DNA of 64,000 nt, taken from positions 186,001-250,000 of the forward strand of contig JAFXAU010000031.1 of assembly GCA_017516865.1 (NCBI GenBank), written 5' to 3'. Position 1 is the first letter of the stretch. Every line of letters starts with the position of its first letter. The translations under genes and the position numbers were made by a program. The notes under the pieces are model-generated. The model had not been told where the DNA came from and ran no database searches. It worked only from the letters and a program-made list of their open reading frames with translations. This DNA is from Bacteroidales bacterium. Its GTDB lineage: Bacteria > Bacteroidota > Bacteroidia > Bacteroidales > UBA1715. Shown here one piece after another: positions 1-64,000 of this stretch.

Positions 1-68
1 AGTCAATTTGTCAGTTTTTTCGCATAAAATTACCTTCGCACACCAAAGTCAAACCTTATGCCAATCTA

Positions 69-1247
69 TTATAATGCCCTATTTTGTCGTGTTTCTTCGA
101 AAATTGTGGACAAAATAGCATATTCAACCTCATCGAACGACTTGTGGCGACGTGCCATGACGCGCTCGGCCGTTTCGCAAGCCTTTTGCAGACGATATTC
201 TTCCATCCCTTGCGACCCGCCACGCATAAACGACGGTATAAATGTACGCGGGAATCCTCCGCCGAACACATTCGAGCTCACTCCCACCACTGTTCCTGTA
301 TTGAACATAGTGTTTATAGCCGACTTGGAATGATCGCCCATCATAAGTCCACAGAATTGCAGACCTGTTTTTTCGAACGAGTGCGAAGCATAGTTCCACA
401 ATTTCACTTCGGAATAATCATTTTTCAGGTTGGAGTTGTTCGTGTCTGCACCAAGATTGCACCACTCCCCAAGCACGGAATTACCCAAATATCCGTCGTG
501 TCCTTTGTTTGAATATCCGATTATCACGGAATTCTGAACTTCCCCACCCACTTTGGAATACGGTCCTATCGTGGTTCCTTCGTAAATTTTGGCAGACATT
601 TTCACAACAGCGTGTTCGTTCATTGCAAATGGTGCACGAATGACTGCATTTTCCCATATTTCGGCATCTTTACCAATGTAAACCTTTCCTTCCGAAGCAT
701 TTATAATGGAAAATTCAACTTTTGCTCCTTCTTCGACAAACACATTTTCTGGACAAAGCACCCGATTCGTCACACTAAGCGGCTGAGAACGACGACCTTT
801 GGTCACAATTTCGAAGTCTGAATTTATTTCTTCGGGATTAAATTGAAAAATGTTCCACAAATGTTCAAGACGCTTACATTTTCCGTCAAATTGGATTTTT
901 TCAAGAGAATCAATAACGGTCTCGTCTTCCATCTTTTCAACACGGACCGCAATCCAACCGTCAGCATTCACCAAAGCGGTATTTTGGGGCAAATTCGTCA
1001 CTGCCCCAACTAATTCTTCCGTAGGGAAAACCGAACTGTTTATATACACATTGTCATCAGTAAGTTTCTGTGTATATTTTATTTGCAAATAGTTTGCAGT
1101 CTTAAATAAACAAACAGCATCGAGACGTTTGTTCCATTTTTCAGTAATTGTGAGAATGCCGCATCGTATTTCAGAAACTGGTCGTGTGAACGTGAACGGT
1201 TTCAGCGATTCGCGGACATTTGTATCAAATAAAATGTAATTTCTCAT
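69..1247 (-). CDS. GlmU-family sugar nucleotidyltransferase-like protein
   Basis: The 392-residue protein has an N-terminal half of the kind found in Bacteroidota GlmU-like proteins (starts MRNYILFDTNVRESLKPFTF, with TRPVSEIRCG shortly after). From about residue 165 to 330 it has a left-handed beta-helix of hexapeptide repeats, including GHDGYLGNSVLGEWCNLGAD. The layout resembles a nucleotidyltransferase joined to an acyltransferase-like helix, so a role in making a nucleotide sugar is likely, but the classical GlmU signature GxGTRM is absent and the substrate cannot be told. It has its own promoter just after recF. The C-terminus is complete. Confidence 0.8.
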   Translation of the reverse strand: MRNYILFDTNVRESLKPFTFTRPVSEIRCGILTITEKWNKRLDAVCLFKTANYLQIKYTQKLTDDNVYINSSVFPTEELVGAVTNLPQNTALVNADGWIAVRVEKMEDETVIDSLEKIQFDGKCKRLEHLWNIFQFNPEEINSDFEIVTKGRRSQPLSVTNRVLCPENVFVEEGAKVEFSIINASEGKVYIGKDAEIWENAVIRAPFAMNEHAVVKMSAKIYEGTTIGPYSKVGGEVQNSVIIGYSNKGHDGYLGNSVLGEWCNLGADTNNSNLKNDYSEVKLWNYASHSFEKTGLQFCGLMMGDHSKSAINTMFNTGTVVGVSSNVFGGGFPRTFIPSFMRGGSQGMEEYRLQKACETAERVMARRHKSFDEVEYAILSTIFEETRQNRAL

Positions 1248-1270
1248 TTCATGTAGATTTATTTGGTGGT

Positions 1271-1278
1271 CAAAAGTA
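1271..1278 (-). promoter_or_regulatory. -7 promoter box TACTTTTG for the GlmU-like gene
   Basis: A perfect TAnnTTTG box on the minus strand lies 24 bases before the ATG at 1247 and just after the recF stop. It suggests that the GlmU-like gene is transcribed independently of recF. Confidence 0.55.
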
Positions 1279-1295
1279 CGTATTTTTCGCCGATT

Positions 1296-2396
1296 TCAAT
1301 CCAATTTTTCAATAGTTCCATTTTCGACTTTCCAAAACGTGCCGTTTTCACGTCGTTGTTCAAAGACTGTATGCAACAAAATTTTGTCGGTATCGGTTAT
1401 AAATATTTGTCCAAAGTCTTGTTTTTCAACCATATCGAAGATATTTTTCGAACGTTCCTTGTCGAGTTTGTCAAACAAATCGTCAAGTAAGAGCAAAGGT
1501 TTCAAACCATTTTTATGTTCTTTAATCAACTGATATTGAGCGAATTTTAACGCAAGTAAAAACGATTTTTTCTGTCCCTGCGAAGCACAGGTTTTAATAA
1601 GATTGTCATCGAACCGAAACAGCAAATCGTCACGATGCACGCCGACGCTCGTATACGTTAGAATTTTATCTTTTTCTCTATTTTTCCGCAAAAGCGTCGC
1701 CATGTTTCCTTCCGCCAACTGTGACTGATACTCAATGGAGCACTCCTCCAACGTAGAAATTTCGGAATATGACGATTTTGTCCGTTCCGCCAAAGCGCTT
1801 ACAGCTTTTTTCCGTTCTTCATATATCGACGCACCAATTACCGACAATTTTTCGTCCAAGACATCTAAATATGAATCGTCAATCACCTGATTTTGCTTGA
1901 AAAGCGAATTTCGTTGTTGCAGTAACTTATTGTAAACCAGCAAATGAGACAAATATTCACGGTTATACATAGAAATAAAGACATCTAAAAACTTGCGCCG
2001 TTCCGTTCCGCCCTCGTTTATGAGCGAAATATCGGCAGGCGACACAAAGACAACTGGCAACAAACCAACATGGTCAGAAAAACGAGTGTATTTCTTATCG
2101 TTGCATTTTATGATTTTCGTCTTATCTTCGGCATTGTACGCACAAGCGACCTTCATAGGAACATCTTCAACGTCGTACGTTCCCTGTAACAAAAAAGATT
2201 TTTCGCCACGACGGACATTGAGTGCATCGTTAGACAGAAGATTGCTTTTACAAAACGACAAATAATAAATGGCATCGAGAATATTCGTCTTTCCCACGCC
2301 ATTCCTGCCGACAAGACAATTGGTCGTTTCGTTGCAATCGAACGAAAGTTCCGAAATATTACGATAGTTGAATATTGACAAATTCTTAATTTTCAT
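1296..2396 (-). CDS. recF: DNA replication and repair protein RecF
   Basis: RecF is an SMC-like ATPase that binds single/double-strand DNA junctions and helps load RecA at gaps. The protein is 366 residues, the usual length. Walker A GRNGVGKT is at residues 30-37, an ABC-type signature (SQGQKKSFLLALKFAQ) lies near residue 268, and Walker B LLLLDDLFDKLD follows about 35 residues later. The N-terminal start MKIKNLSIFNYRN is typical of the family. It lies five bases after ribonuclease Z and is probably co-transcribed with it. Unlike in many bacteria it is not next to dnaA-dnaN here. Confidence 0.96.
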   Translation of the reverse strand: MKIKNLSIFNYRNISELSFDCNETTNCLVGRNGVGKTNILDAIYYLSFCKSNLLSNDALNVRRGEKSFLLQGTYDVEDVPMKVACAYNAEDKTKIIKCNDKKYTRFSDHVGLLPVVFVSPADISLINEGGTERRKFLDVFISMYNREYLSHLLVYNKLLQQRNSLFKQNQVIDDSYLDVLDEKLSVIGASIYEERKKAVSALAERTKSSYSEISTLEECSIEYQSQLAEGNMATLLRKNREKDKILTYTSVGVHRDDLLFRFDDNLIKTCASQGQKKSFLLALKFAQYQLIKEHKNGLKPLLLLDDLFDKLDKERSKNIFDMVEKQDFGQIFITDTDKILLHTVFEQRRENGTFWKVENGTIEKLD

Positions 2397-2400
2397 ACAA

Positions 2401-3342
2401 TTACGGCCAAATTGAATATGCTGGTTTTCTTACGGTGTACGTACACAAATCGTTTGCAAGTTCTGTATTTTCAAAGATTGACTGAGCGTCCTGCAAATGT
2501 TTGTCGAGATTTTTGTAACGCGACGAAAAATGTCCGATAATAAGTTTTTCCGCATTGGCAAGTTTTGCACATTCCGCAGCCTGATGTGCCGTTGAATGAT
2601 GTGTTTCGACCGCCAAATCAGCCAAATTCTCCAAAAACGTCGCTTCGTGATACATAAGACTCACATTCTGAATATATTGCGCGATTTCGGGTTTAAACAA
2701 CGTATCGGAAATATAGGCATACGAAAACGGTGGAACCGGGTCTTTGGTCATGTCTTGATTTTTCACGACAGTTCCGTCTTCACAGACAAAATCACGGCCT
2801 TGTTTTATATTTTTTATGTCTTCGAAATTCAGTCCGTATTTTTCAATTACAGACGGTTCTATATTCCGGTCGCGTTCTTTTTCGGTAAAATAAAATCCCC
2901 AACTATCTACTCTATGATTCAATTGAATTGCATGAATAGAGAATTTTTTTGCGTCCAACAGACAATAAAACGGTTCTTTTTTCAATTCGACAAATTCAAT
3001 CGGGTACAATAATTTTTGACCGCAGGCCTCAAATTGGAACAAAATCATTTCTTTTAAACCTTGCGGAGCATAAATTGTCAATTTTTGTTTTCGACCCATC
3101 AAACTCATTGACGAAAGCAGACCGAAAATGCCGAAAAAATGGTCGCCGTGCAAATGAGAGATAAAGATTGTATCGAGCCCTTCGAAAGACACACGAGCAC
3201 GACGGAGTTGAATCTGCGCACCTTCTCCGCAGTCAAGCAAATAATACTTTCCACGTACGTGAAGAACCTGTGACGAAGGAAATCTTCGTGAATTTGGCGT
3301 GGCTGAACTACAGCCCAAAATCGTCAGCGAATAGTCCTCCAT
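2401..3342 (-). CDS. rnz: Ribonuclease Z (tRNA 3' processing)
   Basis: This metallo-beta-lactamase-fold enzyme cuts the 3' trailer from tRNA precursors. The zinc-binding motif HLHGDH is at residues 63-68, GKYYLLDCGEG precedes it, and the later histidine motifs (YHEATF, HHSTAHQAA, IIGHFSSRY) are present. Length is 313 residues, normal for RNase Z. I take the ATG at 3342, whose first base overlaps the stop of the upstream STAS gene (TGATG), rather than a TTG one codon earlier. The overlap implies translational coupling with the STAS protein. tRNAs in this window do not encode CCA, which fits the use of RNase Z. Confidence 0.95.
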   Translation of the reverse strand: MEDYSLTILGCSSATPNSRRFPSSQVLHVRGKYYLLDCGEGAQIQLRRARVSFEGLDTIFISHLHGDHFFGIFGLLSSMSLMGRKQKLTIYAPQGLKEMILFQFEACGQKLLYPIEFVELKKEPFYCLLDAKKFSIHAIQLNHRVDSWGFYFTEKERDRNIEPSVIEKYGLNFEDIKNIKQGRDFVCEDGTVVKNQDMTKDPVPPFSYAYISDTLFKPEIAQYIQNVSLMYHEATFLENLADLAVETHHSTAHQAAECAKLANAEKLIIGHFSSRYKNLDKHLQDAQSIFENTELANDLCTYTVRKPAYSIWP

Positions 3343-3689
3343 CAATCTTGCGTAAAGTATTCGTCTGCTTTTTCTTTATTGAGAACGATTGTCAACACGG
3401 AATCGAGCTGCGAAATCGTAATAAGCCGTTCTACCGCCTCCTGCAAGCCACACAACACGCACGTTCCACCCGAATTTTTACAAAGGCGGTTAGCGACAAG
3501 AATCGCACTCAATCCCGACGAATCGCAATACGTACATTGAGACAAATCAAGAACAATATTTTTCTCCCGATTGCCATTCAACTGAACAAGGTCAGATTTG
3601 AGAGGCGTCGCTATTTGCATATCAAGACGCTCCGACTGAATTTCCACCAACGTATACGTGGACATCGGCGTTATTTTACAATATTCCAT
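3342..3689 (-). CDS. STAS-domain protein (anti-sigma factor antagonist-like)
   Basis: A 115-residue protein that consists of a single STAS domain. The motif CDSSGLSAIL at residues 55-64 matches the phosphoacceptor loop of SpoIIAA/RsbV-type antagonists (DSSGL). No partner kinase or sigma factor is visible nearby. It overlaps rnz by one base, so the two are probably made together. Whether it acts as an anti-sigma antagonist or in another protein-interaction role is not shown by the sequence. Confidence 0.85.
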   Translation of the reverse strand: MEYCKITPMSTYTLVEIQSERLDMQIATPLKSDLVQLNGNREKNIVLDLSQCTYCDSSGLSAILVANRLCKNSGGTCVLCGLQEAVERLITISQLDSVLTIVLNKEKADEYFTQD

Positions 3690-3721
3690 AATTATTCAAT
3701 TTATGCAGAACCTGCGTCTTG

Positions 3722-3729
3722 CAAATATA
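3722..3729 (-). promoter_or_regulatory. -7 promoter box TATATTTG for STAS-rnz-recF
   Basis: A perfect TAnnTTTG box on the minus strand, 32 bases before the STAS start codon. No clear -33 TTG is present. It would serve the STAS-rnz-recF transcription unit. Confidence 0.5.
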
Positions 3730-3772
3730 TCATTTTTTAGGAAATTATGAAGTTTTTACTCTGCTTCGTCGT

Positions 3773-5620
3773 CTAAAATTGAAAATAAATGAATTTTTGC
3801 AAGTCCGCCGTGACGAACTGGTACACTACAAATACCACTGCAACGGTCACAACCGCCATAACCGGCAAAGGCAGTTGAGCGAAAGTCAGCCTATATCGAC
3901 GTTTATAATTTTCGGGCAGCCAGTGAATCACCATTCCCATGATGAACAAAAAAATTATATTGAAATAACTTTGGGCAATTTCGGGAACTTGGGCAAAATT
4001 CCATGGAGAGCCAATTTGATTCACCATATTTTTGGCTGTATTCCATGCAACTTCGTTTGCTTCGGCAGGGTCGAGATTGGAGCCGGCACGGAAGAAAAGA
4101 CGAGTCCACGTAATGAACACAAACGTCTGCAACACTGCCCACGAACGTTCCAGCCATGGCAAAGGATTTTTCCACCCAATAAAATTGTACATAAAACGTA
4201 AAAAAGTCCCTAAACAAATTGCCCCCGACCAAACGAGTGCAATGTTCCATATCGGAGCAGGGAAATATTGCGTCAACTCATAAATTCCCCACGTCAGCAA
4301 CCCTATCGAAAGCAAACGCAACGGATGGTCCCAGTCTTTCCAGAAACGGAATACTATCATTCCAATTCCGTTCAGACCGCCCCAAATCATAAAATTCCAA
4401 CTTGCCCCATGCCACAGACCACCGAGCAACATGGTATTCATTCTGTTCATATTCGAGGTGAGCGATTTTTGCTTCTCGGGAGATTTATGACAATATATCG
4501 TTACAATTACCGTCAATACAAGCAATGCAATTGCAACCCAAATACTACCCGAAAGAATGGTTCCAATCAACGAAATTGTCAATATGCAAGCATACGTGCC
4601 AAACGAGGCCGTACGGTTACCTCCAAGCGGAATATACAGATAATCTTGCAACCACTTTGAAAGCGACATGTGCCACCGTTTCCAAAATTCGCCGGGATTC
4701 GTTGCTTTATATGGAGAGTTGAAGTTTTTCGGCAAATAAAAGCCCATCAACATTGCCACGCCGATTGCAATGTCGGTATAGCCAGAGAAATCGGCATACA
4801 CTTGCAAGGAATATGCGAATAGAGCCATAAGATTCTCAAAACCAGTATATAGCAACGGATTTTCGAAAACCCTGTCAACGAAATTCACCGCCAGATAATC
4901 GCTCAAAATGATTTTTTTAGCAAGACCGTTCAAAATCCAGAACACGGCTATGCCAAACTGTCGGCGAGATAAGAAGAATTTCTTGTAAATCTGTGGGATA
5001 AAGGCACTTGCACGTACAATCGGACCCGCTACCAACTGTGGGAAAAATGTAACATAAAATCCAAAATTCAGAATATTGTGAACAGACTCCACCTTGTCGC
5101 GGTACACGTCCATTATATAACTGATACACTGGAATGTATAAAAAGAAATACCGACAGGCAAAATAATTTTGTCAACCGTGAACGTATCTTTTCCAGCAAA
5201 CACATTTCCTATTTCGGCAAACACATTGACAATCGGAATGTTCAAACCGAACAAATCGTGTATCATGTCGGCAAAGAAATAGGCATATTTGAAGTAGCAT
5301 AAAATTCCTAAATTCAAAAACAGACCAAGCACCAACTTAATTCGCCGAGCCCGCTCCGTCTCGCTTTTCTCCATGGAAAGCCCCACCCAGAAATTCAACA
5401 AAGTTGCGAACACAAGTATCAACGTCGCCCATCCGCTCGTCTTATAATAAAAGAAGACACTTACGAAGAATATGAACGAATTTCGCAAAAGAACTTTGCT
5501 GTTAAACAAAGAAAATACGGCAAACACGATAGCGAAAAAAGCCCAAAAATAAAATTGAGTGAACAACAACGGATAGTCGGAGTCAAACGAGAAAATATTT
5601 TTGAGAAATTCGACTATCAC
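3773..5620 (-). CDS. MBOAT-family membrane O-acyltransferase (AlgI/DltB-like)
   Basis: A 615-residue polytopic membrane protein. It has the family hallmarks: DFSGYTDIAIGVAMLMGF, NFNSPYKATNPGEFWKRWHMSLSKWLQDYLYIPLGGNR, and the active-site histidine motif LWHGASWNFMIWGG near residue 400. Family members move acyl groups across the membrane to exported polymers such as alginate, teichoic acid or other glycans. Here the ATG overlaps the stop of an SGNH hydrolase gene by four bases, the classical MBOAT-SGNH pairing of polymer O-acetylation systems. The polymer acetylated is unknown. A region of roughly 50 residues around 340-390 looks like an inserted extra hairpin of membrane segments compared with standard AlgI. 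Confidence 0.9.
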   Translation of the reverse strand: MIVEFLKNIFSFDSDYPLLFTQFYFWAFFAIVFAVFSLFNSKVLLRNSFIFFVSVFFYYKTSGWATLILVFATLLNFWVGLSMEKSETERARRIKLVLGLFLNLGILCYFKYAYFFADMIHDLFGLNIPIVNVFAEIGNVFAGKDTFTVDKIILPVGISFYTFQCISYIMDVYRDKVESVHNILNFGFYVTFFPQLVAGPIVRASAFIPQIYKKFFLSRRQFGIAVFWILNGLAKKIILSDYLAVNFVDRVFENPLLYTGFENLMALFAYSLQVYADFSGYTDIAIGVAMLMGFYLPKNFNSPYKATNPGEFWKRWHMSLSKWLQDYLYIPLGGNRTASFGTYACILTISLIGTILSGSIWVAIALLVLTVIVTIYCHKSPEKQKSLTSNMNRMNTMLLGGLWHGASWNFMIWGGLNGIGMIVFRFWKDWDHPLRLLSIGLLTWGIYELTQYFPAPIWNIALVWSGAICLGTFLRFMYNFIGWKNPLPWLERSWAVLQTFVFITWTRLFFRAGSNLDPAEANEVAWNTAKNMVNQIGSPWNFAQVPEIAQSYFNIIFLFIMGMVIHWLPENYKRRYRLTFAQLPLPVMAVVTVAVVFVVYQFVTADLQKFIYFQF

Positions 5621-6879
5621 CTGTTCAACATTGATTGATTATACGATTCAAGAATTGCCCGATACAGCATGTCACCCATCAGGCGGTAACCTTTTGCAGT
5701 AAAGTGTATTTTATCTTTTTTTGCGAGTCCAAACGCCTCCCACTGCTTCATCGACGACAGTCCGCCCATGAGAGCAAACATATCCCACACGCCCCCGTCG
5801 TGACGTTTTGCCAATTCATAGAAATCTTTCTGCACACGTAAACCATTCTTATTCACCACATAATACGAAGATTTCTTTCCTTTGATTTTCTTGAAAGAGT
5901 CGTTATTGGTAATAAAAATGTAGGCACAATCGGGAACTACTCGTTCAATTTTTGCAATCAACGAGTCGTAACTCGAAATAAAAACGCTGTCGGAGAATGA
6001 GTCGGAAGCGGCATCGTTTATGCCGATGGCAAAAATTACAAGGTCGGGGTGAATCAACGCCAAATCTCGTTCAAAAAATTCGCACGACAAATAAGACGGC
6101 ACCGAGGCTCCATTCACTCCAATTGCATGATACACAAAGCCTTTATCGTCATTTTCGGCAACAAATCCATTCACAGTAAATTGATGAGGAATCGTATCGT
6201 TTTGAACGATTTTCACCGTAAAAGACTCAGCTAAAGACGGTATTTTATAGACATACGAAGAAGATACAGAATCGTACAAAGCTTTATAAACCGTATCATT
6301 TACAATCAAAACTGGTTCCACAAGCGAACTATCGGCATAGCCAATGAGCGTAAGTTTATTGAATGTCCAACGGTGTTTTTCGTCTGTCGGATTTAAATTT
6401 ACGGTAATTTCGGCAAGAGTATCTTTTGTTGTCACTGCAATGCCCGTCATTCCCAACTGAGCAACACGCGTGTCCCTCACATTCCGCGACGGAGTCCACT
6501 CGCCTTTGTGCGTCACTTTATAATTATACGGATTATTCGTTTTTGCCGTTTCGTACGGGAATATCAATCCGCGGCTGGCATGATGATTTTGAATAAGCGT
6601 ATCGAAGTGCGAACGGACTTGATGTGAAAACATATCGGCCTGTACGTGCGAACCGCCAATGTGCAAAATCGAAACCTGATTTTTCGAGCCTCGTAGCAAG
6701 GCATTCATCTTATCGTAAAACGTATTCAGCCGTTCACTTTTTTGATTGGGAATACGAATCACGTTCATTGAATCGACAATGAACGGATAACTTGACTGCG
6801 AAAATGTCTGTATAGCAAGTACGACAAGCATAACAGACAAAAGAAAACGACGAATGCTATACAAAATATTTTGTTTCAC
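5617..6879 (-). CDS. SGNH/GDSL-hydrolase-like exported protein, partner of MBOAT
   Basis: The likely start is GTG at 6879 (KQNILYSIRRFLLSVMLVV follows), because an upstream TTG at 6912 lies inside the promoter box. This gives about 420 residues with an N-terminal signal peptide or anchor ending near QTFSQ. SGNH blocks are visible: SILHIGGSHVQAD (Gly in place of the usual Asp before Ser), FAIGINDAASDSF (the GxND block) and KIHFTAKGYRLMGD (the His block). Such proteins paired with MBOAT transfer acetyl groups to exported glycans, or remove them. It is translationally coupled to the MBOAT gene. Confidence 0.82.
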   Translation of the reverse strand: MKQNILYSIRRFLLSVMLVVLAIQTFSQSSYPFIVDSMNVIRIPNQKSERLNTFYDKMNALLRGSKNQVSILHIGGSHVQADMFSHQVRSHFDTLIQNHHASRGLIFPYETAKTNNPYNYKVTHKGEWTPSRNVRDTRVAQLGMTGIAVTTKDTLAEITVNLNPTDEKHRWTFNKLTLIGYADSSLVEPVLIVNDTVYKALYDSVSSSYVYKIPSLAESFTVKIVQNDTIPHQFTVNGFVAENDDKGFVYHAIGVNGASVPSYLSCEFFERDLALIHPDLVIFAIGINDAASDSFSDSVFISSYDSLIAKIERVVPDCAYIFITNNDSFKKIKGKKSSYYVVNKNGLRVQKDFYELAKRHDGGVWDMFALMGGLSSMKQWEAFGLAKKDKIHFTAKGYRLMGDMLYRAILESYNQSMLNR

Positions 6880-6901
6880 AAATTCAAATTTCAAACTTTG
6901 G

Positions 6902-6909
6902 CAAATGTA
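6902..6909 (-). promoter_or_regulatory. -7 promoter box TACATTTG for SGNH-MBOAT
   Basis: Perfect TAnnTTTG on the minus strand, with a second overlapping-phase copy TATTTTTG at 6910-6917 just upstream. A transcript from here starts near 6895, which supports the GTG start at 6879 for the SGNH gene. Confidence 0.45.
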
Positions 6910-6921
6910 CAAAAATACCTG

Positions 6922-9513
6922 TTATTTTTTTCCTTCGCTGAATTTATGAACAAACCCTGCGAGTTCTCGTTTATGAACTTCGCAATCCGACCAATATTCG
7001 TACACGTCGCAGACATAATAGAAAACACCGTCGGTCGTTGGTTTGCCTGTTTTATAATGTTTTCCGTCCCAATTGATTTGAGGATTGTCGGTTGCAAACA
7101 CAAGCTGTCCCCACGCATCGTACATTTTCAAATCAATATATTGAACAAAACGGTTCACCATCGGACGGAACAGTTCATTTTCGCCGTCGCCGTTGGGAGT
7201 GAATACATTCGGCAATTCGTATTGAGGACAGTTGTACAAACACGTATCATATTCATACGCGCCTATATTTCCCGCAGAATCTTCCGCAGCAACATAATAG
7301 CAGCCAGCCATATTTCCCGCAGAATCGGCAAACGAATGAACAAACGAGGTTTGCGAAGTTGGCAGTGTCGCTAACAACCGCCAATTCGGATTGTTACAAT
7401 CTTTGAAATATAAATGAACAGATTTTATTTCATCGTCGGAATCGACATTCCACGACAATGTGCGCGAAAAGGTTTCGCATGATTGCAAAGCCTTTATTTT
7501 CATAGGTTTCGGAGGAATTGTATCAGCAGGAATGGCACATAAAATCTGAGAGTTATTGTACACTCGCGACGGCAAAAGATTGTAGTCGAAGAATCCGCTT
7601 GTTTTCACATAGTAGTAGTATTCCTTCAGATTTTCCAATCCTGAATCCCAAAACTCATTTCCGACAAATATTCCCAAGGAATCAAAATTCTGCGTTTCGT
7701 CATTTTTCCGATAAACAAACACGGTATCGTTTTCCCAACCAGCATTCACATTCAGCAAAAGACGGACTTTGTGGTCATAGGCTTCATACGAAAGATACGG
7801 AGACGAAGAGACCGGCGGAACCCCAATCAAAATCGGTTCGCCCGTCGCCAAAGAATAAAATTCAATTTTATATGAATAAGCCGAATCCAGCGTCTGCAAT
7901 TGTTTATCAACATACGAAGTATCCAGTAAGCCGTTGATTTCGGCGATTTTCGTCAATTTTTCGCCATACATGCCATTTGACCGATACAACCAATACTGAT
8001 ATGGTTTTGGGAAACGAATAGAATCAAATTCACGAGGCAACGACCATGCGACGTACATTTCGCCGTTCTTCGCATCGGTATTCTGCACGCTCACATTGGT
8101 AAGCACGGGCGACGACGGCACCAACTGCGTACAAACCTCCTGTGAAATGTAACTCGGGTAATTTCCGCCAAAAACAGAACAAAGCCGATAGCAATACGAA
8201 AATCCCGGCGTCAGACCAAGACCGTTGTTATTGTCGAAATAGTTTTTCTGAGAAGCCGCCACAGTCGCTATTTTCTCATACACGTCCGACAACGTGTCGG
8301 GAAGCCCGATTTCGCAATATTTCGGCATATAATCAATTGATTTTCGGGAGCGGTAAATATCGTATGCCACAATCTGCGGCGCACACAACGAGTCGTTCCA
8401 CGACAGCGAAACAGAGACTGAATGCGGTTCTGCGGCAATTTTCACTGGCGGATGCCCTATGACTTTTATGTTCACGTATTTCATATCGGCAAGAGCGACT
8501 TTGTCGTCGTCAACTGCCTTGAACAGAACCATATATGACTGTTCACGAATATCGTCGCACGACGGAACCCATTCAAATTCGGAAATATTCTGTCCCACTT
8601 TATTCAATATTGTCGTAAACGAAGCCTTATTATTCACTTCAAACGGCCCTCCCGATGCAGTCAGCGTAATAATATTATTATCGGCGTCGGTTGCAATCAC
8701 TTTGAAACGCACCGTATCTCCCACCCTGACACACACGTCCGACAAATCAGAAATTTTCGGGACGGAATTGTCGGCATCGTAGACTTCGATCTGCATATCT
8801 CTCACAATCTCAGCTATTTTCGTACCTTTCCGCCATTCTTCAATAATCATTGCCACGTTGTAACTTCCCAACACAATCGGTGCGTCCCACACCATATCGC
8901 CAGAAACCGGATCTACATAGAAATCCTTACTTGTCATGGGAAACGTGTAACCGCTGATAAACTCGCCACCTTCGCCTGAACAAGTCGTAAGACGGTATGC
9001 AAGACTGTCGCCGTCGGGGTCGTAAGCTGCAGGATTATGAATGAATTTCACCCCAATAGCAGCATTGTCAACAGGCGGATTGGTAAGAATCGGCGTATTG
9101 TTTCCTCCTAAAATTGCATCGATACGCAGCGTTGTCGTTATAGAAAACGGCACATTGACCGATTCCACGATATTTATGACACCCTCGTTACGATTCGGGT
9201 CTTCCATAGAAATAGTGTACATTCCAGGACCAGGATAGGTGTGAGTGGTTTTATACGTATTTTTGGTAAAATTATCTGGCAAATATTCTTCGTTGATTCT
9301 TTTTATTTCGCCTTTGGAACCGTCGCCCCAGTCAAGCGGTAGTTTGTCGCGCGACTCGTTGGCAAGACTCGGCGTGTAGGTGTATGTTATTATCGTAAAT
9401 TCATAGATGTAGCCCGAAACATGTCTGTACGTAATCTCTCCAGCCCGATTGTGCGTGGCAAAAACGCCAATCACCGAGCATAGAAAAAAAAAGCAGAGGA
9501 CAAATTTTCTCAT
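6922..9513 (-). CDS. Large exported protein with type IX secretion (type B, gliding-motility) C-terminal domain
   Basis: An 863-residue protein with a signal peptide (MRKFVLCFFFLCSVIGVFA). The body consists of PKD/cadherin-like and fibronectin type III-like beta domains (for example FNVIATDADNN-like segments and several paired SYKIEFYSLATG-type strands). The last ~95 residues are the gliding-motility-associated sorting domain: YELPNVFTPNGDGENELFRP, then MYDAWGQLVF and NWDGKHYKTGKPTTDGVFYYV. This domain directs export through the type IX system and attachment to, or release from, the surface. Its ATG overlaps the stop of the upstream lipoprotein gene by four bases, so the two are likely a co-expressed surface pair. 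Ligand unknown. Confidence 0.9.
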   Translation of the reverse strand: MRKFVLCFFFLCSVIGVFATHNRAGEITYRHVSGYIYEFTIITYTYTPSLANESRDKLPLDWGDGSKGEIKRINEEYLPDNFTKNTYKTTHTYPGPGMYTISMEDPNRNEGVINIVESVNVPFSITTTLRIDAILGGNNTPILTNPPVDNAAIGVKFIHNPAAYDPDGDSLAYRLTTCSGEGGEFISGYTFPMTSKDFYVDPVSGDMVWDAPIVLGSYNVAMIIEEWRKGTKIAEIVRDMQIEVYDADNSVPKISDLSDVCVRVGDTVRFKVIATDADNNIITLTASGGPFEVNNKASFTTILNKVGQNISEFEWVPSCDDIREQSYMVLFKAVDDDKVALADMKYVNIKVIGHPPVKIAAEPHSVSVSLSWNDSLCAPQIVAYDIYRSRKSIDYMPKYCEIGLPDTLSDVYEKIATVAASQKNYFDNNNGLGLTPGFSYCYRLCSVFGGNYPSYISQEVCTQLVPSSPVLTNVSVQNTDAKNGEMYVAWSLPREFDSIRFPKPYQYWLYRSNGMYGEKLTKIAEINGLLDTSYVDKQLQTLDSAYSYKIEFYSLATGEPILIGVPPVSSSPYLSYEAYDHKVRLLLNVNAGWENDTVFVYRKNDETQNFDSLGIFVGNEFWDSGLENLKEYYYYVKTSGFFDYNLLPSRVYNNSQILCAIPADTIPPKPMKIKALQSCETFSRTLSWNVDSDDEIKSVHLYFKDCNNPNWRLLATLPTSQTSFVHSFADSAGNMAGCYYVAAEDSAGNIGAYEYDTCLYNCPQYELPNVFTPNGDGENELFRPMVNRFVQYIDLKMYDAWGQLVFATDNPQINWDGKHYKTGKPTTDGVFYYVCDVYEYWSDCEVHKRELAGFVHKFSEGKK

Positions 9514-10310
9514 TCTTCGTCAGATTCAGGTATTACAAATGAAAAGACTTTTGAACCTTCCAACAAATTCGGATACAGCCACTTATCACCATCAACCTGA
9601 TACGAAACCGCACGGGCATTATCGCAATACGCCCTGACATAAACCGTTTCGCCTTCTTTGAATCCTGCCTCCAGCAATTTGTCTATTGCTTTACGAACAA
9701 CAGTCTGATGCGTAGTACTACCCGTAGAAACTCCCGACACATACGAATATTCATAGTTTTCGTCAGACACAGATTCATCTTTTCCGAAGAAATACCACGT
9801 AGAAAGGCTGTACGTAGACCCTTTCGTGAAATATATCGTGCGGTAAATCGACAAGACCGATTCGCTTATTGTAACAGAATCAATTTCGACAGCACCTTGC
9901 GAGCGCTTTGCCAAGTACACAGTTTCAAGCGTATCGGCCTTTGAAGTATCGTAACGATGGGCATAAATCATATTTTTACAATATCCGCTCTTCGAAAATT
10001 CAAGAAAATACCAGCCCGCACATGGTTTTACAAGTTCCCACTGCCCTTTTAGATTGGGCGTTATGGTATATGTCGTATCCAAAATGTTGTTCAAATCGGA
10101 ACCGACTGTATCAACGCATCGCACGTTTATATATATGTCACTATTGTCGGATTCCTTATTTCCATTTTCATCATAACACGCCACAGTCCCCCATATTCCA
10201 CGGACAGTATCCCTTCCATCGGACAAATCAGTCTTCTTGCACGACGGCAATGTAGCCGTTACCACAAGTGCCACAAGACCAATGACAAACGATAATTGAA
10301 CAAATTTCAT
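9510..10310 (-). CDS. Hypothetical lipoprotein
   Basis: From the ATG at 10310 the protein is 266 residues. It begins MKFVQLSFVIGLVALVVTA and has a lipobox-like ATLPSCKKTD, so it is probably a lipoprotein anchored after cleavage before Cys. An in-frame upstream extension to 10388 exists but has no signal-like sequence. The mature part looks like beta-sandwich domains (a transthyretin-like first domain with GIWGTVACYDENGNKE, WELVKPCAGWYFLEFSKSGY, then EVIVRAYCDN-type strands). It is translationally coupled to the downstream type IX-secreted protein. Function unknown. Confidence 0.75.
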   Translation of the reverse strand: MKFVQLSFVIGLVALVVTATLPSCKKTDLSDGRDTVRGIWGTVACYDENGNKESDNSDIYINVRCVDTVGSDLNNILDTTYTITPNLKGQWELVKPCAGWYFLEFSKSGYCKNMIYAHRYDTSKADTLETVYLAKRSQGAVEIDSVTISESVLSIYRTIYFTKGSTYSLSTWYFFGKDESVSDENYEYSYVSGVSTGSTTHQTVVRKAIDKLLEAGFKEGETVYVRAYCDNARAVSYQVDGDKWLYPNLLEGSKVFSFVIPESDEE

Positions 10311-10525
10311 ACAAATGCTAATTTGATTCAAAATTACATTTTTAACGGGAATAGCAAAAATTTTGATTGAAAAAGCAACAATATACAATGGGATTTTAGA
10401 AAAAACTGTTTCTCACAGAAATTTCTGTCTCGTTTTGCCCAGCTGCGTAATGACAAGTTTTTTAGGCAGTAAGAAGAATTCTCTGTTTTATTTTCGTTAA
10501 AATACAGTTCTCTTCGTTTTACCCT

Positions 10526-10533
10526 TATATTTG
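10526..10533 (+). promoter_or_regulatory. -7 promoter box TATATTTG before the broken ORF6N gene
   Basis: Perfect TAnnTTTG box 24 bases before the ATG at 10558; no clear -33 element. Confidence 0.5.
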
Positions 10534-10557
10534 CAAAATCATATAATCAATTACAAA

Positions 10558-10806
10558 ATGAAAGAATTACAACCCGTTCAACCCATTTCGGTTGACAACA
10601 TTAAGACAAAAATCTACGAATTTCGTGGGCAAAAGGCAATGCTCGACTTTGATTTAGCATTGCTCTATCAAGTAGAAACAAAAAGACTTAAAGAAGCCGT
10701 CAAACGTAACATTGACCGTTTCCCCGAGGATGCGATGTTTGTACTGACAGAAGATGAATTTTTAAGTTTGAGGTCGCAAATTGCGACCTCAAACTTATTT
10801 GGTTGA
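10558..10806 (+). pseudogene. Truncated ORF6N-domain protein
   Basis: Only 82 residues remain of a family that is normally much longer. The ORF6N domain core is clear: YEFRGQKAMLDFDLALLYQVETKRLKEAVKRN is followed by FPEDAMFVLTEDEF and LRSQIATS. In intact homologues the LRSQ...TS motif is followed by a GG(x)RYLPYAFTEQG-type block; here the frame instead runs NLFG and stops. A perfect inverted repeat sits exactly at the break. ORF6N proteins are common in phages and genomic islands, often as DNA-binding domains. I judge this gene to be decayed, although a short product could still be made. Confidence 0.75.
10763..10797. repeat. Perfect 17-bp inverted repeat, 1-base spacer
   Basis: The two arms (TAAGTTTGAGGTCGCAA and its exact complement) are separated by a single A. 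The repeat lies inside the ORF6N codons for LSLRSQIATSN and coincides with the point where the gene loses its homology. It could fold as a strong hairpin or be a recombination scar. Confidence 0.9.
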
Positions 10807-10990
10807 TCCCCAATATAATTCCATAAACGAAAAAGCAAGCCGCATAAAAACGGCATTTGTAAATGCATTTGACGACAATATTGCCCGAAACTATTACATT
10901 TCCTTACACGAGACTGCCGTGGAACTGAACAGACGAATCACGTTAGACCGAAATCTGGTGATTGACGAAGCTGGGATAGTGAAATTTTAA
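10781..10990 (+). pseudogene. C-terminal remnant of an unidentified larger protein
   Basis: A 69-codon open frame, in a different frame from the ORF6N fragment, reads YLVDPQYNSINEKASRIKTA, then FVNAFDDNIARNYYI, and ends RITLDRNLVIDEAGIVKF. It looks like the tail of a longer enzyme, and I have a weak impression of a restriction or helicase-type protein, but cannot confirm it. There is no separate promoter. With the ORF6N fragment it suggests a deletion junction. Confidence 0.4.
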
Positions 10991-11002
10991 GAATTTTTCA
11001 CA

Positions 11003-11037
11003 ATTACGCCTCAAAGCGTTACGCTTCGGAGCGTAAT
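11003..11037. terminator. Imperfect hairpin between convergent genes
   Basis: Arms ATTACGCCTCAAAGCG and CGCTTCGGAGCGTAAT pair at 13 of 16 positions around a 3-base loop. It lies between the ORF6N remnants (plus) and the AAA_14 ATPase (minus). No long T-tract follows, so it may be a rho-independent-like barrier or just a repeat. Confidence 0.4.
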
Positions 11038-11059
11038 TTAGAGAAGTTGCAGTTCGGAA

Positions 11060-12232
11060 TCAATAATTTAACCCAAATGCCCAAAGTGGTATTATATTAC
11101 TTGACCCGTATTCAATGTCGTCTTTCACCACAAAACCGTCTGTTACAGTGGCAATTTGCCGTAATCCCTTATGCTTGCCTCCGACTTCGAATGTGCAATT
11201 ATTTATCTTGAAATCAGCCACTTCCGACGAGAAGACTTTGTGATTGACCCTCATCTGATTAAAGAAAAACGTCTCCCGAACGTTACCGATATTTGTTGCA
11301 TTGCCGCCTAAAACGTAAGCTAAATTAGTATTATCCAAATAGATTTTCTCAACCTTGCCCAATCCGATTATTCCGCCTGTTGCATTGCGCAACTGCCCAA
11401 TCATTCCTGCCCGTTCCATATAATAGAAATAGTCGCCAACATCGTTGCGGCTTACGTTAATCATTTTTGATATTTTGTCCATAACAGGTTTGAACGGTGT
11501 GCTTTCAGCAACAATCGCAAGCAGTTTTTTCAGCTTCTGTCCAGTTGAGACGTTCATTTTTGCAAACTGCGGAATGTCCACCTCCATTGTGAAATTTATC
11601 ACCTGATTCAGTTCCACATCGAACTGACTATCCGTAGCAAATGGATAATAGCCACGTTGCAGATAATCACGGAACAAAGGTAGCGGATGTTGCTCTCCTC
11701 TTATTTCGGCCCGGTTTGCAAGAATATCCTCAAGTTCATATTTGGGAACTATAATCTTATGAAACATAGCAAGATACTCGCGGAACGAAAGCCCTTGCAT
11801 ATAATACAATGGTGCACGTCGGCTTAAATCTGCTTCACCTTTGTTAATGTCGAGTATTGACGAACCGGTGAAGGCTATTTTCAAGTCGGGGTGCGTGTCG
11901 TAAATCTGCTTCAGTTCTCTCGACCAATTTGGGTATTTATGTATCTCATCTATAAACAAATGCTGTCCGCCTTCGCGACTGAATTCATCGGCGGTCTCGA
12001 CCAACGAATGCGTTGCGAAATATGTGTTGTCGGCCGAAATGTAGAGAATTTGTTTGCGGTCGAAGTTCTGCTTGATATATTGCAGAAACAGAACTGTTTT
12101 GCCCACACCGCGAGGTCCAACCAATCCGAAAAGACGGTCGTTCCAATTGATTCGCTCGAACATATATCGCTGAAAATCAGTAGGTATATTTGCCAACTGA
12201 TTTCGCATATACGTTATTAAATTCGTATCCAT
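11060..12232 (-). CDS. AAA_14/DUF4143-type ATP-binding protein (copy 1)
   Basis: From the ATG at 12232 the protein is 390 residues. Walker A GPRGVGKT is at residues 39-46, Walker B LFIDEIHKYP near 92, and a sensor-like AFTGSS near 118. The middle is a helical winged region. The C-terminal part has VADFKINNCTFEVGGKHKG, which fits a PD-(D/E)XK nuclease-like fold (acidic residue, then E-x-G-x-K). Proteins of this layout are abundant in Bacteroidota and archaea, but their function is not known. The gene stands alone and is preceded by a promoter and an array of three 32-base repeats. It differs strongly in sequence from the second family member at 16116-17408. Confidence 0.85.
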   Translation of the reverse strand: MDTNLITYMRNQLANIPTDFQRYMFERINWNDRLFGLVGPRGVGKTVLFLQYIKQNFDRKQILYISADNTYFATHSLVETADEFSREGGQHLFIDEIHKYPNWSRELKQIYDTHPDLKIAFTGSSILDINKGEADLSRRAPLYYMQGLSFREYLAMFHKIIVPKYELEDILANRAEIRGEQHPLPLFRDYLQRGYYPFATDSQFDVELNQVINFTMEVDIPQFAKMNVSTGQKLKKLLAIVAESTPFKPVMDKISKMINVSRNDVGDYFYYMERAGMIGQLRNATGGIIGLGKVEKIYLDNTNLAYVLGGNATNIGNVRETFFFNQMRVNHKVFSSEVADFKINNCTFEVGGKHKGLRQIATVTDGFVVKDDIEYGSSNIIPLWAFGLNY

Positions 12233-12247
12233 AGCATAAGATTTTTG

Positions 12248-12255
12248 CAAATATA
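12248..12255 (-). promoter_or_regulatory. -7 promoter box TATATTTG for AAA_14 copy 1
   Basis: Perfect TAnnTTTG box 15 bases before the ATG at 12232. The first repeat of the upstream array (12263-12279) sits between this box and a possible -33 TTG, so a protein bound to the repeat would cover the promoter. Confidence 0.65.
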
Positions 12256-12262
12256 ATCAAAT

Positions 12263-12358
12263 TGCACTTCGAAGGTGCAATTTTTATAAAAATTTGCACT
12301 TTGTAGGTGCATTATTTTGAAAATATCGCACTTCGCGGGTGCAATTTTAATCTCGGAA
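12263..12358. repeat. Array of three 32-base direct repeats upstream of AAA_14 copy 1
   Basis: Each unit begins with a 17-base near-palindrome: TGCACTTCGAAGGTGCA (12263), TGCACTTTGTAGGTGCA (12295) and CGCACTTCGCGGGTGCA (12327). The start points are exactly 32 bases apart. The first two spacers are similar AT-rich stretches; the third diverges. The arms TGCAC/GTGCA make each unit a potential dimer site. Position against the promoter suggests an operator. Confidence 0.85.
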
Positions 12359-12373
12359 AAACAAAATTTGCAG

Positions 12374-12433
12374 GGACGCATTGAATGCGTCCGTGAATTG
12401 CGTTTATAAAACAAGGACGCACGCGGTGCGTCC
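12374..12433. repeat. Two related 19-base hairpins (GGACGC...GCGTCC)
   Basis: GGACGCATTGAATGCGTCC at 12374-12392 and GGACGCACGCGGTGCGTCC at 12415-12433 are two inverted repeats with the same outer arms, 41 bases apart. They look like REP-type dispersed intergenic elements. A related short palindrome (GAGACGCGTCTC) is at 37697. Confidence 0.6.
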
Positions 12434-12530
12434 CTACAGAAACGTATCCCGGTTTTCCTCAAAAACGACTAACGGGAATCCCTGCCATTTGTTGTTATCT
12501 TACCCCAAAGAGATTGAACAAGATCTTTTA

Positions 12531-13247
12531 TCACAGTCCATGTTCTTTTTTGTATTGTATAGCCATTTCATTTCCAAGTTCAATAGCCTTTTGTAACCAA
12601 TATCGTGCCTTTGACACATCTTTAATTTCTACAGCCTCATAGTATGATACGCCGAGATAATAAGCAGCAAAATTGTTACCTAAATTTGCACTTTGGGTAA
12701 TCCACCGAAGTCCATCTTTTTCGTTTTCTGCAACTCCATCCCCATTTATATATGCCATTCCAAGCAATAGCATAGCACCACTATGACCCAATTCTGCTGC
12801 TATTTGATACCATTTGAAGGACTCGTTTAAATCCTTTGCTTGTCCATATCTACCTTCGTGATAAATTATTCCCAATTGATATTGTGCTTCCGTACAACCA
12901 TTTTCTGCCGCATATTTTATGTAATTTATTCCTTTAGTTATGTCTTTGGGGGTTACAGAAGAATCATCTGTTAGATAATACAATCCTATGATATAGGGAA
13001 CATCCAAAAAAATTTTTATTGCATTGTATTCTTCAATGAATTCATCAAGTTTCTGAGCATATTTATAGAATTCTGTTTCGTTTTGCTGTTGAGAATAATA
13101 TATGAATAAATTAATCATTGCCCCGACATCATTTTTCTCAGCACGCATTTGCCAAACTCGGACAGAATCAATAGATGTGCTTTCTTGAGCAAATCCCTGC
13201 AATCCGAAAAGCGACAAAACAACTATACACCAAACAATCTTCTTCAT
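12531..13247 (-). CDS. Exported Sel1-repeat protein
   Basis: A 238-residue protein with a signal peptide (MKKIVWCIVVLSLFGLQGFA). From about residue 105 it has tandem Sel1-like (TPR-related) repeats with the typical A.YQLGIIYHEGRY, AMLLLGMAYINGDG and A.YYLGVSYYEA spacing, four in all. Sel1 repeats form a helical solenoid for protein contacts. It is the last gene of a minus-strand run that starts at the HTH gene (15768). Function unknown. Confidence 0.85.
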   Translation of the reverse strand: MKKIVWCIVVLSLFGLQGFAQESTSIDSVRVWQMRAEKNDVGAMINLFIYYSQQQNETEFYKYAQKLDEFIEEYNAIKIFLDVPYIIGLYYLTDDSSVTPKDITKGINYIKYAAENGCTEAQYQLGIIYHEGRYGQAKDLNESFKWYQIAAELGHSGAMLLLGMAYINGDGVAENEKDGLRWITQSANLGNNFAAYYLGVSYYEAVEIKDVSKARYWLQKAIELGNEMAIQYKKEHGL

Positions 13248-13294
13248 GTTCTTTTATTATTATTTAAGAATAAATCCTACATAGAGAGAACAAG

Positions 13295-13996
13295 CTATAC
13301 ATTCAAGTTTAGTTTATATGCGATGACTGACTTGATTCGTTCGATTTCTTCATTTGACACTTGCGACAACTGTTTTGTAAAACAGGCTTCTGCCGAACCA
13401 AACATATCTTCATACAATGTCGGAAATTTTTCTTTGTCTTTGATGGCATCGGCATAATGCCCACATGCCAAAATAACAACCTTGAAATGCGACCAAAAAT
13501 CCTTGGTTTCTTTCATCAAGTCGAAACGATGAGCTATGCTATGTTCCACGTCTTTTGACTGCGGATTATGAGCACTACAAATATTGCTCATTTCAGTTAT
13601 AAAACAATGGTCAAAGAAATTGTATAAATTGCCACTGTGAGGACACACAACATCCATAATTTTTTGATAGTTGTACCATGTATGACTTTCTTGAAAATCA
13701 ACTTTCTTCGGAAAAAATGGATTTCTTGGATTAAAAAATTCGGGGAACTTATAATCGGAAGGTTGTGCTCCTTCCACTTCACAAAGTTCGTGAGCTCGCA
13801 AATTCTCTTTTATTGTTTGAATCCATTGTTGACAATTGTCTCTGGCGAATTTTTCCCAATCCACTCCCTGCATAGTATTTTCTTGTCCAATAATTAGCAC
13901 ATCACTAAAAGGATTTCCATATCCTACAAATTCAGGATTTCCCTGAAGGTCTCGTGCATTTGCATACACGTCTAATACATGTCTAAAAGCATTCAT
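13295..13996 (-). CDS. Unknown protein, possible uracil-DNA-glycosylase-like fold
   Basis: A 233-residue soluble protein that I do not recognise. It opens with MNAFRHVLDVYANARDLQGN and has, in order, NPFSDVLIIGQENT, a WYNYQKIMDVV segment, LYNFFDHCFITEMSN and FKVVILACGHYAD. The order (strand with a GQE-type loop, strand with DHCFITE, strand VVILACG) resembles the alpha/beta core of uracil-DNA glycosylases, but the catalytic residues are not clear. The C-terminal domain of the neighbouring gene shows the same order of motifs. It starts 11 bases after the stop of that gene, so they are probably co-transcribed. Confidence 0.6.
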   Translation of the reverse strand: MNAFRHVLDVYANARDLQGNPEFVGYGNPFSDVLIIGQENTMQGVDWEKFARDNCQQWIQTIKENLRAHELCEVEGAQPSDYKFPEFFNPRNPFFPKKVDFQESHTWYNYQKIMDVVCPHSGNLYNFFDHCFITEMSNICSAHNPQSKDVEHSIAHRFDLMKETKDFWSHFKVVILACGHYADAIKDKEKFPTLYEDMFGSAEACFTKQLSQVSNEEIERIKSVIAYKLNLNV

Positions 13997-14007
13997 AAAT
14001 AATTAGT

Positions 14008-15459
14008 TTATAGGTTTAACCATTTTTTTGTTTCTGTTGCAGGGAATGTTATTCCTTGATGGAATAAGACTTTTGTGCCGATTAGATTCGTTTGTTTTCT
14101 ATCTGGTTGAATACGGTCATCAGAACGGAATCCGACAATACGACACAAATCTCCATAGGCAGTTTTTTCAATCAATTGAAATTCATATCCCATCCATACG
14201 AATTCTGGAAGTTTCCCAAAGAATGCCCACGAATGATTATCTTGGATGATAATAAGTTTTGGACACACAACATCTTCTATAATTGTCTGATTAAGAGATA
14301 TTTGTTCAACCACATAATCAAACATCTTAGGATTCTGAATGATTTCCTTAAGTATTTCAAATTGCGCCGATGTACTTTGTATTGGGAACAAATCCATATA
14401 GGCGGCATGGTTTTGAAGATTGTCACCCGCACCATTCAGGTTGTAGTCAAGAGACGAGATTCGCTCGTGTTGCGATAGCGGATAAATGGTTCTTCCATTT
14501 ATAATATGGTCTGTATTGCAGTATAATCCGACGATGAGAATATCTTTCTGTTCATTTGTTTGGCAAATGCGATAGCCATTCTTCATCAATGGAGAGAGAT
14601 GACTATATTTATTCCACAAATGGTCAAATTCTTGCTTTTGATTGAATGAATAATTTGATTGAAACTGTGATTCTGATTGTGCGGTAATGTTTTGATTTGT
14701 ATGTGTCGTAGGCTGTTGATAATGCGTCGTAATGTCGTAATTGTGACGAGCTTTTTTTAGTATATTTTTATCTTTATTTTTTATAACCACAATAACTAGA
14801 ATAGATATTGTTATTATAAAAATTCCAAATGCCCCCTCGCTTATTGATGATGAAAGAAAAAGAAGAAAAAGACCCAAAAGAAATATAGGTATACATAATA
14901 ACTTTATGAGAATTTTAAAAATTTTAAAAATGGGCGAATCTCTTTTCTCCTTCGCTTTTATAAAAGTCTCCCATAAATAATCCATATTTGGATTGTAAGG
15001 ATCTTTTGCCAACATGATTTGCAATCCTTGATCGAATTTTTGAAATACCGCTTCCGTATATTTTGCACGAATTTTATCTTCGGCATTATATTTTGAAAAT
15101 GAATTAGTTGACAATTGTATTGCCAATCCACTTAATTGATGAGCAAGTTCATTTGTATCTTCGGAAAAAGGCATAGCAATAACCTTGTCCACATTTGCCA
15201 ATACCGCGGCATCCAAGGAATTGAGATGATTTTTTTCTTCTATTTCTGCTCTTACTTCATGTTCGCGTGCAATAGCATCTGCTTTTGCTTGTGCAGCCTC
15301 AGCTCTTATACGGGCAGCTTCAGCTCTAGCCTCTTGAGCCTCGCTACTTCCTACTCGTCGATAAGGTGTTGAATGTTTGTCTCCAAATACCAAGTTGGAA
15401 ACAAATTTGCCCGTATTTTTCCCTAATTCCTTTTTAAAAGAATCTTCTATTATTCCCAT
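14008..15459 (-). CDS. Unknown membrane protein with coiled coil, two membrane segments and soluble C-terminal domain
   Basis: From the ATG at 15459 (MGIIEDSFKKELGKNTGKF) the protein is 483 residues; a longer frame to 15522 is excluded by a promoter box at 15474-15481. Residues ~38-80 are Ala/Glu/Arg-rich heptads (coiled coil), two adjacent membrane segments follow at ~175-220 (KLLCIPIFLLGLFLLFL and FGIFIITISILVIVVI), then a Gln/Asn/Thr-rich linker. The C-terminal ~190 residues have DILIVGLYCNTDH, NLQNHAAYMDLFPI and VVCPKLIIIQDNHSWAFFGK. This domain resembles the downstream protein. No family assigned. Confidence 0.6.
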   Translation of the reverse strand: MGIIEDSFKKELGKNTGKFVSNLVFGDKHSTPYRRVGSSEAQEARAEAARIRAEAAQAKADAIAREHEVRAEIEEKNHLNSLDAAVLANVDKVIAMPFSEDTNELAHQLSGLAIQLSTNSFSKYNAEDKIRAKYTEAVFQKFDQGLQIMLAKDPYNPNMDYLWETFIKAKEKRDSPIFKIFKILIKLLCIPIFLLGLFLLFLSSSISEGAFGIFIITISILVIVVIKNKDKNILKKARHNYDITTHYQQPTTHTNQNITAQSESQFQSNYSFNQKQEFDHLWNKYSHLSPLMKNGYRICQTNEQKDILIVGLYCNTDHIINGRTIYPLSQHERISSLDYNLNGAGDNLQNHAAYMDLFPIQSTSAQFEILKEIIQNPKMFDYVVEQISLNQTIIEDVVCPKLIIIQDNHSWAFFGKLPEFVWMGYEFQLIEKTAYGDLCRIVGFRSDDRIQPDRKQTNLIGTKVLFHQGITFPATETKKWLNL

Positions 15460-15473
15460 AATTAATTTTTTTA

Positions 15474-15481
15474 CAAAAATA
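15474..15481 (-). promoter_or_regulatory. -7 promoter box TATTTTTG
   Basis: Perfect TAnnTTTG box 15 bases before the ATG at 15459. It decides the start of the coiled-coil membrane protein. No TTG at the expected -33 position. Confidence 0.5.
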
Positions 15482-15540
15482 ACGCTTATGATTGTGTAAC
15501 CGTTAAGCCACAATAGCCCCAATGGGGCATAGTCTATTGC

Positions 15541-15768
15541 CTAATTAGGGCATTGTACAAACTTAGAATAGTATTTAAAGAAATCGTGTTGAAGTGCTTT
15601 TGAGATACGAAACAACTGATAGGTATCAATAAATTGTTTTTGAAAAATTTTGTCAATTGTTCTCGGATGACAAGCCAATTGCTTTGCAAGCCATACATTG
15701 CTGCGTCCCTGGTTCCTCAGCTCCTGCCGAATTATTTTTCCTATGTGCAGTTGGTTGAATTCTTCCAT
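15541..15768 (-). CDS. Small helix-turn-helix (XRE-like) regulator
   Basis: A 75-residue protein. IGKIIRQELRNQGRSNVWLA followed by KQLACHPRTIDKIFQKQFID has the spacing of a Cro/C1-type HTH, with the second helix VWLAKQLACHP and recognition helix PRTIDKIFQ. It has no other domain. It probably controls the genes that follow on the same strand, or itself. Confidence 0.75.
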   Translation of the reverse strand: MEEFNQLHIGKIIRQELRNQGRSNVWLAKQLACHPRTIDKIFQKQFIDTYQLFRISKALQHDFFKYYSKFVQCPN

Positions 15769-16115
15769 AAAAAAAGCGTTTGCCGTTCGTTTTATTATTT
15801 ACGGAAGGTATCGCCAAACACCCTGCACACTAATAAGTACGAAACGACCCACGCTCTCACGCGTGATCTCCGCACCTTACTCTCATGTGCAAAAAAAATG
15901 GCGATTTTACCGTAAAGAGAATAAGAGCGTAAGCTCAAATATGTTATTTCAAATCTTTCTGTTTCTTGTTTTTGTTTTACGATTATACTTTGCAAATATA
16001 TTGGAATTTTGGGAGAATGTGAAATAAATATTATGAAGTGCTTCTTCCTAAAAACAAGCACAAAGTTTGCAAGGCTTGCAAAAGGAGAAAAAACTCCAAT
16101 GCTTATTTCTATTCT
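15769..16115. other. Gene-free stretch with possible long leader of the HTH gene
   Basis: No coding sequence is supported. On the minus strand a TATATTTG box at 15993-16000 could start a leader of about 220 bases for the HTH gene. The part at 15786-15910 is richer in G and C than its surroundings and holds short inverted repeats (GAGCTTACGCTC at about 15928-15939; ACGC...GCGT around 15855-15875). It may be a structured RNA or a dispersed repeat. No repeats like those upstream of the ATPase genes are found here. Confidence 0.35.
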
Positions 16116-17408
16116 TTAATTTTTGAGGCACGCAAGTGGTATCACAAACACACCGTCGGGACGACGATAGCCATACAGTCCTCCTGTTAAAATTATCATT
16201 ACATCGGGTTCTCGGATAGGAATTTGTTTTTCTATCTTATTATGTTCGGTAATTAATCGAGAAATTTCCAACAAATGTTTTGCTCCTTCGTCAATTTCGT
16301 TGCTGCCTAATTTGCATTCAATCAACGCATATCTGCCATCGTTTAGATGAAGCACTATGTCGGCTTCCAAACCATATCTGTCGTGGTAATATGAGATATT
16401 CGAAAAGAAATCGTTTTGAGTATATGCCCGTAAATCACGAATGCACATTTGTTCAAATATGAATCCAAATGTTTTCAGTTGCATTTGAAGAACGTCCGGC
16501 GTAAGACCTAAAGCAGCCACGGCTACTGACGGGTCGCAAAAACTACGTTTTGGCCCACTTCGTAACACAGTTTTACTACGAATGGCGGGACACCATGCAT
16601 CTACATCTTGAATTACAAACAAGCGCTCCAATGCCACAATGTAATCATCGAAAGTAGTACGTGAACATTCCATTTTATCGGAAGCGGTAACATCCACCAA
16701 TATGGAAGTTGTCTTTGCCAAAGTGGAAATGTTGCGTGCATACGAACGTAAAATTGCCTGCGTTAACTTGGGGTTTCGCTTAGTGCCGTCAATACGAGAA
16801 ATATCTGTTTCACAGACAGAGCGAACATAATCATAAGCAGTTAATAGTTTTGATTTTTCTGTAATGGCATTCAGCGTAGCAGGCCATCCACCGCGACATG
16901 CGGAAAAAATCAAGTCTTTTATTTCCATCTTGGAGATTGCTTCCACATCTGTTTGGGGATTGTCAAACAACGATTGCAAACTTACCTCGCCTGTAGATTC
17001 GCCCGATTCCCAAAGACTCATGGGCAGCATATTCATTTGTGATATCCTGCCTGTTCCGGAGTGGAAAATTTGCGTTGTGTCAATTGCATTGGAGCCCGTC
17101 AAAATAAATTGTCCAGCTTGCGAACGTCTGTCCACCTCCATTCGCACAGCATCCCAAATCAATGGTATGTCCTGCCATTCATCAATCAATCGCGGGTTTT
17201 CGCCACGGAGCAATACACTTGGTGTTGTTTGCCCTGTCGCAAGATATTCAGCACGTTTGTCGGGATCTTGCAAGCGTATCACACTTTTTGCCTGTTGTTC
17301 AGCGGTGGTGGTTTTCCCACACCACTTTGGACCTTTAATCAAAACGGCACCCATCGCTTCCAGTCGGTCGTGTAATTCTATATCCGCTACTCGTTTTAAA
17401 TATTCCAT
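16116..17408 (-). CDS. AAA_14/DUF4143-type ATP-binding protein (copy 2)
   Basis: The 430-residue protein has Walker A GPKWCGKT at residues 26-33, Walker B PRLIDEWQDIP near 92, and sensor FILTGSN near 121, all typical of AAA_14. Its C-terminal DUF4143 region has YGLEADIVLHLNDGRYALIE followed by CKLGS. The D...E-C-K pattern is that of PD-(D/E)XK nucleases. Family members of this kind are widespread but uncharacterised. It stands alone on the minus strand, with its own promoter and, upstream, three direct repeats of 23 bases. Sequence similarity to copy 1 is limited to the motifs. Confidence 0.9.
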   Translation of the reverse strand: MEYLKRVADIELHDRLEAMGAVLIKGPKWCGKTTTAEQQAKSVIRLQDPDKRAEYLATGQTTPSVLLRGENPRLIDEWQDIPLIWDAVRMEVDRRSQAGQFILTGSNAIDTTQIFHSGTGRISQMNMLPMSLWESGESTGEVSLQSLFDNPQTDVEAISKMEIKDLIFSACRGGWPATLNAITEKSKLLTAYDYVRSVCETDISRIDGTKRNPKLTQAILRSYARNISTLAKTTSILVDVTASDKMECSRTTFDDYIVALERLFVIQDVDAWCPAIRSKTVLRSGPKRSFCDPSVAVAALGLTPDVLQMQLKTFGFIFEQMCIRDLRAYTQNDFFSNISYYHDRYGLEADIVLHLNDGRYALIECKLGSNEIDEGAKHLLEISRLITEHNKIEKQIPIREPDVMIILTGGLYGYRRPDGVFVIPLACLKN

Positions 17409-17430
17409 TTCTCAATCCTAAAAGATACTG

Positions 17431-17459
17431 CAAATATACAAATTTCAGACAATTACAAA
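17431..17459 (-). promoter_or_regulatory. Promoter of AAA_14 copy 2
   Basis: -7 box TATATTTG at 17431-17438, with a TTTG about 17 bases upstream (near 17456-17459). The ATG is at 17408. The repeat array starts five bases further upstream. Confidence 0.6.
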
Positions 17460-17463
17460 AGTT

Positions 17464-17532
17464 ACTTGGAAAAATTGAGGTATTTTACTTGGAAAAATTG
17501 AGGTAATTTGCTTGGAAAAATTGAGGTGATTT
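17464..17532. repeat. Array of three 23-base direct repeats upstream of AAA_14 copy 2
   Basis: Three back-to-back units start at 17464, 17487 and 17510. The 17-base core CTTGGAAAAATTGAGGT is identical in all three; the six remaining bases vary slightly (aTATTTTa, aAATTTg, gGATTTc). The array lies directly upstream of the promoter of the ATPase gene. The sequence is unrelated to the array of copy 1, but the number of units and position are the same. Confidence 0.9.
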
Positions 17533-17675
17533 CTACCCCATAGAGACGCAAAAACTCTGTTCCCTTTTTATAACAAGCAAATCCGAAGTTTTTGGAATAA
17601 TTTTTGAATAAATTTGACAAATTGATATAGAAATTCAATTTAATTTTTCGATATTTGTAGCACGATTTATAATAG

Positions 17676-18110
17676 ATGAACATGAAAAGAGTTTTGCTTA
17701 CTATTATTGTTTCGTTTCTATCGGGCATGTTGTTTGCCCAAGTAGAATTGTCTAAACTTACGACTAAATGGGTGACTGTAGGCAACGAAGAAATTGAAAT
17801 TGCGTATCTTGACGGGACTCCATACAGTGGTAAGGTTTTCCTAAAACATTCTAATGGTAAAATCGGATTGTTGGGCGAATACAAAAACGGTCGCAAGGAA
17901 GGAACGTGGACATATTGGTATTCAACAGGCGAGAAAAAACGCGAATCAACATATCGCGACAACAAAAAAGAAGGAACTACGTACTACTGGCACCAAAATG
18001 GTCAGATGGCCAAGGAAATTACGTACCGTGACGATAAGAACATAGACCAGAAACTATGGGACGACAAAGGCAATCGTCTGAAAAATCCAACTTTTGAGTC
18101 TTTTAAATAA
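17676..18110 (+). CDS. Exported MORN/YwqK-type repeat protein
   Basis: A 144-residue protein with a signal peptide (MKRVLLTIIVSFLSGMLFAQ; an ATG at 17682 would also fit). The mature part has repeats of the form GEYKNGRKEGTWTYWY, ..TGEKKRESTYRDNKKEGTTY and YWHQNGQMAKEITYRDD, the MORN-2/YwqK pattern. Such repeats form beta-hairpin rods; the YwqK family is named after an immunity-type protein but in Bacteroidota many are simple exported proteins. Six bases before the ppx gene, so likely co-transcribed. A degenerate box GATATTTG is at 17650. Confidence 0.8.
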   Translation: MNMKRVLLTIIVSFLSGMLFAQVELSKLTTKWVTVGNEEIEIAYLDGTPYSGKVFLKHSNGKIGLLGEYKNGRKEGTWTYWYSTGEKKRESTYRDNKKEGTTYYWHQNGQMAKEITYRDDKNIDQKLWDDKGNRLKNPTFESFK

Positions 18111-18116
18111 TCTTCG

Positions 18117-19028
18117 ATGAACATTGCGGTCGTTGATTTGGGTACAAACACGTTCAATTGCAGCGTTGTTTCCTTAAACGGTTCTCACTTTACCAGTCTT
18201 CTCGATTTTCACGAATATCCACAATTAGGAGCAAAAGGCGTTGCATACGGAATTATTTCCGACGACGCAATGGAACGCGGTCTGCAATCGCTCAAAGTAA
18301 TAAAAGAAAAAATTGCGCCCTACCACTGCGAGAAAGTTTCGCTCATAGGCACGTCCGCCCTGCGGAATGCAAAAAATGCCAATATATTCTGTACAAAAGC
18401 GAAAGAATTATTCGACTTCGACATCACAATCATTTCAGGCGAACAAGAAGCCGAACTGATTTTCTGGGGCAACGACACCGCCGTTGATATTGCCGACAAA
18501 ACGGCACTCATTCTCGACATTGGAGGAGGAAGCAATGAATGTATCATCTGCCAAAAAGACAAAATTCTCTGGAAACATAGTTTCGAATGCGGAATGCAAC
18601 GGATTGTGTCACAATTCGGTTTGGCACACCCGCTTACGGAACAAAGAATCGCAAACATCAACAACTATCTTTCCGAGAAATTCCAACTGCTTACGGAAAC
18701 CGTCGCACACTACAATATTGACATGCTGATTGGTTCTGCCGGAGCATTCGACGTGTTTCGCTCCATTTATTTTGCACAAATCGGAAAATCTAACCCCGAC
18801 AGCGTTTCCGAAGAAATACCACTGGAACATTTTCGACAAATTGTGAATTTCATCACAACTAAACCCATTGACGAAATTGAGGCCATGAAAGGCATGTCGA
18901 TACCTCGTGCCCCTCTCCTTCCGATTTCTGGCTGCATTGCCGATTTTGTGCTGTCAAAATATGAAATTCCACGTCTCATCCAGTCTTCCTATTCATTAAA
19001 AGAAGGACTCATCAGAACAATGATATAA
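18117..19028 (+). CDS. Ppx/GppA-family exopolyphosphatase/guanosine pentaphosphatase
   Basis: The 303-residue protein has the ASKHA-fold N-terminus MNIAVVDLGTNTFNCSVV (phosphate loop 1), TSALRNAKNA, the SGEQEAELIFWG motif, and the second phosphate loop LILDIGGGSNECI. Its length matches the short two-domain form without the HD domain. It should hydrolyse terminal phosphate of polyphosphate or pppGpp; the sequence does not separate the two. Its stop overlaps the start of the PCMT gene by one base. Confidence 0.9.
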   Translation: MNIAVVDLGTNTFNCSVVSLNGSHFTSLLDFHEYPQLGAKGVAYGIISDDAMERGLQSLKVIKEKIAPYHCEKVSLIGTSALRNAKNANIFCTKAKELFDFDITIISGEQEAELIFWGNDTAVDIADKTALILDIGGGSNECIICQKDKILWKHSFECGMQRIVSQFGLAHPLTEQRIANINNYLSEKFQLLTETVAHYNIDMLIGSAGAFDVFRSIYFAQIGKSNPDSVSEEIPLEHFRQIVNFITTKPIDEIEAMKGMSIPRAPLLPISGCIADFVLSKYEIPRLIQSSYSLKEGLIRTMI

Positions 19029-19675
19029 TGGAAGATACGCTCATACACAAAGGGTTACGAGAACAACTCGTTACAGAACTCCGTACAAAAGGAATAAGCG
19101 ACGAACGTGTTTTACAAGCTATAAAAACAGTACCACGCCATTTATTCTCATTCGACAGTGCCTTGGAAAAACACGCATATATAAACAAAGCGTTTCCAAT
19201 TGAATCGGGACAGACAATTTCGCAACCCTACACCGTGGCACTACAATCACAACTGCTTGACGTTCACGAAAATGAGAAAATTTTGGAGATAGGAACAGGT
19301 TCTGGTTATCAAGCTTCCATTCTGTACCAAATGGGAGCAAGAGTGTATACAATCGAACGGCAGAAACAACTCTACACATCGGCAAAACAACTCTTGAACG
19401 ACCTACATTATCAAATAAATACGTTTTTCGGTGACGGATTTGCAGGTCTCCCCCGCTTTGCCCCATTTGATAAAATCATAATTACAGCGGCGGCACCCTA
19501 CATTCCAGTCGTTATTTTGGAACAGCTCAAAATTGGAGGAATCCTTGTTGCGCCCGTCAATAGTGGCGAGAATCAGGAAATGCTCCGAATCGTAAAACTT
19601 TCCGAAACCGATTTCGAACAGACACGTCACGGCGAATGTAAGTTCGTCCCCATGCTTGACGGAACAAGTGATTAA
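19028..19675 (+). CDS. pcm: Protein-L-isoaspartate(D-aspartate) O-methyltransferase
   Basis: The enzyme methylates isoaspartyl residues in aged proteins so that they can revert to aspartate, using S-adenosylmethionine. The 215-residue protein has the family start (VLQAIKTVPRHLF), the SGQTISQPYTVALQSQLL block, the SAM motif ILEIGTGSGYQASIL and the later IIITAAAPYIPVVILEQL. Its ATG overlaps the stop of the Ppx/GppA gene, so the two are coupled. Confidence 0.95.
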   Translation: MEDTLIHKGLREQLVTELRTKGISDERVLQAIKTVPRHLFSFDSALEKHAYINKAFPIESGQTISQPYTVALQSQLLDVHENEKILEIGTGSGYQASILYQMGARVYTIERQKQLYTSAKQLLNDLHYQINTFFGDGFAGLPRFAPFDKIIITAAAPYIPVVILEQLKIGGILVAPVNSGENQEMLRIVKLSETDFEQTRHGECKFVPMLDGTSD

Positions 19676-19747
19676 ATGTTTATAACTTGACTCGGCTTAG
19701 CTGTCCACATTCACATAAATACCATATTTTTAACAAAAATTTGGTTT

Positions 19748-20752
19748 ATGCAAGAGACATCGATACGACAGCAAATCACAGAATTGTTTCAATCTCGTTT
19801 TACCGAAACAATACATTCAATCGAAGAACTGCCAGGAGCAGGGTCGTCACGGAAATATTTCAGAATAATTTCAGACCTGCCCTATTCCGTTCTTGCATGC
19901 TACGGTTCCGATGCAATTGAAAATCAAACCTTTATATATTTCAGTTCGGTATTGAGTACGGCAGGAATCAACGTACCGATAGTTTTTGCCTGCGACAAAA
20001 CGGCTCACATCTACCTTGTTTCCGATTTAGGCGAAACCGATGTTCTTCATGCCAAAGAAACGATGAACGAGACAGAAATTACGTCGCTTTACAAGCAAAT
20101 TCTCAGCGATCTACTTTGCATACAAATAGAAGGCGGCAAAAACATTGATTTTTCCCGCTGTCTTGTCCGTCCCGAGTTTGACAGAACCGCCATGCGATGG
20201 GATTTGTATTACTTTAAATACTACTACCTGAAAGTTTCCGGGCTTGAATTCAACGAACAAAAGTTGGAAGAAGACTTCGACAAACTCCTTGATTTCCTTG
20301 AATCAGCCGACCGTTCATATTTTATGTACAGAGATTTTCAATCGCGAAACATTATGTACAAAAATGGACAACTCGGCTACATTGATTTCCAAGGCGGAAT
20401 GAAAGGACCGTTGCAATACGACGTGGTTTCGTTGCTGTTTCAAGCAAAAGCAAACCTCTCGCCGAAAATGAGAGAAGAACTTCTTTCTTTTTATATTGAA
20501 GAATTAGCAAAAAATATATCTGTCGACGAACAACAATTCAGAAAACACTATCAAGGATTTGTATTCATAAGAATCATTCAAACACTTGGGGCTTACGGTT
20601 TTAGAGGACTGATACAAAAAAAGGAACATTTTATAAAAAGCATTCCACAGGCATTGACGAACTTGAAAAATGAACTTCCAATTATCAACGCAATCGTACC
20701 GATGCCATATTTGTCAACCTTGATAGACCAATTGCCTGAACTGACAGACTAA
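19748..20752 (+). CDS. Aminoglycoside-phosphotransferase-fold kinase (AmgK-like sugar kinase)
   Basis: A 334-residue protein of the APH kinase fold: an N-lobe with LPGAGSSRKYFRI (nucleotide loop), catalytic block FMYRDFQSRNIMY (HxD-type loop with RDFQ.RN) and GYIDFQGGMKGPLQYDVVSL (the DFQ magnesium motif). These blocks are those of AmgK-type sugar-1-kinases that recover MurNAc/GlcNAc in cell-wall recycling. The gene sits 15 bases before a free RapZ C-terminal domain; the same two modules are paired or fused in other Bacteroidota, in my recollection. No MurU-type nucleotidyltransferase is next to it here. Confidence 0.8.
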   Translation: MQETSIRQQITELFQSRFTETIHSIEELPGAGSSRKYFRIISDLPYSVLACYGSDAIENQTFIYFSSVLSTAGINVPIVFACDKTAHIYLVSDLGETDVLHAKETMNETEITSLYKQILSDLLCIQIEGGKNIDFSRCLVRPEFDRTAMRWDLYYFKYYYLKVSGLEFNEQKLEEDFDKLLDFLESADRSYFMYRDFQSRNIMYKNGQLGYIDFQGGMKGPLQYDVVSLLFQAKANLSPKMREELLSFYIEELAKNISVDEQQFRKHYQGFVFIRIIQTLGAYGFRGLIQKKEHFIKSIPQALTNLKNELPIINAIVPMPYLSTLIDQLPELTD

Positions 20753-20767
20753 AAAAACAATTAAATT

Positions 20768-21172
20768 ATGCTGACCGTAGAAATCACAAGTTTTTCATTC
20801 AAAAAAGGCTACCCGATCGACGAGAGCGGGAATGGAGGCGGTTATGTATTCGACTGCCGTGCATTGCCAAATCCCGGACGATACAAAGAATACCAGACTG
20901 TAAACGGCACACAACAACCTGTAATTGAGTTCTTTGCAAACTATCCTACAGAATGCGAGGAGTTTTTGTCAAGCGTAAAATCGCTTGCATCACAGTCTAT
21001 TAAGAAATATATTGAACGAGATTTTTCACATTTGATGATAAACTTCGGTTGCACTGGCGGCCAGCATCGTTCTGTTTATTTTGCAGAACAATTGGCAAAA
21101 TACGTCAAAGAAACATTTCCCGTTCAGGTTGTCGTTGTGCATAGAGAACAAAATATTCGAAAAGAATTATAA
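20768..21172 (+). CDS. Free-standing RapZ C-terminal-domain protein
   Basis: A 134-residue protein matching only the C-terminal half of RapZ/YvcJ: FSFKKGYPIDESGNGGGYVF, FDCRALPNPGRY, and the conserved FGCTGGQHRSVYFAEQLA. The N-terminal P-loop ATPase of full RapZ is missing. In E. coli, RapZ senses glucosamine-6-phosphate through this domain. Here its partner is probably the adjacent sugar-kinase-like protein, which would be consistent with sensing or regulating amino-sugar recycling; that is inference. Confidence 0.85.
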   Translation: MLTVEITSFSFKKGYPIDESGNGGGYVFDCRALPNPGRYKEYQTVNGTQQPVIEFFANYPTECEEFLSSVKSLASQSIKKYIERDFSHLMINFGCTGGQHRSVYFAEQLAKYVKETFPVQVVVVHREQNIRKEL

Positions 21173-21242
21173 TTGCAGAAATGCAAAATTATTCGCATCT
21201 CCCCATCAACCTCGTCGTATCATACGAAGACACAAATCAAAA

Positions 21243-22157
21243 CTATTGTAATTCGAATTTCTTATCGAACAATATGATATTTCCTTCTTGGCGTCCTATT
21301 ACGTGATATTCACCTTTGGGCCAGTCTTTCACAACAAGATTGACATCAAACGCATATATACCCGAATTTCTCCACATATCTTTTGCCAATATTTTCACGA
21401 CCTGACCTTTATCATTTCGGAGAAATACCTGACAAGGACCATTTGTCCGCACCCGATAGGTAATTTCACCCACCAACTTCGAATAATTATCTGCATATAA
21501 CAAAGTTGTATCTCTATTATTGCCATATTCTATGGTATACCAAGGATATTCAATCTTTTTCTCACGTGCGGCAAGTAATACCAACCCTCTTACATCTGCA
21601 TTTTCTTCTTTGGGGTTGATAGTCAATGTGCGATTATCCGATATTGACCATATAACATCTTGCATTTTTTCGATTGGCAAACTATTGACTTTACTTATAT
21701 ATTCCGCCACCGCCACTAATTCTTTTTCTGCCATTTTACCTATTAAAAACGGTATGCCCTTTCTCGGTGAACTTCTATGAGCCCTGCAACAAAAACCATA
21801 TACTTGTTTTTTGACCGATTGCGAAGGAGATAACTGCACTTCCAGCCTTTTTACAATTAAAATATCTTGCATTGAACTGTCAGAACAAATCAGTTTTCGT
21901 CCAGGTTCAATATAAAAGGATAGAGTATTAGACGTATTATTTTTCAAAGAAAGTTCGACGCAATATTCTTGAAATCCACCTAATCCTACTCCACTTGCAC
22001 TCACCATATTAGAATCCAAAAGAGCCTGCAGGGGTGCAATTTTTGTATCCTCTTTCGGATTATTCGGCGTGAAGGCAAACATAAAAACTGCCGCTAAGCA
22101 GAAACAAAGCAACACTTTCGAAGGATTCATTTCGTTTTTAAGATTCTGTATTCTCAT
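21243..22157 (-). CDS. Hypothetical exported protein
   Basis: A 304-residue protein with a hydrophobic N-terminal segment (VLLCFCLAAVFMFAFTP) after MRIQNLKNEMNPSK; either of the two Met codons could be the start. The mature part begins ISLKNNTSNTLSFYIEPGRK-like, suggesting a beta-sandwich that carries a structural or calcium-type role, and it ends with HVIGRQEGNIILFDKKFELQ, reminiscent of type IX secretion C-terminal strands but not convincing. Promoter box at 22181-22188. Not recognised. Confidence 0.65.
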   Translation of the reverse strand: MRIQNLKNEMNPSKVLLCFCLAAVFMFAFTPNNPKEDTKIAPLQALLDSNMVSASGVGLGGFQEYCVELSLKNNTSNTLSFYIEPGRKLICSDSSMQDILIVKRLEVQLSPSQSVKKQVYGFCCRAHRSSPRKGIPFLIGKMAEKELVAVAEYISKVNSLPIEKMQDVIWSISDNRTLTINPKEENADVRGLVLLAAREKKIEYPWYTIEYGNNRDTTLLYADNYSKLVGEITYRVRTNGPCQVFLRNDKGQVVKILAKDMWRNSGIYAFDVNLVVKDWPKGEYHVIGRQEGNIILFDKKFELQ

Positions 22158-22180
22158 ATTTTGTTTTTTTATTCGTTACA

Positions 22181-22188
22181 CAAAAATA
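22181..22188 (-). promoter_or_regulatory. -7 promoter box TATTTTTG
   Basis: Perfect TAnnTTTG box 23 bases before the ATG at 22157. Confidence 0.5.
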
Positions 22189-22246
22189 TTGTTTAAAGTT
22201 CAAAAATAAAAAGATTTCTTTTACTTTTTGTTTTTAATGAAAACCA

Positions 22247-23866
22247 TTACCATTCTTTCAAAGATTTGAAGCCGTCAGCTTCGTAGTTGATTTTTCCGCC
22301 ATGTTCGTCCGTCTTCAACGAAGACGGTATATCGGGGGCAACATACGGTATTTCCTTAAACTCAAAACCATAATCTTTTGGAAACAAAAATATCCTATCG
22401 GGAGAAACATATACGTCCACCCGTTCGCCATCGCGCTGTTCTATTTCAACTCGTTCCTTTCCATTGCTAACTACATGTACATAGATTTTCATCCATTCTC
22501 CATCTGCACGTTCCCTTAAATTTATAACAATAGTTTTTTTTAAGCCATATTCATCAAGCCGAATTAACAACTTGTTATTCTTATCTTTATATACTCGAGC
22601 AATATCGGCAAGGTAACTCGAATTGAACAAATCATCATCAATTGACACATAATACTGATAAACATTTTTATCGTTATCAATTATTATGTCAATACAAGGT
22701 GTCCAGACTTCGGGACGATAAAAATTATCATTTTTAAAATAGTACAAATTTTCATATACCTTACTATCAATATTTTTAATGACAAAACTATTATCACGTC
22801 CATCACCATATATATCGCATTTTTCACTATAGGAACCATCGCTAATCTTCGCCGTCAAAATTCCATTGATTGAATATTTTTCAAAAAAACTTCGTGGTAT
22901 GGTAAACCTATTATTAAACGCTTTAAATGTTGTATCACATACAAACTTATTTCGTTTCAAAACTTGTACTCGAAAGCTGTCTGCATTAGGAAGATATACA
23001 CAATCTGTATATAGACGCATATCCCAAGGCATTTGTTTATAGTGCAGATACCTAATAGAAACATAGATATCGCTAATATCTTTTACTAAACGTACATATC
23101 CCCAATATGTATCTTCGCACCTCAACTTTATATAATTTGTATATAATTTTTCATACCACAGCCTATGATTATATTCTAATAAGCAAGGGGCATATTCGGT
23201 TATATTCAACGATACAAGCCAATAGAATGTTTTGAAAGGATACGATGCAACGGGAAAAAAGACGGCTCCTTGTTGCTCCATTATTGACCACTGATCAAAA
23301 GAATACACATTGAGAATAGTATCGTCAGGTTGAGAACTTGGTATAAAATCAATATCTTCAATAAATTTCCACTTATCAGGAAGTAATATCAAACCATGAA
23401 TATCTCCAACTAAAGCCCATGCCCGAAGACTATCGGCATTTTTTCGCATATATAAAAGATAGTTCATTTCTGATCTATACAATGTTCTCCATACAAAGCG
23501 TTCATTTCCACCATTGCTAACACGGTTATACCATCCCCAATCACATAATCTCAAATTCTTTTCATTTATTTCTTCTTTTAACTTATACCCACTCTGTTCC
23601 GAGTTAAATATATCACACCATTCCACATTTGTCTTACGTACATCCCATGAAAAGGGGCTATTTAGCATAGAATATTGTTGTTCTGCAAACCTCCAAAGTT
23701 TATTCTTTACATTGTATTGCAAATTTCCTTGCGAAAAATACACTTTTGTGGAATCTCCCACGGAAAATTCGGCAAGAATTGCACCATCTTTTATAGGTGG
23801 TTGGGCTGTAGCAACAATGGACAACGACAGAAAAAAAACTGGCAATATGTAACGAAAAAGTTTCAA
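22247..23866 (-). CDS. Exported protein with 'SQGNLQY' surface domain
   Basis: I place the start at TTG 23866 because the promoter boxes (TTG, 20 bases, TATTTTTG) at 23885-23915 put the transcript start at about 23878; a GTG at 23941 lies upstream of the promoter. This gives 539 residues with signal peptide (KLFRYILPVFFLSLSIVATAQ). The N-terminal part has KVYFSQGNLQYNVKNKLWRF and later GAVFFPVASYPF, a module common in exported Bacteroidales proteins and shared with the protein at 50588-51775. The C-terminal part is beta-rich. Function unknown. Confidence 0.7.
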   Translation of the reverse strand: MKLFRYILPVFFLSLSIVATAQPPIKDGAILAEFSVGDSTKVYFSQGNLQYNVKNKLWRFAEQQYSMLNSPFSWDVRKTNVEWCDIFNSEQSGYKLKEEINEKNLRLCDWGWYNRVSNGGNERFVWRTLYRSEMNYLLYMRKNADSLRAWALVGDIHGLILLPDKWKFIEDIDFIPSSQPDDTILNVYSFDQWSIMEQQGAVFFPVASYPFKTFYWLVSLNITEYAPCLLEYNHRLWYEKLYTNYIKLRCEDTYWGYVRLVKDISDIYVSIRYLHYKQMPWDMRLYTDCVYLPNADSFRVQVLKRNKFVCDTTFKAFNNRFTIPRSFFEKYSINGILTAKISDGSYSEKCDIYGDGRDNSFVIKNIDSKVYENLYYFKNDNFYRPEVWTPCIDIIIDNDKNVYQYYVSIDDDLFNSSYLADIARVYKDKNNKLLIRLDEYGLKKTIVINLRERADGEWMKIYVHVVSNGKERVEIEQRDGERVDVYVSPDRIFLFPKDYGFEFKEIPYVAPDIPSSLKTDEHGGKINYEADGFKSLKEW

Positions 23867-23884
23867 ATTTTGATTTTTTGAACT

Positions 23885-23915
23885 CAAAAATAAAAAAAGA
23901 ATCGAACAAATACAA
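23885..23915 (-). promoter_or_regulatory. Promoter (TTG-N20-TATTTTTG)
   Basis: -7 box TATTTTTG at 23885-23892 and a TTG 20 bases upstream. It fixes the transcript start downstream of the GTG at 23941 and so supports the TTG start codon of the surface protein. Confidence 0.6.
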
Positions 23916-23996
23916 GAATTGATTTTTTTGTATTTTAGCACAAGGTTATTTGTTTTATTAACATTCTGATTTTTAATAAAATACTATTCTTTTATA

Positions 23997-25154
23997 ATGA
24001 AATTACGGCTCACAATCCTTTTTTTACTTCTCGCTTGTATTGGTGTGAGCCAAAACATCAACATTCGAATCTATTCCGACAACAAAATTGAATCTTTCGT
24101 ATTTTACGCAAAATCAGGGAAATACGACTGTGTTGCTCACAACAAAATCATTTGCAGCGTCAACGAAGGACAATCGGCGACAGTCTCACGAAAAGGACAC
24201 AAAATCACCATTTCCATTGGTCAAGAATCGCATACAGCCGATACTCTCCTATTGTTTAGAGGCGTTTCGCAAGACAATATTTTCCAAACACGTTTTCACT
24301 CCAAACAATTAAAAGCACGGGAATACGACAACGACCTGTATGTAAAAACAACTAAAAACGGCGTGATACTCATAAACGACGTTAATTTTGAAAAATACGT
24401 TGCCGGCGTTGTTGAATCCGAAGGCGGAGCAAAAGCAGGAATAGAATATTACAAAGCACAAGCAATATTATGCAGAACATACGCCGCAAAATTCTACACC
24501 CGCCATCTCAAAAGCGGATACAATCTCTGCGATGCAGTTCATTGTCAGGCTTACGTCGGCAGAAGCCGTTACAGCCAAGCAATTGTAGAAGCGACAAACG
24601 CCACCAAAGGCCTCGTTTTGGTCGATGCAAACAACAACTTAATAGAAGCAACATTTTATTCCAATTCGGGAGGGGAAACATGCAATAGCGAAGATGTATG
24701 GAATAAAACCATCCCCTATCTTCGCAGCAAACCAGACCCATACAGCATAGGGCGACCAGCCTACGAATGGCAGAAAGTTATACCACGTCAGGATTGGGAA
24801 AAATATCTTCTCAAAAAAGGCTATCCCATAGCCGACTCCGCAGACTTATCTTTCGACCAATTCTCACGAAAAAAATATCTCTACACCGACTGTACCGACT
24901 CATTGGTTCCACTTACCACAATCCGAAAAGACTGGAAGCTTCGTTCGACATTTTTCTGTATAGATTCACGCGAAAACGAAGTGGTTCTCTACGGCAAAGG
25001 CTTCGGACATGGCGTGGGAATGGCACAAGAAGGAGCAATGGAAATGGCACGACAAGGATTCACCTACAAGGAAATACTTATGTTCTACTACACAAACGTG
25101 TCGCTCATGAGCATTTCAAACTTGAAGTTTTTCCAAATTGACGGGAAGAAATAA
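23997..25154 (+). CDS. SpoIID/LytB-domain protein
   Basis: A 385-residue exported protein with signal peptide (MKLRLTILFLLLACIGVSQ). The SpoIID core is clear: INDVNFEKYVAGVVESEGGA, KAQAILCRTYAAKF, CDAVHCQAYVG, ATFYSNSGGETCNSEDVW, and the final GKGFGHGVGMAQEGAMEMA. In sporulating bacteria SpoIID is a lytic transglycosylase of denuded glycan; in Bacteroidota, homologues act as amidase enhancers or glycan-processing enzymes in the periplasm. The gene diverges from the gene at 23866. Confidence 0.9.
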   Translation: MKLRLTILFLLLACIGVSQNINIRIYSDNKIESFVFYAKSGKYDCVAHNKIICSVNEGQSATVSRKGHKITISIGQESHTADTLLLFRGVSQDNIFQTRFHSKQLKAREYDNDLYVKTTKNGVILINDVNFEKYVAGVVESEGGAKAGIEYYKAQAILCRTYAAKFYTRHLKSGYNLCDAVHCQAYVGRSRYSQAIVEATNATKGLVLVDANNNLIEATFYSNSGGETCNSEDVWNKTIPYLRSKPDPYSIGRPAYEWQKVIPRQDWEKYLLKKGYPIADSADLSFDQFSRKKYLYTDCTDSLVPLTTIRKDWKLRSTFFCIDSRENEVVLYGKGFGHGVGMAQEGAMEMARQGFTYKEILMFYYTNVSLMSISNLKFFQIDGKK

Positions 25155-25168
25155 CGCTATTGTATGGC

Positions 25169-25235
25169 AAAAAAATAGCGGAATGAGTTGTGGACTCGCC
25201 CCGCCATTCATTTAAATAATAATAAAGCGTAACAG
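25169..25235 (-). ncRNA. Candidate small RNA between spoIID-like gene and ridA
   Basis: On the minus strand a promoter with ideal spacing (TTG, 19 bases, TATATTTG) at 25241-25270 would start RNA near 25235. About 55-65 bases later there is a hairpin (GCGG..GAGT / ACTC..CCGC, 25178-25204) followed by seven T. The predicted RNA is about 65 bases and overlaps no known gene. A short frame of 31 codons starting MNGGASPQLIPLFF exists but would need readthrough of the hairpin. Confidence 0.45.
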
Positions 25236-25240
25236 TACTG

Positions 25241-25270
25241 CAAATATAAACGTTTCTTTTTTGAAAACAA
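25241..25270 (-). promoter_or_regulatory. Promoter of candidate small RNA (TTG-N19-TATATTTG)
   Basis: -7 box at 25241-25248, spacer of exactly 19 bases, TTG at 25268-25270. It lies downstream of the ridA stop codon and points away from ridA into the gap before the spoIID-like gene. Confidence 0.6.
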
Positions 25271-25320
25271 TACGTAGACTCAAAAAAAGAAACAAGAAAA
25301 ATGTGAACAACTGCAAATCA

Positions 25321-25698
25321 CTATTTTACAGCGATTGCAGAGATTTCAACCAAAGCACCTTTGGGCAAAGCAGCAACTTGCACACATTCTCTCGACGGAG
25401 TTACAGTTCCAAAAAACGAACCATACATTTCGTTTACTTCGCCAAAATGTGCCAAATCTGCGACAAAAATCGTGCAACGGACCACATCGTCAAACGACAT
25501 TTCCGCCTCTTTCAAAATCGCATCGAGATTCTTCATAACTTGTTTTGTCGCCTCGGCGTACGAAACCGACACAAGTTCGCCTGTTGCGGGATTTACAGGA
25601 ATTTGTCCCGATATATATAATGTATTTCCTGCTAAAATTGCCTGCTCGTATGGTCCTATCGGAGCCGGAGCCGATTGAGTATTTATTATCTTTTTCAT
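25321..25698 (-). CDS. ridA: RidA-family enamine/imine deaminase
   Basis: RidA hydrolyses reactive enamines/imines formed by PLP enzymes. The 125-residue protein shows the family sequence from start to end: TQSAPAPIGPYEQAILAGNT, LYISGQIPVNPATGEL, VVRCTIFVADLAHFGEVNEM, and the arginine-containing TPSRECVQVAALPKGALVEI. It forms a trimer in characterised members. It has its own promoter at 25717-25746. Confidence 0.95.
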   Translation of the reverse strand: MKKIINTQSAPAPIGPYEQAILAGNTLYISGQIPVNPATGELVSVSYAEATKQVMKNLDAILKEAEMSFDDVVRCTIFVADLAHFGEVNEMYGSFFGTVTPSRECVQVAALPKGALVEISAIAVK

Positions 25699-25716
25699 AT
25701 TACTTTTTTTCTTCTA

Positions 25717-25746
25717 CAAAAATACGTGTTTTGTACAACGTTTCAA
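25717..25746 (-). promoter_or_regulatory. ridA promoter (TTG-N19-TATTTTTG)
   Basis: -7 box TATTTTTG at 25717-25724, TTG 19 bases upstream at 25744-25746, ATG at 25698. Confidence 0.7.
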
Positions 25747-25840
25747 AGAAAGAACACATCAAGTTAAAAAACACACTCCAAATTTTGTTTTGTCCCGAAA
25801 TATCTCTATTTTTGAAAGAAACATTTAAAAACAATTATTT

Positions 25841-26554
25841 ATGGCAAAATCAGAGAATCAAAAGGAAAATGCCGTTAATCAAAGAATATGGCAGGAGACA
25901 AAGGTTAATAACACGTGGGAAATATTCAAATACATGGCTGAATTCGTCGAGGGTTACGAAAAGCTGACATCAATCGGTCCGTGTGTTTCAATTTTTGGTT
26001 CGGCTCGCACACCGACAACAAATCAATATTACAAATTAGCAAAAGACATAGCCTATTTGCTTACACGAAACGGATTCGGCGTAATTACCGGTGGCGGCCC
26101 CGGCATTATGGAGGCAGCAAACCTCGGTGCACAGAAAGGGAAAGGAAAATCTGTCGGCATAAACATTTCCTTGCCGTTCGAACAATCGGCAAACGAATTT
26201 ATCGACCACGACAAGCTCATAACATTCAACTACTTCTTCACAAGAAAGACAATGTTCATGCGTTATTCACAAGGTTTTATCGTCATGCCTGGCGGTTTTG
26301 GAACACTTGATGAACTTTTCGAAGCAGTAACACTCATTCAAACCGAAAAGATAGCACACTTTCCTATCGTCCTTGTCGGAAAAGATTACTGGGAAGGGCT
26401 TATAAGTTGGATTAAAAAGACTATGCTCGAAGACGAAAAGAACATCAGTCCGAAAGATATGGAGCTCATTCATGTAGTTGACTCCGCCGACGAAGCCGTG
26501 GAAATCATCAGCACATTCTACAAAGACGGCAAAGCGTTGAAGCCGAATTTCTAA
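25841..26554 (+). CDS. LOG-family protein (TIGR00730-type nucleotide 5'-monophosphate phosphoribohydrolase)
   Basis: A 237-residue Rossmann-like protein with the two LOG motifs: GGGPGIMEAANLGAQ and MPGGFGTLDELFEA. Homologues release the base from nucleotide 5'-monophosphates (cytokinin-activating in plants; nucleotide salvage or stress in bacteria). Once called lysine decarboxylase, which is a wrong name. The N-terminal ~45 residues are a helical extension, as in the large LOG subgroup. A strong terminator follows. Confidence 0.88.
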   Translation: MAKSENQKENAVNQRIWQETKVNNTWEIFKYMAEFVEGYEKLTSIGPCVSIFGSARTPTTNQYYKLAKDIAYLLTRNGFGVITGGGPGIMEAANLGAQKGKGKSVGINISLPFEQSANEFIDHDKLITFNYFFTRKTMFMRYSQGFIVMPGGFGTLDELFEAVTLIQTEKIAHFPIVLVGKDYWEGLISWIKKTMLEDEKNISPKDMELIHVVDSADEAVEIISTFYKDGKALKPNF

Positions 26555-26561
26555 ATCTCAC

Positions 26562-26595
26562 AAATCCCATGAGTTTTTCATGGGATTTTTTTCTC
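26562..26595 (+). terminator. Rho-independent terminator after LOG gene
   Basis: Perfect 11-bp stem AAATCCCATGA / TCATGGGATTT with a 5-base loop (26562-26588), followed by TTTTTCTC. Confidence 0.9.
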
Positions 26596-26622
26596 TTTTC
26601 TCCATTTAAAGAGAGTTTTTTA

Positions 26623-26630
26623 TAATTTTG
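26623..26630 (+). promoter_or_regulatory. -7 promoter box TAATTTTG for the dNK-wzz-ligase-comB operon
   Basis: Perfect TAnnTTTG box 19 bases before the ATG at 26650. No clear -33. Confidence 0.55.
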
Positions 26631-26649
26631 CACCTAAAAAAAAATTGAT

Positions 26650-27273
26650 ATGCATATAGCGATAGCAGGAAACATCGGTGTCGGAAAGACTACCCTGACA
26701 GGTATGCTGGCAAAGCACTACGGCTGGGAAGCCAATTACGAAGTGGTTGACGACAATCCGTATTTGAATGATTTTTATCAGGATATGAAAGCATGGGCTT
26801 TCAATGTTCAGATTTCGTATTTACATAGTCGTTTACAAAGAATTATGAGTATTCGTAATTCGGGGAAAGACGTCATTCAAGACAGAACAATCTACGAAGA
26901 CGCATACATTTTCGCTCCAAACCTTCATGGAATGAAACTTATGGCGACACGCGACTTCGAGACATATTTTTCATTGTTCCAACAAGTTGAACAACTGCTC
27001 CAAGCACCCGATCTGCTCATCTATCTAAAAGCATCAATCCCGACATTGGTGAAACGAATCCAATGCAAAGGTCGCGAATACGAAAACGCAATCAGAATTG
27101 ATTATTTGGAAAGTTTGAACCGCCGTTACGAAACATGGGTGAAATCATACGATTTGGGAAAAATTCTCGTTATAGACACTGATTCAATCAATTTCATTGA
27201 CAATCCCGAAGATTTCAGCAAAATTGTAAACAAGATTGACGCAGAACTTTTTGGTTTATTTAAAAACGAATAA
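26650..27273 (+). CDS. Deoxynucleoside kinase
   Basis: The 207-residue protein has P-loop GNIGVGKTTL near residue 7, the DRTIYEDAYIFA motif (the ERS/DR-x-x-x-E-type motif of the deoxynucleoside kinase family) near residue 77, and an arginine-rich LID region (VKRIQCKGREYE). It phosphorylates deoxynucleosides for salvage; the substrate (dA/dG or dT) cannot be told. First gene of a tight operon; the next ATG is two bases after its stop. Confidence 0.9.
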   Translation: MHIAIAGNIGVGKTTLTGMLAKHYGWEANYEVVDDNPYLNDFYQDMKAWAFNVQISYLHSRLQRIMSIRNSGKDVIQDRTIYEDAYIFAPNLHGMKLMATRDFETYFSLFQQVEQLLQAPDLLIYLKASIPTLVKRIQCKGREYENAIRIDYLESLNRRYETWVKSYDLGKILVIDTDSINFIDNPEDFSKIVNKIDAELFGLFKNE

Positions 27274-27275
27274 TT

Positions 27276-28316
27276 ATGGAGAATAACGAACGCTATTCAT
27301 TTAATTCCAACGACCTGATTTACAAAGTTTTTCATTACATAAAACCATTGATTATCACGACAATAATCGGTGCCGTAGCCGCCATTGTCGTTTCACTCTT
27401 GATAACGCCACTTTATCGTTCCACTGTGATTGTCTATCCGGCTCCTTCGTTGTCAATCTCACAAGAGCTGATAGCCACGAAAGATGCTGCGAAAAAAGAA
27501 TCTATGTACGGTGAGGACAAAGAAACCGAACAACTTTTGCAGGTTCTAAATAGTGACGAATTACGTGCAAAAATCATTCACAAATACAATTTGTGGAAAC
27601 ATTACGACATTGACTCGGCAAATGTGAAATATCCAAACGACAAAATGTTGAAGAAATATCAAAAACGTATTTCTTACAAACGTACGGAATATATGGCCGT
27701 AGAAATTTCGGTGCTTGATGCCAATCCCGACACGGCGGCGTTGATGGCAAACGACATTGCTACACTCATTGACACCGTTATGAATGCTATGGAACACAAA
27801 CGTGCAAAAGAAGCATTACAAATCGTTGAATATGAGTACAAAGCGAAAGAAGAACAAATCGGTATGTTCAAGGATTCCCTTCGAAGAATTATGGAAAAAG
27901 GAATCTATGACTACGAATCGCAGTCGGAAGTGGTGAACGAGGCATACGCTCAAGCGGTGGCATCGGGAAACACCAAAGGTGCCGAGAGAATCAAGGAACA
28001 ACTCGACACGCTTGCAAAATATGGTGCCGCATACGTTTCGCTCCGTGATTTCCTTGAATTCGAAAGTGAACAATTAAGTGCCCTGAACCAAAAATATAAA
28101 GAGGCAAAAGTTGACGCGGAACAAATCTTAACACACTATTTCGTCGTAAACAAAGCGACAAAATCCGACAAGAAAGCGAAACCCAAACGTGCCGTCATCG
28201 TAGTCATATCTACTTTGGCGACATTTATTTTCACTTTCATAATACTGATATTCATTGAATTAGTCAAGGATTACCGTCGTCAGGAAGAAGAATTAGAACA
28301 AGCTCAAGAAAAGTGA
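27276..28316 (+). CDS. Wzz-type polysaccharide chain-length/co-polymerase protein
   Basis: A 346-residue membrane protein with a membrane segment near residues 25-47 (PLIITTIIGAVAAIVVSLLI), a periplasmic coiled-coil region (KEALQIVEYEYKAKEEQIGM and onward), and a second membrane segment near 310-332 (AVIVVISTLATFIFTFIILIFI). This two-segment layout with a Wzz motif (TPLYRSTVIV) is that of chain-length regulators. No tyrosine-kinase domain is attached. It overlaps the next gene's GTG start by four bases. Confidence 0.85.
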   Translation: MENNERYSFNSNDLIYKVFHYIKPLIITTIIGAVAAIVVSLLITPLYRSTVIVYPAPSLSISQELIATKDAAKKESMYGEDKETEQLLQVLNSDELRAKIIHKYNLWKHYDIDSANVKYPNDKMLKKYQKRISYKRTEYMAVEISVLDANPDTAALMANDIATLIDTVMNAMEHKRAKEALQIVEYEYKAKEEQIGMFKDSLRRIMEKGIYDYESQSEVVNEAYAQAVASGNTKGAERIKEQLDTLAKYGAAYVSLRDFLEFESEQLSALNQKYKEAKVDAEQILTHYFVVNKATKSDKKAKPKRAVIVVISTLATFIFTFIILIFIELVKDYRRQEEELEQAQEK

Positions 28317-29749
28317 TTTCGGAGAAAAAAACGATTCTTTGCCTCTACATTACTGCAATTCTCTTCATAATTGCCAGTATGGTGGGACTTTGGAACGAAT
28401 CGTACCTTGTCACACTCGTTCCTTTCGCACTCGCCTTAGGATTTCTCGCATTCTTGGCACTTGACAAATTATTGATTATCATAATGTTCTGTACGCCACT
28501 CTCCATTGAGTTGTCGGAACTTCTCCCTAACACACCAATCAATATGAGCTTACCGACGGAACCGTTCATATTTTTGGCAATGTGTGTATTTTTACTCAAA
28601 CTGTTGAGCGAAAGACGATTTGACAAAGAAGTGCTGAAACACCCTGTGAGCATTTGCATTTACGTGTATCTTGGTTGGTTATTTCTGACGAGTTTGGTTT
28701 CCGAAATGCCAATTGTGTCTTTCAAATATTTACTCACACGACTTTGGTTCATTTGCTGTTTCTATTTTCTTGTAACGCAATTTGTTGCTGACGAGAAAAA
28801 CATTGTAAAATACATACTTGCCTACGTATTAGGTTTTTCAATTGTGATACTATACACGCTTGCAAACCACGCACCGTCGTACTTTTCGCACGACACATCG
28901 TATCTGGTAATGCAACCGTTCTTCCGCGACCACACGTCATATGGTGCGGCACTCGCATTGCTCATTCCAGCAATGTTTGTAGTATTGAAAAGAGGACGGA
29001 ATGATTTCAGTATCAAGTTTTTCAATTTTCTTTTACTTAGTCTGCTGTGCATAGGTCTGCTGTTCTCATATACCCGTGCCGCTTGGGCTGGAATCATCGC
29101 CGTTTTCGCACTGTGGGTCGTTCTAAAACTACGCATAAAAATCAAAAACATCATATTGGTGACATTAGTCGCCACTGTAATGATTGCCCCGTTCTACAAT
29201 GACATCATTTATAAAATGTCAAAAAATACGGAGGTTTCAAGCACCGATTTCCTTTCACACATAAAATCAATGTCGAACATTGCCTCCGACGACTCCAATA
29301 TGGAACGTATCAATCGTTGGAAATGTGCATTCCGAATGTTTTTAGAGAAACCAATAACCGGTTTCGGACCAGGCACATATATGTTTTTGTACGCTCCATT
29401 TCAACATTCCGAAGACCGCACAAAAATTAGCACCAATGCGGCCGATTTAGGAAACGCCCACAGCGAATACCTTGGCTTGCTCGCCGATACGGGACTTATC
29501 GGTTCTCTTTCGTTCATCGCCATTTTGATAACCGTGCTTGTCGTCGGATTCAATTTATATAATCGTACAAAAAACGAACTGACCAAAGAAACCGTGCTAT
29601 TTCTGCTTTTAGGGCTTATTACGTACTATTTGCACGCATTTTTGAATGATTTTCTCGATATGGACAAAATTGCCTCACTTTTTTGGGGATTCATAGCCAT
29701 TATCGTAATGTTTGACATAAAAGACAAAACAAATGAAACACATAATTGA
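28313..29749 (+). CDS. O-antigen ligase/Wzy-like membrane protein
   Basis: A 478-residue polytopic membrane protein (about 12 membrane segments) with a large periplasmic loop between ~300 and ~390 that carries the Wzy_C-type motif (GFGPGTYMFLY...NAHSEYLGLLADTG). Start is GTG 28313, overlapping the stop of the Wzz-like gene. Such proteins ligate or polymerise O-antigen or exopolysaccharide. With the upstream Wzz-like protein it suggests a polysaccharide assembly step, although no glycosyltransferases lie next to it. Confidence 0.85.
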   Translation: MISEKKTILCLYITAILFIIASMVGLWNESYLVTLVPFALALGFLAFLALDKLLIIIMFCTPLSIELSELLPNTPINMSLPTEPFIFLAMCVFLLKLLSERRFDKEVLKHPVSICIYVYLGWLFLTSLVSEMPIVSFKYLLTRLWFICCFYFLVTQFVADEKNIVKYILAYVLGFSIVILYTLANHAPSYFSHDTSYLVMQPFFRDHTSYGAALALLIPAMFVVLKRGRNDFSIKFFNFLLLSLLCIGLLFSYTRAAWAGIIAVFALWVVLKLRIKIKNIILVTLVATVMIAPFYNDIIYKMSKNTEVSSTDFLSHIKSMSNIASDDSNMERINRWKCAFRMFLEKPITGFGPGTYMFLYAPFQHSEDRTKISTNAADLGNAHSEYLGLLADTGLIGSLSFIAILITVLVVGFNLYNRTKNELTKETVLFLLLGLITYYLHAFLNDFLDMDKIASLFWGFIAIIVMFDIKDKTNETHN

Positions 29750-30452
29750 AACTTGTTTTAGCCCTGCCCTCTTTGAATATTTTGAAAACAAGGACGCCAT
29801 TGTGGTGGTGACCGACGTATTTCGTGCCACAAGTTCAATTTGTGCCGCATTCGAGAATGGAGTCAAATCAATCATTCCCGTAAAAAGTGTTGAAGAAGCA
29901 AAGACGTATAAAGAAAAAGGTTATTTGATTGCCGCCGAACGGAACGGCATAAAAATAGACTTTGCCGATTTTGGAAACTCCCCCGAAAAATTTGAACGAA
30001 GCATTGTTGAAGGACGGGACATTGTTTATAGCACGACAAACGGGACAAAGACAATTCAACTTGGCGTAAACTGCAAGGCAATCGTGATTGGAGCGTTTTC
30101 AAACTTTTCTGTTTTGGTTGACTGGTTACAAAAACAAGACTGCGACGTTACCCTGCTTTGTGCTGGGTGGAAAAACAAATTCAACATTGAAGATTCCATC
30201 TTTATGGGTGCCGTAGCCGATGCTCTTTTAAAGACAGACAAATTTGAAACAATCTGCGATTCAACCGTTGCCGCAATCGATATGTGGAACGAGCACAAGG
30301 ACAATCTTGCCCAGTATCTGGAAAAATGCGCCCAACGAAGCCGTCTTCGCAAAAACGGCGTTGACCAATGTATTGACTACTGTATCACAATGGACACGTG
30401 CAACGTGTTGCCGATGTACAAAGATGGCGTGATTACGAATGAACTATATTAA
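29733..30452 (+). CDS. comB: 2-phosphosulfolactate phosphatase family protein (ComB)
   Basis: The 239-residue protein matches ComB: IVVVTDVFRATSSICAAFENG at residues ~22-43, AAERNGIKIDFADFGNSPEKFE, then STTNGTKTIQLG and LLCAGWKNKFNIEDSIFMGA. ComB removes phosphate from 2-phosphosulfolactate. In methanogens it serves coenzyme M synthesis; in Bacteroidota the pathway is not settled, and sulfolactate or sulfonolipid metabolism is possible. The start lies 17 bases inside the preceding gene, so the two are coupled. No ComA or ComC homologue is in this window. Confidence 0.88.
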   Translation: MKHIIETCFSPALFEYFENKDAIVVVTDVFRATSSICAAFENGVKSIIPVKSVEEAKTYKEKGYLIAAERNGIKIDFADFGNSPEKFERSIVEGRDIVYSTTNGTKTIQLGVNCKAIVIGAFSNFSVLVDWLQKQDCDVTLLCAGWKNKFNIEDSIFMGAVADALLKTDKFETICDSTVAAIDMWNEHKDNLAQYLEKCAQRSRLRKNGVDQCIDYCITMDTCNVLPMYKDGVITNELY

Positions 30453-30528
30453 GTAGCACCAACAATTTTACTCTTATACGATTACCGAACTTTCGAGAAA
30501 AATTATAATAAAGAAATGTTGATACACA

Positions 30529-30561
30529 AAAAGAGTTGCCTTGAAACAAGACAACTCTTTT
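30529..30561. terminator. Bidirectional terminator between comB and the next minus-strand gene
   Basis: Arms AAAAGAGTTG / CAACTCTTTT, with a second inner stem CTTG/CAAG, and A/T tracts on both sides. It can stop transcripts of both convergent operons. Confidence 0.8.
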
Positions 30562-30587
30562 AAATTCTAAATGTAAATGGAACTATA

Positions 30588-31031
30588 TTAATCTGCAGAG
30601 AAACCAACCAACACAGCAACGCAACCACGTGCGATTTCATCACTGATGTTTTCATCATTAGTTTCTACTTCTATCGAAATAATCAACTGCTGACTTGATT
30701 CCATTTTAAAATCCCAAACTCTTTTGTATGAATGTTTTGCATTTGTGAACAACACATTTCTGTCTGCATCCATAATAGAGAATTTGATTTTTGGAAGTTG
30801 TTTGTCACCGCAGATTGCGATACGATAGTTCTGGTTTGAGTAGAATGTTTTGTACAATTCTGCCGATTCACCTTCCGACAATTCTGTGGCATTGAAAATA
30901 CCATCATGAACGTAGGGTTCCAAACTTGGTTTACATTCTGTCTTTGCGAATGTTCTACATTGTCCGTAAGATAAAGTACCTAACAATACGAACGATACAA
31001 CCAATACTAATAATTTACTAACGTTTTTCAT
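30588..31031 (-). CDS. Hypothetical exported protein
   Basis: A 147-residue protein with a signal peptide (MKNVSKLLVLVVSFVLLGTL...YGQ). The mature part has KIKFSIMDADRNVLFTNAKH and ISIEVETNDENISDE, consistent with a small beta-sandwich. It follows the lipoprotein gene 31052-31960 by 20 bases and is probably made with it. Not recognised. Confidence 0.7.
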   Translation of the reverse strand: MKNVSKLLVLVVSFVLLGTLSYGQCRTFAKTECKPSLEPYVHDGIFNATELSEGESAELYKTFYSNQNYRIAICGDKQLPKIKFSIMDADRNVLFTNAKHSYKRVWDFKMESSQQLIISIEVETNDENISDEIARGCVAVLVGFSAD

Positions 31032-31051
31032 ACTATTGCTATTTCTTTAAA

Positions 31052-31960
31052 TTATTGGATAAATGAGTTACGCAAGTTTGCTGATGCAGTTTTTAGTGCA
31101 TCGTATTGTGCTTGTGTTATATTAATTTTTTGAGTTGCTTTCAAAACTGTCGAGCCAGATTCTTCGTCAGTTATAGTCTGAATACCTGATTTTTCGATTT
31201 CTATCTCGTTGAATATTTGTGAAATTCCTTCCAATTTAGAAGCCACGTCGGCAATATCAGGATTTGTTTCAGCATACTCGCCCAACAACATTGTCAATTC
31301 ATTGAAAGAAAGTTTTTGTTCAACAATTCTTTCCACCAATTCCTTGTCTTTCTTAACATCTTTCGTCAATTGAGTTGCCAAATACAAAGCCTCTACCCAA
31401 CCGCCGGCAAGAATCAATGCTGCCATTTCCGGACGATTGTCTTCCTTCAATGTCGAGTTCGAGTTCAAGAATGTTTCAGAAATAATTCGGATTACAGAGT
31501 CACGATTGTCGTGATTTGCCTCCAAACGATCGATGATTGACTGGTCGATTGCTGCAAGCAAATCAAGACCGATAGCCAATTTCTTCGAAACATTCATGTA
31601 TTGCATGATTGTTTGATCTTGTTCGAAAATGCTGGCATAACTCAAATCAGCGCCATACACACCCAAGTTCAATGCCTTTTGTTTATCAGTATTGTACTTG
31701 TTTGCATTCGAAGTTGGATTTAACAATGCCTCATCGTATCCTGCGCCAGCTTTCTTCAACAACAACGTTGTTTCAACCGGAGAAGGCAACGAATACATAA
31801 CTTTTTTCACATCTTTCACAATCTGTTCCTTCTGAGCTTGTTCTTGCTCTTCGGCTGACTGAGTTGATGTTTCCTTTTTGTCGGAACTATTACAACTTGC
31901 GATTCCGACCACTAATCCTAATGTAACCAACAATCGGATAAATTTTGAATTTCTTCGCAT
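31052..31960 (-). CDS. Hypothetical lipoprotein, all-helical
   Basis: A 302-residue protein with lipobox GIASCNSS after MRRNSKFIRLLVTLGLVV. The mature protein is strongly helical (EEQEQAQKEQIVKDVKKVMY, YDEALLNPTSNANKYNTDKQ, and similar). Its family is not recognised; similar helical lipoproteins occur in many Bacteroidales. It forms a unit with the exported protein at 30588-31031. Diverges from the HEAT-like gene at 32062. Confidence 0.7.
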   Translation of the reverse strand: MRRNSKFIRLLVTLGLVVGIASCNSSDKKETSTQSAEEQEQAQKEQIVKDVKKVMYSLPSPVETTLLLKKAGAGYDEALLNPTSNANKYNTDKQKALNLGVYGADLSYASIFEQDQTIMQYMNVSKKLAIGLDLLAAIDQSIIDRLEANHDNRDSVIRIISETFLNSNSTLKEDNRPEMAALILAGGWVEALYLATQLTKDVKKDKELVERIVEQKLSFNELTMLLGEYAETNPDIADVASKLEGISQIFNEIEIEKSGIQTITDEESGSTVLKATQKINITQAQYDALKTASANLRNSFIQ

Positions 31961-32061
31961 ACGTTTTAATTTAAAAATGCTACATCATTTGTTTGTGTAA
32001 AATTACTATTTATTTTTTATTTGCAAACAATTTCAAGGCATAAATTTAAAATAATTGTAAA

Positions 32062-32577
32062 ATGGAATTAGAAGAAAGTGCGGTCATAAACGAAATCAAG
32101 ACCATTTTTGAGTCAGAAAACGAAAGTGCGATTCACGATGCAATAGCATATATACATGAAAACGGCTCAATCAAAATGTTACCATTACTATTTGATTTAC
32201 TTGCTATTACAAAAAGCGAAAGCACAAAAAACGACATTTACGAGTGCTTATCTGACACCAAAGAAAAGAGCGCCACTACAATTTTTATTGAAGCTTTACA
32301 GGACAGTCGGTTTGTCAACGAAAAATCTCACATACTCTCTGCAATGTGGCAGTCAAATCTTGATTTTTCGAAATATACTAAAGTTTTTATACAATTATTA
32401 ATACAAGAAAACTACGAAACGGCTCTTGAAGCATATACAATAATAGAGGTTTGTGCAGGAAATCTTCCCGCCGAAGAAAAGACTACATACAAAGAAATGA
32501 TAGAAAAAGCCCTCAAAAACAAAAAATCAGAAAAAGCAGGATTGCTACAATCAACGATTGAGGCATTTGAATTATGA
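32062..32577 (+). CDS. HEAT-repeat-like protein
   Basis: A 171-residue soluble all-helical protein. Repeated helix pairs such as IHDAIAYIHENGSIKMLPLL, KNDIYECLSDTKEKSATTIF and KSHILSAMWQSNLDFSKYTK resemble HEAT/Armadillo units that give a protein-binding solenoid. No catalytic motif. It stands alone on the plus strand between two minus-strand operons. Confidence 0.7.
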   Translation: MELEESAVINEIKTIFESENESAIHDAIAYIHENGSIKMLPLLFDLLAITKSESTKNDIYECLSDTKEKSATTIFIEALQDSRFVNEKSHILSAMWQSNLDFSKYTKVFIQLLIQENYETALEAYTIIEVCAGNLPAEEKTTYKEMIEKALKNKKSEKAGLLQSTIEAFEL

Positions 32578-32615
32578 TTATGAGTTGTGAGCTAAGTTCA
32601 ACCAATAAATCATAA

Positions 32616-33287
32616 CTAAACATTGTAGTTCCGTTCTCCAAATATTGAGCTTCCGATTCTGACAATGGTACTGCCCTCCTCTATTGCAATTTGGTAATCA
32701 TGCGACATTCCCATCGAAATTGTTTTGAAGGTCGTAGAGGCGACAAAATATTTTTCGTGCAGATTGTCAAAAATCTGTTTCAGATGTTTGAATTCTGAAC
32801 GAACCACGTCCATATTTTCGGTATTGGTAGCCATGCCCATCACACCGCAAATTTCCACGTTTTTCATCGCTTTATACGAATCGCTCTCGAGCAACGCATA
32901 GGCCTCATCTTCGGAAAGTCCGAACTTGGTTTCTTCCGAAGCAATGTGGAACTGCAACAGACAAGGTATGACACGATTAACCTTTACCGCCTCCTTATTT
33001 ATGGTTTCAAGCAAATTCAACGAATCAACACTATGTATCAGCGAGACAAACGAAGCCATATATTTTACTTTGTTCGTCTGCAAATGACCTATCAGATGCC
33101 ATTTAATATCTTTCGGAAGGTTCTCGTACTTGCCGACCATTTCTTGAACCTTGTTTTCGCCAAAGTTCCGAATACCATAATTATATGCTTCGAGAATGTC
33201 CGATTCAGGTTTTGTCTTCGACACAGCCAAAAGCGTAACGCCTTCAGGTATATTTGCCAATATTTTCTGTAAGTTTTCCTGTATCAT
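32616..33287 (-). CDS. YggS-family PLP homeostasis protein
   Basis: A 223-residue protein from the ATG at 33287; a TTG three codons earlier is less likely. It shows the PLP lysine motif TLLAVSKTKPE near residue 20, NFGENKVQEMVGKYE, WHLIGHLQTNKVKYM, and the phosphate site GMSHDYQIAIEEGSTIVRIG near the end. This single-domain alanine-racemase-like protein binds PLP and keeps its level steady. No catalytic activity is known. Not in an obvious operon. Confidence 0.93.
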   Translation of the reverse strand: MIQENLQKILANIPEGVTLLAVSKTKPESDILEAYNYGIRNFGENKVQEMVGKYENLPKDIKWHLIGHLQTNKVKYMASFVSLIHSVDSLNLLETINKEAVKVNRVIPCLLQFHIASEETKFGLSEDEAYALLESDSYKAMKNVEICGVMGMATNTENMDVVRSEFKHLKQIFDNLHEKYFVASTTFKTISMGMSHDYQIAIEEGSTIVRIGSSIFGERNYNV

Positions 33288-33379
33288 AGTAGCCAAATTA
33301 TTTTGTCAAAACACAATGTGATTTTGACACAAAAATAAAAGTTTGCTATTCATTTTATCCATTTATAGATAAATTTATT

Positions 33380-34969
33380 TTAAAAATTTGGCTCACAGCA
33401 CAATACTTTCGTCTGTCCGCTGACAGGATGCAAAAAGGTAATCTTACTGGCATGAAGATACAATCTATCCGCCATCGTTCCATAGAGCGTATCGCCCACA
33501 ATCGGGAAACCAAGGCCGTCGGGATGTGCGGAATGAACGCGCAATTGGTGGGTTCTCCCCGTTTGTGGACGAAACAACACTCGCGTACGGCCATTTTCAC
33601 GTTTCAATACATTATAATATGTGAGCGCCATTTTCCCTTTTTCTAAATCAACCACCTGTATAGGACGTTCGTCGAAATCGGGACGCAACGGCAGACTGAT
33701 TGTTCCTTCGTCTTGCTCTACAAGTCCGTCTACAACAGCGACATATTCTTTTTTCACCTCACGGTTCTCGAACTGACGTTGTAATTTTCTGCACGCATCA
33801 AGATTCTTAGCAATAACCAACAACCCCGACGTAGCCATGTCGAGCCGATGAACGACATACGCATCGCCGTATTTCTCATGAGCCCATCCCCACACCGACG
33901 GCTGCGGAATATTTCCAGGAACCGACAATACATCAATCGGTTTGTTCACAACGACCATCACATCGTCCTCGTAAACCACGTGAATTTTTCCATTTAAATC
34001 GTATGTTTTAAGGAACCTATTTTCTTCAACATCAAGACCTTGCAACATAAAATTTAAAAGCGGTTCACATTTTTGTTTACACGCCGTGTAAAAACTTCCC
34101 TGCCGACGGATATGGTCTTTTGGAGATTTTCCCCACCAAAATTCAGCCATAGCAATTGGCTGTAAATGAGAATTATAAGCATACTGCAACAATCGTGGTG
34201 CCGCACATTCTCCCGTTCCGGACGGCGGCATGATGTCACCAAAAATCTGCAATGCACTTTTCCGTTCGCCATTTGCATTGAGAAAAACAAAATGTTCAAA
34301 AATTTCTGTCTGCAACGCGGCTGATTTTTCTTTTCGGAAATGACAAAGCTGGTCTATCCGTTCCTGCAAAGCATCTCGTCGTTGCTGTGTTTCGGCTATT
34401 TGCTCTTCAAGTTTTCGTTGAAGCCGCTTGTATTCTGCCTTTTGAAACTGACTTTCACGAATCAGACTTGCCAATTCCGCTTCACTATCAGTTACTTCTC
34501 GTTTTTTGTCCCGTTCTATTTTCGCCTGCTTCATCAGTTCCTTCTGCCGAACGAGTTGTTGTTCCGCAGATTTTGTCATTGCCTCAAATTCAGCAAAAAT
34601 AGGATTCTGTTGCAAATCCTCTATTTGACGGTTTATTTCTGTTATTTGCCGTTCGCCCTGCTTGAAAAATCCGTCTTCTACAATCAAATCGTATACGGGC
34701 GGTACAAAATAATCGTGTAAATTTTGTCCCTGAATCTGTCCCGAAAACGAAGCAACAAAACCAATTTCGCCATTTTCTTTCTTCACGACCAAAACGCCAA
34801 ACATTTTTCCATTTTGCAGTTCCTCGGTCCAATCTTCGCGAGAACGTATATATTCCTGAACCTGATTTGCCGCCATAAGCGAAAGCAGATGAGGAGAATA
34901 ACAAAACGGACAGGTAAATTTTTCTGGTAGTGGAATTTGTGATATGTCTTTTTTAAATGTATGAAACAT
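33380..34969 (-). CDS. RluA-family pseudouridine synthase with long N-terminal extension
   Basis: From the ATG at 34969 (MFHTFKKDISQIPLPEKFTC) the protein is 529 residues; a longer frame to 35002 starts inside the promoter box. The C-terminal ~220 residues are an RluA-type synthase: VVYEDDVMVVVNKPIDVLSV, catalytic HRLDMATSGL near residue 370, and RTHQLRVHSAHPDGLG. The first ~300 residues are extra: a Cys-x2-Cys near the start (CPFCYSPH), then a coiled coil at ~110-215 and a further domain. This extension is known from Bacteroidota and might guide the enzyme to its RNA. Target not identified. Confidence 0.88.
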   Translation of the reverse strand: MFHTFKKDISQIPLPEKFTCPFCYSPHLLSLMAANQVQEYIRSREDWTEELQNGKMFGVLVVKKENGEIGFVASFSGQIQGQNLHDYFVPPVYDLIVEDGFFKQGERQITEINRQIEDLQQNPIFAEFEAMTKSAEQQLVRQKELMKQAKIERDKKREVTDSEAELASLIRESQFQKAEYKRLQRKLEEQIAETQQRRDALQERIDQLCHFRKEKSAALQTEIFEHFVFLNANGERKSALQIFGDIMPPSGTGECAAPRLLQYAYNSHLQPIAMAEFWWGKSPKDHIRRQGSFYTACKQKCEPLLNFMLQGLDVEENRFLKTYDLNGKIHVVYEDDVMVVVNKPIDVLSVPGNIPQPSVWGWAHEKYGDAYVVHRLDMATSGLLVIAKNLDACRKLQRQFENREVKKEYVAVVDGLVEQDEGTISLPLRPDFDERPIQVVDLEKGKMALTYYNVLKRENGRTRVLFRPQTGRTHQLRVHSAHPDGLGFPIVGDTLYGTMADRLYLHASKITFLHPVSGQTKVLCCEPNF

Positions 34970-34999
34970 TACCTGACGTGGATTTTGTAGTTTACCAAA

Positions 35000-35007
35000 C
35001 AAAAATA
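35000..35007 (-). promoter_or_regulatory. -7 promoter box TATTTTTG for the RluA-family gene
   Basis: Perfect TAnnTTTG box 30 bases before the ATG at 34969. It supports that start and excludes the longer frame to 35002. Confidence 0.55.
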
Positions 35008-35033
35008 CGTATTTTTACACAAAAATAAAGACC

Positions 35034-36284
35034 ATGGCACATTTTCGTGTTAGATATGCGACAAATAACGGACGATTTCAGCCTTGTACTATAACAAACG
35101 ATATAGTTTTATCGGACACACACCCAACTGCATTTCCACAAAATCGTGGCCGTTCACATAATATGCTTCAACACGACAGACTTCCTGTTGACGAAGATGC
35201 TTTTTTCGTCGACATTTGGACTCCAAACACCGATGGTATAAAACCTGTTTTATTTTGGATTCACGGGGGCTCGTTTTCTGTTGGAGCAAGTGGAGATAAA
35301 CACAACGATGCATCATTGCTATCGAAAAATGCTGATATTGTGGTTGTTAGCGTAACCTACAGGTTAGGATATTTAGGAACAGCTTTTTTCGAAGGAATTC
35401 CTCAGCAAAATTGCGGTTTTCACGATATAATAACTGCATTGGAATGGACAAATCACCACATCGAACATTTTAACGGCAATCCCCGAAATATAACCATTGG
35501 AGGGCAATCGTCAGGTGCATGGTATGCCATGGCTCTTCATACGTCGCCTGCTGTGCAGCATTTATTTCAAAGAACAATGTTGTTCAGTTGGCCTGGAACT
35601 ATGCAGGCTGTACCACAAGAAAGTGCTTCGGACATTCATAACCATTTTTGCAAAGTACTTGCACAACAAACATCAGCAACAATCACAAATGCCGACATTC
35701 ACGATATTCTCATAACCGAACTGAGGATAGGAAAATATAATAAGAAACAATATAATTTTCTCGTTTCGTTTATACCAAGCGAAGAGCCAAATTTCATTGC
35801 AAAAGACTTTTTTACCGCTATACAAAAAATAGAAAAACCGATTTATTTACAATGTACCGAAAACGAATGTGGAATTTACGTGTACAAATTTCCTATTGGG
35901 AAATACACACCATTACGCGTCATTACGCCGTTTCTTAAACGATATTGTCCAGAAAACACATACGAGAAACTTAAAGCGAGTCGAAAACAAACACACGATT
36001 CATATCAAACCGTTGTCGACGTAACTTCGGATATTCTCTTTTTTGAACCAGCACGAAAAATTGTAGAAATTTGTGGGAAAAAAGCCATTTTCAATGCTTT
36101 CACATACCCTGCTGCAAACAAAAAAACGCAATGCTGTCACTGTTTCGACCTACCGTTCCTTTTTGGAAATATTGACAATTGGGAAACAAGTAAAATCTTC
36201 CAGGGATGCGACTTTTCTGCCATTCGACAAGAATCAATCGTCCTTCAAAAGAAAATTGCAAATTTTGTAAACGAAATTTATTAG
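35034..36284 (+). CDS. Carboxylesterase (type B)-like protein
   Basis: A 416-residue alpha/beta-hydrolase protein. The oxyanion block FWIHGGSFSVGASG, VVSVTYRLGYLGT, and the nucleophile elbow TIGGQSSGAWYAMAL (GQSSG in place of the usual GESAG) are present, as is HCFDLPFLFGN near the C-terminus, the usual site of the catalytic His. No signal peptide is visible, so it is probably cytoplasmic. Shorter than most type B carboxylesterases (~500). It diverges from the RluA-like gene. Substrate unknown. Confidence 0.82.
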   Translation: MAHFRVRYATNNGRFQPCTITNDIVLSDTHPTAFPQNRGRSHNMLQHDRLPVDEDAFFVDIWTPNTDGIKPVLFWIHGGSFSVGASGDKHNDASLLSKNADIVVVSVTYRLGYLGTAFFEGIPQQNCGFHDIITALEWTNHHIEHFNGNPRNITIGGQSSGAWYAMALHTSPAVQHLFQRTMLFSWPGTMQAVPQESASDIHNHFCKVLAQQTSATITNADIHDILITELRIGKYNKKQYNFLVSFIPSEEPNFIAKDFFTAIQKIEKPIYLQCTENECGIYVYKFPIGKYTPLRVITPFLKRYCPENTYEKLKASRKQTHDSYQTVVDVTSDILFFEPARKIVEICGKKAIFNAFTYPAANKKTQCCHCFDLPFLFGNIDNWETSKIFQGCDFSAIRQESIVLQKKIANFVNEIY

Positions 36285-36339
36285 ATACGAACTACGCATG
36301 CCCATTACACTTTGAGCATTGCAAATAGCGCATTACACA

Positions 36340-36600
36340 TTAAAAATCCGTATCCATCGTAGTAAATTCCGCATCACATTCTGTTTTAACGGAATCGACA
36401 TATTTTTCTGTCAACGAAATTTTATCAACCTCAGCAACTTTCAATTTTTGATACAAACAATCGCAGTAGTCTTTTGTTTGTTCCCCATAAAACACTTGAT
36501 TATCAGTATCTTTTAGACATTTTTCTTTTATTTTCTCGGCTGACGGCGTACACGAAACGCATGCCGCAAAGATTATGGATATACAAAGAATTCGCTTCAT
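36340..36600 (-). CDS. Small hypothetical lipoprotein
   Basis: The 86-residue protein begins MKRILCISIIFAACVSC with a lipobox before the second Cys, so the mature protein is ~70 residues. The rest is helical with several cysteines (EKCLKD, DYCDCLYQKLK), resembling small Cys-rich lipoproteins common in Bacteroidota. Promoter box at 36621-36628. Function unknown. Confidence 0.7.
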   Translation of the reverse strand: MKRILCISIIFAACVSCTPSAEKIKEKCLKDTDNQVFYGEQTKDYCDCLYQKLKVAEVDKISLTEKYVDSVKTECDAEFTTMDTDF

Positions 36601-36620
36601 TGTTTTATTTTTTATCTAAG

Positions 36621-36628
36621 CAAATATA
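36621..36628 (-). promoter_or_regulatory. -7 promoter box TATATTTG
   Basis: Perfect TAnnTTTG box 20 bases before the ATG at 36600. Confidence 0.5.
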
Positions 36629-36728
36629 ATTATAACTTGTTAAATAAAAATACTTCCTTTTAAAACGTAATGTACAGATTTCATATACTTTTACAAAATC
36701 AATTTTCAACAATTAAAACAACAAGTAT

Positions 36729-37667
36729 ATGTCTGATATAGAAAAAGTTAACTGTCTAATCATTGGTAGCGGGCCAGCAGGATACACAGCTGCCATTTAT
36801 GCTTCGAGAGCAAATTTATCGCCTGTTTTATACGAAGGAATGCAAACTGGAGGTCAATTGACAACGACTAACGAAGTTGAGAACTTTCCAGGCTATCCCG
36901 AAGGTGTTTCTGGAATGGATATGATGGACGACATCCGTCAGCAGGCGTTAAGATTCGGAGCTGACATTCGCGAAGGAAACGTCACTGCATGCGAACTGAG
37001 CGACACAAAAAAAATAGTAACAATTGACGATAAGAAAACAATAGAAGCAGAAGCTGTCATAATTGCAACAGGAGCGTCCGCCCGATATTTAGGTCTGGAA
37101 AGCGAACGTAAATTCCGTGGAATGGGTGTTTCTGCCTGTGCCGTATGCGACGGATTCTTCTATCGCAAAAAAGACGTTGCCGTAATCGGCGGTGGCGATA
37201 CTGCTGTCGGCGATGCTCTTTATTTATCGGGCATTGCGAATAAAGTATACTTGATTGTCCGTAAAAACTATCTGCGTGCGTCAAAAGTGCTCCAAGAACG
37301 AGTAAGCAACACTCCAAATATTGAAATTTTGTTTGAACACGTGACAAAAGAAGTTCTTGGCGACAATAGTGGCGTTACAGGTCTAAGACTTGAAAAACAA
37401 GGGAAAGACGAAGTTATAATAAACATAACAGGAATGTTCTTGGCTATCGGCCACAATCCAAATACTTCTATTTTCAAAGGTCAAATTACCCTTGACGAAA
37501 ACGGATATATTGTAACCGAAGGCAAAGGTACTCAAACAAATATAAAAGGCGTATTTGCCTGTGGCGACGTACAAGACCCGACATACCGTCAGGCAATCAC
37601 TGCGGCGGCATCGGGTTGCAAAGCCGCATTGGACACAGAACGATATCTGTTAAGCAAAGGCGAATAG
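36729..37667 (+). CDS. trxB: Thioredoxin reductase
   Basis: The 312-residue flavoprotein reduces thioredoxin with NADPH. FAD-binding GSGPAGYTAAIYASRA starts near residue 13, the redox pair CAVC is at residues 137-140 (ACAVCDGFF), the NADPH-binding GGGDTAVGDALYL follows, and the final FACGDVQD motif lies near the C-terminus. Length and motif order are standard. A strong terminator follows. Confidence 0.97.
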   Translation: MSDIEKVNCLIIGSGPAGYTAAIYASRANLSPVLYEGMQTGGQLTTTNEVENFPGYPEGVSGMDMMDDIRQQALRFGADIREGNVTACELSDTKKIVTIDDKKTIEAEAVIIATGASARYLGLESERKFRGMGVSACAVCDGFFYRKKDVAVIGGGDTAVGDALYLSGIANKVYLIVRKNYLRASKVLQERVSNTPNIEILFEHVTKEVLGDNSGVTGLRLEKQGKDEVIINITGMFLAIGHNPNTSIFKGQITLDENGYIVTEGKGTQTNIKGVFACGDVQDPTYRQAITAAASGCKAALDTERYLLSKGE

Positions 37668-37696
37668 TTTTTACAATAAATAGCTCATTATTTGCG

Positions 37697-37708
37697 GAGA
37701 CGCGTCTC
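37697..37708. repeat. Short perfect palindrome GAGACGCGTCTC
   Basis: A 12-base palindrome in the gap between trxB and carB. Its style resembles the GGACGC...GCGTCC hairpins at 12374-12433 and may belong to the same family of dispersed intergenic elements. Confidence 0.4.
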
Positions 37709-37713
37709 TGCCC

Positions 37714-37751
37714 AAAACAGAAAAAGGATGGTCACCCATCCTTTTCTGTTT
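37714..37751. terminator. Bidirectional terminator between trxB and carB
   Basis: A 17-bp stem (AAACAGAAAAAGGATGG pairing with CCATCCTTTTCTGTTT, one bulged A) with a short loop. T-rich on either side, so it can serve both convergent genes. Confidence 0.85.
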
Positions 37752-37772
37752 ATAATTATCTAAACATTTCGT

Positions 37773-40700
37773 TTAAATTTGATATTCCTGCCAGCTCTTG
37801 ATTGCAATGTCGCTCATTTCTTTTGAACAAGCGGCGTGTAGGAACGCACTTGCAAGACGGGCATTGGTCAACAACGGAATGTTGTGGTCGATTGCCGCAC
37901 GACGGATTTTGTATCCGTTGGTCAGCTCGCGACGAGTTTGGTTCTTTGGAATGTTGATAACCAAGTCAATCTTATGTTCCTGCATCAATTCGGTAATGTC
38001 TTCCTGTGCGTGTGTTTCGTCCGGCCAATTTACTGCCGTTGCCGTAACACCGTTTTCTGCCAAGAATTTCTGCGTACCTGCCGTTGCATAGATTTTCAAA
38101 CCCTTTTCTTGCAACAACTTGCAAGAATCCAACAAGTCAACCTTGCCTTTCACGTCACCCGACGAAACCAACACGCCTTTCTCCGGTTTGTGGAATCCAA
38201 CCGAATACAACGACGACAACAACGCATCGTCAAACGTCGTTCCCAAGCAACCAACTTCACCAGTCGACGACATATCAACGCCCAAAATCGGGTCGGCTCT
38301 GTGAAGACGGGCAAATGAGAATTGCGATGCCTTAACGCCCACGTGGTCAACGTCGAATACAGCCGAATCAGGTTTTTCAACCGTTTCGCCCAACATAATC
38401 TTTGTTGCCGTTTCAATGAAATTACGCTTCAAAACCTTGGAAACGAACGGGAACGAACGCGAAGCACGCAAGTTACATTCAATTACCTTCACATCGTTGT
38501 TCTTAGCCAGATATTGAATGTTGAACGGACCACTGATGTTCAATTCCTTCGCAATCTTGCGACTGATTTGTTTGATGCGGCGAGCCGTTGCAACGTAAAT
38601 GTTTTGTGCAGGGAACACCAACGTAGCGTCACCCGAGTGTACGCCCGCAAATTCAATATGTTCGGAAATTCCGTATTCAATAATTTCACCATTCTTCGCA
38701 ACAGCGTCGAATTCAATTTCTTTTGCATTTTGCAAGAATTTAGAAACCACAACAGGATATTCCTTCGAAACTTTTGCGGCGGCACCAAGGAATGTGTGCA
38801 TTTGGTCTTTGTCGTAACAAACGTTCATTGCGGCACCCGAAAGCACATACGAAGGACGAATCAATACAGGGAAACCAACTTCGTCAATGAACTTGTCGAT
38901 TTCGTCGTAGCTTGTAAGAGCTTCCCAACGTGGTTGGTCAATACCAAGCTGGTCGAGCATTGCCGAGAATTTGTTACGGTTTTCCGCACGGTCAATTGAA
39001 ACTGGCGACGTTCCCAAAATAGGCACATTCTGACGATACAACTTCATAGCCAAGTTGTTAGGAATCTGACCACCAACCGACACAATCACACCTTTCGGAA
39101 TTTCAAGGTCGATTACGTCAAGCACGCGTTCAAAGCTTAGTTCGTCAAAATACAAGCGGTCGCACATATCGTAGTCGGTCGAGACCGTTTCGGGGTTGTA
39201 GTTAATCATTATTGACTTGTAACCGAACTTGCGAGCCGTTTGAATCGCATTTACAGAGCACCAGTCAAATTCCACCGAAGAACCGATTCTGTATGCACCA
39301 GAACCAAGCACGACAATAGATTTGTCGTTTTTGTAAGCATAATTGATGCTGTGTTCCTTTTCGCCGTAAGTCATATACAAATAATTGGTCAACTCTGGGT
39401 GTTCCGAAGCAACCGTGTTGATGCGGCGAACGGCAGGAAGGATGTTGAATTTCTTACGCACGTCGCGAACGCGAAGTTGTTCTTTTTCCATTGTGCCAGT
39501 CGGATTTTCAACATAACGGGCAATTTGGAAGTCGGAGAAACCAAGACGTTTTGCTTCGGCAAGCACATCGGCTGGCAAATCCTCAATTTTATTGTATTTT
39601 GAAAGAACTTTCGTGTAATCGACAATGTTTTTAAGACATTTGATGAAATACACGTCGATTTTCGTCAGTTCTTCGATTCTTTCAGGAGTGTAGCCGTTTT
39701 CGAGAGCTTTCGCAATTGCAAAGATTCTCATATCGGTAGGATGTGTCAATTCCTTGTCCAAGTCGTCGAATTCCAAATCGTTGTTGCCGACGAATCCGTG
39801 CATACCTTGACCAATCATACGAAGACCTTTCTGCATAATTTCCTCGAAAGATTTTCCGATAGACATAATCTCGCCAACCGACTTCATTGAAGAGCCGATT
39901 TCGCGGTCAACGCCGACGAATTTCGACAAGTCCCAACGAGGAATTTTTGCGATGATGTAGTCAACCGAAGGCGGAACATAAGCCGAGTTTGGCGTGCCCA
40001 TTTCGCCGATTTGGTCGAGTGTGTAACCCAACGCCAATTTTGCGGCAACGAAAGCCAACGGATAACCCGACGCTTTTGAAGCCAATGCCGATGAACGGCT
40101 CAAACGAGCGTTGATTTCAATGATTCTGTAATCGTTTGTTTGTGCGTTGAATGCAAACTGAATGTTACATTCACCCACGATTCCAATATGGCGAACAACC
40201 TGAATGGCAATCTTTTGCAACAATTCAATCTGTTCCTTCGTAAGAGTGATGATTGGCGAAATCACGATACTTTCACCAGTGTGGATTCCCAGTGGGTCAA
40301 CATTTTCCATAGGAACAACCGTGAAACAGTGGTCGTTAGCATCGCGGATAACTTCGAATTCTATTTCTTTCCAACCTTTGAGCGATTCTTCCACAAGGAT
40401 TTGTTTTGAATATGCAAGAGCGTTTTCGCACAAATCAACAAATTCTTTTTCGTTGGTGGAGATACCCGAACCAAGGCCGCCAAGAGCGTATGCCGAACGA
40501 ACCATGATTGGGAAACCAAGTTTGTGGGCAACTTTCAGTGCGTCGTCAATTGATTCCACCGCTTGCGAAGCAGGCGTTTTTGCCTGAATTTCGTTCAATT
40601 TCTTCACGAACAAGTCACGGTCTTCGGTAATCATAATGGCTTCCACCGAAGTTCCAAGAACCTTTACGCCATATTTTTCAAGTACGCCCGAAAGATATAA

Positions 40701-40994
40701 TTGAGTTCCGCAGTTCAAAGCAGTTTGTCCACCGAAAGCCAAAAGGATTCCGTCAGGTTTTTCCTTTTTGATAATTTCCTCAACGAAATATGGAGTAATC
40801 GGCAAGAAATACACTTTGTCGGCAATACCGTCAGATGTTTGAATTGTCGCAATATTAGGGTTAATCAATACCGTGGAGATACCTTCCTCACGCATTGCCT
40901 TCAATGCCTGCGAACCAGAATAGTCAAACTCACCTGCCTGTCCGATTTTCAACGCTCCCGAACCAAGTAGCAAAACTTTTTTTACATCTTTCAT
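37773..40994 (-). CDS. carB: Carbamoyl-phosphate synthase large subunit
   Basis: The 1073-residue protein makes carbamoyl phosphate for pyrimidine and arginine synthesis from ammonia (supplied by CarA), bicarbonate and ATP. Both ATP-grasp halves are present: the first from KVLLLGSGALKIGQAGEFDY to the ~540 region, the second starting SIVVLGSGAYRIGSSVEFDW; the allosteric MGS-like domain follows at ~935-1065 with VLVSSGDVKGKVDLL and IYATAGTQKFL. Length is full. carA is not in the window. The gene is preceded by a leader with an attenuator (41023-41187), so expression is likely tuned to a nucleotide or amino acid. Confidence 0.97.
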   Translation of the reverse strand: MKDVKKVLLLGSGALKIGQAGEFDYSGSQALKAMREEGISTVLINPNIATIQTSDGIADKVYFLPITPYFVEEIIKKEKPDGILLAFGGQTALNCGTQLYLSGVLEKYGVKVLGTSVEAIMITEDRDLFVKKLNEIQAKTPASQAVESIDDALKVAHKLGFPIMVRSAYALGGLGSGISTNEKEFVDLCENALAYSKQILVEESLKGWKEIEFEVIRDANDHCFTVVPMENVDPLGIHTGESIVISPIITLTKEQIELLQKIAIQVVRHIGIVGECNIQFAFNAQTNDYRIIEINARLSRSSALASKASGYPLAFVAAKLALGYTLDQIGEMGTPNSAYVPPSVDYIIAKIPRWDLSKFVGVDREIGSSMKSVGEIMSIGKSFEEIMQKGLRMIGQGMHGFVGNNDLEFDDLDKELTHPTDMRIFAIAKALENGYTPERIEELTKIDVYFIKCLKNIVDYTKVLSKYNKIEDLPADVLAEAKRLGFSDFQIARYVENPTGTMEKEQLRVRDVRKKFNILPAVRRINTVASEHPELTNYLYMTYGEKEHSINYAYKNDKSIVVLGSGAYRIGSSVEFDWCSVNAIQTARKFGYKSIMINYNPETVSTDYDMCDRLYFDELSFERVLDVIDLEIPKGVIVSVGGQIPNNLAMKLYRQNVPILGTSPVSIDRAENRNKFSAMLDQLGIDQPRWEALTSYDEIDKFIDEVGFPVLIRPSYVLSGAAMNVCYDKDQMHTFLGAAAKVSKEYPVVVSKFLQNAKEIEFDAVAKNGEIIEYGISEHIEFAGVHSGDATLVFPAQNIYVATARRIKQISRKIAKELNISGPFNIQYLAKNNDVKVIECNLRASRSFPFVSKVLKRNFIETATKIMLGETVEKPDSAVFDVDHVGVKASQFSFARLHRADPILGVDMSSTGEVGCLGTTFDDALLSSLYSVGFHKPEKGVLVSSGDVKGKVDLLDSCKLLQEKGLKIYATAGTQKFLAENGVTATAVNWPDETHAQEDITELMQEHKIDLVINIPKNQTRRELTNGYKIRRAAIDHNIPLLTNARLASAFLHAACSKEMSDIAIKSWQEYQI

Positions 40995-41022
40995 AACTAT
41001 ATAATTTTATCAGTCTCTAAAC

Positions 41023-41055
41023 AAAAAAAATGCGTTAGTAAAAAAACTAACGCAT
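41023..41055 (-). terminator. Attenuator: intrinsic terminator in the carB leader
   Basis: On the minus strand a 10-bp perfect stem (ATGCGTTAGT / ACTAACGCAT) with a loop of six T is followed by a run of seven T. It is upstream of the carB ATG (40994) by about 28 bases, so it would stop transcripts before carB. The stop codon TAG of the leader peptide lies in its 5' arm. Confidence 0.85.
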
Positions 41056-41145
41056 CTTATAATGAAAAACAACAACATTTCCTGCTTTATCGCTCGGCTT
41101 CGCAACCGTTTTTAAGTCTATGAACGTTGTCATTGTGATTCTCAT
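41047..41145 (-). CDS. Leader peptide of carB (32 codons)
   Basis: The frame starts at an ATG at 41145, about 13 bases after the -7 box, and encodes MRITMTTFIDLKTVAKPSDK followed by AGNVVVFHYKMR before TAG. The stop codon lies in the 5' arm of the terminator, so a ribosome finishing this peptide would prevent the terminator from forming. Codons 24-30 (GTT GTT GTT TTT CAT TAT AAG) are very rich in U. The layout resembles the pyrBI leader of E. coli, where RNA polymerase pauses at U-runs when UTP is low and the ribosome catches up. The peptide has no run of one amino acid that would point to amino-acid control. Confidence 0.7.
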   Translation of the reverse strand: MRITMTTFIDLKTVAKPSDKAGNVVVFHYKMR

Positions 41146-41157
41146 TTTTTATTTCGG

Positions 41158-41187
41158 CAAAGATAGGTAAACGGATTTTTTCTGCAA
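41158..41187 (-). promoter_or_regulatory. Promoter of carB leader (TTG-N19-TATCTTTG)
   Basis: -7 box TATCTTTG at 41158-41165, spacer of exactly 19 bases, TTG at 41185-41187. It places the transcript start at about 41151, just before the leader ATG. Confidence 0.8.
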
Positions 41188-41352
41188 GAAATGTTCATTA
41201 AATTTTATTAACCAAGTTACGCACAATTTTGCGAGAAGAACGTACTCTCAACCCACAACTTTTATTCACTTTTTTACAAATTATTTACTCTTCGAACCTT
41301 GACATTCAAAATTTACAACGTATAATCACTGAGAACATTAAAATAAATTACA

Positions 41353-43047
41353 ATGAAACCACTCAAAAACAACGAAAACATTACAGAAACAACTTCAAAA
41401 ACAGAATTTAACAGTCTCAAAGAAGAAGATATAACGATATTTGTCGCCTTAGATCAAATTATTGCAACGGTCGAAGGCAAGCACCTTAATTTGGAGATTG
41501 TTGACAAACTCAATCCAGCAATCCCATACCTAACAAAGAAATTGGATTTAACTCCCGTACAAGCTATACTTCTGGCTCCCATCGCAAACTGCTCTCCCCA
41601 TATCACGACGATTGACGACATAGCGCATTTTTTTAACTGTACCAACATTCATGTAATGCGTTATGCCAAGGAGTTGGATTCATTGATGGAAAAACGCATT
41701 GTTCGATATAAAAGAACTTTCAATGCTGAAGGGTATTGTGTTCCCAAAAATGTGATGAATGCATTCAAGGAGAACAAGGTTTATCTTGCAGAAGAATACA
41801 AGGATTACACTACCGAGAAAATCTTTGAATTCAGTGATGAAATGTATTGTGATATTATCAATGACAAAATAGAGTGGCAGGATTTCATATCGGAACTACG
41901 GACAATTTTAAAAGTGAACAAAACGCTGTCTTTTGCGAGAAAAATCAAAGATTATAATCTGATGGACGAGGATTTTTTCATTCTAATGGTATTTTGCCTA
42001 CATTACATTTATAATAATGACATTGAATTGAATATTTCCACCCAGTTGAGTTTTATGAGAAGACGCGACAGTAATCGGCATCTGAATGCTTTTCGTTCGG
42101 GAACGCACGTTCTTCAAGATCTGAATTTGATTGAAAATGCATTTAACGACGGCATGGCTGATCCTAATCGTTTTATGCTGACCAACTTCGCAAAACGAGA
42201 ATTGCTTTCAGAAGTGTCGCCTAAAGCCGAACAAGAGAAAAATACACAACTGACGTATGTCGATTCTATTATAAAGAAAACAATGTATTATAATCCCACT
42301 GAAGAAAAGCTAATCAATCAACTTGCTTCGTTGCTGGAACCAGAACGTTTTTCCGACATACAAAAACGGCTGAAAGAATGCGGCATGCGGACAGGATTTG
42401 CATGCTTGTTTTACGGTGCTCCCGGCACGGGAAAGACCGAAACTGTGCTGCAATTGGCAAAACAGACTGGCAGAAACATTATGCAGGTGAATATATCCGA
42501 CATCAAAAGCAAATGGGTGGGCGAAAGCGAAAAAAATATCAAGGAAATTTTCGACCGCTACCATTCCTTCGTGAAGAAAAACAAAGTTGTGCCGATACTG
42601 TTCTTTAACGAAGCCGACGCCATCTTTGGAACTCGTTTGGAAAACACGCGGCATGCGGTCGACAAGATGGAAAATTCCATTCAAAACATCATTTTGCAGG
42701 AAATGGAAAATCTTAATGGAATCCTCATTGCGACCACTAATCTGTCGAATAATTTGGACAAGGCGTTCGAACGAAGATTTTTGTATAAAATCAAGTTTCA
42801 GAAACCTAACGAGGAAGCACTAAAATCTATCTGGAAATCGATGATTCCCGACCTAGACAACGAGACAATCTCAGAACTCGCAGTGAAATACGATTTTTCG
42901 GGAGGTCAGATAGAGAACATTGCACGCAAAAAAACTATCCAAAGCATTCTTGACGGAGAGAAGATTTCGTTGACGCAATTACAAGAATTTTGCGATGCAG
43001 AGAAGTTGGACAAAAAAGAACGTAAAGTGGTGGGGTTTGGTCGCTGA
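41353..43047 (+). CDS. AAA+ ATPase with N-terminal helical domain
   Basis: A 564-residue protein. The N-terminal ~330 residues are helical with no recognised domain. The AAA+ module follows: Walker A GAPGTGKTE at ~355, Walker B ILFFNEADAIFG at ~415 (Asn instead of the usual Asp before Glu), sensor IATTNLSNNLD, arginine finger region KAFERRFLYKIKF and sensor 2 GGQIENIARK. Homologues with the NEAD form are common in Bacteroidota. Relations are to FtsH/ClpX-like or spastin-like remodelers, but the target is unknown. It diverges from the carB leader. Confidence 0.85.
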   Translation: MKPLKNNENITETTSKTEFNSLKEEDITIFVALDQIIATVEGKHLNLEIVDKLNPAIPYLTKKLDLTPVQAILLAPIANCSPHITTIDDIAHFFNCTNIHVMRYAKELDSLMEKRIVRYKRTFNAEGYCVPKNVMNAFKENKVYLAEEYKDYTTEKIFEFSDEMYCDIINDKIEWQDFISELRTILKVNKTLSFARKIKDYNLMDEDFFILMVFCLHYIYNNDIELNISTQLSFMRRRDSNRHLNAFRSGTHVLQDLNLIENAFNDGMADPNRFMLTNFAKRELLSEVSPKAEQEKNTQLTYVDSIIKKTMYYNPTEEKLINQLASLLEPERFSDIQKRLKECGMRTGFACLFYGAPGTGKTETVLQLAKQTGRNIMQVNISDIKSKWVGESEKNIKEIFDRYHSFVKKNKVVPILFFNEADAIFGTRLENTRHAVDKMENSIQNIILQEMENLNGILIATTNLSNNLDKAFERRFLYKIKFQKPNEEALKSIWKSMIPDLDNETISELAVKYDFSGGQIENIARKKTIQSILDGEKISLTQLQEFCDAEKLDKKERKVVGFGR

Positions 43048-43052
43048 ACAAG

Positions 43053-43583
43053 CTAGAACTGGCAGCTCACAACCTCGTCCATCGGAATGTCCCACGGGGC
43101 ACAGTCGATTTTGGGAACAATCTGCCACGGAAAACAAATTCCCATCTTGTATCCGTGAGTTTTAGGCAAGAATCTGTCGTAGAACCCTTTACCCCGCCCC
43201 ATTCTACCGCCTGATTTGTCGAATGCGAGGCCAGGGATTATGCACAAATCTATCGAAGCATAATCAGTAAATATCGGTCCGACAGGTTCTTGTATTCCAA
43301 ACTCGCCAACAACCATGCTGTTTTCGTCGGTAAAAGCACGCAATTCCAACATATCGCCGACAACTTTGGGTAGAAGGAACGTCTTTTTCCCAGTCCACTT
43401 TTGTATCAGTTCATGAGTATTGACCTCGTCGGGCAACGACCAAAAAGCGAGAATGGTTTGAGCCTTTTGGAATTTCTCGTTTTTCTCGATTGCTTCGCAC
43501 ACTTTTTCGGAATACTGACGAAGTTCTTCCGCAGTTTTGCTTCTTGTCTGCGACAACATTGCTTTTCGAATGGTCAATTTCAT
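43053..43583 (-). CDS. 5-formyltetrahydrofolate cyclo-ligase
   Basis: A 176-residue protein that converts 5-formyl-THF to 5,10-methenyl-THF with ATP. The family motifs are present: TILAFWSLPDEVNTHELI near residue 43, FGIQEP near 115, and the nucleotide-binding LAFDKSGGRMGRGKGFYDRFL near 138. The ATG is at 43583. It follows purC on the same strand, both part of one-carbon/purine metabolism, but a terminator lies between them. Confidence 0.93.
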   Translation of the reverse strand: MKLTIRKAMLSQTRSKTAEELRQYSEKVCEAIEKNEKFQKAQTILAFWSLPDEVNTHELIQKWTGKKTFLLPKVVGDMLELRAFTDENSMVVGEFGIQEPVGPIFTDYASIDLCIIPGLAFDKSGGRMGRGKGFYDRFLPKTHGYKMGICFPWQIVPKIDCAPWDIPMDEVVSCQF

Positions 43584-43613
43584 GATTCTTAGATTTAATT
43601 AAACTAAATAAAA

Positions 43614-43640
43614 GTAGAGGCACCACAGCGGTACCTCTAC
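43614..43640 (-). terminator. Rho-independent terminator after purC
   Basis: 11-bp stem GTAGAGGTACC / GGTGCCTCTAC (minus strand, one wobble), 5-base loop, followed by TTTTATTT. It separates purC from the cyclo-ligase gene. Confidence 0.85.
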
Positions 43641-43652
43641 GTTGCTTCAATA

Positions 43653-44606
43653 TTATAATGTTTTCAAATACTTTTCGACATTTCTCTGAATTCGTTCGGC
43701 AATGTCGCCTTCGGTTCCACGATTTTTCACAAACGTGTCGCCTGTAATATTTTCAAACAGTTCTATATATCTGTCGCTGATTGAAGTGACAATCTGCGGA
43801 GTCATCTCGGGAACCTGTTGACCTTCCTTACCTTGAAAGCCGTTAGCCATAAGCCATTCACGAACAAACTCCTTTGAAAGTTGTTTCTGAGGCTCACCTT
43901 TTGCAAAACGGTCTTCATAGCCTTCGGCATAAAAATAACGAGAAGAATCTGGCGTGTGGATTTCGTCAATCAAATAGATTTTTCCGTCTTTCTTTCCAAA
44001 TTCATATTTCGTGTCAACCAATATCAATCCACGTTTTGCGGCAATTTTGGAACCTTTTTCAAACAAAGCCATCGTGTATTTTTCCAACACTTCGTAATCT
44101 TCTTTCGAAACCAAGCCGCGTTTCAAGATTTCTTCTTTAGAAATATCTTCGTCGTGTTCTCCGATTTCTGCTTTCGTTGTCGGTGTGATGATAGGTTTCG
44201 GGAATTTTTGGTTTTCCTTCATTCCATCAGGCAATTTAATTCCGCAGAGTTCTCTTGCTCCTGCCTTATATGCACGCCATGCACTACCGCACAAATATGC
44301 TCTCACAATCATTTCCACAGGAAAACCTTTGCACTTTAGACCTACAGTCACCATCGGGTCGGGATTGGCGAGTTTCCAGTTCGGACAAATATCACGTGTA
44401 TCGTCAAGGAATTTCGATGCAATTTGATTCAACATCTGTCCTTTGTAGGGAATTCCCTTTGGAAGAATCACATCGAACGCCGAAATACGGTCGGTGGCAA
44501 CCATTACAAGAATGTCATCGTTGATGCTATACACATCACGGACTTTCCCATTGTAAACCCCTGTCTGACCAGGGAAGTTAAAATTTGTTTTTGTTAGTGC
44601 ATCCAT
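43653..44606 (-). CDS. purC: Phosphoribosylaminoimidazole-succinocarboxamide synthase
   Basis: PurC joins CAIR and aspartate in purine synthesis. The 317-residue protein is of the longer (eukaryote/Bacteroidota-like) form: [77 protein letters not shown] (with the magnesium-binding acidic residues) and [14 protein letters not shown]. It starts 11 bases after phoH on the same strand and is likely co-transcribed with it. Confidence 0.96.
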
Positions 44607-44617
44607 TATCTTAAATT

Positions 44618-45574
44618 TTATACGTTTTTTTCTTTTTCAAATGCCGCTATGATTGTTGACACAAGTCTATGGCGGACGATATCTTTCTGATTAAAATTGA
44701 TCGTCGTAATGCCCTTTGTTTTTTCCAGCATCGCCACGGTTTTCGACAGACCCGAACGACTTTTGTCGGGCAGGTCAATCTGCGTCACATCGCCTGTGAC
44801 TATAAATTTGGCGTGTTCGCCCATTCTGGTCAGAAACATTTTCAACTGATTGAGCGTGGCATTTTGTGCCTCGTCTAAAATCACAAACGCGTCGTTCAAA
44901 GTCCTACCACGCATATATGCCAGCGGAGCAATTTGAATGACATTCGTATCAATGTATTCCTGCAACTTGCGAGGCTGCAACATATCCTGCAACGCATCAT
45001 ACAACGGTTGAAGGTACGGATTCAATTTGTCACGCATATCGCCAGGCAAAAAGCCAAGTTTTTCCTCTGCTTCCACAGCGGGGCGACAAAGAATAATTCT
45101 TCGTACCGCTTTATCTTTCAATGCTTTAACCGCAAGAGCCACAGCCGTATACGTCTTTCCCGTTCCCGCAGGGCCAATGGCAAACACCAAGTCATTTTCC
45201 ACGCAAAGTTCCACCATTTTCTTCTGATTCGTGGTACGGGCTTTTATTGGTTTTCCATCGTTGCCGTAGAACAAAATGTCATTGTTCGGATTTTCGCTTC
45301 CGTACAGACATTCGTTAGTTTCGTAGTTAGACAAAATATCTTGAACCTGTTGCAACGAAATGCCATGATAGCGTTGTGCATGATTCAGTATTTTTTGAAA
45401 CTGGCGGCAGAAATTGTCTATTTCCTTTTGACTACCAATCAGATGGAGCTCGTTACCCCGTGCGATTATCTTAATTTTAGGAAAATATTTCTTTATGACG
45501 TCGATTTTCTCGTTTCGCACGCCGTAAATATCCATAGGATCAACCGTGTCAATATATACAATTTGTTCCGCCAC
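44618..45574 (-). CDS. PhoH-family ATPase
   Basis: The 318-residue protein has a KH-like N-terminal region, then P-loop [20 protein letters not shown] near residue 131, and Walker [21 protein letters not shown] near 230 with the [10 protein letters not shown] motif. PhoH proteins are ATPases linked to RNA metabolism; a role with YbeY-type RNase is inferred in other bacteria. The start codon is GTG (45574), two bases after the rpe stop; an in-frame ATG exists 13 codons downstream. Part of the rpe-phoH-purC run. Confidence 0.93.
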
Positions 45575-45576
45575 GA

Positions 45577-46224
45577 TTACAATTTTTTCATATCACGTAT
45601 TATACTTTCAGGACTTTCTGCCGAAAATACCGCCGCACCGGCAACAACCGCATCGGCACCTGCACGAACGACTTTTTCAACATTTCCTAATCCTATTCCT
45701 CCGTCAACTTCAATCAAGCAAGACAAATTTTCTTCGGAAATCATACGTTTCACTTCGCAAATTTTCTGTAAAGAATCTTCTATAAACTTCTGACCGCCAA
45801 ATCCAGGATGAACCGACATTATCAGCACCAAATCGACGCAAGGAAGTATTTCCCGTAAAACCGCCGTAGGAGTTTCTGGATTGATGGAAACGCCTGCTTT
45901 TACGCCACATGAATGAATTAAATCAATCGTTCGTTTTAAATCCGCACACGCTTCGTAATGCACAGTAATAATTGAGGCTCCTGCATCGCGGAAACGTTCA
46001 ACGTAGCGTTCCGGATTGACAATCATCAAGTGAACGTCCAACGGCTTTTTAACAATATTGCGAATGGAATGAAGTATCGGGAAACCAAACGAAATGTTTG
46101 GAACAAACACGCCATCCATCACATCTATATGAAACCAGTCCGCCTCGCTCTCGTTCAGCATTTCAATATCTTTCTGCAGATATGCAAAATTCGACGATAA
46201 TATTGACGGTGAAACAATTGCCAT
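45577..46224 (-). CDS. rpe: Ribulose-phosphate 3-epimerase
   Basis: The enzyme interconverts ribulose-5-phosphate and xylulose-5-phosphate. The 215-residue TIM barrel shows ISPSILSSNFAYLQKDIEML, WFHIDVMDGVFVPNISFGFP, the central HPGFGGQKF and EVDGGIGLGNVEKVVRAGAD motifs. The metal-binding His and Asp residues are in place. Six bases after the DUF4924-like gene stop; likely same operon. Confidence 0.96.
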   Translation of the reverse strand: MAIVSPSILSSNFAYLQKDIEMLNESEADWFHIDVMDGVFVPNISFGFPILHSIRNIVKKPLDVHLMIVNPERYVERFRDAGASIITVHYEACADLKRTIDLIHSCGVKAGVSINPETPTAVLREILPCVDLVLIMSVHPGFGGQKFIEDSLQKICEVKRMISEENLSCLIEVDGGIGLGNVEKVVRAGADAVVAGAAVFSAESPESIIRDMKKL

Positions 46225-46229
46225 AGTAT

Positions 46230-46769
46230 CTAATTTAAATCTACTTCTAATTCTCCTTCTTCGTACTTTTTATACTTTAACGCCAATGCCGACAGCAATT
46301 CCGAGAATGTCTTCACCGCTTGTTCGGTGGCTGCCGTCACTTCTTTTTTCTGTATTCTCAATAGTAATACACCGTACAATCCTGTAAAACAAGCATCTAT
46401 CTCGTTTCGCACATAACCGTCGGAATGGTTTATTATCTCGGTTATATGTGGCATGGCTGCTGTGAACAATTCTTTGTATTTTGCTTCGGCGGGATTTTGC
46501 AACAACTTGATATTCAGCGTAGACAAATCTTGAACAAGTTCTTTCAACTGCATTAAATGCCCTTTCTTCTGAATACCCTCGGCCTTCATTGCATCTGCCA
46601 TATCCTGATACCATTGTCTGACCTTCGGCATTTCCAACGGTGACAAATTAAAGCCACGCATCAACACATCAACGTCAAAATTACATGCTCTGAGCATGTC
46701 TTCCAACTGCCACATATACAACACGTATTCAGCAATATTTTCTTGACGTTTTTGCTTGGCGATAAGCAT
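46230..46769 (-). CDS. DUF4924-like hypothetical protein
   Basis: A 179-residue soluble helical protein that begins MLIAKQKRQENIAEYVLYMW QLEDMLR. It resembles the uncharacterised DUF4924 family of Bacteroidota. No catalytic motif is visible. It is the first gene of the rpe-phoH-purC run, with its own promoter at 46789-46796. Confidence 0.75.
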   Translation of the reverse strand: MLIAKQKRQENIAEYVLYMWQLEDMLRACNFDVDVLMRGFNLSPLEMPKVRQWYQDMADAMKAEGIQKKGHLMQLKELVQDLSTLNIKLLQNPAEAKYKELFTAAMPHITEIINHSDGYVRNEIDACFTGLYGVLLLRIQKKEVTAATEQAVKTFSELLSALALKYKKYEEGELEVDLN

Positions 46770-46788
46770 AATTACTCTTTATATATTG

Positions 46789-46796
46789 CAAAATTA
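46789..46796 (-). promoter_or_regulatory. -7 promoter box TAATTTTG for DUF4924-rpe-phoH-purC
   Basis: Perfect TAnnTTTG box 19 bases before the ATG at 46769. Confidence 0.55.
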
Positions 46797-46930
46797 GAAT
46801 TTTCCGTCAATTCAACCGACGGGTATATTCATAAAGTATTAAACACTTTTCAAGCAGTTTTTAACAACAAAAACACAAATCCGGCCAAACTTCATTGAAC
46901 ATTGTGAATTGTGCATTATACATTTTTTCA

Positions 46931-46938
46931 TATTTTTG
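46931..46938 (+). promoter_or_regulatory. -7 promoter box TATTTTTG for the beta-galactosidase-like gene
   Basis: Perfect TAnnTTTG box 16 bases before the ATG at 46955. It supports that start and excludes an upstream ATG at 46895, which lies before the box. Confidence 0.6.
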
Positions 46939-46954
46939 TCTAAAAGATTATATT

Positions 46955-49846
46955 ATGCGAAAAATATTTGTTTTCTGTTTTTTTATTGCTTGTCTATCCG
47001 CTTGTTCGTCAAAAATTTCGATTGACGAAAGTCAAAGCGACAGAGTTATCATTTCTTTAAATAAAGACTGGAAATTTGCACTCGGACACACATACGACCG
47101 TTCTGTGGATTTCAACAACGGAACTTCATATTTTTCATACGTAACAAAAGCTGGATTCGGCGACGGACCTGCGAATGCGGGGTTCGACGACAGAATGTGG
47201 CGCACCGTTGACGTTCCCCACGACTGGTGCGTGGAACTGCCGTTTGCACCCAATGGCAGCGTGAGCCACGGTTCGAAAGCGATTGGAAAGAATTATCCCG
47301 AAAACAGTATCGGCTGGTATCGAAAAACATTTTTTGCTGATTCAACGTGGATTGGCAGGAAAATTTCGGTGGAATTTGAAGGTGTTTTCCGTAATTCAAA
47401 AGTCTGGCTGAATGGATTTTACCTTGGCGAAGAACCGAGCGGCTACACGAGTTTCAACTACGATTTAACGGAATACCTCAACTTTGGCGGCGAAAATGTA
47501 CTTGCCGTCCGTGCCGACGCTTCGTTTGAAGAGGGCTGGTTTTACGAAGGAGCAGGAATTTACCGAAACGTGAATCTTATAGTGACAAATCCCGTGCATA
47601 TCGCCCGAAACGGCACATTCGTCACCACCGATAAAATCAGCGATTCCAAAGCAGATTTGACTGCACGCACGACTATTCAAAACGAAACAAATACGGCACA
47701 AAAAATTATTGTGGTTGAAAAAATTCTCGATGCCGAACAGTCAATTGTCGCTGAAAATCAATCAAATGAAATTGAAATCAAGCCATTTTCATCGCACTGT
47801 GTTCGTACAAATTTTTCTGTAAAAAATCCCCAATTATGGGAAGTGTGGGATTATGGAACGCCATATTTATACACTGTAAAAACCTACGTTTACAATGTTG
47901 ATTCCCAAAAAGTTACAGACAAATATTCAACGCAAGTCGGAATCAGAACAGTGGCTTTCGATGCACAAAAGGGATTTTTCCTGAACGGTCGTCCGCTGAA
48001 AGTTCGCGGGGTGTGTCTCCATCAAGACCACGCCGGCGTTGGTGTGGCACTTACGCCGTCAATTCAGGAATTTCGCATAGCAAAGATGCAGGAAATGGGC
48101 TGTAACGCCATCCGCACGTCGCACAATCCCGCCTCGCCCGATTTCTTGAAAGCGTGCGACAAAATGGGAATGTTGGTAATGGAAGAAGCAAGATTGATGG
48201 GTATCAACAAGTTACATCAGCACAACATAGAAGAAATGATTTGTCGTGACCGCAATCATCCGTCAATTTTTATTTGGTCGCTCGGCAACGAAGAATGGGC
48301 AATTGAGGGCAACGAAAAAGGTGCTATGATAGCCCGCAATATGGAAAACTTTGCCCGTCAGCTTGATTCTACCCGTGCATTTACCATTGCTTCGAGCGGT
48401 GGTTGGGACAACGGCATCGGCAAAGCGACCGAAGTATGCGGTATCAATTATATTTCGCACGGCGACGTGATTGGTCACCACGAAAAATATCCCAATCAGC
48501 CGTTGATTGGCACGGAAGAAAGTAACACCGAACGTACCCGTGGCATTTACGAAACCAACGACAGCAAATGTTGGATGGCACGCGCACAAGTACATCCGCA
48601 GGATTCGGGAATGTGCAAGGCTTGGAAATTCTACGACTCCAATCCGTGGGCATCGGGATTGTTTTACTGGACAGGGTTGGATTACCGCGGAGAACCCACG
48701 CCATACGAATATCCTGCCGTAGTGTCGCAATTTGGAATCACCGACCTTTGTGGCTACGAAAAAGATAATTTCTACTATCTGCAATCGTGGTGGACGGAAA
48801 AACCTGTGCTTCACATTGCCACAAACTGGAATTATTCACAGCAAACCGACAGTACTGAAATTCTCGTGTATTCCAACTGTCCCGAAGTTGAATTGTTTGT
48901 AAACGAAACGTCCGTCGGCAAACAAACGATAGAAAAGAACGACTACGCACAATGGACTGTAAAATATGCTCCCGGAACTATTTCCGCCATCGGCTACGAC
49001 AAAGACGGAAACCGTATTTGTGGCGAAAACGACGGCAAATCGTCGGGCATTTCAAAAATTCAGACCAACTTAGAAAAACAATCCATCACCCTTGAAGCAT
49101 ATTCCACATCTGTTGCCGAAAACGATGTGGCAATTATCACGGCAACCATCCGTGACGAACACGGCAACGTGGTTCCTACAGCAATGAACACACTAACATT
49201 CTCTGTTGATGGTCAAGGAGAAATCATCGGCGTGGGCAACGGAAATCCTTCGAGCCATGAACCCGAAGTTTTCATTGATACATATTCTTTTGCTAAAATA
49301 TCGGGATTAAAAGAATTGACTGTCAATAATTTACAAAACCGACCAGAAACGGCATTACATTATAATTATACCTCGTGGATTCCTGCATTTTCAAACGAGC
49401 CAAAGGATTGGCTGGAATACACCGACACGCTCAAAGTCATTCGTGGCGTGTTCACAATCGACAGCCTAACCGAATCGACCATAGTAACGCTGTTTGCCAA
49501 AAGTATTTTAGATAATCAGTCAATCTTTGTAAACGGACATTTACTGCAGGCAAATCTGCCGCAAAGCGACAAACTGCCGTCTGTTGAAATACCGAAATCA
49601 TATCTCAATCAAGGAATTAACGAATTTACAGTTACGGGACAAAAGTTACATCGACCAAATCAATGGGATTTTCCGAATCAAGACCCAGGCGTTGTTCAAA
49701 TTATTCACAAAGCACCAAAAACAACCCGAAATCTATTCAATGGCTACGCACAAGTTTTGGTACGAATTACCGACTCATCAAGTACAACGACAATCAGGGC
49801 CACTGCAGAGGGGCTGCCGGCAGTTGAATTGGAAATAAACAAATAA
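46955..49846 (+). CDS. Glycoside hydrolase family 2 beta-galactosidase-like lipoprotein
   Basis: From the ATG at 46955 the protein is 963 residues with a lipoprotein signal (MRKIFVFCFFIACLSACSSK). The GH2 sandwich, immunoglobulin-like and TIM-barrel domains follow. The acid/base motif GNEEWA has Glu near residue 445 and the nucleophile region IGTEESNTER has Glu near 520. After ~600 there is a DUF4982-like domain and further beta domains (CBM-like or Ig-like). It is an exported enzyme for a beta-galactoside or related glycan. No SusCD pair is beside it, so it is not in a canonical PUL in this window. Confidence 0.9.
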   Translation: MRKIFVFCFFIACLSACSSKISIDESQSDRVIISLNKDWKFALGHTYDRSVDFNNGTSYFSYVTKAGFGDGPANAGFDDRMWRTVDVPHDWCVELPFAPNGSVSHGSKAIGKNYPENSIGWYRKTFFADSTWIGRKISVEFEGVFRNSKVWLNGFYLGEEPSGYTSFNYDLTEYLNFGGENVLAVRADASFEEGWFYEGAGIYRNVNLIVTNPVHIARNGTFVTTDKISDSKADLTARTTIQNETNTAQKIIVVEKILDAEQSIVAENQSNEIEIKPFSSHCVRTNFSVKNPQLWEVWDYGTPYLYTVKTYVYNVDSQKVTDKYSTQVGIRTVAFDAQKGFFLNGRPLKVRGVCLHQDHAGVGVALTPSIQEFRIAKMQEMGCNAIRTSHNPASPDFLKACDKMGMLVMEEARLMGINKLHQHNIEEMICRDRNHPSIFIWSLGNEEWAIEGNEKGAMIARNMENFARQLDSTRAFTIASSGGWDNGIGKATEVCGINYISHGDVIGHHEKYPNQPLIGTEESNTERTRGIYETNDSKCWMARAQVHPQDSGMCKAWKFYDSNPWASGLFYWTGLDYRGEPTPYEYPAVVSQFGITDLCGYEKDNFYYLQSWWTEKPVLHIATNWNYSQQTDSTEILVYSNCPEVELFVNETSVGKQTIEKNDYAQWTVKYAPGTISAIGYDKDGNRICGENDGKSSGISKIQTNLEKQSITLEAYSTSVAENDVAIITATIRDEHGNVVPTAMNTLTFSVDGQGEIIGVGNGNPSSHEPEVFIDTYSFAKISGLKELTVNNLQNRPETALHYNYTSWIPAFSNEPKDWLEYTDTLKVIRGVFTIDSLTESTIVTLFAKSILDNQSIFVNGHLLQANLPQSDKLPSVEIPKSYLNQGINEFTVTGQKLHRPNQWDFPNQDPGVVQIIHKAPKTTRNLFNGYAQVLVRITDSSSTTTIRATAEGLPAVELEINK

Positions 49847-49898
49847 GCAATTATTGTAGTCAACGCGATAAGGGACAAGGATTCCAAGAACATTATGC

Positions 49899-50528
49899 CT
49901 ATCGCGGAGAAATTGTTCCGAAATCAATTGATTCAAGATATTGTTTCGATTCTGGTCCCAAATTGCATAACAAATCAAGTATACTTAAATTGGGAATGAA
50001 ACCAAATTTATAATCAAATACCTGCGGATATTCTGGGAAATGAACGTCAGGAGTCGTCACTTTCGGACTAATTGTATATCTAAAATCCTGATTCTCTGTA
50101 TGTAAAGGGACAAAATTCTCACTATACGTAATTGTATGAGGAATTTTTAGCAGATTCAATATACAATCGAGCAATTCGGTGTTGTAATCTATCAGGAAAT
50201 CAAATTGTTGTGTAAAAAATCGTTCTATATCGTCAACATAATATTCAAAATATGGCGACGAATTATAGGCAGACCGAATTGCATTCCAATGTTCTGCGTT
50301 CCAACGGTCGTGGTAGGCAAGTCTTACGTCCTTGAGCAATGTTTTACAGCCCTGCGACTTTTCAACAGGAACTATCAAATCGAGCGGTCCGTTTGACGAT
50401 AATATACGAGAACGGTTTCTGTACGACTGCTTTACATAATGCTCCCACTGCTCCATCTTTGTGGCTCCATTTTTACAAAGTAACGCAACATACTGAATAG
50501 GAGGAAGATATGCGGTAGAGAGAATCAT
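49899..50528 (-). CDS. WbqC-family protein
   Basis: A 209-residue protein of the WbqC-like family: LSTAYLPPIQYVALLCKNGA, QSYRNRSRILSSNGPLDLIV, the VRLAYHDRWNAEHWNAIRSA YNSSPYFEYY block and the final FIPNLSILDLLCNLGPES. Members are found in O-antigen and lipid gene sets, but the activity is not clear. It is convergent with the beta-galactosidase gene, with 52 bases between them. Confidence 0.85.
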   Translation of the reverse strand: MILSTAYLPPIQYVALLCKNGATKMEQWEHYVKQSYRNRSRILSSNGPLDLIVPVEKSQGCKTLLKDVRLAYHDRWNAEHWNAIRSAYNSSPYFEYYVDDIERFFTQQFDFLIDYNTELLDCILNLLKIPHTITYSENFVPLHTENQDFRYTISPKVTTPDVHFPEYPQVFDYKFGFIPNLSILDLLCNLGPESKQYLESIDFGTISPR

Positions 50529-50587
50529 TTATTTCGATTTAGATTACGTATAATTTTGAATGCAAAAATATACTTTTTCTTTAAATC

Positions 50588-51775
50588 CTACTCTAAATCG
50601 GAAACAAGTCTAACCGACAATCCTATATGGCGAGAATCGTAATCACTGGCATACACGCCATAATCATTAAAACTCAACATATATGAATAACCTTTATTAT
50701 ATGAGGAGATTGACCAATATCGTCCAATTAAACCAATAGAATCAACATACGAACCATAACGAAAGCCAGCTGCGGGCAAAAACAACGCACCATGTTCCTC
50801 CATTTTACTCCACGAACTAACAGTAAATGTGTTCTTTTCTATTGATTTAAATCCCGGAACAAAATTCACCTCTGATGGACTTATCCAATTATCGGGTAGA
50901 ATGACTACACCTTTGACACCATTAACAACAGCAATTCCACACAATAATTGGGCATCTGTTCTTAATTTTACAACATACTGCCATTCGCTACTAGTAAGAG
51001 TTCGCCACAATCCTCGTTTTCCACCTGATATTTCATTAAATATTCCCCAGTCAATCGGCGATTTTTCTTCGTCGTTTCCTTCATAAAAATAATTAGAAGG
51101 TTCTGTATCAACAGAATAAGGTTGAAAAGATTTTACTCCATCTTCCCATCCAGACGTTCCCCAACCAAATAAATCAATCCAACCAGAATAATCTGCCGAA
51201 CTATTTCGATTATCCACACCAATAACTTGCCACTGCTGTTCGGCAAATTTCCATATTCCTTTCTTTGCACAATACTGTAAATTGCCCTGCGAAAAAACAA
51301 CTTTCTTATTTTCCGATACCGAAAAATAGCCTCGAAGAGCTCCTTTTACATAATCATAGGTATTGACAGACTTTGTTTTAAAACGGAAAGCGCGTCCATA
51401 CGTTTTTCCATTAACATTCGAGGCATAGGCACGAACAAAATATTCCGTATCTGGTTTCAATCCAATAAATCTATCCGAAAACAATGACAAATGCATATTA
51501 TAGTGCGATGTACTTGTTATTGCCTTTTTAAAAGTCACATCTTCAGAAAAACCGATACAAAAACCCGATTCGAGAACCAAATAACCACCTCCATCATCCT
51601 TAATCCTAACCTGAACAGTCACTGCATTGAATGTAACATCTACAATCTCAACGTCTTCCAACTTCGGGATTTTGGATAAATTTGTGTGTTTGCGTAATTT
51701 TGTACGATTCTTTATATAGCTACTCAATACAAAAACGCAAATTAACAATATTATAAGCAACAATATTAATTTCAT
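50588..51775 (-). CDS. Membrane-anchored protein with 'SQGNLQY' domain
   Basis: A 395-residue protein with an N-terminal hydrophobic anchor (MKLILLLIILLICVFVLSSY). A fibronectin-like region follows (EDVEIVDVTFNAVTVQVRI, PDTEYFVRAYASNVNGKTYG). From ~155 it has KKVVFSQGNLQYCAKKGIWK F, EQQWQVIGVDNRN, and later GALFLPAAGFRYGSY and YSYMLSFNDYGVYASD, the same module as the protein at 22247-23866. This module is frequent in exported Bacteroidales proteins; function unknown. Confidence 0.7.
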   Translation of the reverse strand: MKLILLLIILLICVFVLSSYIKNRTKLRKHTNLSKIPKLEDVEIVDVTFNAVTVQVRIKDDGGGYLVLESGFCIGFSEDVTFKKAITSTSHYNMHLSLFSDRFIGLKPDTEYFVRAYASNVNGKTYGRAFRFKTKSVNTYDYVKGALRGYFSVSENKKVVFSQGNLQYCAKKGIWKFAEQQWQVIGVDNRNSSADYSGWIDLFGWGTSGWEDGVKSFQPYSVDTEPSNYFYEGNDEEKSPIDWGIFNEISGGKRGLWRTLTSSEWQYVVKLRTDAQLLCGIAVVNGVKGVVILPDNWISPSEVNFVPGFKSIEKNTFTVSSWSKMEEHGALFLPAAGFRYGSYVDSIGLIGRYWSISSYNKGYSYMLSFNDYGVYASDYDSRHIGLSVRLVSDLE

Positions 51776-52075
51776 ATTTTCAACGTAAGGAAATAAAATT
51801 CAATTACATCAATTTAAATTTAACACATTCACTCTAAATATTTTATCCGCATTTAAAACACATTTTACCTTATCTACCATCAACAGAAAGAGTAAAAAAA
51901 ATAATAAATACGCGGCAAAGATATAAAAGTATTTTTATCTCACTCAACACAAACTAATTTTTATGAGTTCAAAAAAAAAAAAAAAACATATTTTTATATT
52001 TTTAAACAAAACACAAGCTATTCCGTTGACTTTGAATAAAATCAACAGAATAATCAGATTACAATAAAAGAAAGG
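51776..52075. other. AT-rich gene-free stretch with leader/promoter of the 50588-51775 gene
   Basis: No coding sequence. On the minus strand a box TATCTTTG at 51916-51923 with a TTG 21 bases upstream could drive the downstream gene with a leader of about 135 bases. A run of 16 A lies at about 51969-51984. No structured RNA motif was recognised. Confidence 0.5.
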
Positions 52076-53494
52076 CTAATTCTTATGAATCATGTTAAAT
52101 ATTCGGCTCCAGCGAATACTTGACGGGAATGGCTTGTTTTGTTCCGAAGAGAACCAAATTACAACCGCTTTACCAACAATATGGTCTTCGGGTACAAATC
52201 CCCAAAAACGAGAATCTTGAGAGTTATCTCTATTGTCTCCCATCATCCAATAATAATTCTGTTTAAACGTATAACTATCAGCAACCTGACCGTTTATATA
52301 AATAACGTCGTCCTTAACTTCGAGCGTGTTTGCTTCGTACAGTTCAATTATACGTTTGTACAACGGAAGATTATTGAGGGACAGAGTAACAGTCATATCT
52401 TTTTGCGGAATCACAAGCGGGCCAAAATAATCTTTATTCCAATTGTAGCGAATGTCTTGAGGAAAGCATTCTTTATATCTCACCCCTTTAGGCATTTCAT
52501 ATTTTCGAATGTTTTGAACCGACCGCAATTTTTTCAAATCTTCTACCTGCGAGTCGTTCAACAACATGACATACCCTTTATCGATATACCCGAATTCACG
52601 GATGTTCAGTTTTTCAAAGAAAGCCGGTTTCAATGGTGCGGAGACTTCAACGTCGTATCGGAACTGAATCTGCGGAATATTTTTTTGTGGTTTTCCATTG
52701 ACGAAAACGTGCCCGCCAATCACCTCCAACGTATCGCCGGCAACGGCCACACAACGTTTTATGTAATTCTCACGTTTATCGAGCGGTCTTACGACAATGG
52801 AATCTTTGAAATATTCATCAAAACAGTCCTTCATTGACGAAGATTGAGCCATTATAGTATTCAAACGATTATAATCTCGCTGCGACAACGGATACAATGT
52901 CGAATCTTCTATAAAATCTCGTTTTACTTGATAATAACTTTGATTCTGTCGTGTCAATATCACAGTGTCGCCTTCGGGGAAATTAAAAACAACAATATCG
53001 TCGTTTTTCAGTTTGTCGAAACCAGCCATTCTTTCGTATGGGCGTTTCCAAATTTCTGAATACGACTTCTTCATTCCATTCGAAAACGGCATGGAATGAT
53101 GCACGAACGGAAACGACAACGGCGTCATCGGTTTGCGAGGTCCGTAGTTGCATTTGCTGACAAACAAATAATCGCCCACCAACATCGTCCCCTCCATCGA
53201 CGAGGTTGGAATCGTATATGCTTCGAAGAAGAAAATCCTAATGAATGAAGCGGCAATGACAGCAAAGATAATTGCATCAACCCAGCCCATCAACCAAACG
53301 CCAAAAGCAGTTCTGGGTTTATAGATTTTCCAGAATGCCCATGGAACTTTTTTCGTCACACACATGTCGAAAATCACGCCAAGTCCCAGCAGCCACCAGA
53401 AATTTCCAAGCCAAATGACGAATAGCAACCAACATACGGCAGAGACACCGAATATAAACCATTTATTCTTTATAAATTCCAATATCTTTGCCAT
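52076..53494 (-). CDS. lepB: Signal peptidase I
   Basis: A 472-residue S26A peptidase, longer than E. coli LepB because of an insert typical of Bacteroidota. Two or three N-terminal membrane segments are followed by the catalytic serine motif TIPTSSMEGTMLVGDYLF (Ser99), the lysine motif NYIKRCVAVAGDTLEV near residue 245, and the final MMGDNRDNSQDSRFWGFVPE box. It cleaves signal peptides of exported proteins at the outer face of the inner membrane. It starts ten bases after the dapB stop, so the two are co-transcribed. Confidence 0.95.
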   Translation of the reverse strand: MAKILEFIKNKWFIFGVSAVCWLLFVIWLGNFWWLLGLGVIFDMCVTKKVPWAFWKIYKPRTAFGVWLMGWVDAIIFAVIAASFIRIFFFEAYTIPTSSMEGTMLVGDYLFVSKCNYGPRKPMTPLSFPFVHHSMPFSNGMKKSYSEIWKRPYERMAGFDKLKNDDIVVFNFPEGDTVILTRQNQSYYQVKRDFIEDSTLYPLSQRDYNRLNTIMAQSSSMKDCFDEYFKDSIVVRPLDKRENYIKRCVAVAGDTLEVIGGHVFVNGKPQKNIPQIQFRYDVEVSAPLKPAFFEKLNIREFGYIDKGYVMLLNDSQVEDLKKLRSVQNIRKYEMPKGVRYKECFPQDIRYNWNKDYFGPLVIPQKDMTVTLSLNNLPLYKRIIELYEANTLEVKDDVIYINGQVADSYTFKQNYYWMMGDNRDNSQDSRFWGFVPEDHIVGKAVVIWFSSEQNKPFPSSIRWSRIFNMIHKN

Positions 53495-53504
53495 AGCGAG
53501 CCAA

Positions 53505-54221
53505 TTATATATTCAACAGATCCTTCATGCCGAACACGCCAGTCTTTCCTTGTACGAACTCAGCAGCCAACACAGCACCGAAAGCCAAACCTCTACGAGA
53601 CTTTGCACTATGTTTTATTTCAATCACATCTTCTGCCGAATCGTATTCAACGACATGAATTCCGGGAACCGTTCCAATACGTTTCGAAACAATCTGAAGT
53701 TCCTCGGTTGTCTTAAATTCATTCAATCTCCATGATTTTTTCCGCTCAACTTCGGCAAGAATGTCATTTGCAATTGTAATTGCCGTACCACTTGGAGCGT
53801 CAAGTTTTTGGTTGTGATGCGTCTCTTCCACACAAACATCGTATTGCGGGAATGCATTCATTATAGCCGCCAATTTTTTATTTATTTCAAAGAAAATATT
53901 GACACCAAGACTATAATTTGAAGAGTAAAAGAATGTGCTTCCGTATTGTTTACACAACGAAACAACCTCGTCGTAGCGTTCCAACCAGCCCGTCGAACCA
54001 GAAACTACCGGCACGTGAGCCTTGAAGCACTGAATATAATTATTTACAGCAGTTGCAGGAGTCGTAAATTCAATCGCCACATCGGCTTTCTGAAGATTTT
54101 CTACAGTAAAATCCTGCTGATTATTTATGTCGATGGTCAAAACCACAGAATGACCGCGTTCCAACGCAATCTTCTCAATCTCCTTGCCCATCTTTCCGTA
54201 TCCTACAAGTGCTATTTTCAT
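53505..54221 (-). CDS. dapB: 4-hydroxy-tetrahydrodipicolinate reductase
   Basis: DapB acts in lysine and diaminopimelate synthesis. The start is the ATG at 54221 (MKIALVGYGKMGKEIEKIAL, 238 residues); a longer frame runs through the terminator upstream. Nucleotide site GYGKMGKE is at ~8-15; the substrate motif EETHHNQKLDAPSGTAI is present with the catalytic HH. Located between the ribosomal terminator and lepB. Confidence 0.95.
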   Translation of the reverse strand: MKIALVGYGKMGKEIEKIALERGHSVVLTIDINNQQDFTVENLQKADVAIEFTTPATAVNNYIQCFKAHVPVVSGSTGWLERYDEVVSLCKQYGSTFFYSSNYSLGVNIFFEINKKLAAIMNAFPQYDVCVEETHHNQKLDAPSGTAITIANDILAEVERKKSWRLNEFKTTEELQIVSKRIGTVPGIHVVEYDSAEDVIEIKHSAKSRRGLAFGAVLAAEFVQGKTGVFGMKDLLNI

Positions 54222-54233
54222 AATGAACGTATT

Positions 54234-54262
54234 AAAAAAAGGGGAAGCTTTACGGCTTCCCC
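54234..54262 (-). terminator. Rho-independent terminator after rplT
   Basis: Perfect 8-bp stem GGGGAAGC / GCTTCCCC with a 6-base loop (54241-54262), followed on the minus strand by seven T. It ends the thrS-infC-rpmI-rplT operon before dapB. Confidence 0.9.
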
Positions 54263-54283
54263 GGAAAATCAAATAATTATAAG

Positions 54284-54631
54284 TTATTTCTTAACAACTT
54301 TAACAATTGCCTCGAAAGCGTCGGCATTGTTCATTGCCAAGTCCGCAAGAACTTTACGGTTGATTACCACATTGTTCTTCGCCAACTCGCCCATGAACTG
54401 AGAATAAGTCATTCCATACGCACGAACGCCTGCATTGATTCTTTGAATCCACAATGCTCTGAAGCTTCTCTTTTTGTTTTTTCTATCTCTGTACGCATAT
54501 TGCAAACCTTTTTCAAGGGTGTTTTTCGCAACTGTGTACACATTTTTTCTGTCACCAAAGTTACCTCTGGTCTGTTTTAAAATTTTCTTTCTGCGTGCTC
54601 TCGACGCTACATTGTTTACTGATCTAGGCAT
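54284..54631 (-). CDS. rplT: Large ribosomal subunit protein bL20
   Basis: The 115-residue protein has the full L20 pattern: [40 protein letters not shown] and [11 protein letters not shown] at the end. It binds 23S rRNA early in assembly. L20 represses its own operon in other bacteria; a candidate structured element is in the gap before it. Confidence 0.98.
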
Positions 54632-54710
54632 ACCTTTTACATTTTTAACGACGAGCGAAACCTTTTTTCATGAATTCTTAGCTGCTCGGTCATTGTTAGA
54701 CATTTAATAA
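54632..54710 (-). promoter_or_regulatory. Gap between rpmI and rplT with possible L20 control element
   Basis: The 79-base gap can form a stem (CGAGC / GCTCG, about 30 bases apart). It also holds two tiny frames that overlap as ATGA (MSNNDRAAKNS and MKKGFARR). Autoregulation by L20 is known in other bacteria; I cannot show that this is the site. Confidence 0.25.
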
Positions 54711-54905
54711 TTAGATTACAAGCATTTCTTTAACAGTCTTGTTGTTTGTCTTGTCGACAGTTGTAGAAAGGCGAAGATTTCTCTTACGCTTTGTTTCTTT
54801 TTTTGTCAACAAGTGACTCTTAAACGCTTTTTTACGTTTGATTTTACCAGTACCGGTTAATGCGAACCGTTTTTTTGCACTGGATTTTGATTTCATCTTA
54901 GGCAT
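54711..54905 (-). CDS. rpmI: Large ribosomal subunit protein bL35
   Basis: A 64-residue basic protein: [40 protein letters not shown], with the L35 pattern throughout. Second-last gene of the thrS operon. Confidence 0.98.
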
Positions 54906-54935
54906 TTTACTTCACTTATTTATTTAGTTAAACAA

Positions 54936-55466
54936 TTATTTTTTCTTTGACAGGGGAGCCATGAAAATAAACATTCTCTTCCCTTCTAATTTTGGTTCCT
55001 GCTCCAAACGTGCAACATCATCCAAATCGTTGATGAAACGAGTCAAGACCTCGGTTCCTTGTTCCTTGTACAATATTGAACGTCCTTTGAAGAACACGTA
55101 TGCTTTTACTTTTGCACCTTCGGCAATAAACTTACGAGCATGTTTCAATTTAAATTGATAATCATGTTCGTCGGTCTGCGGTCCGAAACGGATTTCTTTC
55201 ACCTCAACCTTGGCGCTATTAGCCTTGATTTCTTTTTGTTTTTTCTTCAGTCCATACAAGAACTTCTGAAAATCAATAACACGACAAACAGGAGGATCGG
55301 CATTTGGAGAAATCTCGACCAAGTCTAAATTCTGATCGTCGGCAATTTTCAGTGCATCAAAAATTGAATAGACACCCTGAGTCACATTGTCTCCAACTAA
55401 TCGAACTTCGCGCGTCCTGATACTGTGGTTGATTCGGAAATTATCTGCTAATTCTTTGTCTGCCAT
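54936..55466 (-). CDS. infC: Translation initiation factor IF-3
   Basis: A 176-residue protein: [20 protein letters not shown] at the N-terminus, [20 protein letters not shown] (IF-3 signature), then [20 protein letters not shown] and the C-terminal [16 protein letters not shown]-3 binds the 30S subunit and checks start codons. The start is ATG here rather than the rare AUU known from enterobacteria. Located in the conserved thrS-infC-rpmI-rplT order. Confidence 0.97.
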
Positions 55467-55495
55467 GTATTTATTTTAAGTTGTTACTTTTTTAT

Positions 55496-57442
55496 TTACT
55501 TCATTTCATTCATCTGGTCAGCGACTTCTTTCGAAATCATTGACACAAATTCATCAATTTTCATCACAACCGCACCATTTCCTTCGCCTTGTTTACGTAC
55601 AGAAACCGTACCGTCGTTTTGCTCGTTCTCCCCTACTACGATAAGGTATGGAATACGTTTCAACTCATTATCACGTATCTTTTTACCTACCTTCTCATTT
55701 CTGTCATCAATGAGCGTGCGAATATCGGAATTATTTAACAAATTCAAAACATTTTTCGCATAATCGTTATATTTTTCGCTCACTGGGATAATGACAACCT
55801 GGTCTGGAGTGAGCCACAGAGGGAATTTTCCAGCTGTATGTTCAACCAAAACTGCAACGAATCTTTCCATTGAGCCGAACGGTGCACGGTGAATCATCAC
55901 TGGTCTGTATCGTTGGTCGTCGCTGCCAATGTATTCCAACTCAAAACGTTTCGGCAAGTTATAATCAACTTGAATGGTCCCCAACTGCCATCTACGACCA
56001 AGTGCATCGCGTACCATGAAATCGAGTTTCGGGCCATAGAATGCAGCTTCGCCATATTCTACAATCGTATCCAATCCTTTTTCGGCGGCTGCTTCAATAA
56101 TTGCCTTTTCTGCACGTTCCCAATCTTCGTCGCTACCGATATATTTTGTCGTATTTGTCTTATCACGCAACGAAACCTGTGCCTCGAACTTGTCAAAATT
56201 CAAAGCCTTGAAAATAATTTGAATAATGTCAATCACTTTCAAGAATTCGTCCTTTACCTGGTCGGCACGACAGAATATGTGAGCATCGTCCTGCGTAAAA
56301 GAGCGAACACGTGTAAGTCCATGTAATTCACCACTTTGCTCATATCTATAAACTGTCCCGAATTCTGCTATACGAAGTGGCAAATCTTTATAAGAACGAG
56401 GCGAATTTTTGTAAATCATACAGTGATGAGGGCAGTTCATAGGTTTAAGCAGATAAACCTCTCCCTCTTCTGGCGTAGTAATAGGCTGGAAACTATCCTT
56501 TCCATAATGATCCCAGTGCCCAGAAGTAACATACAAGTTTTTACCACCAATATGAGGTGTCATAACCTGCTGATAACCAAAACGTTTTTGAATTTTCTTC
56601 AATGCATCTTCCAATCGAAGACGCAACGCTGTTCCCTTTGGCAACCAGATAGGAAGACCTTTTCCCACCAAATCAGAAAACATGAACAAATCCATTTCTT
56701 TTCCGATTTTTCTATGGTCGCGTAGTTTTGCCTGTTCCAAAAGTTCCAAATACTCGTCGAGCATTTTTTTCTTCGGATATGTCACACCATATATACGTGT
56801 CAACTGTTTGCGTTTTTCGTCTCCACGCCAATAAGCTCCTGCAATGCTCGTCAACTTCACAGCTTTGATTGGTTCAGTATTTGGCAAGTGAGGACCACGG
56901 CACAAGTCTGTAAACGAACCTTGCGTATAATATGTGATTGAGCCGTCTTCCAAATCGTTGATTAATTCAACTTTATATGTTTCATTCTTATCGCCGAAAT
57001 ATTTCAGTGCCTCGGCTTTAGGTACAGATTTACGAACATAATCGTTTTTCTGACGTGCCAATTCAAGCATTTTATTTTCTATAGCCGTCAAATCCTTTTC
57101 CGACAAGGTTATATCGCCAAGGTCTACATCGTAATAAAATCCCGTCTCAATAGCCGGGCCGATGCCGAATTTCACATTTGGATAAAGAGCCTGCAAAGCT
57201 TCCGCCAACAAGTGAGCCGAAGAATGCCAAAAAGCATGTTTACCTTCTTTATCATCAAATTTATGAAGAGACAGCGTCGCATTTTCATCAATTCCACGAG
57301 TCAAATCCCATGCTTCGCCGTTAACTGTTGCTACAAGTACCTCACGAGCCAACTGCGGACTCAGACTTTGTGCTATTTCGAGCGGTGTAACACCATTATT
57401 ATATTCTTTTACACTGCCGTCAGGAAAAGTAATCTGTATCAT
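55496..57442 (-). CDS. thrS: Threonyl-tRNA synthetase
   Basis: The 648-residue class II synthetase has the TGS domain (residues 1-60), the editing domain with [15 protein letters not shown] (HxxxH) at ~73 and the later CRGPHLPN, and the catalytic core with [51 protein letters not shown] and [18 protein letters not shown]. The anticodon-binding domain follows. No T-box is expected in this phylum and none was seen. First gene of the operon. Confidence 0.98.
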
Positions 57443-57461
57443 TACATTATTTTTTTGCCTG

Positions 57462-57469
57462 CAAAATTA
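57462..57469 (-). promoter_or_regulatory. -7 promoter box TAATTTTG for thrS operon
   Basis: Perfect TAnnTTTG box 19 bases before the ATG of thrS at 57442; weak -33. Confidence 0.55.
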
Positions 57470-57541
57470 GTAAAGATTTAGAAACTGCTTTGATTTTTTG
57501 CGATATTTTTCAAAATGATTTTCAGCCAATGCATATTTTAG

Positions 57542-57564
57542 TATTGTTCAAAAATTGAACAATA
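57542..57564. repeat. Perfect 10-bp inverted repeat (TATTGTTCAA-aaa-TTGAACAATA)
   Basis: A clean dyad in the gap between tRNA-Gln and thrS, about 75-95 bases upstream of the thrS -7 box. It may be an operator or a weak terminator of the tRNA transcript; there is no T-run after it on the minus strand. Confidence 0.5.
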
Positions 57565-57652
57565 ACTATCAAAAACAAACAATAATTAACATAACTTGTT
57601 TTGTACGAACCGCCTATTTTCAAGGGTTTACAGGTGGTATTTTTTAGTTTTG

Positions 57653-57723
57653 TTGTCCTATAGGGATTCGAACCCCAACTAACAGATCCAGAGTCTGCTG
57701 TGCTACCATTACACAATAGGACA
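57653..57723 (-). tRNA. tRNA-Gln (anticodon CTG)
   Basis: A 71-base cloverleaf: acceptor TGTCCTA/TAGGACA, D arm GTGT..GCAC, anticodon arm GCAGA-CTCTGGA-TCTGT with anticodon CTG, T arm TGGGG-TTCGAAT-CCCTA. The discriminator is A and no CCA is encoded. Lies just after the rpsF-rpsR-rplI operon. Confidence 0.95.
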
Positions 57724-57728
57724 ATGGA

Positions 57729-57755
57729 AAAGACCTTGCATAGCACAAGGTCTTT
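57729..57755 (-). terminator. Hairpin after rplI
   Basis: Perfect 10-bp stem AAAGACCTTG / CAAGGTCTTT with a 7-base loop, between rplI and tRNA-Gln. Only a short T-run follows, so termination may be partial and the tRNA could be made by readthrough. Confidence 0.7.
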
Positions 57756-57759
57756 GATT

Positions 57760-58206
57760 TTATTCAGCTACAACTTCGAAAGGAACTGTAACTACAACGC
57801 CTTTGTAAAGGGTAATCTTACAAGAATAAGAGCCCAATTCCTTGATAGAAGATTCTTTCAAAGCAATCTTGTGGCGGTCAACTTCGTAACCAGCCTTTGC
57901 AAGAGCTTCGGAAACCTGAATAGTGTTGACAGAACCGAAGATTTTGCCAGTCGAGCTTGCTTTCGTCGCAATTGAAAGTTTAACATTTTCAAGTTTCGAT
58001 GCCATTTCAATTGCTTCGTTTTTGATTTTTTCTTCTTTGTGAGCACGTTGTTTCATTGTCTCAGCGTGTTGCTTTTTTGCTGAATCTGTTGCTATAATAG
58101 CAAAACCCTGAGGAATGAGATAGTTCACTCCGTAACCATTCTTAACAGTTACGACTTCGTTCTTTAATCCTAGATTAGGAACATCTTTCTTCAATATTAC
58201 TTCCAT
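57760..58206 (-). CDS. rplI: Large ribosomal subunit protein bL9
   Basis: A 148-residue protein with the L9 N-terminus MEVILKKDVPNLGLKNEVVT, VKNGYGVNYLIPQGFAI, a long helical linker and the C-terminal domain (SVNTIQVSEALAKAGYEVDR). Third gene of the rpsF-rpsR-rplI operon. Confidence 0.97.
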   Translation of the reverse strand: MEVILKKDVPNLGLKNEVVTVKNGYGVNYLIPQGFAIIATDSAKKQHAETMKQRAHKEEKIKNEAIEMASKLENVKLSIATKASSTGKIFGSVNTIQVSEALAKAGYEVDRHKIALKESSIKELGSYSCKITLYKGVVVTVPFEVVAE

Positions 58207-58213
58207 TTCGCTA

Positions 58214-58483
58214 CTATTTTAACAAGTCAGTTACATAAGGTAATAAAGCAAGGTGACGAGCACGCTTAATTGCGACAGCAACTTTCTTCTGATATTTTAT
58301 AGAAGTTCCAGTGATACGACGAGGAAGAATTTTTCCTTGTTCGTTCAAGAATTTCTTTAAAAATTCAGGATCTTTATAATCAATGTATTTGATGCCTAAT
58401 TTTCTGAATCGGCAATATTTTTTCTTTTTAACTTCTACCGAAGGAGGAGTCAAGTATCTAATTTCTGATTGTGCTTGTGCCAT
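58214..58483 (-). CDS. rpsR: Small ribosomal subunit protein bS18
   Basis: An 89-residue protein with [40 protein letters not shown] and [20 protein letters not shown]. One Cys only; the zinc-binding pattern of some S18 is absent. Second gene of the operon. Confidence 0.97.
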
Positions 58484-58485
58484 AA

Positions 58486-58836
58486 CTATTCGTTTTTAGA
58501 AGATTCTTGAACATTATTTCTTTTCTTTTCCGCATACGCAATTGCGTGCTTGTTCATCTTTACTACAAGATTTCTCAACACACGTTCGTCACGTTTAAAT
58601 GCAACCGACAACTTGTCTACCGACTCGCTATCAGCTTTGAACTCATAAAGGTAATAGAAACCGGAGCTCTTTTTCTCAATTGGATAAGCCAATTTCTTAA
58701 GGCCCCATTTTTCCGAATGAACGATTTCACCGCCCATGTCCTTTATAAGCTGTTCATACTTCTTAACCGATTCCTCTGCCTGAGACTCAGACAAAACGGG
58801 AGTTAAAATGAAAACGGTTTCATACTGATTTACCAT
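58486..58836 (-). CDS. rpsF: Small ribosomal subunit protein bS6
   Basis: A 116-residue protein with [40 protein letters not shown] and a C-terminal tail after [19 protein letters not shown]. First gene of the rpsF-rpsR-rplI operon; no ssb gene lies between rpsF and rpsR. Confidence 0.97.
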
Positions 58837-58879
58837 AACAGCTAATTGTTTAATTTGTTAATAATTATTTTTCGAGGGG

Positions 58880-58887
58880 CAAAAGTA
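58880..58887 (-). promoter_or_regulatory. -7 promoter box TACTTTTG for rpsF operon
   Basis: Perfect TAnnTTTG box 43 bases before the rpsF ATG (58836). Confidence 0.55.
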
Positions 58888-59020
58888 ATCAAATTCTTCA
58901 TTTTACCTAAAAACTTACGATATTTTTTGCAGAAAACTTAGATGTTCTCATTTTTTGACACTCTATAATGCCTCTATTTTAAGAAGATACAAGTTTTTCT
59001 TGTTATTTTGTCACGCTTTC

Positions 59021-59050
59021 TTTGAAATAAAGAAAATCTTTATACATTTG
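59021..59050 (+). promoter_or_regulatory. Promoter of tRNA-Ser (TTTG-N18-TACATTTG)
   Basis: -33 TTTG at 59021-59024 and -7 TACATTTG at 59043-59050. The transcript would start near 59057, 26 bases before the tRNA. Confidence 0.75.
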
Positions 59051-59082
59051 CACTGTTTTTACAAAAGACAATTTCAGTCTCT

Positions 59083-59170
59083 GGAAAGTTGGGTGAGTGG
59101 CTGAAACCAACAGTTTGCTAAACTGTCGAACGGGATTACCGTTCCGGGGGTTCGAATCCCCCACTTTCCG
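59083..59170 (+). tRNA. tRNA-Ser (anticodon GCT)
   Basis: An 88-base class II tRNA: acceptor GGAAAGT/ACTTTCC with discriminator G, anticodon arm ACAGT-TTGCTAA-ACTGT (anticodon GCT), a long variable arm (CGAACGGGATTACCGTTCCG) and T arm GGGGG-TTCGAAT-CCCCC. No CCA encoded. Confidence 0.97.
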
Positions 59171-59180
59171 CAAAACAAGG

Positions 59181-59208
59181 AAGCACGCAAATCGGCGTGC
59201 TTTTTTTG
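59181..59208 (+). terminator. Terminator after tRNA-Ser
   Basis: Perfect 8-bp stem AAGCACGC / GCGTGCTT, 6-base loop, then a run of T. Confidence 0.9.
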
Positions 59209-59284
59209 TTTCAATAATAAACGAAAAGATCTAAAGGATTGTCGGGTATGTATTTGTTTCCCCTACGTCAAAAAAACTCATTAT

Positions 59285-59345
59285 AAAAAAGGAGGAACGA
59301 CAATTTGGGGCGCCGTCCCTCCGAGGTCATAAGATAGAATAATTT
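59285..59345 (-). ncRNA. Candidate small RNA between tRNA-Ser and the cobalamin riboswitch
   Basis: A minus-strand promoter with good spacing (TTTG, 20 bases, TATATTTG, 59352-59383) would start RNA near 59345. A 9-bp stem GGAGGGACG / CGTTCCTCC (59291-59322, one G-T wobble) followed by six T ends it, giving about 60 bases. A 20-codon frame starting MTSEGRRPKLSFLLFY runs through the hairpin, so a peptide is possible but less likely. Confidence 0.5.
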
Positions 59346-59351
59346 CTCATG

Positions 59352-59383
59352 CAAATATAATTTTTTTTCGATGCAAATGCAAA
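59352..59383 (-). promoter_or_regulatory. Promoter of candidate small RNA (TTTG-N20-TATATTTG)
   Basis: -7 box TATATTTG at 59352-59359, 20-base spacer, TTTG at 59380-59383. Points away from the cobalamin riboswitch. Confidence 0.6.
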
Positions 59384-59442
59384 CCTATTGAAAAAAAATC
59401 CACAATTCGACAGTTTTTACACCCAAAATACCCCGAATTTAT

Positions 59443-59450
59443 TACTTTTG
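59443..59450 (+). promoter_or_regulatory. -7 promoter box TACTTTTG of the B12 uptake operon
   Basis: Perfect TAnnTTTG box a few bases before the cobalamin riboswitch. No clear -33. Confidence 0.6.
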
Positions 59451-59461
59451 CGTCCAAGAAT

Positions 59462-59628
59462 TGGTGTCGGCGTGTTTATCAACACGAAGGTGAAAAGGGA
59501 ATCAGGTGAAAGACCTGGACTGTTTCCGCAGCTGTAAGTTCCACACAGTTCTTTAGCAACCCTCTTTGTCACTGTTCTTCGGAATGGGAAGACGGCTAAA
59601 GAACGGAACAAGTCAGAAGACCTGCCAA
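59462..59628 (+). promoter_or_regulatory. Cobalamin (adenosylcobalamin) riboswitch
   Basis: The conserved blocks are in order: GGTGAAAAGGGAATCAGGTG, CCGCAGCTGTAAG (B12-box region), and AAGTCAGAAGACCTGCC at the 3' side. The variable stem between (ACAGTTCTTTAGC / GCTAAAGAAC...) pairs. It is in the 5' leader of the BtuB-like gene, 45 bases before the ATG. In Gram-negative bacteria such switches usually block translation or transcription when B12 is plentiful. Confidence 0.95.
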
Positions 59629-59672
59629 ATCTGATTTTTACATGTTTGGGCGGAAAACTCATTGTGTAAGAG

Positions 59673-61667
59673 ATGCGAAAAAGAATAGTACATATTCTAC
59701 TGCTGTTGCTATGCACGGCATCAACGGCGCTTTGTCAATCAGTCAACGACACGATTCTGATTGACATGGTAACCATTACCCCATTTGAACGTATCACTCC
59801 CTCTGGCGAAAAAGTCGACTCTTTCGATTCGCTTTCGCTCAAAGCTGCCACATATAAAAACATTGGCGAATTTCTTGCACACAATAGTAATGTAATCATA
59901 AAAAACTACGGAACCGAAGGTATGACAAGTTCCCTGTCCTTGCGGGGCGCGGGAAACTCTCGTACGCAAATTCTTTGGGAAGGACTGTCGCTGAACGCCA
60001 TCAGCAACGGCGAAAACAATCTTTCGCTCGTCCCAATTTCATGTTTCGACAACATTACAATAAATTACGGCGCTTCTGCCACAAACTTCGGGAATGGGAC
60101 ATTCGGCGGCGCAATCAATCTTAAATCAACGCCATTATTCAAAAAACATGCTTCGGCACACGTTTTCGCATCCTACGGGAGTTTCAAAACCTACAAAACA
60201 AACGTAGGCTATTCTGTGGGAACAAAAAAAATCCAATACAAAGGCGGTTTCTTCTACAGTCAATCTGAAAGCGACTTTGAATACTACGACTACATTCGTT
60301 TAGAAACACTGAAACGAAAAAATGCGGACTATTTCAAATATGGAACAATCCAAAATCTACACATAAAATTCAACGACAAACTACATGCACAAGCAGCTTT
60401 GTGGTATCAGGTAAACGATGCGAATCTGCCATCGATTATGGGAAACGTGTCAAACGAAGTACAATACCAATCGGATTCTTCACTACGGGCATTGGTTTCG
60501 CTACAGTATAATATTAACAGCAAAAACAAACTTTCGTACAAAACTGCCTACATTGACGATTATGAACTATACACCCACAAAGCTTCGCCACAAGCCTCTA
60601 AATATATGGAATACAGCGAAATGCAAACATGTACCAGCCAACATTTTTTGCAATTCATCCATAAAGAACAAACCCAAAATACCGGCACATTTATTTACGA
60701 AGCCGAGTTACAAGGGAAAATTGCACAAGCCGATGTTACCAACTACGGAGGAAAGAAAAAGGAATCTTCATTCGCCGGTATTCTGCAATGCAACCATTTT
60801 ATTGATTTCAAAGGTGGAACGAACGTAACAACGGGACGACTTTACACACAACTTTCTATAAGAAAGGAATTTAACACCCAATACTCTATCCCATTCATTG
60901 TAAATATCGGTTCGGAATATCACATGAATAACCGAAACGAAAATCCTTTAATCATCAGATTTTCAACAGGAAACAAATATCGCACACCCACATTCAACGA
61001 CCTGTATTGGGTTGCTTGGGGAAATCCCGAACTGCTTCCCGAATATGGCTTCTCGATTGAATTTGGTATTCGTAAATCATTCTTTTCATCAGAAAAATGG
61101 TATCATATCACTACCGACATAACAGCTTATCATTCTACACTTAACGATATGATTATGTGGACACCCGCAGGTGCAGTTTGGCATCCTATGAACACAGCCC
61201 AAGCCGTACTGCAAGGATTGGAATTTTCGTTGGAACAAAGTAACACATCAACAAACAAACCATTACAATTTAGCAACAAACTGCAAGTAAACGTAAATAA
61301 TCCGCACATCACAAAGATGTACGATACGACAGAAACTACCAATTCTCAAGAAAGCGAGTCGGTAGGACATATTTTGTATTATGTTCCCCGACTCGCACTC
61401 CACTTTCAGCCACACATTTCATATAGGAATTGGGAATTGTCAGTTTTTGTGAATTACGAGGGGAAACGTTATTTCAATTTAGAGAAAACACTTGACGCAT
61501 ACACATCGGTTGATGTCAATCTAAAGAAATCGTTTGAATTGAAAAACGCAAAACTTGCAGTCGGCGGACAAATACGCAACCTAACCAATGCAACGTACGA
61601 GCAAGTCCGCTCCTACCCGCTTCCGGGACGAAATTTTGAAATTTATTTACAATGTTTAATCAATTAA
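59673..61667 (+). CDS. btuB: TonB-dependent outer-membrane cobalamin receptor (BtuB-like)
   Basis: A 664-residue protein with signal peptide (MRKRIVHILLLLLCTASTALCQ). The plug domain shows MTSSLSLRGAGNSRTQILWE GLSLNAISNGENNLSLVPIS and the NFGNGTFGGAINL block; the barrel ends with QVRSYPLPGRNFEIYLQCLI, the usual C-terminal aromatic strand. The riboswitch in front and the BtuG-like gene behind identify the substrate as a cobamide. No N-terminal carboxypeptidase-like domain. Confidence 0.93.
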   Translation: MRKRIVHILLLLLCTASTALCQSVNDTILIDMVTITPFERITPSGEKVDSFDSLSLKAATYKNIGEFLAHNSNVIIKNYGTEGMTSSLSLRGAGNSRTQILWEGLSLNAISNGENNLSLVPISCFDNITINYGASATNFGNGTFGGAINLKSTPLFKKHASAHVFASYGSFKTYKTNVGYSVGTKKIQYKGGFFYSQSESDFEYYDYIRLETLKRKNADYFKYGTIQNLHIKFNDKLHAQAALWYQVNDANLPSIMGNVSNEVQYQSDSSLRALVSLQYNINSKNKLSYKTAYIDDYELYTHKASPQASKYMEYSEMQTCTSQHFLQFIHKEQTQNTGTFIYEAELQGKIAQADVTNYGGKKKESSFAGILQCNHFIDFKGGTNVTTGRLYTQLSIRKEFNTQYSIPFIVNIGSEYHMNNRNENPLIIRFSTGNKYRTPTFNDLYWVAWGNPELLPEYGFSIEFGIRKSFFSSEKWYHITTDITAYHSTLNDMIMWTPAGAVWHPMNTAQAVLQGLEFSLEQSNTSTNKPLQFSNKLQVNVNNPHITKMYDTTETTNSQESESVGHILYYVPRLALHFQPHISYRNWELSVFVNYEGKRYFNLEKTLDAYTSVDVNLKKSFELKNAKLAVGGQIRNLTNATYEQVRSYPLPGRNFEIYLQCLIN

Positions 61668-61677
61668 TAGTATCAAA

Positions 61678-62736
61678 ATGAAAAAAAATGTTTTAAAAAT
61701 CGCGAGCATAGTTCTCGCAGGAAGTTTTGCATTAACAGCATGTGACAATGGAAAAGACGACCCGCAACCATCTGAAAAATATTCCGATGTGCCATTCGTT
61801 GTGTGCGAAGGAAACTTCAATGCAAACGAAGGTTCCATCGACGTGATTATTGACGGCGAAGTGAAAAAAGATATTTTCCAATCAGAAAACAACCGTCCCC
61901 TCGGTGACGTTGTTCAATCAATGGAAATCATTGGCGACCAAGCATTTATTGTTGTAAACAATTCTGGTAAAGTTGAAGCGGTCAATATGTTCACATTCAA
62001 AAGCGAAGGAACGTGCACTGGACTCTCCTACCCTCGTTACGTTGTAAATCGCAATGAAAACGAAATTTTTGTGTCGAACGGCAGCGGCGACGGAAACGAC
62101 TATGTATATGTGGTTAATAAACTATCTATGCAAAAAACTGACTCTGTGCCAACTGGACTTGGTCCAAACACAATGGTCGTGTCGAATGGAAAATTGTTCG
62201 TGGCTAATTCTGGAGGCTGGGGAACCGACAAAACTGTCACTGTAATTGACACAAAAACGCTGAAACTTGAAAAAACAATCACCGTTGGCGATAATCCATA
62301 CGATATGGATGTTGACGCACAAGGTAACATTATCGTATTTTGCAAAGGTTTAACAGAATACGATGCCGATTGGAATCCGACTGTTGTTTCAAATTCAGCA
62401 ATTTACACAATTAACGGCTCTACATTAGAAGCAACCGCGACAAAACAATTCGACCATCAATTCGCAAGCTACGGAGGCAATCTTCTTGCTTGCAACGGCA
62501 ACACGGTTTATTTTATCGACGACGCTGTTTATTCAATGACAAATAACGGAGAACCGACAAAATTAATTGAGGGAACCGACTTCTACGGAATCAGCGTTAA
62601 TGCTAAATCAGATGAAATATGGGTTACTCAAACGCCTTACGGAGCTTCGCACAGCGTATCGCAATACAGTGCAAATGGTACATTAGTTAAAACCTATAAA
62701 GTCTCGAACCAGCCAAACGCAGTAGTGTTTGATTAA
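61678..62736 (+). CDS. btuG: Surface cobalamin-binding beta-propeller lipoprotein (BtuG-like)
   Basis: A 352-residue lipoprotein (MKKNVLKIASIVLAGSFALTACDNGKDD; lipobox LTAC). The mature part is a YncE-like seven-bladed propeller, with repeats such as YVYVVNKLSMQKTDSVPTGL and TVIDTKTLKLEKTITVGDNP YDMDVDAQG. In Bacteroides thetaiotaomicron, BtuG lies on the cell surface over BtuB and binds cobalamin very tightly. The gene starts ten bases after the btuB stop, under the same riboswitch. Confidence 0.88.
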   Translation: MKKNVLKIASIVLAGSFALTACDNGKDDPQPSEKYSDVPFVVCEGNFNANEGSIDVIIDGEVKKDIFQSENNRPLGDVVQSMEIIGDQAFIVVNNSGKVEAVNMFTFKSEGTCTGLSYPRYVVNRNENEIFVSNGSGDGNDYVYVVNKLSMQKTDSVPTGLGPNTMVVSNGKLFVANSGGWGTDKTVTVIDTKTLKLEKTITVGDNPYDMDVDAQGNIIVFCKGLTEYDADWNPTVVSNSAIYTINGSTLEATATKQFDHQFASYGGNLLACNGNTVYFIDDAVYSMTNNGEPTKLIEGTDFYGISVNAKSDEIWVTQTPYGASHSVSQYSANGTLVKTYKVSNQPNAVVFD

Positions 62737-62769
62737 CACCCGGCAAGCTGAAACCTTTTATTTTTTTCG

Positions 62770-62801
62770 AAAAGTCTGCATTATTATTAATGCGGACTTT
62801 T
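62770..62801 (+). terminator. Terminator after btuG
   Basis: 12-bp stem AAAAGTCTGCAT / ATGCGGACTTTT (one wobble) with an 8-base loop, followed by a T-rich stretch. Confidence 0.8.
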
Positions 62802-62802
62802 C

Positions 62803-62810
62803 TATTTTTG
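62803..62810 (+). promoter_or_regulatory. -7 promoter box TATTTTTG of the amidohydrolase gene
   Basis: Perfect TAnnTTTG box directly after the terminator stem and 14 bases before the ATG at 62825. Confidence 0.55.
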
Positions 62811-62824
62811 TAAAAAATATATCT

Positions 62825-64000
62825 ATGAACAAGATTATTTTACATTCTGTTTTATTCAACAACGACCAATGCGACATTCTGATTGAAGATAATTTGTTTT
62901 CAAAAATTGGGAAAGAACTTTCTGCACACGATAAAGAAAATGCAGAAATCATTGACTGTAGCCAATTTGCGATTCTACCTGCATTCTACAATGCCCACTG
63001 TCACGCCGCAATGACGCTGTTTAGAGGTTTTGCCGACGACAAGCCGCTCCACGAATGGCTTACCAACTATATTTGGCCAATGGAGGCTAAACTTACACCC
63101 AAAGATGTTGAGACAGGCAGCAGGCTCGCTGTTTTAGAAATGATAAAATCGGGCACGGTTTTCTTTGCGGACATGTACTATATGCGTGAAGAAACAATGA
63201 AGGTTGTAGAAGAAATGGGAATCCGTGCGAACATCGGTGTTACAATTGCCGACGCAATCATGTCAGAAACGTCCCTCGAAGACAACTTCAAATTTCTCGA
63301 AAAGCATATCGGCGAATCTGAACGAATTCAATTGTCTGTCATGCCCCATGCAATCTACACAAACTCCGAAAAAACATTTCGCCACTGTGTTGAAATTGCT
63401 CAAAAAGAAAACTATTTTATCCACACGCATCTTTCCGAAACAAAAAAAGAAGTAGACGATTGTATTGCCCAACACAATTGTACGCCTGTAGAACTGATTG
63501 ACCATTACGGAGCATTGAACGACAAACTGATTGCTGCCCATTGCGTTCACTTTACCGAAAGTGACAAAAAAATGTTTGCCAATGCCGGAGCGACGGCAAT
63601 CATCAATACGTGTTCCAATCTTAAATTGCAAAGCGGCATTCCAAACATAAACGATTTGAAGAGCCACGGAATCAATATTGCAATTGGCACCGACGGAGCC
63701 TCGTCGAACAACAACCTCGACATGCAGGAGGAGATGAAATTCGCCGCTTTGGTTGCAAACAGCCATGCGGAATACGACAAACTTTCCGCTTCGGAGATAC
63801 TCAAATTGGCTACAGAAGCCAGTGCAAAAGCATACGGACTTTCGAACGCAGGAAAGATTCAGGAAGGCTGTCTCGCCGACTGTATTCTGCTCAACAGAAA
63901 CGACTTACGGCTGAATCCGAACCACGACATTATAAGCAACTGGGTTTACGGAGCAAATTCCAATGCAATTGACTCCGTAATCTGCAACGGAACATTCGTC
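62825..64000 (+). CDS. Amidohydrolase, 5-methylthioadenosine/S-adenosylhomocysteine deaminase-like (3' end cut by window)
   Basis: The frame is open from the ATG at 62825 to the window end: 392 codons, close to the usual ~430. It shows the metal motif NAHCHAAMTLFRGFADDKPL, HTHLSETKKEVDDC, AAHCVHFTESD and the GTDGASSNNNLDMQEEMKFA motif; these match MtaD-type deaminases (MTA/SAH, sometimes chlorohydrolase-like TrzN family). The C-terminal strand region is starting when the sequence ends. Reaction inferred from family. Confidence 0.88.
   Translation, partial: MNKIILHSVLFNNDQCDILIEDNLFSKIGKELSAHDKENAEIIDCSQFAILPAFYNAHCHAAMTLFRGFADDKPLHEWLTNYIWPMEAKLTPKDVETGSRLAVLEMIKSGTVFFADMYYMREETMKVVEEMGIRANIGVTIADAIMSETSLEDNFKFLEKHIGESERIQLSVMPHAIYTNSEKTFRHCVEIAQKENYFIHTHLSETKKEVDDCIAQHNCTPVELIDHYGALNDKLIAAHCVHFTESDKKMFANAGATAIINTCSNLKLQSGIPNINDLKSHGINIAIGTDGASSNNNLDMQEEMKFAALVANSHAEYDKLSASEILKLATEASAKAYGLSNAGKIQEGCLADCILLNRNDLRLNPNHDIISNWVYGANSNAIDSVICNGTFV

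Follow-up and report, generated by a model that had tools for sequence, protein, structure and literature searches.

Evidence for a conserved small RNA gene in one genus of gut Bacteroidales, adjacent in one species to a cobalamin riboswitch

When a promoter and an intrinsic terminator lie some sixty bases apart in intergenic DNA, they may mark a small RNA (sRNA) gene, the leader or terminator of a neighbouring gene, or a mere coincidence. Such a segment occurs between tRNA-Ser and btuB, on the minus strand of the 64,000-nucleotide stretch of Bacteroidales DNA analysed here, which we call the window. The initial annotation of this DNA proposed a self-contained sRNA gene of about 60 bases, and hinted at a link to the B12 uptake operon from which it diverges. 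We ask whether the segment is indeed a gene, whether it is tied to B12, and how its product might act.

The gap in which the segment lies is, as had been claimed, devoid of genes: to one side is tRNA-Ser(GCT) (59083-59171, plus strand), with its own hairpin and T-run directly after it, and to the other the cobalamin riboswitch, which starts at 59445 (plus strand). The features of the unit are collected in Table 1.

Table 1. Features of the proposed sRNA gene in the window.
Feature	Position	Strand	Basis
Promoter, Bacteroidota sigma-ABfr type, exact TTTG-N20-TATATTTG, reading TTTGCATTTGCATCGAAAAAAAATTATATTTG	59352..59383	-	pattern match
RNA 5' region as far as the foot of the hairpin, the putative seed for pairing, reading GAGAAAUUAUUCUAUCUUAUGACCUC	59323..59348	-	cross-genome alignment and fold
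Terminator hairpin, GGAGGGACGGCG-CCCCAAAU-UGUCGUUCCUCC (as DNA, GGAGGGACGGCG-CCCCAAAT-TGTCGTTCCTCC)	59291..59322	-	11 conserved pairs, all standard in 7 genomes
Terminator U-tract, T6 (TTTTTT)	59285..59290	-	sequence reading
Whole sRNA gene	59284..59348	-	covariance model R1 match, independent, E 8e-9

The promoter is well spaced, as first described, and some 35 bases (CATGAGAAATTATTCTATCTTATGACCTC) separate it from the hairpin. Its spacing predicts an RNA start at 59346-59350, so that the transcript would be about 62-65 nt long and end at the U-tract, near 59285. The terminator and its T6 run stand as originally read. The stem, given then as 9 bp, is in fact stronger: it has 12 pairs including G-U, 11 of them conserved, and closes a loop of 8. 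The sRNA strand (66 nt) folds at -21.9 kcal/mol compared with -12.2 for shuffled sequences (z -3.5), and none of 200 shuffles is as stable. The opposite strand of the same segment folds in an ordinary manner (z 0.07), and the hairpin read on the plus strand has no T-run 3' of its stem.

How often would such a unit arise by chance? In the 64-kb window we count 9 occurrences of the promoter pattern, against 3.1 expected. If we define a pair as a promoter and a strict terminator separated by 20-150 nt, then the sRNA unit is the only pair in the 64 kb, both strands considered, and 0 of 60 dinucleotide shuffles of the window yield any pair at all. Thus, the suggestion that a self-contained unit is unusual for chance sequence is borne out. 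The 121-bp segment is also single-copy in its 2.66-Mb genome, where the next-best match consists of 16 bases within the promoter; the search for further copies proposed at the outset therefore rules out a multi-copy repeat family. Membership of a known RNA family was likewise rejected: no Rfam family matches at its gathering threshold, and the weak matches are those of chance.

A DNA search finds similar stretches in three congeners of the window genome (G000). We built a covariance model, R1, from those three congeners only, leaving out the window sequence, and ran it over 14 genomes of the family, comprising 7 of the genus (G000 and six relatives, G001-G006, from the same gut Bacteroidales genus) and 7 others. 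Exactly one strong copy is found in each of the seven genus genomes, with E-values of 1e-20, 2e-20, 1e-18, 2e-18, 1e-13, 2e-13 and, for the window, 8e-9. A convincing copy is absent from all 7 of the other family genomes searched, and possible second copies in G000 and its relatives are weak in the R1 search (E 0.04-0.5). With a second model, made from all seven genus sequences, only members of the genus score above 32 bits among 393 genomes of the order; the matches at 27-31 bits are unrelated terminators that lack the 5' part. In a sample of 395 genomes from the phylum, the window genome alone is matched. Finally, a 20-base core pattern, TTACACACCTCNCGGAGGGA, matches six contigs among 84,980 species genomes, all from Bacteroidales MAGs, and these are the same six relatives; where a source is stated, it is horse faeces, yak reticulum or water-buffalo rumen. 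One further locus (L103) matches the terminator arm over 27 bases but failed to score as a copy of the sRNA. A search of IMG/VR for phage carriage does not return the exact core, and we found no description of this sRNA sequence in the literature.

The seven copies allow us to compare the conservation of the RNA with that of its surroundings. G003 and G004 have the purT side of the locus in common; their RNA copies are 97% identical, whereas either flank reaches 46-47%, the random level being 47%. For G005 and G006 the corresponding values are 97% for the RNA and 71-81% for the flanks, and in more distant pairs the RNA is 78-83% identical against flanks at random level. The pair G001 and G002 is uninformative on selection, because its flanks (89%) are as similar as its RNA (86%). 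The hairpin is paired in all 77 cells of the alignment (11 pairs in 7 genomes), with 100% standard pairs, and every control in which the register is slid pairs worse than the true one. In two of the pairs both partners have changed (GC/AU/GU in one, CG/UA in the other), as the proposed check for covariation among relatives had sought. An equal degree of covariation is reached by 12 of 500 shuffles. With 7 sequences and 2 pairs the signal is modest, supportive rather than conclusive.

Conservation extends to the promoter, in that the -7 box TAnnTTTG ends 4-6 bases 5' of the modelled RNA start in 7/7 genomes; the exact -33 TTTG is found only in G000 and G006. The 5' region of the six relatives reads [A/G]AGAAAUUAnunUAunUUACACACCUCnC or near to it. 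Its conserved part is UUACACACCUC in those six species and UUAUGACCUC in the window species, which has UAUGACCUC in place of the relatives' CACACCUCnC. The most constant bases span the foot of the hairpin, and all seven genomes have in common ACCUC-(NC)-GGAGGGA together with the hairpin, whose loop varies (CCCCAA versus GUUUC). The 5' half is predicted to be mostly single-stranded in 5 of the 7 sequences, and partly paired, at low energy, in G000 and G001. No open reading frame is shared, since starts and frames differ across the seven genomes.

These comparisons uphold the proposed sRNA gene: there is one copy in each genus genome, the RNA is kept where the flanks are randomised, the -7 box keeps an almost constant distance, the hairpin is compensated, an ORF is absent, and in most cases no gene follows downstream. 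Sequence analysis strongly supports an autonomous intergenic sRNA gene, with a promoter and an intrinsic terminator of its own, set in DNA free of other genes; the unit is conserved as an RNA rather than a protein, independently of its neighbours.

Those neighbours differ from one species to another. The sRNA follows purT on the same strand in G003 and G004; G005 and G006 have it between yicC and recG; in G001, G002 and G003 a small lipoprotein-like gene is convergent with it; and a DUF3276 gene that adjoins pyrB is divergent from it in G001 and G002. This last arrangement (L042, 1736-2044, in G001, and L043 in G002) is absent from the other five genomes; DUF3276 is a PUR-domain nucleic-acid-binding family. 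The order of genes around the sRNA, tRNA-Ser and the B12 riboswitch is not kept in the genus, though the purT proteins are 88-95% identical.

In none of the six relatives does a cobalamin riboswitch occur within about 5-8 kb of the RNA, and their tRNA-Ser and B12 regions are either on contigs other than that of the RNA or not adjacent to it. The hinted link to the B12 operon is therefore not sustained: because the relatives' RNA loci lack a nearby cobalamin riboswitch, the B12 neighbourhood of the window copy appears incidental, and we reject an element of the B12 regulon or of the riboswitch itself, the RNA being unlinked to B12 genes in the relatives. As for the window's own B12 region, the cobalamin riboswitch is followed on its 3' side (59673-62736, plus strand) by a TonB-dependent receptor, with a weak match, below cut-off, to the TonB-B12 model, and then by a lipoprotein that matches YncE-type surface proteins of solved structure, 3dsm among them (E 4e-21). 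We take these two genes to be, probably, a btuB-btuG pair.

Could the segment serve an adjacent gene, or encode a protein, rather than yield a free RNA? A short, promoter-proximal terminator is what one would expect of a 5' leader or attenuator of the gene downstream. The orientation of genes excludes a cis leader role in most of the genomes, and orientation or distance refutes it in 6 of the 7: the next gene is convergent in G001, G002, G003, G005 and G006, and in the window the next minus-strand gene, rpsF, starts about 450 bp further on, beyond the opposite-strand tRNA. Only G004 has a co-directional gene (TauE) nearby, and we consider a leader highly improbable. Slightly better placed, yet still very unlikely, is a terminator that belongs to a neighbouring gene and has a promoter upstream of it by chance. 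The position of purT upstream on the same strand in G003 and G004 would suit this explanation, as would the convergent gene that ends at the hairpin in G001-G003; but no gene points in from upstream in the window, the plus-strand reading of the hairpin is without a T-run, and where the copy sits elsewhere in the genome, about 29 bases 5' of the hairpin are still kept, as is the -7 box, something unexpected of a mere terminator. Least probable of all is a very small protein gene. The window copy does contain ATG-started frames of 7 and 20 codons, but starts and frames are not common to the seven copies, and no frame in G006 reaches 5 codons.

We favour an autonomous sRNA that acts in trans, probably by pairing through its 5' region near mRNA starts and repressing those mRNAs in the manner of FopS and GibS in Bacteroides; we assign this reading a probability of roughly 0.7. 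Action in trans is suggested by the fact that the neighbours vary between species while the RNA stays. In this model sigma-ABfr RNA polymerase would start at about 59348-59346 and stop at the U-tract, producing an RNA whose 5' half, rich in pyrimidines and A, is mostly single-stranded and precedes the terminator hairpin. The conserved 5' region would then pair with mRNAs near the start of translation. Since neither RRM_1 nor Hfq is detected in the genus, the RNA would work unaided or with some other protein: a search for RRM_1 (PF00076) proteins such as RbpB finds none in the 7 genus genomes, with a positive control in Bacteroides ihuae, and a search for Hfq also finds none in these genomes, its control having worked.

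Against pairing stand the searches for complements, which return no conserved target, and the 5' region of the window species, which differs from that of the relatives and is partly paired in the predicted fold. Outside the sRNA locus, GAGGTGTGTAA, the exact complement of UUACACACCUC, turns up in 3 genomes only, at unrelated places inside genes or antisense to them. The 9-mer GAGGTGTGT, complementary to part of this conserved region, has no orthologous 5'UTR or start-site matches among the genus genomes. In G005 (L114, L135) it overlaps a response-regulator gene start and also precedes a probable yidC by 31 nt; the search returns no such match in the sister genome G006. Across the seven genomes GAGGTGTGT occurs 38 times compared with 89 for the reversed pattern, a scarcity that may reflect avoidance of pairing or dinucleotide bias only. 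The lack of a conserved target is what one would expect if the conserved sRNA instead bound a protein, or the ribosome, as a titrating decoy, with ACCUC-(NC)-GGAGGGA and the hairpin as the recognition element. This explanation, which we regard as unlikely but the most serious competitor, also accords with the constancy of the bases across the hairpin foot, and with an alternative CCUC-nCG-GAGG hairpin that is possible in the unfinished transcript of the six relatives. In a variant of it, the ACACCUC stretch might bind Shine-Dalgarno-like sites, ACACCUC being the anti-Shine-Dalgarno tail of 16S rRNA. However, the CCUC-nCG-GAGG hairpin cannot form in the window species, where ACACCUC reads UGACCUC, and the loop of the terminator hairpin is unconserved.

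The trans-acting reading draws on several sRNAs described in Bacteroides. FopS sRNAs are about 65-70 nt long, with sigma-ABfr promoters and a 5' single strand followed by a terminator; in B. thetaiotaomicron the 5' end pairs near start codons and blocks translation, and the RRM-1 protein RbpB counteracts FopS (PMC11697453). The new sRNA resembles them in size, in promoter, in its predicted single-stranded, conserved 5' end preceding a Rho-independent terminator, and in its scattered intergenic sites. It differs in having one copy per genome, as opposed to 12-15 in the Bacteroides species given (PMC11697453), and in belonging to a genus in which RbpB is undetected; the comparison is one of layout and not of seed, and no Rfam family comes near threshold. 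GibS of B. thetaiotaomicron is a trans-acting, intergenic, single-copy sRNA with a single-stranded 5' seed and a terminator (PMC7366714), a description that would fit the new sRNA if it acts in trans as we infer. GibS, however, is 145 nt long, with two extra hairpins and a PM2 promoter (PMC7366714), whereas the new sRNA is about 62 nt long and has the canonical promoter. More generally, B. thetaiotaomicron has 49 'high-confidence' intergenic sRNAs with a TSS and an intrinsic terminator, and the canonical promoter precedes 76% of its intergenic sRNA candidates (PMC7366714). The new sRNA shares the defining layout of the high-confidence set, but is predicted from sequence, restricted to a genus, and found in uncultured Bacteroidales.

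In the window species UGACCUC stands where the relatives have CACACCUCnC; this difference could mean either that the regulon has changed or that ACCUC and the hairpin are the part that matters. A bolder proposal, which we advance tentatively and think rather doubtful, is that this RNA is the founding member of a genus-restricted family of trans-acting sRNAs, operating with neither Hfq nor RbpB, whose pairing region was rewritten in one species and whose regulon was possibly switched.

We regard the result as sound but not as a surprise, because the family is small, no target was found, and such a layout is common among Bacteroidota sRNAs. Judged by its sequence, the RNA looks like an sRNA of the standard intergenic Bacteroidota kind, in a family so far undescribed. 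We found no sRNA study on uncultured Bacteroidales of herbivore guts in the literature, and to these organisms the present analysis adds an undescribed sRNA family, first predicted from sequence alone and then upheld by an independent comparative test. It also offers a case for regulation that would be independent of a chaperone, or that would rely on an unknown one.
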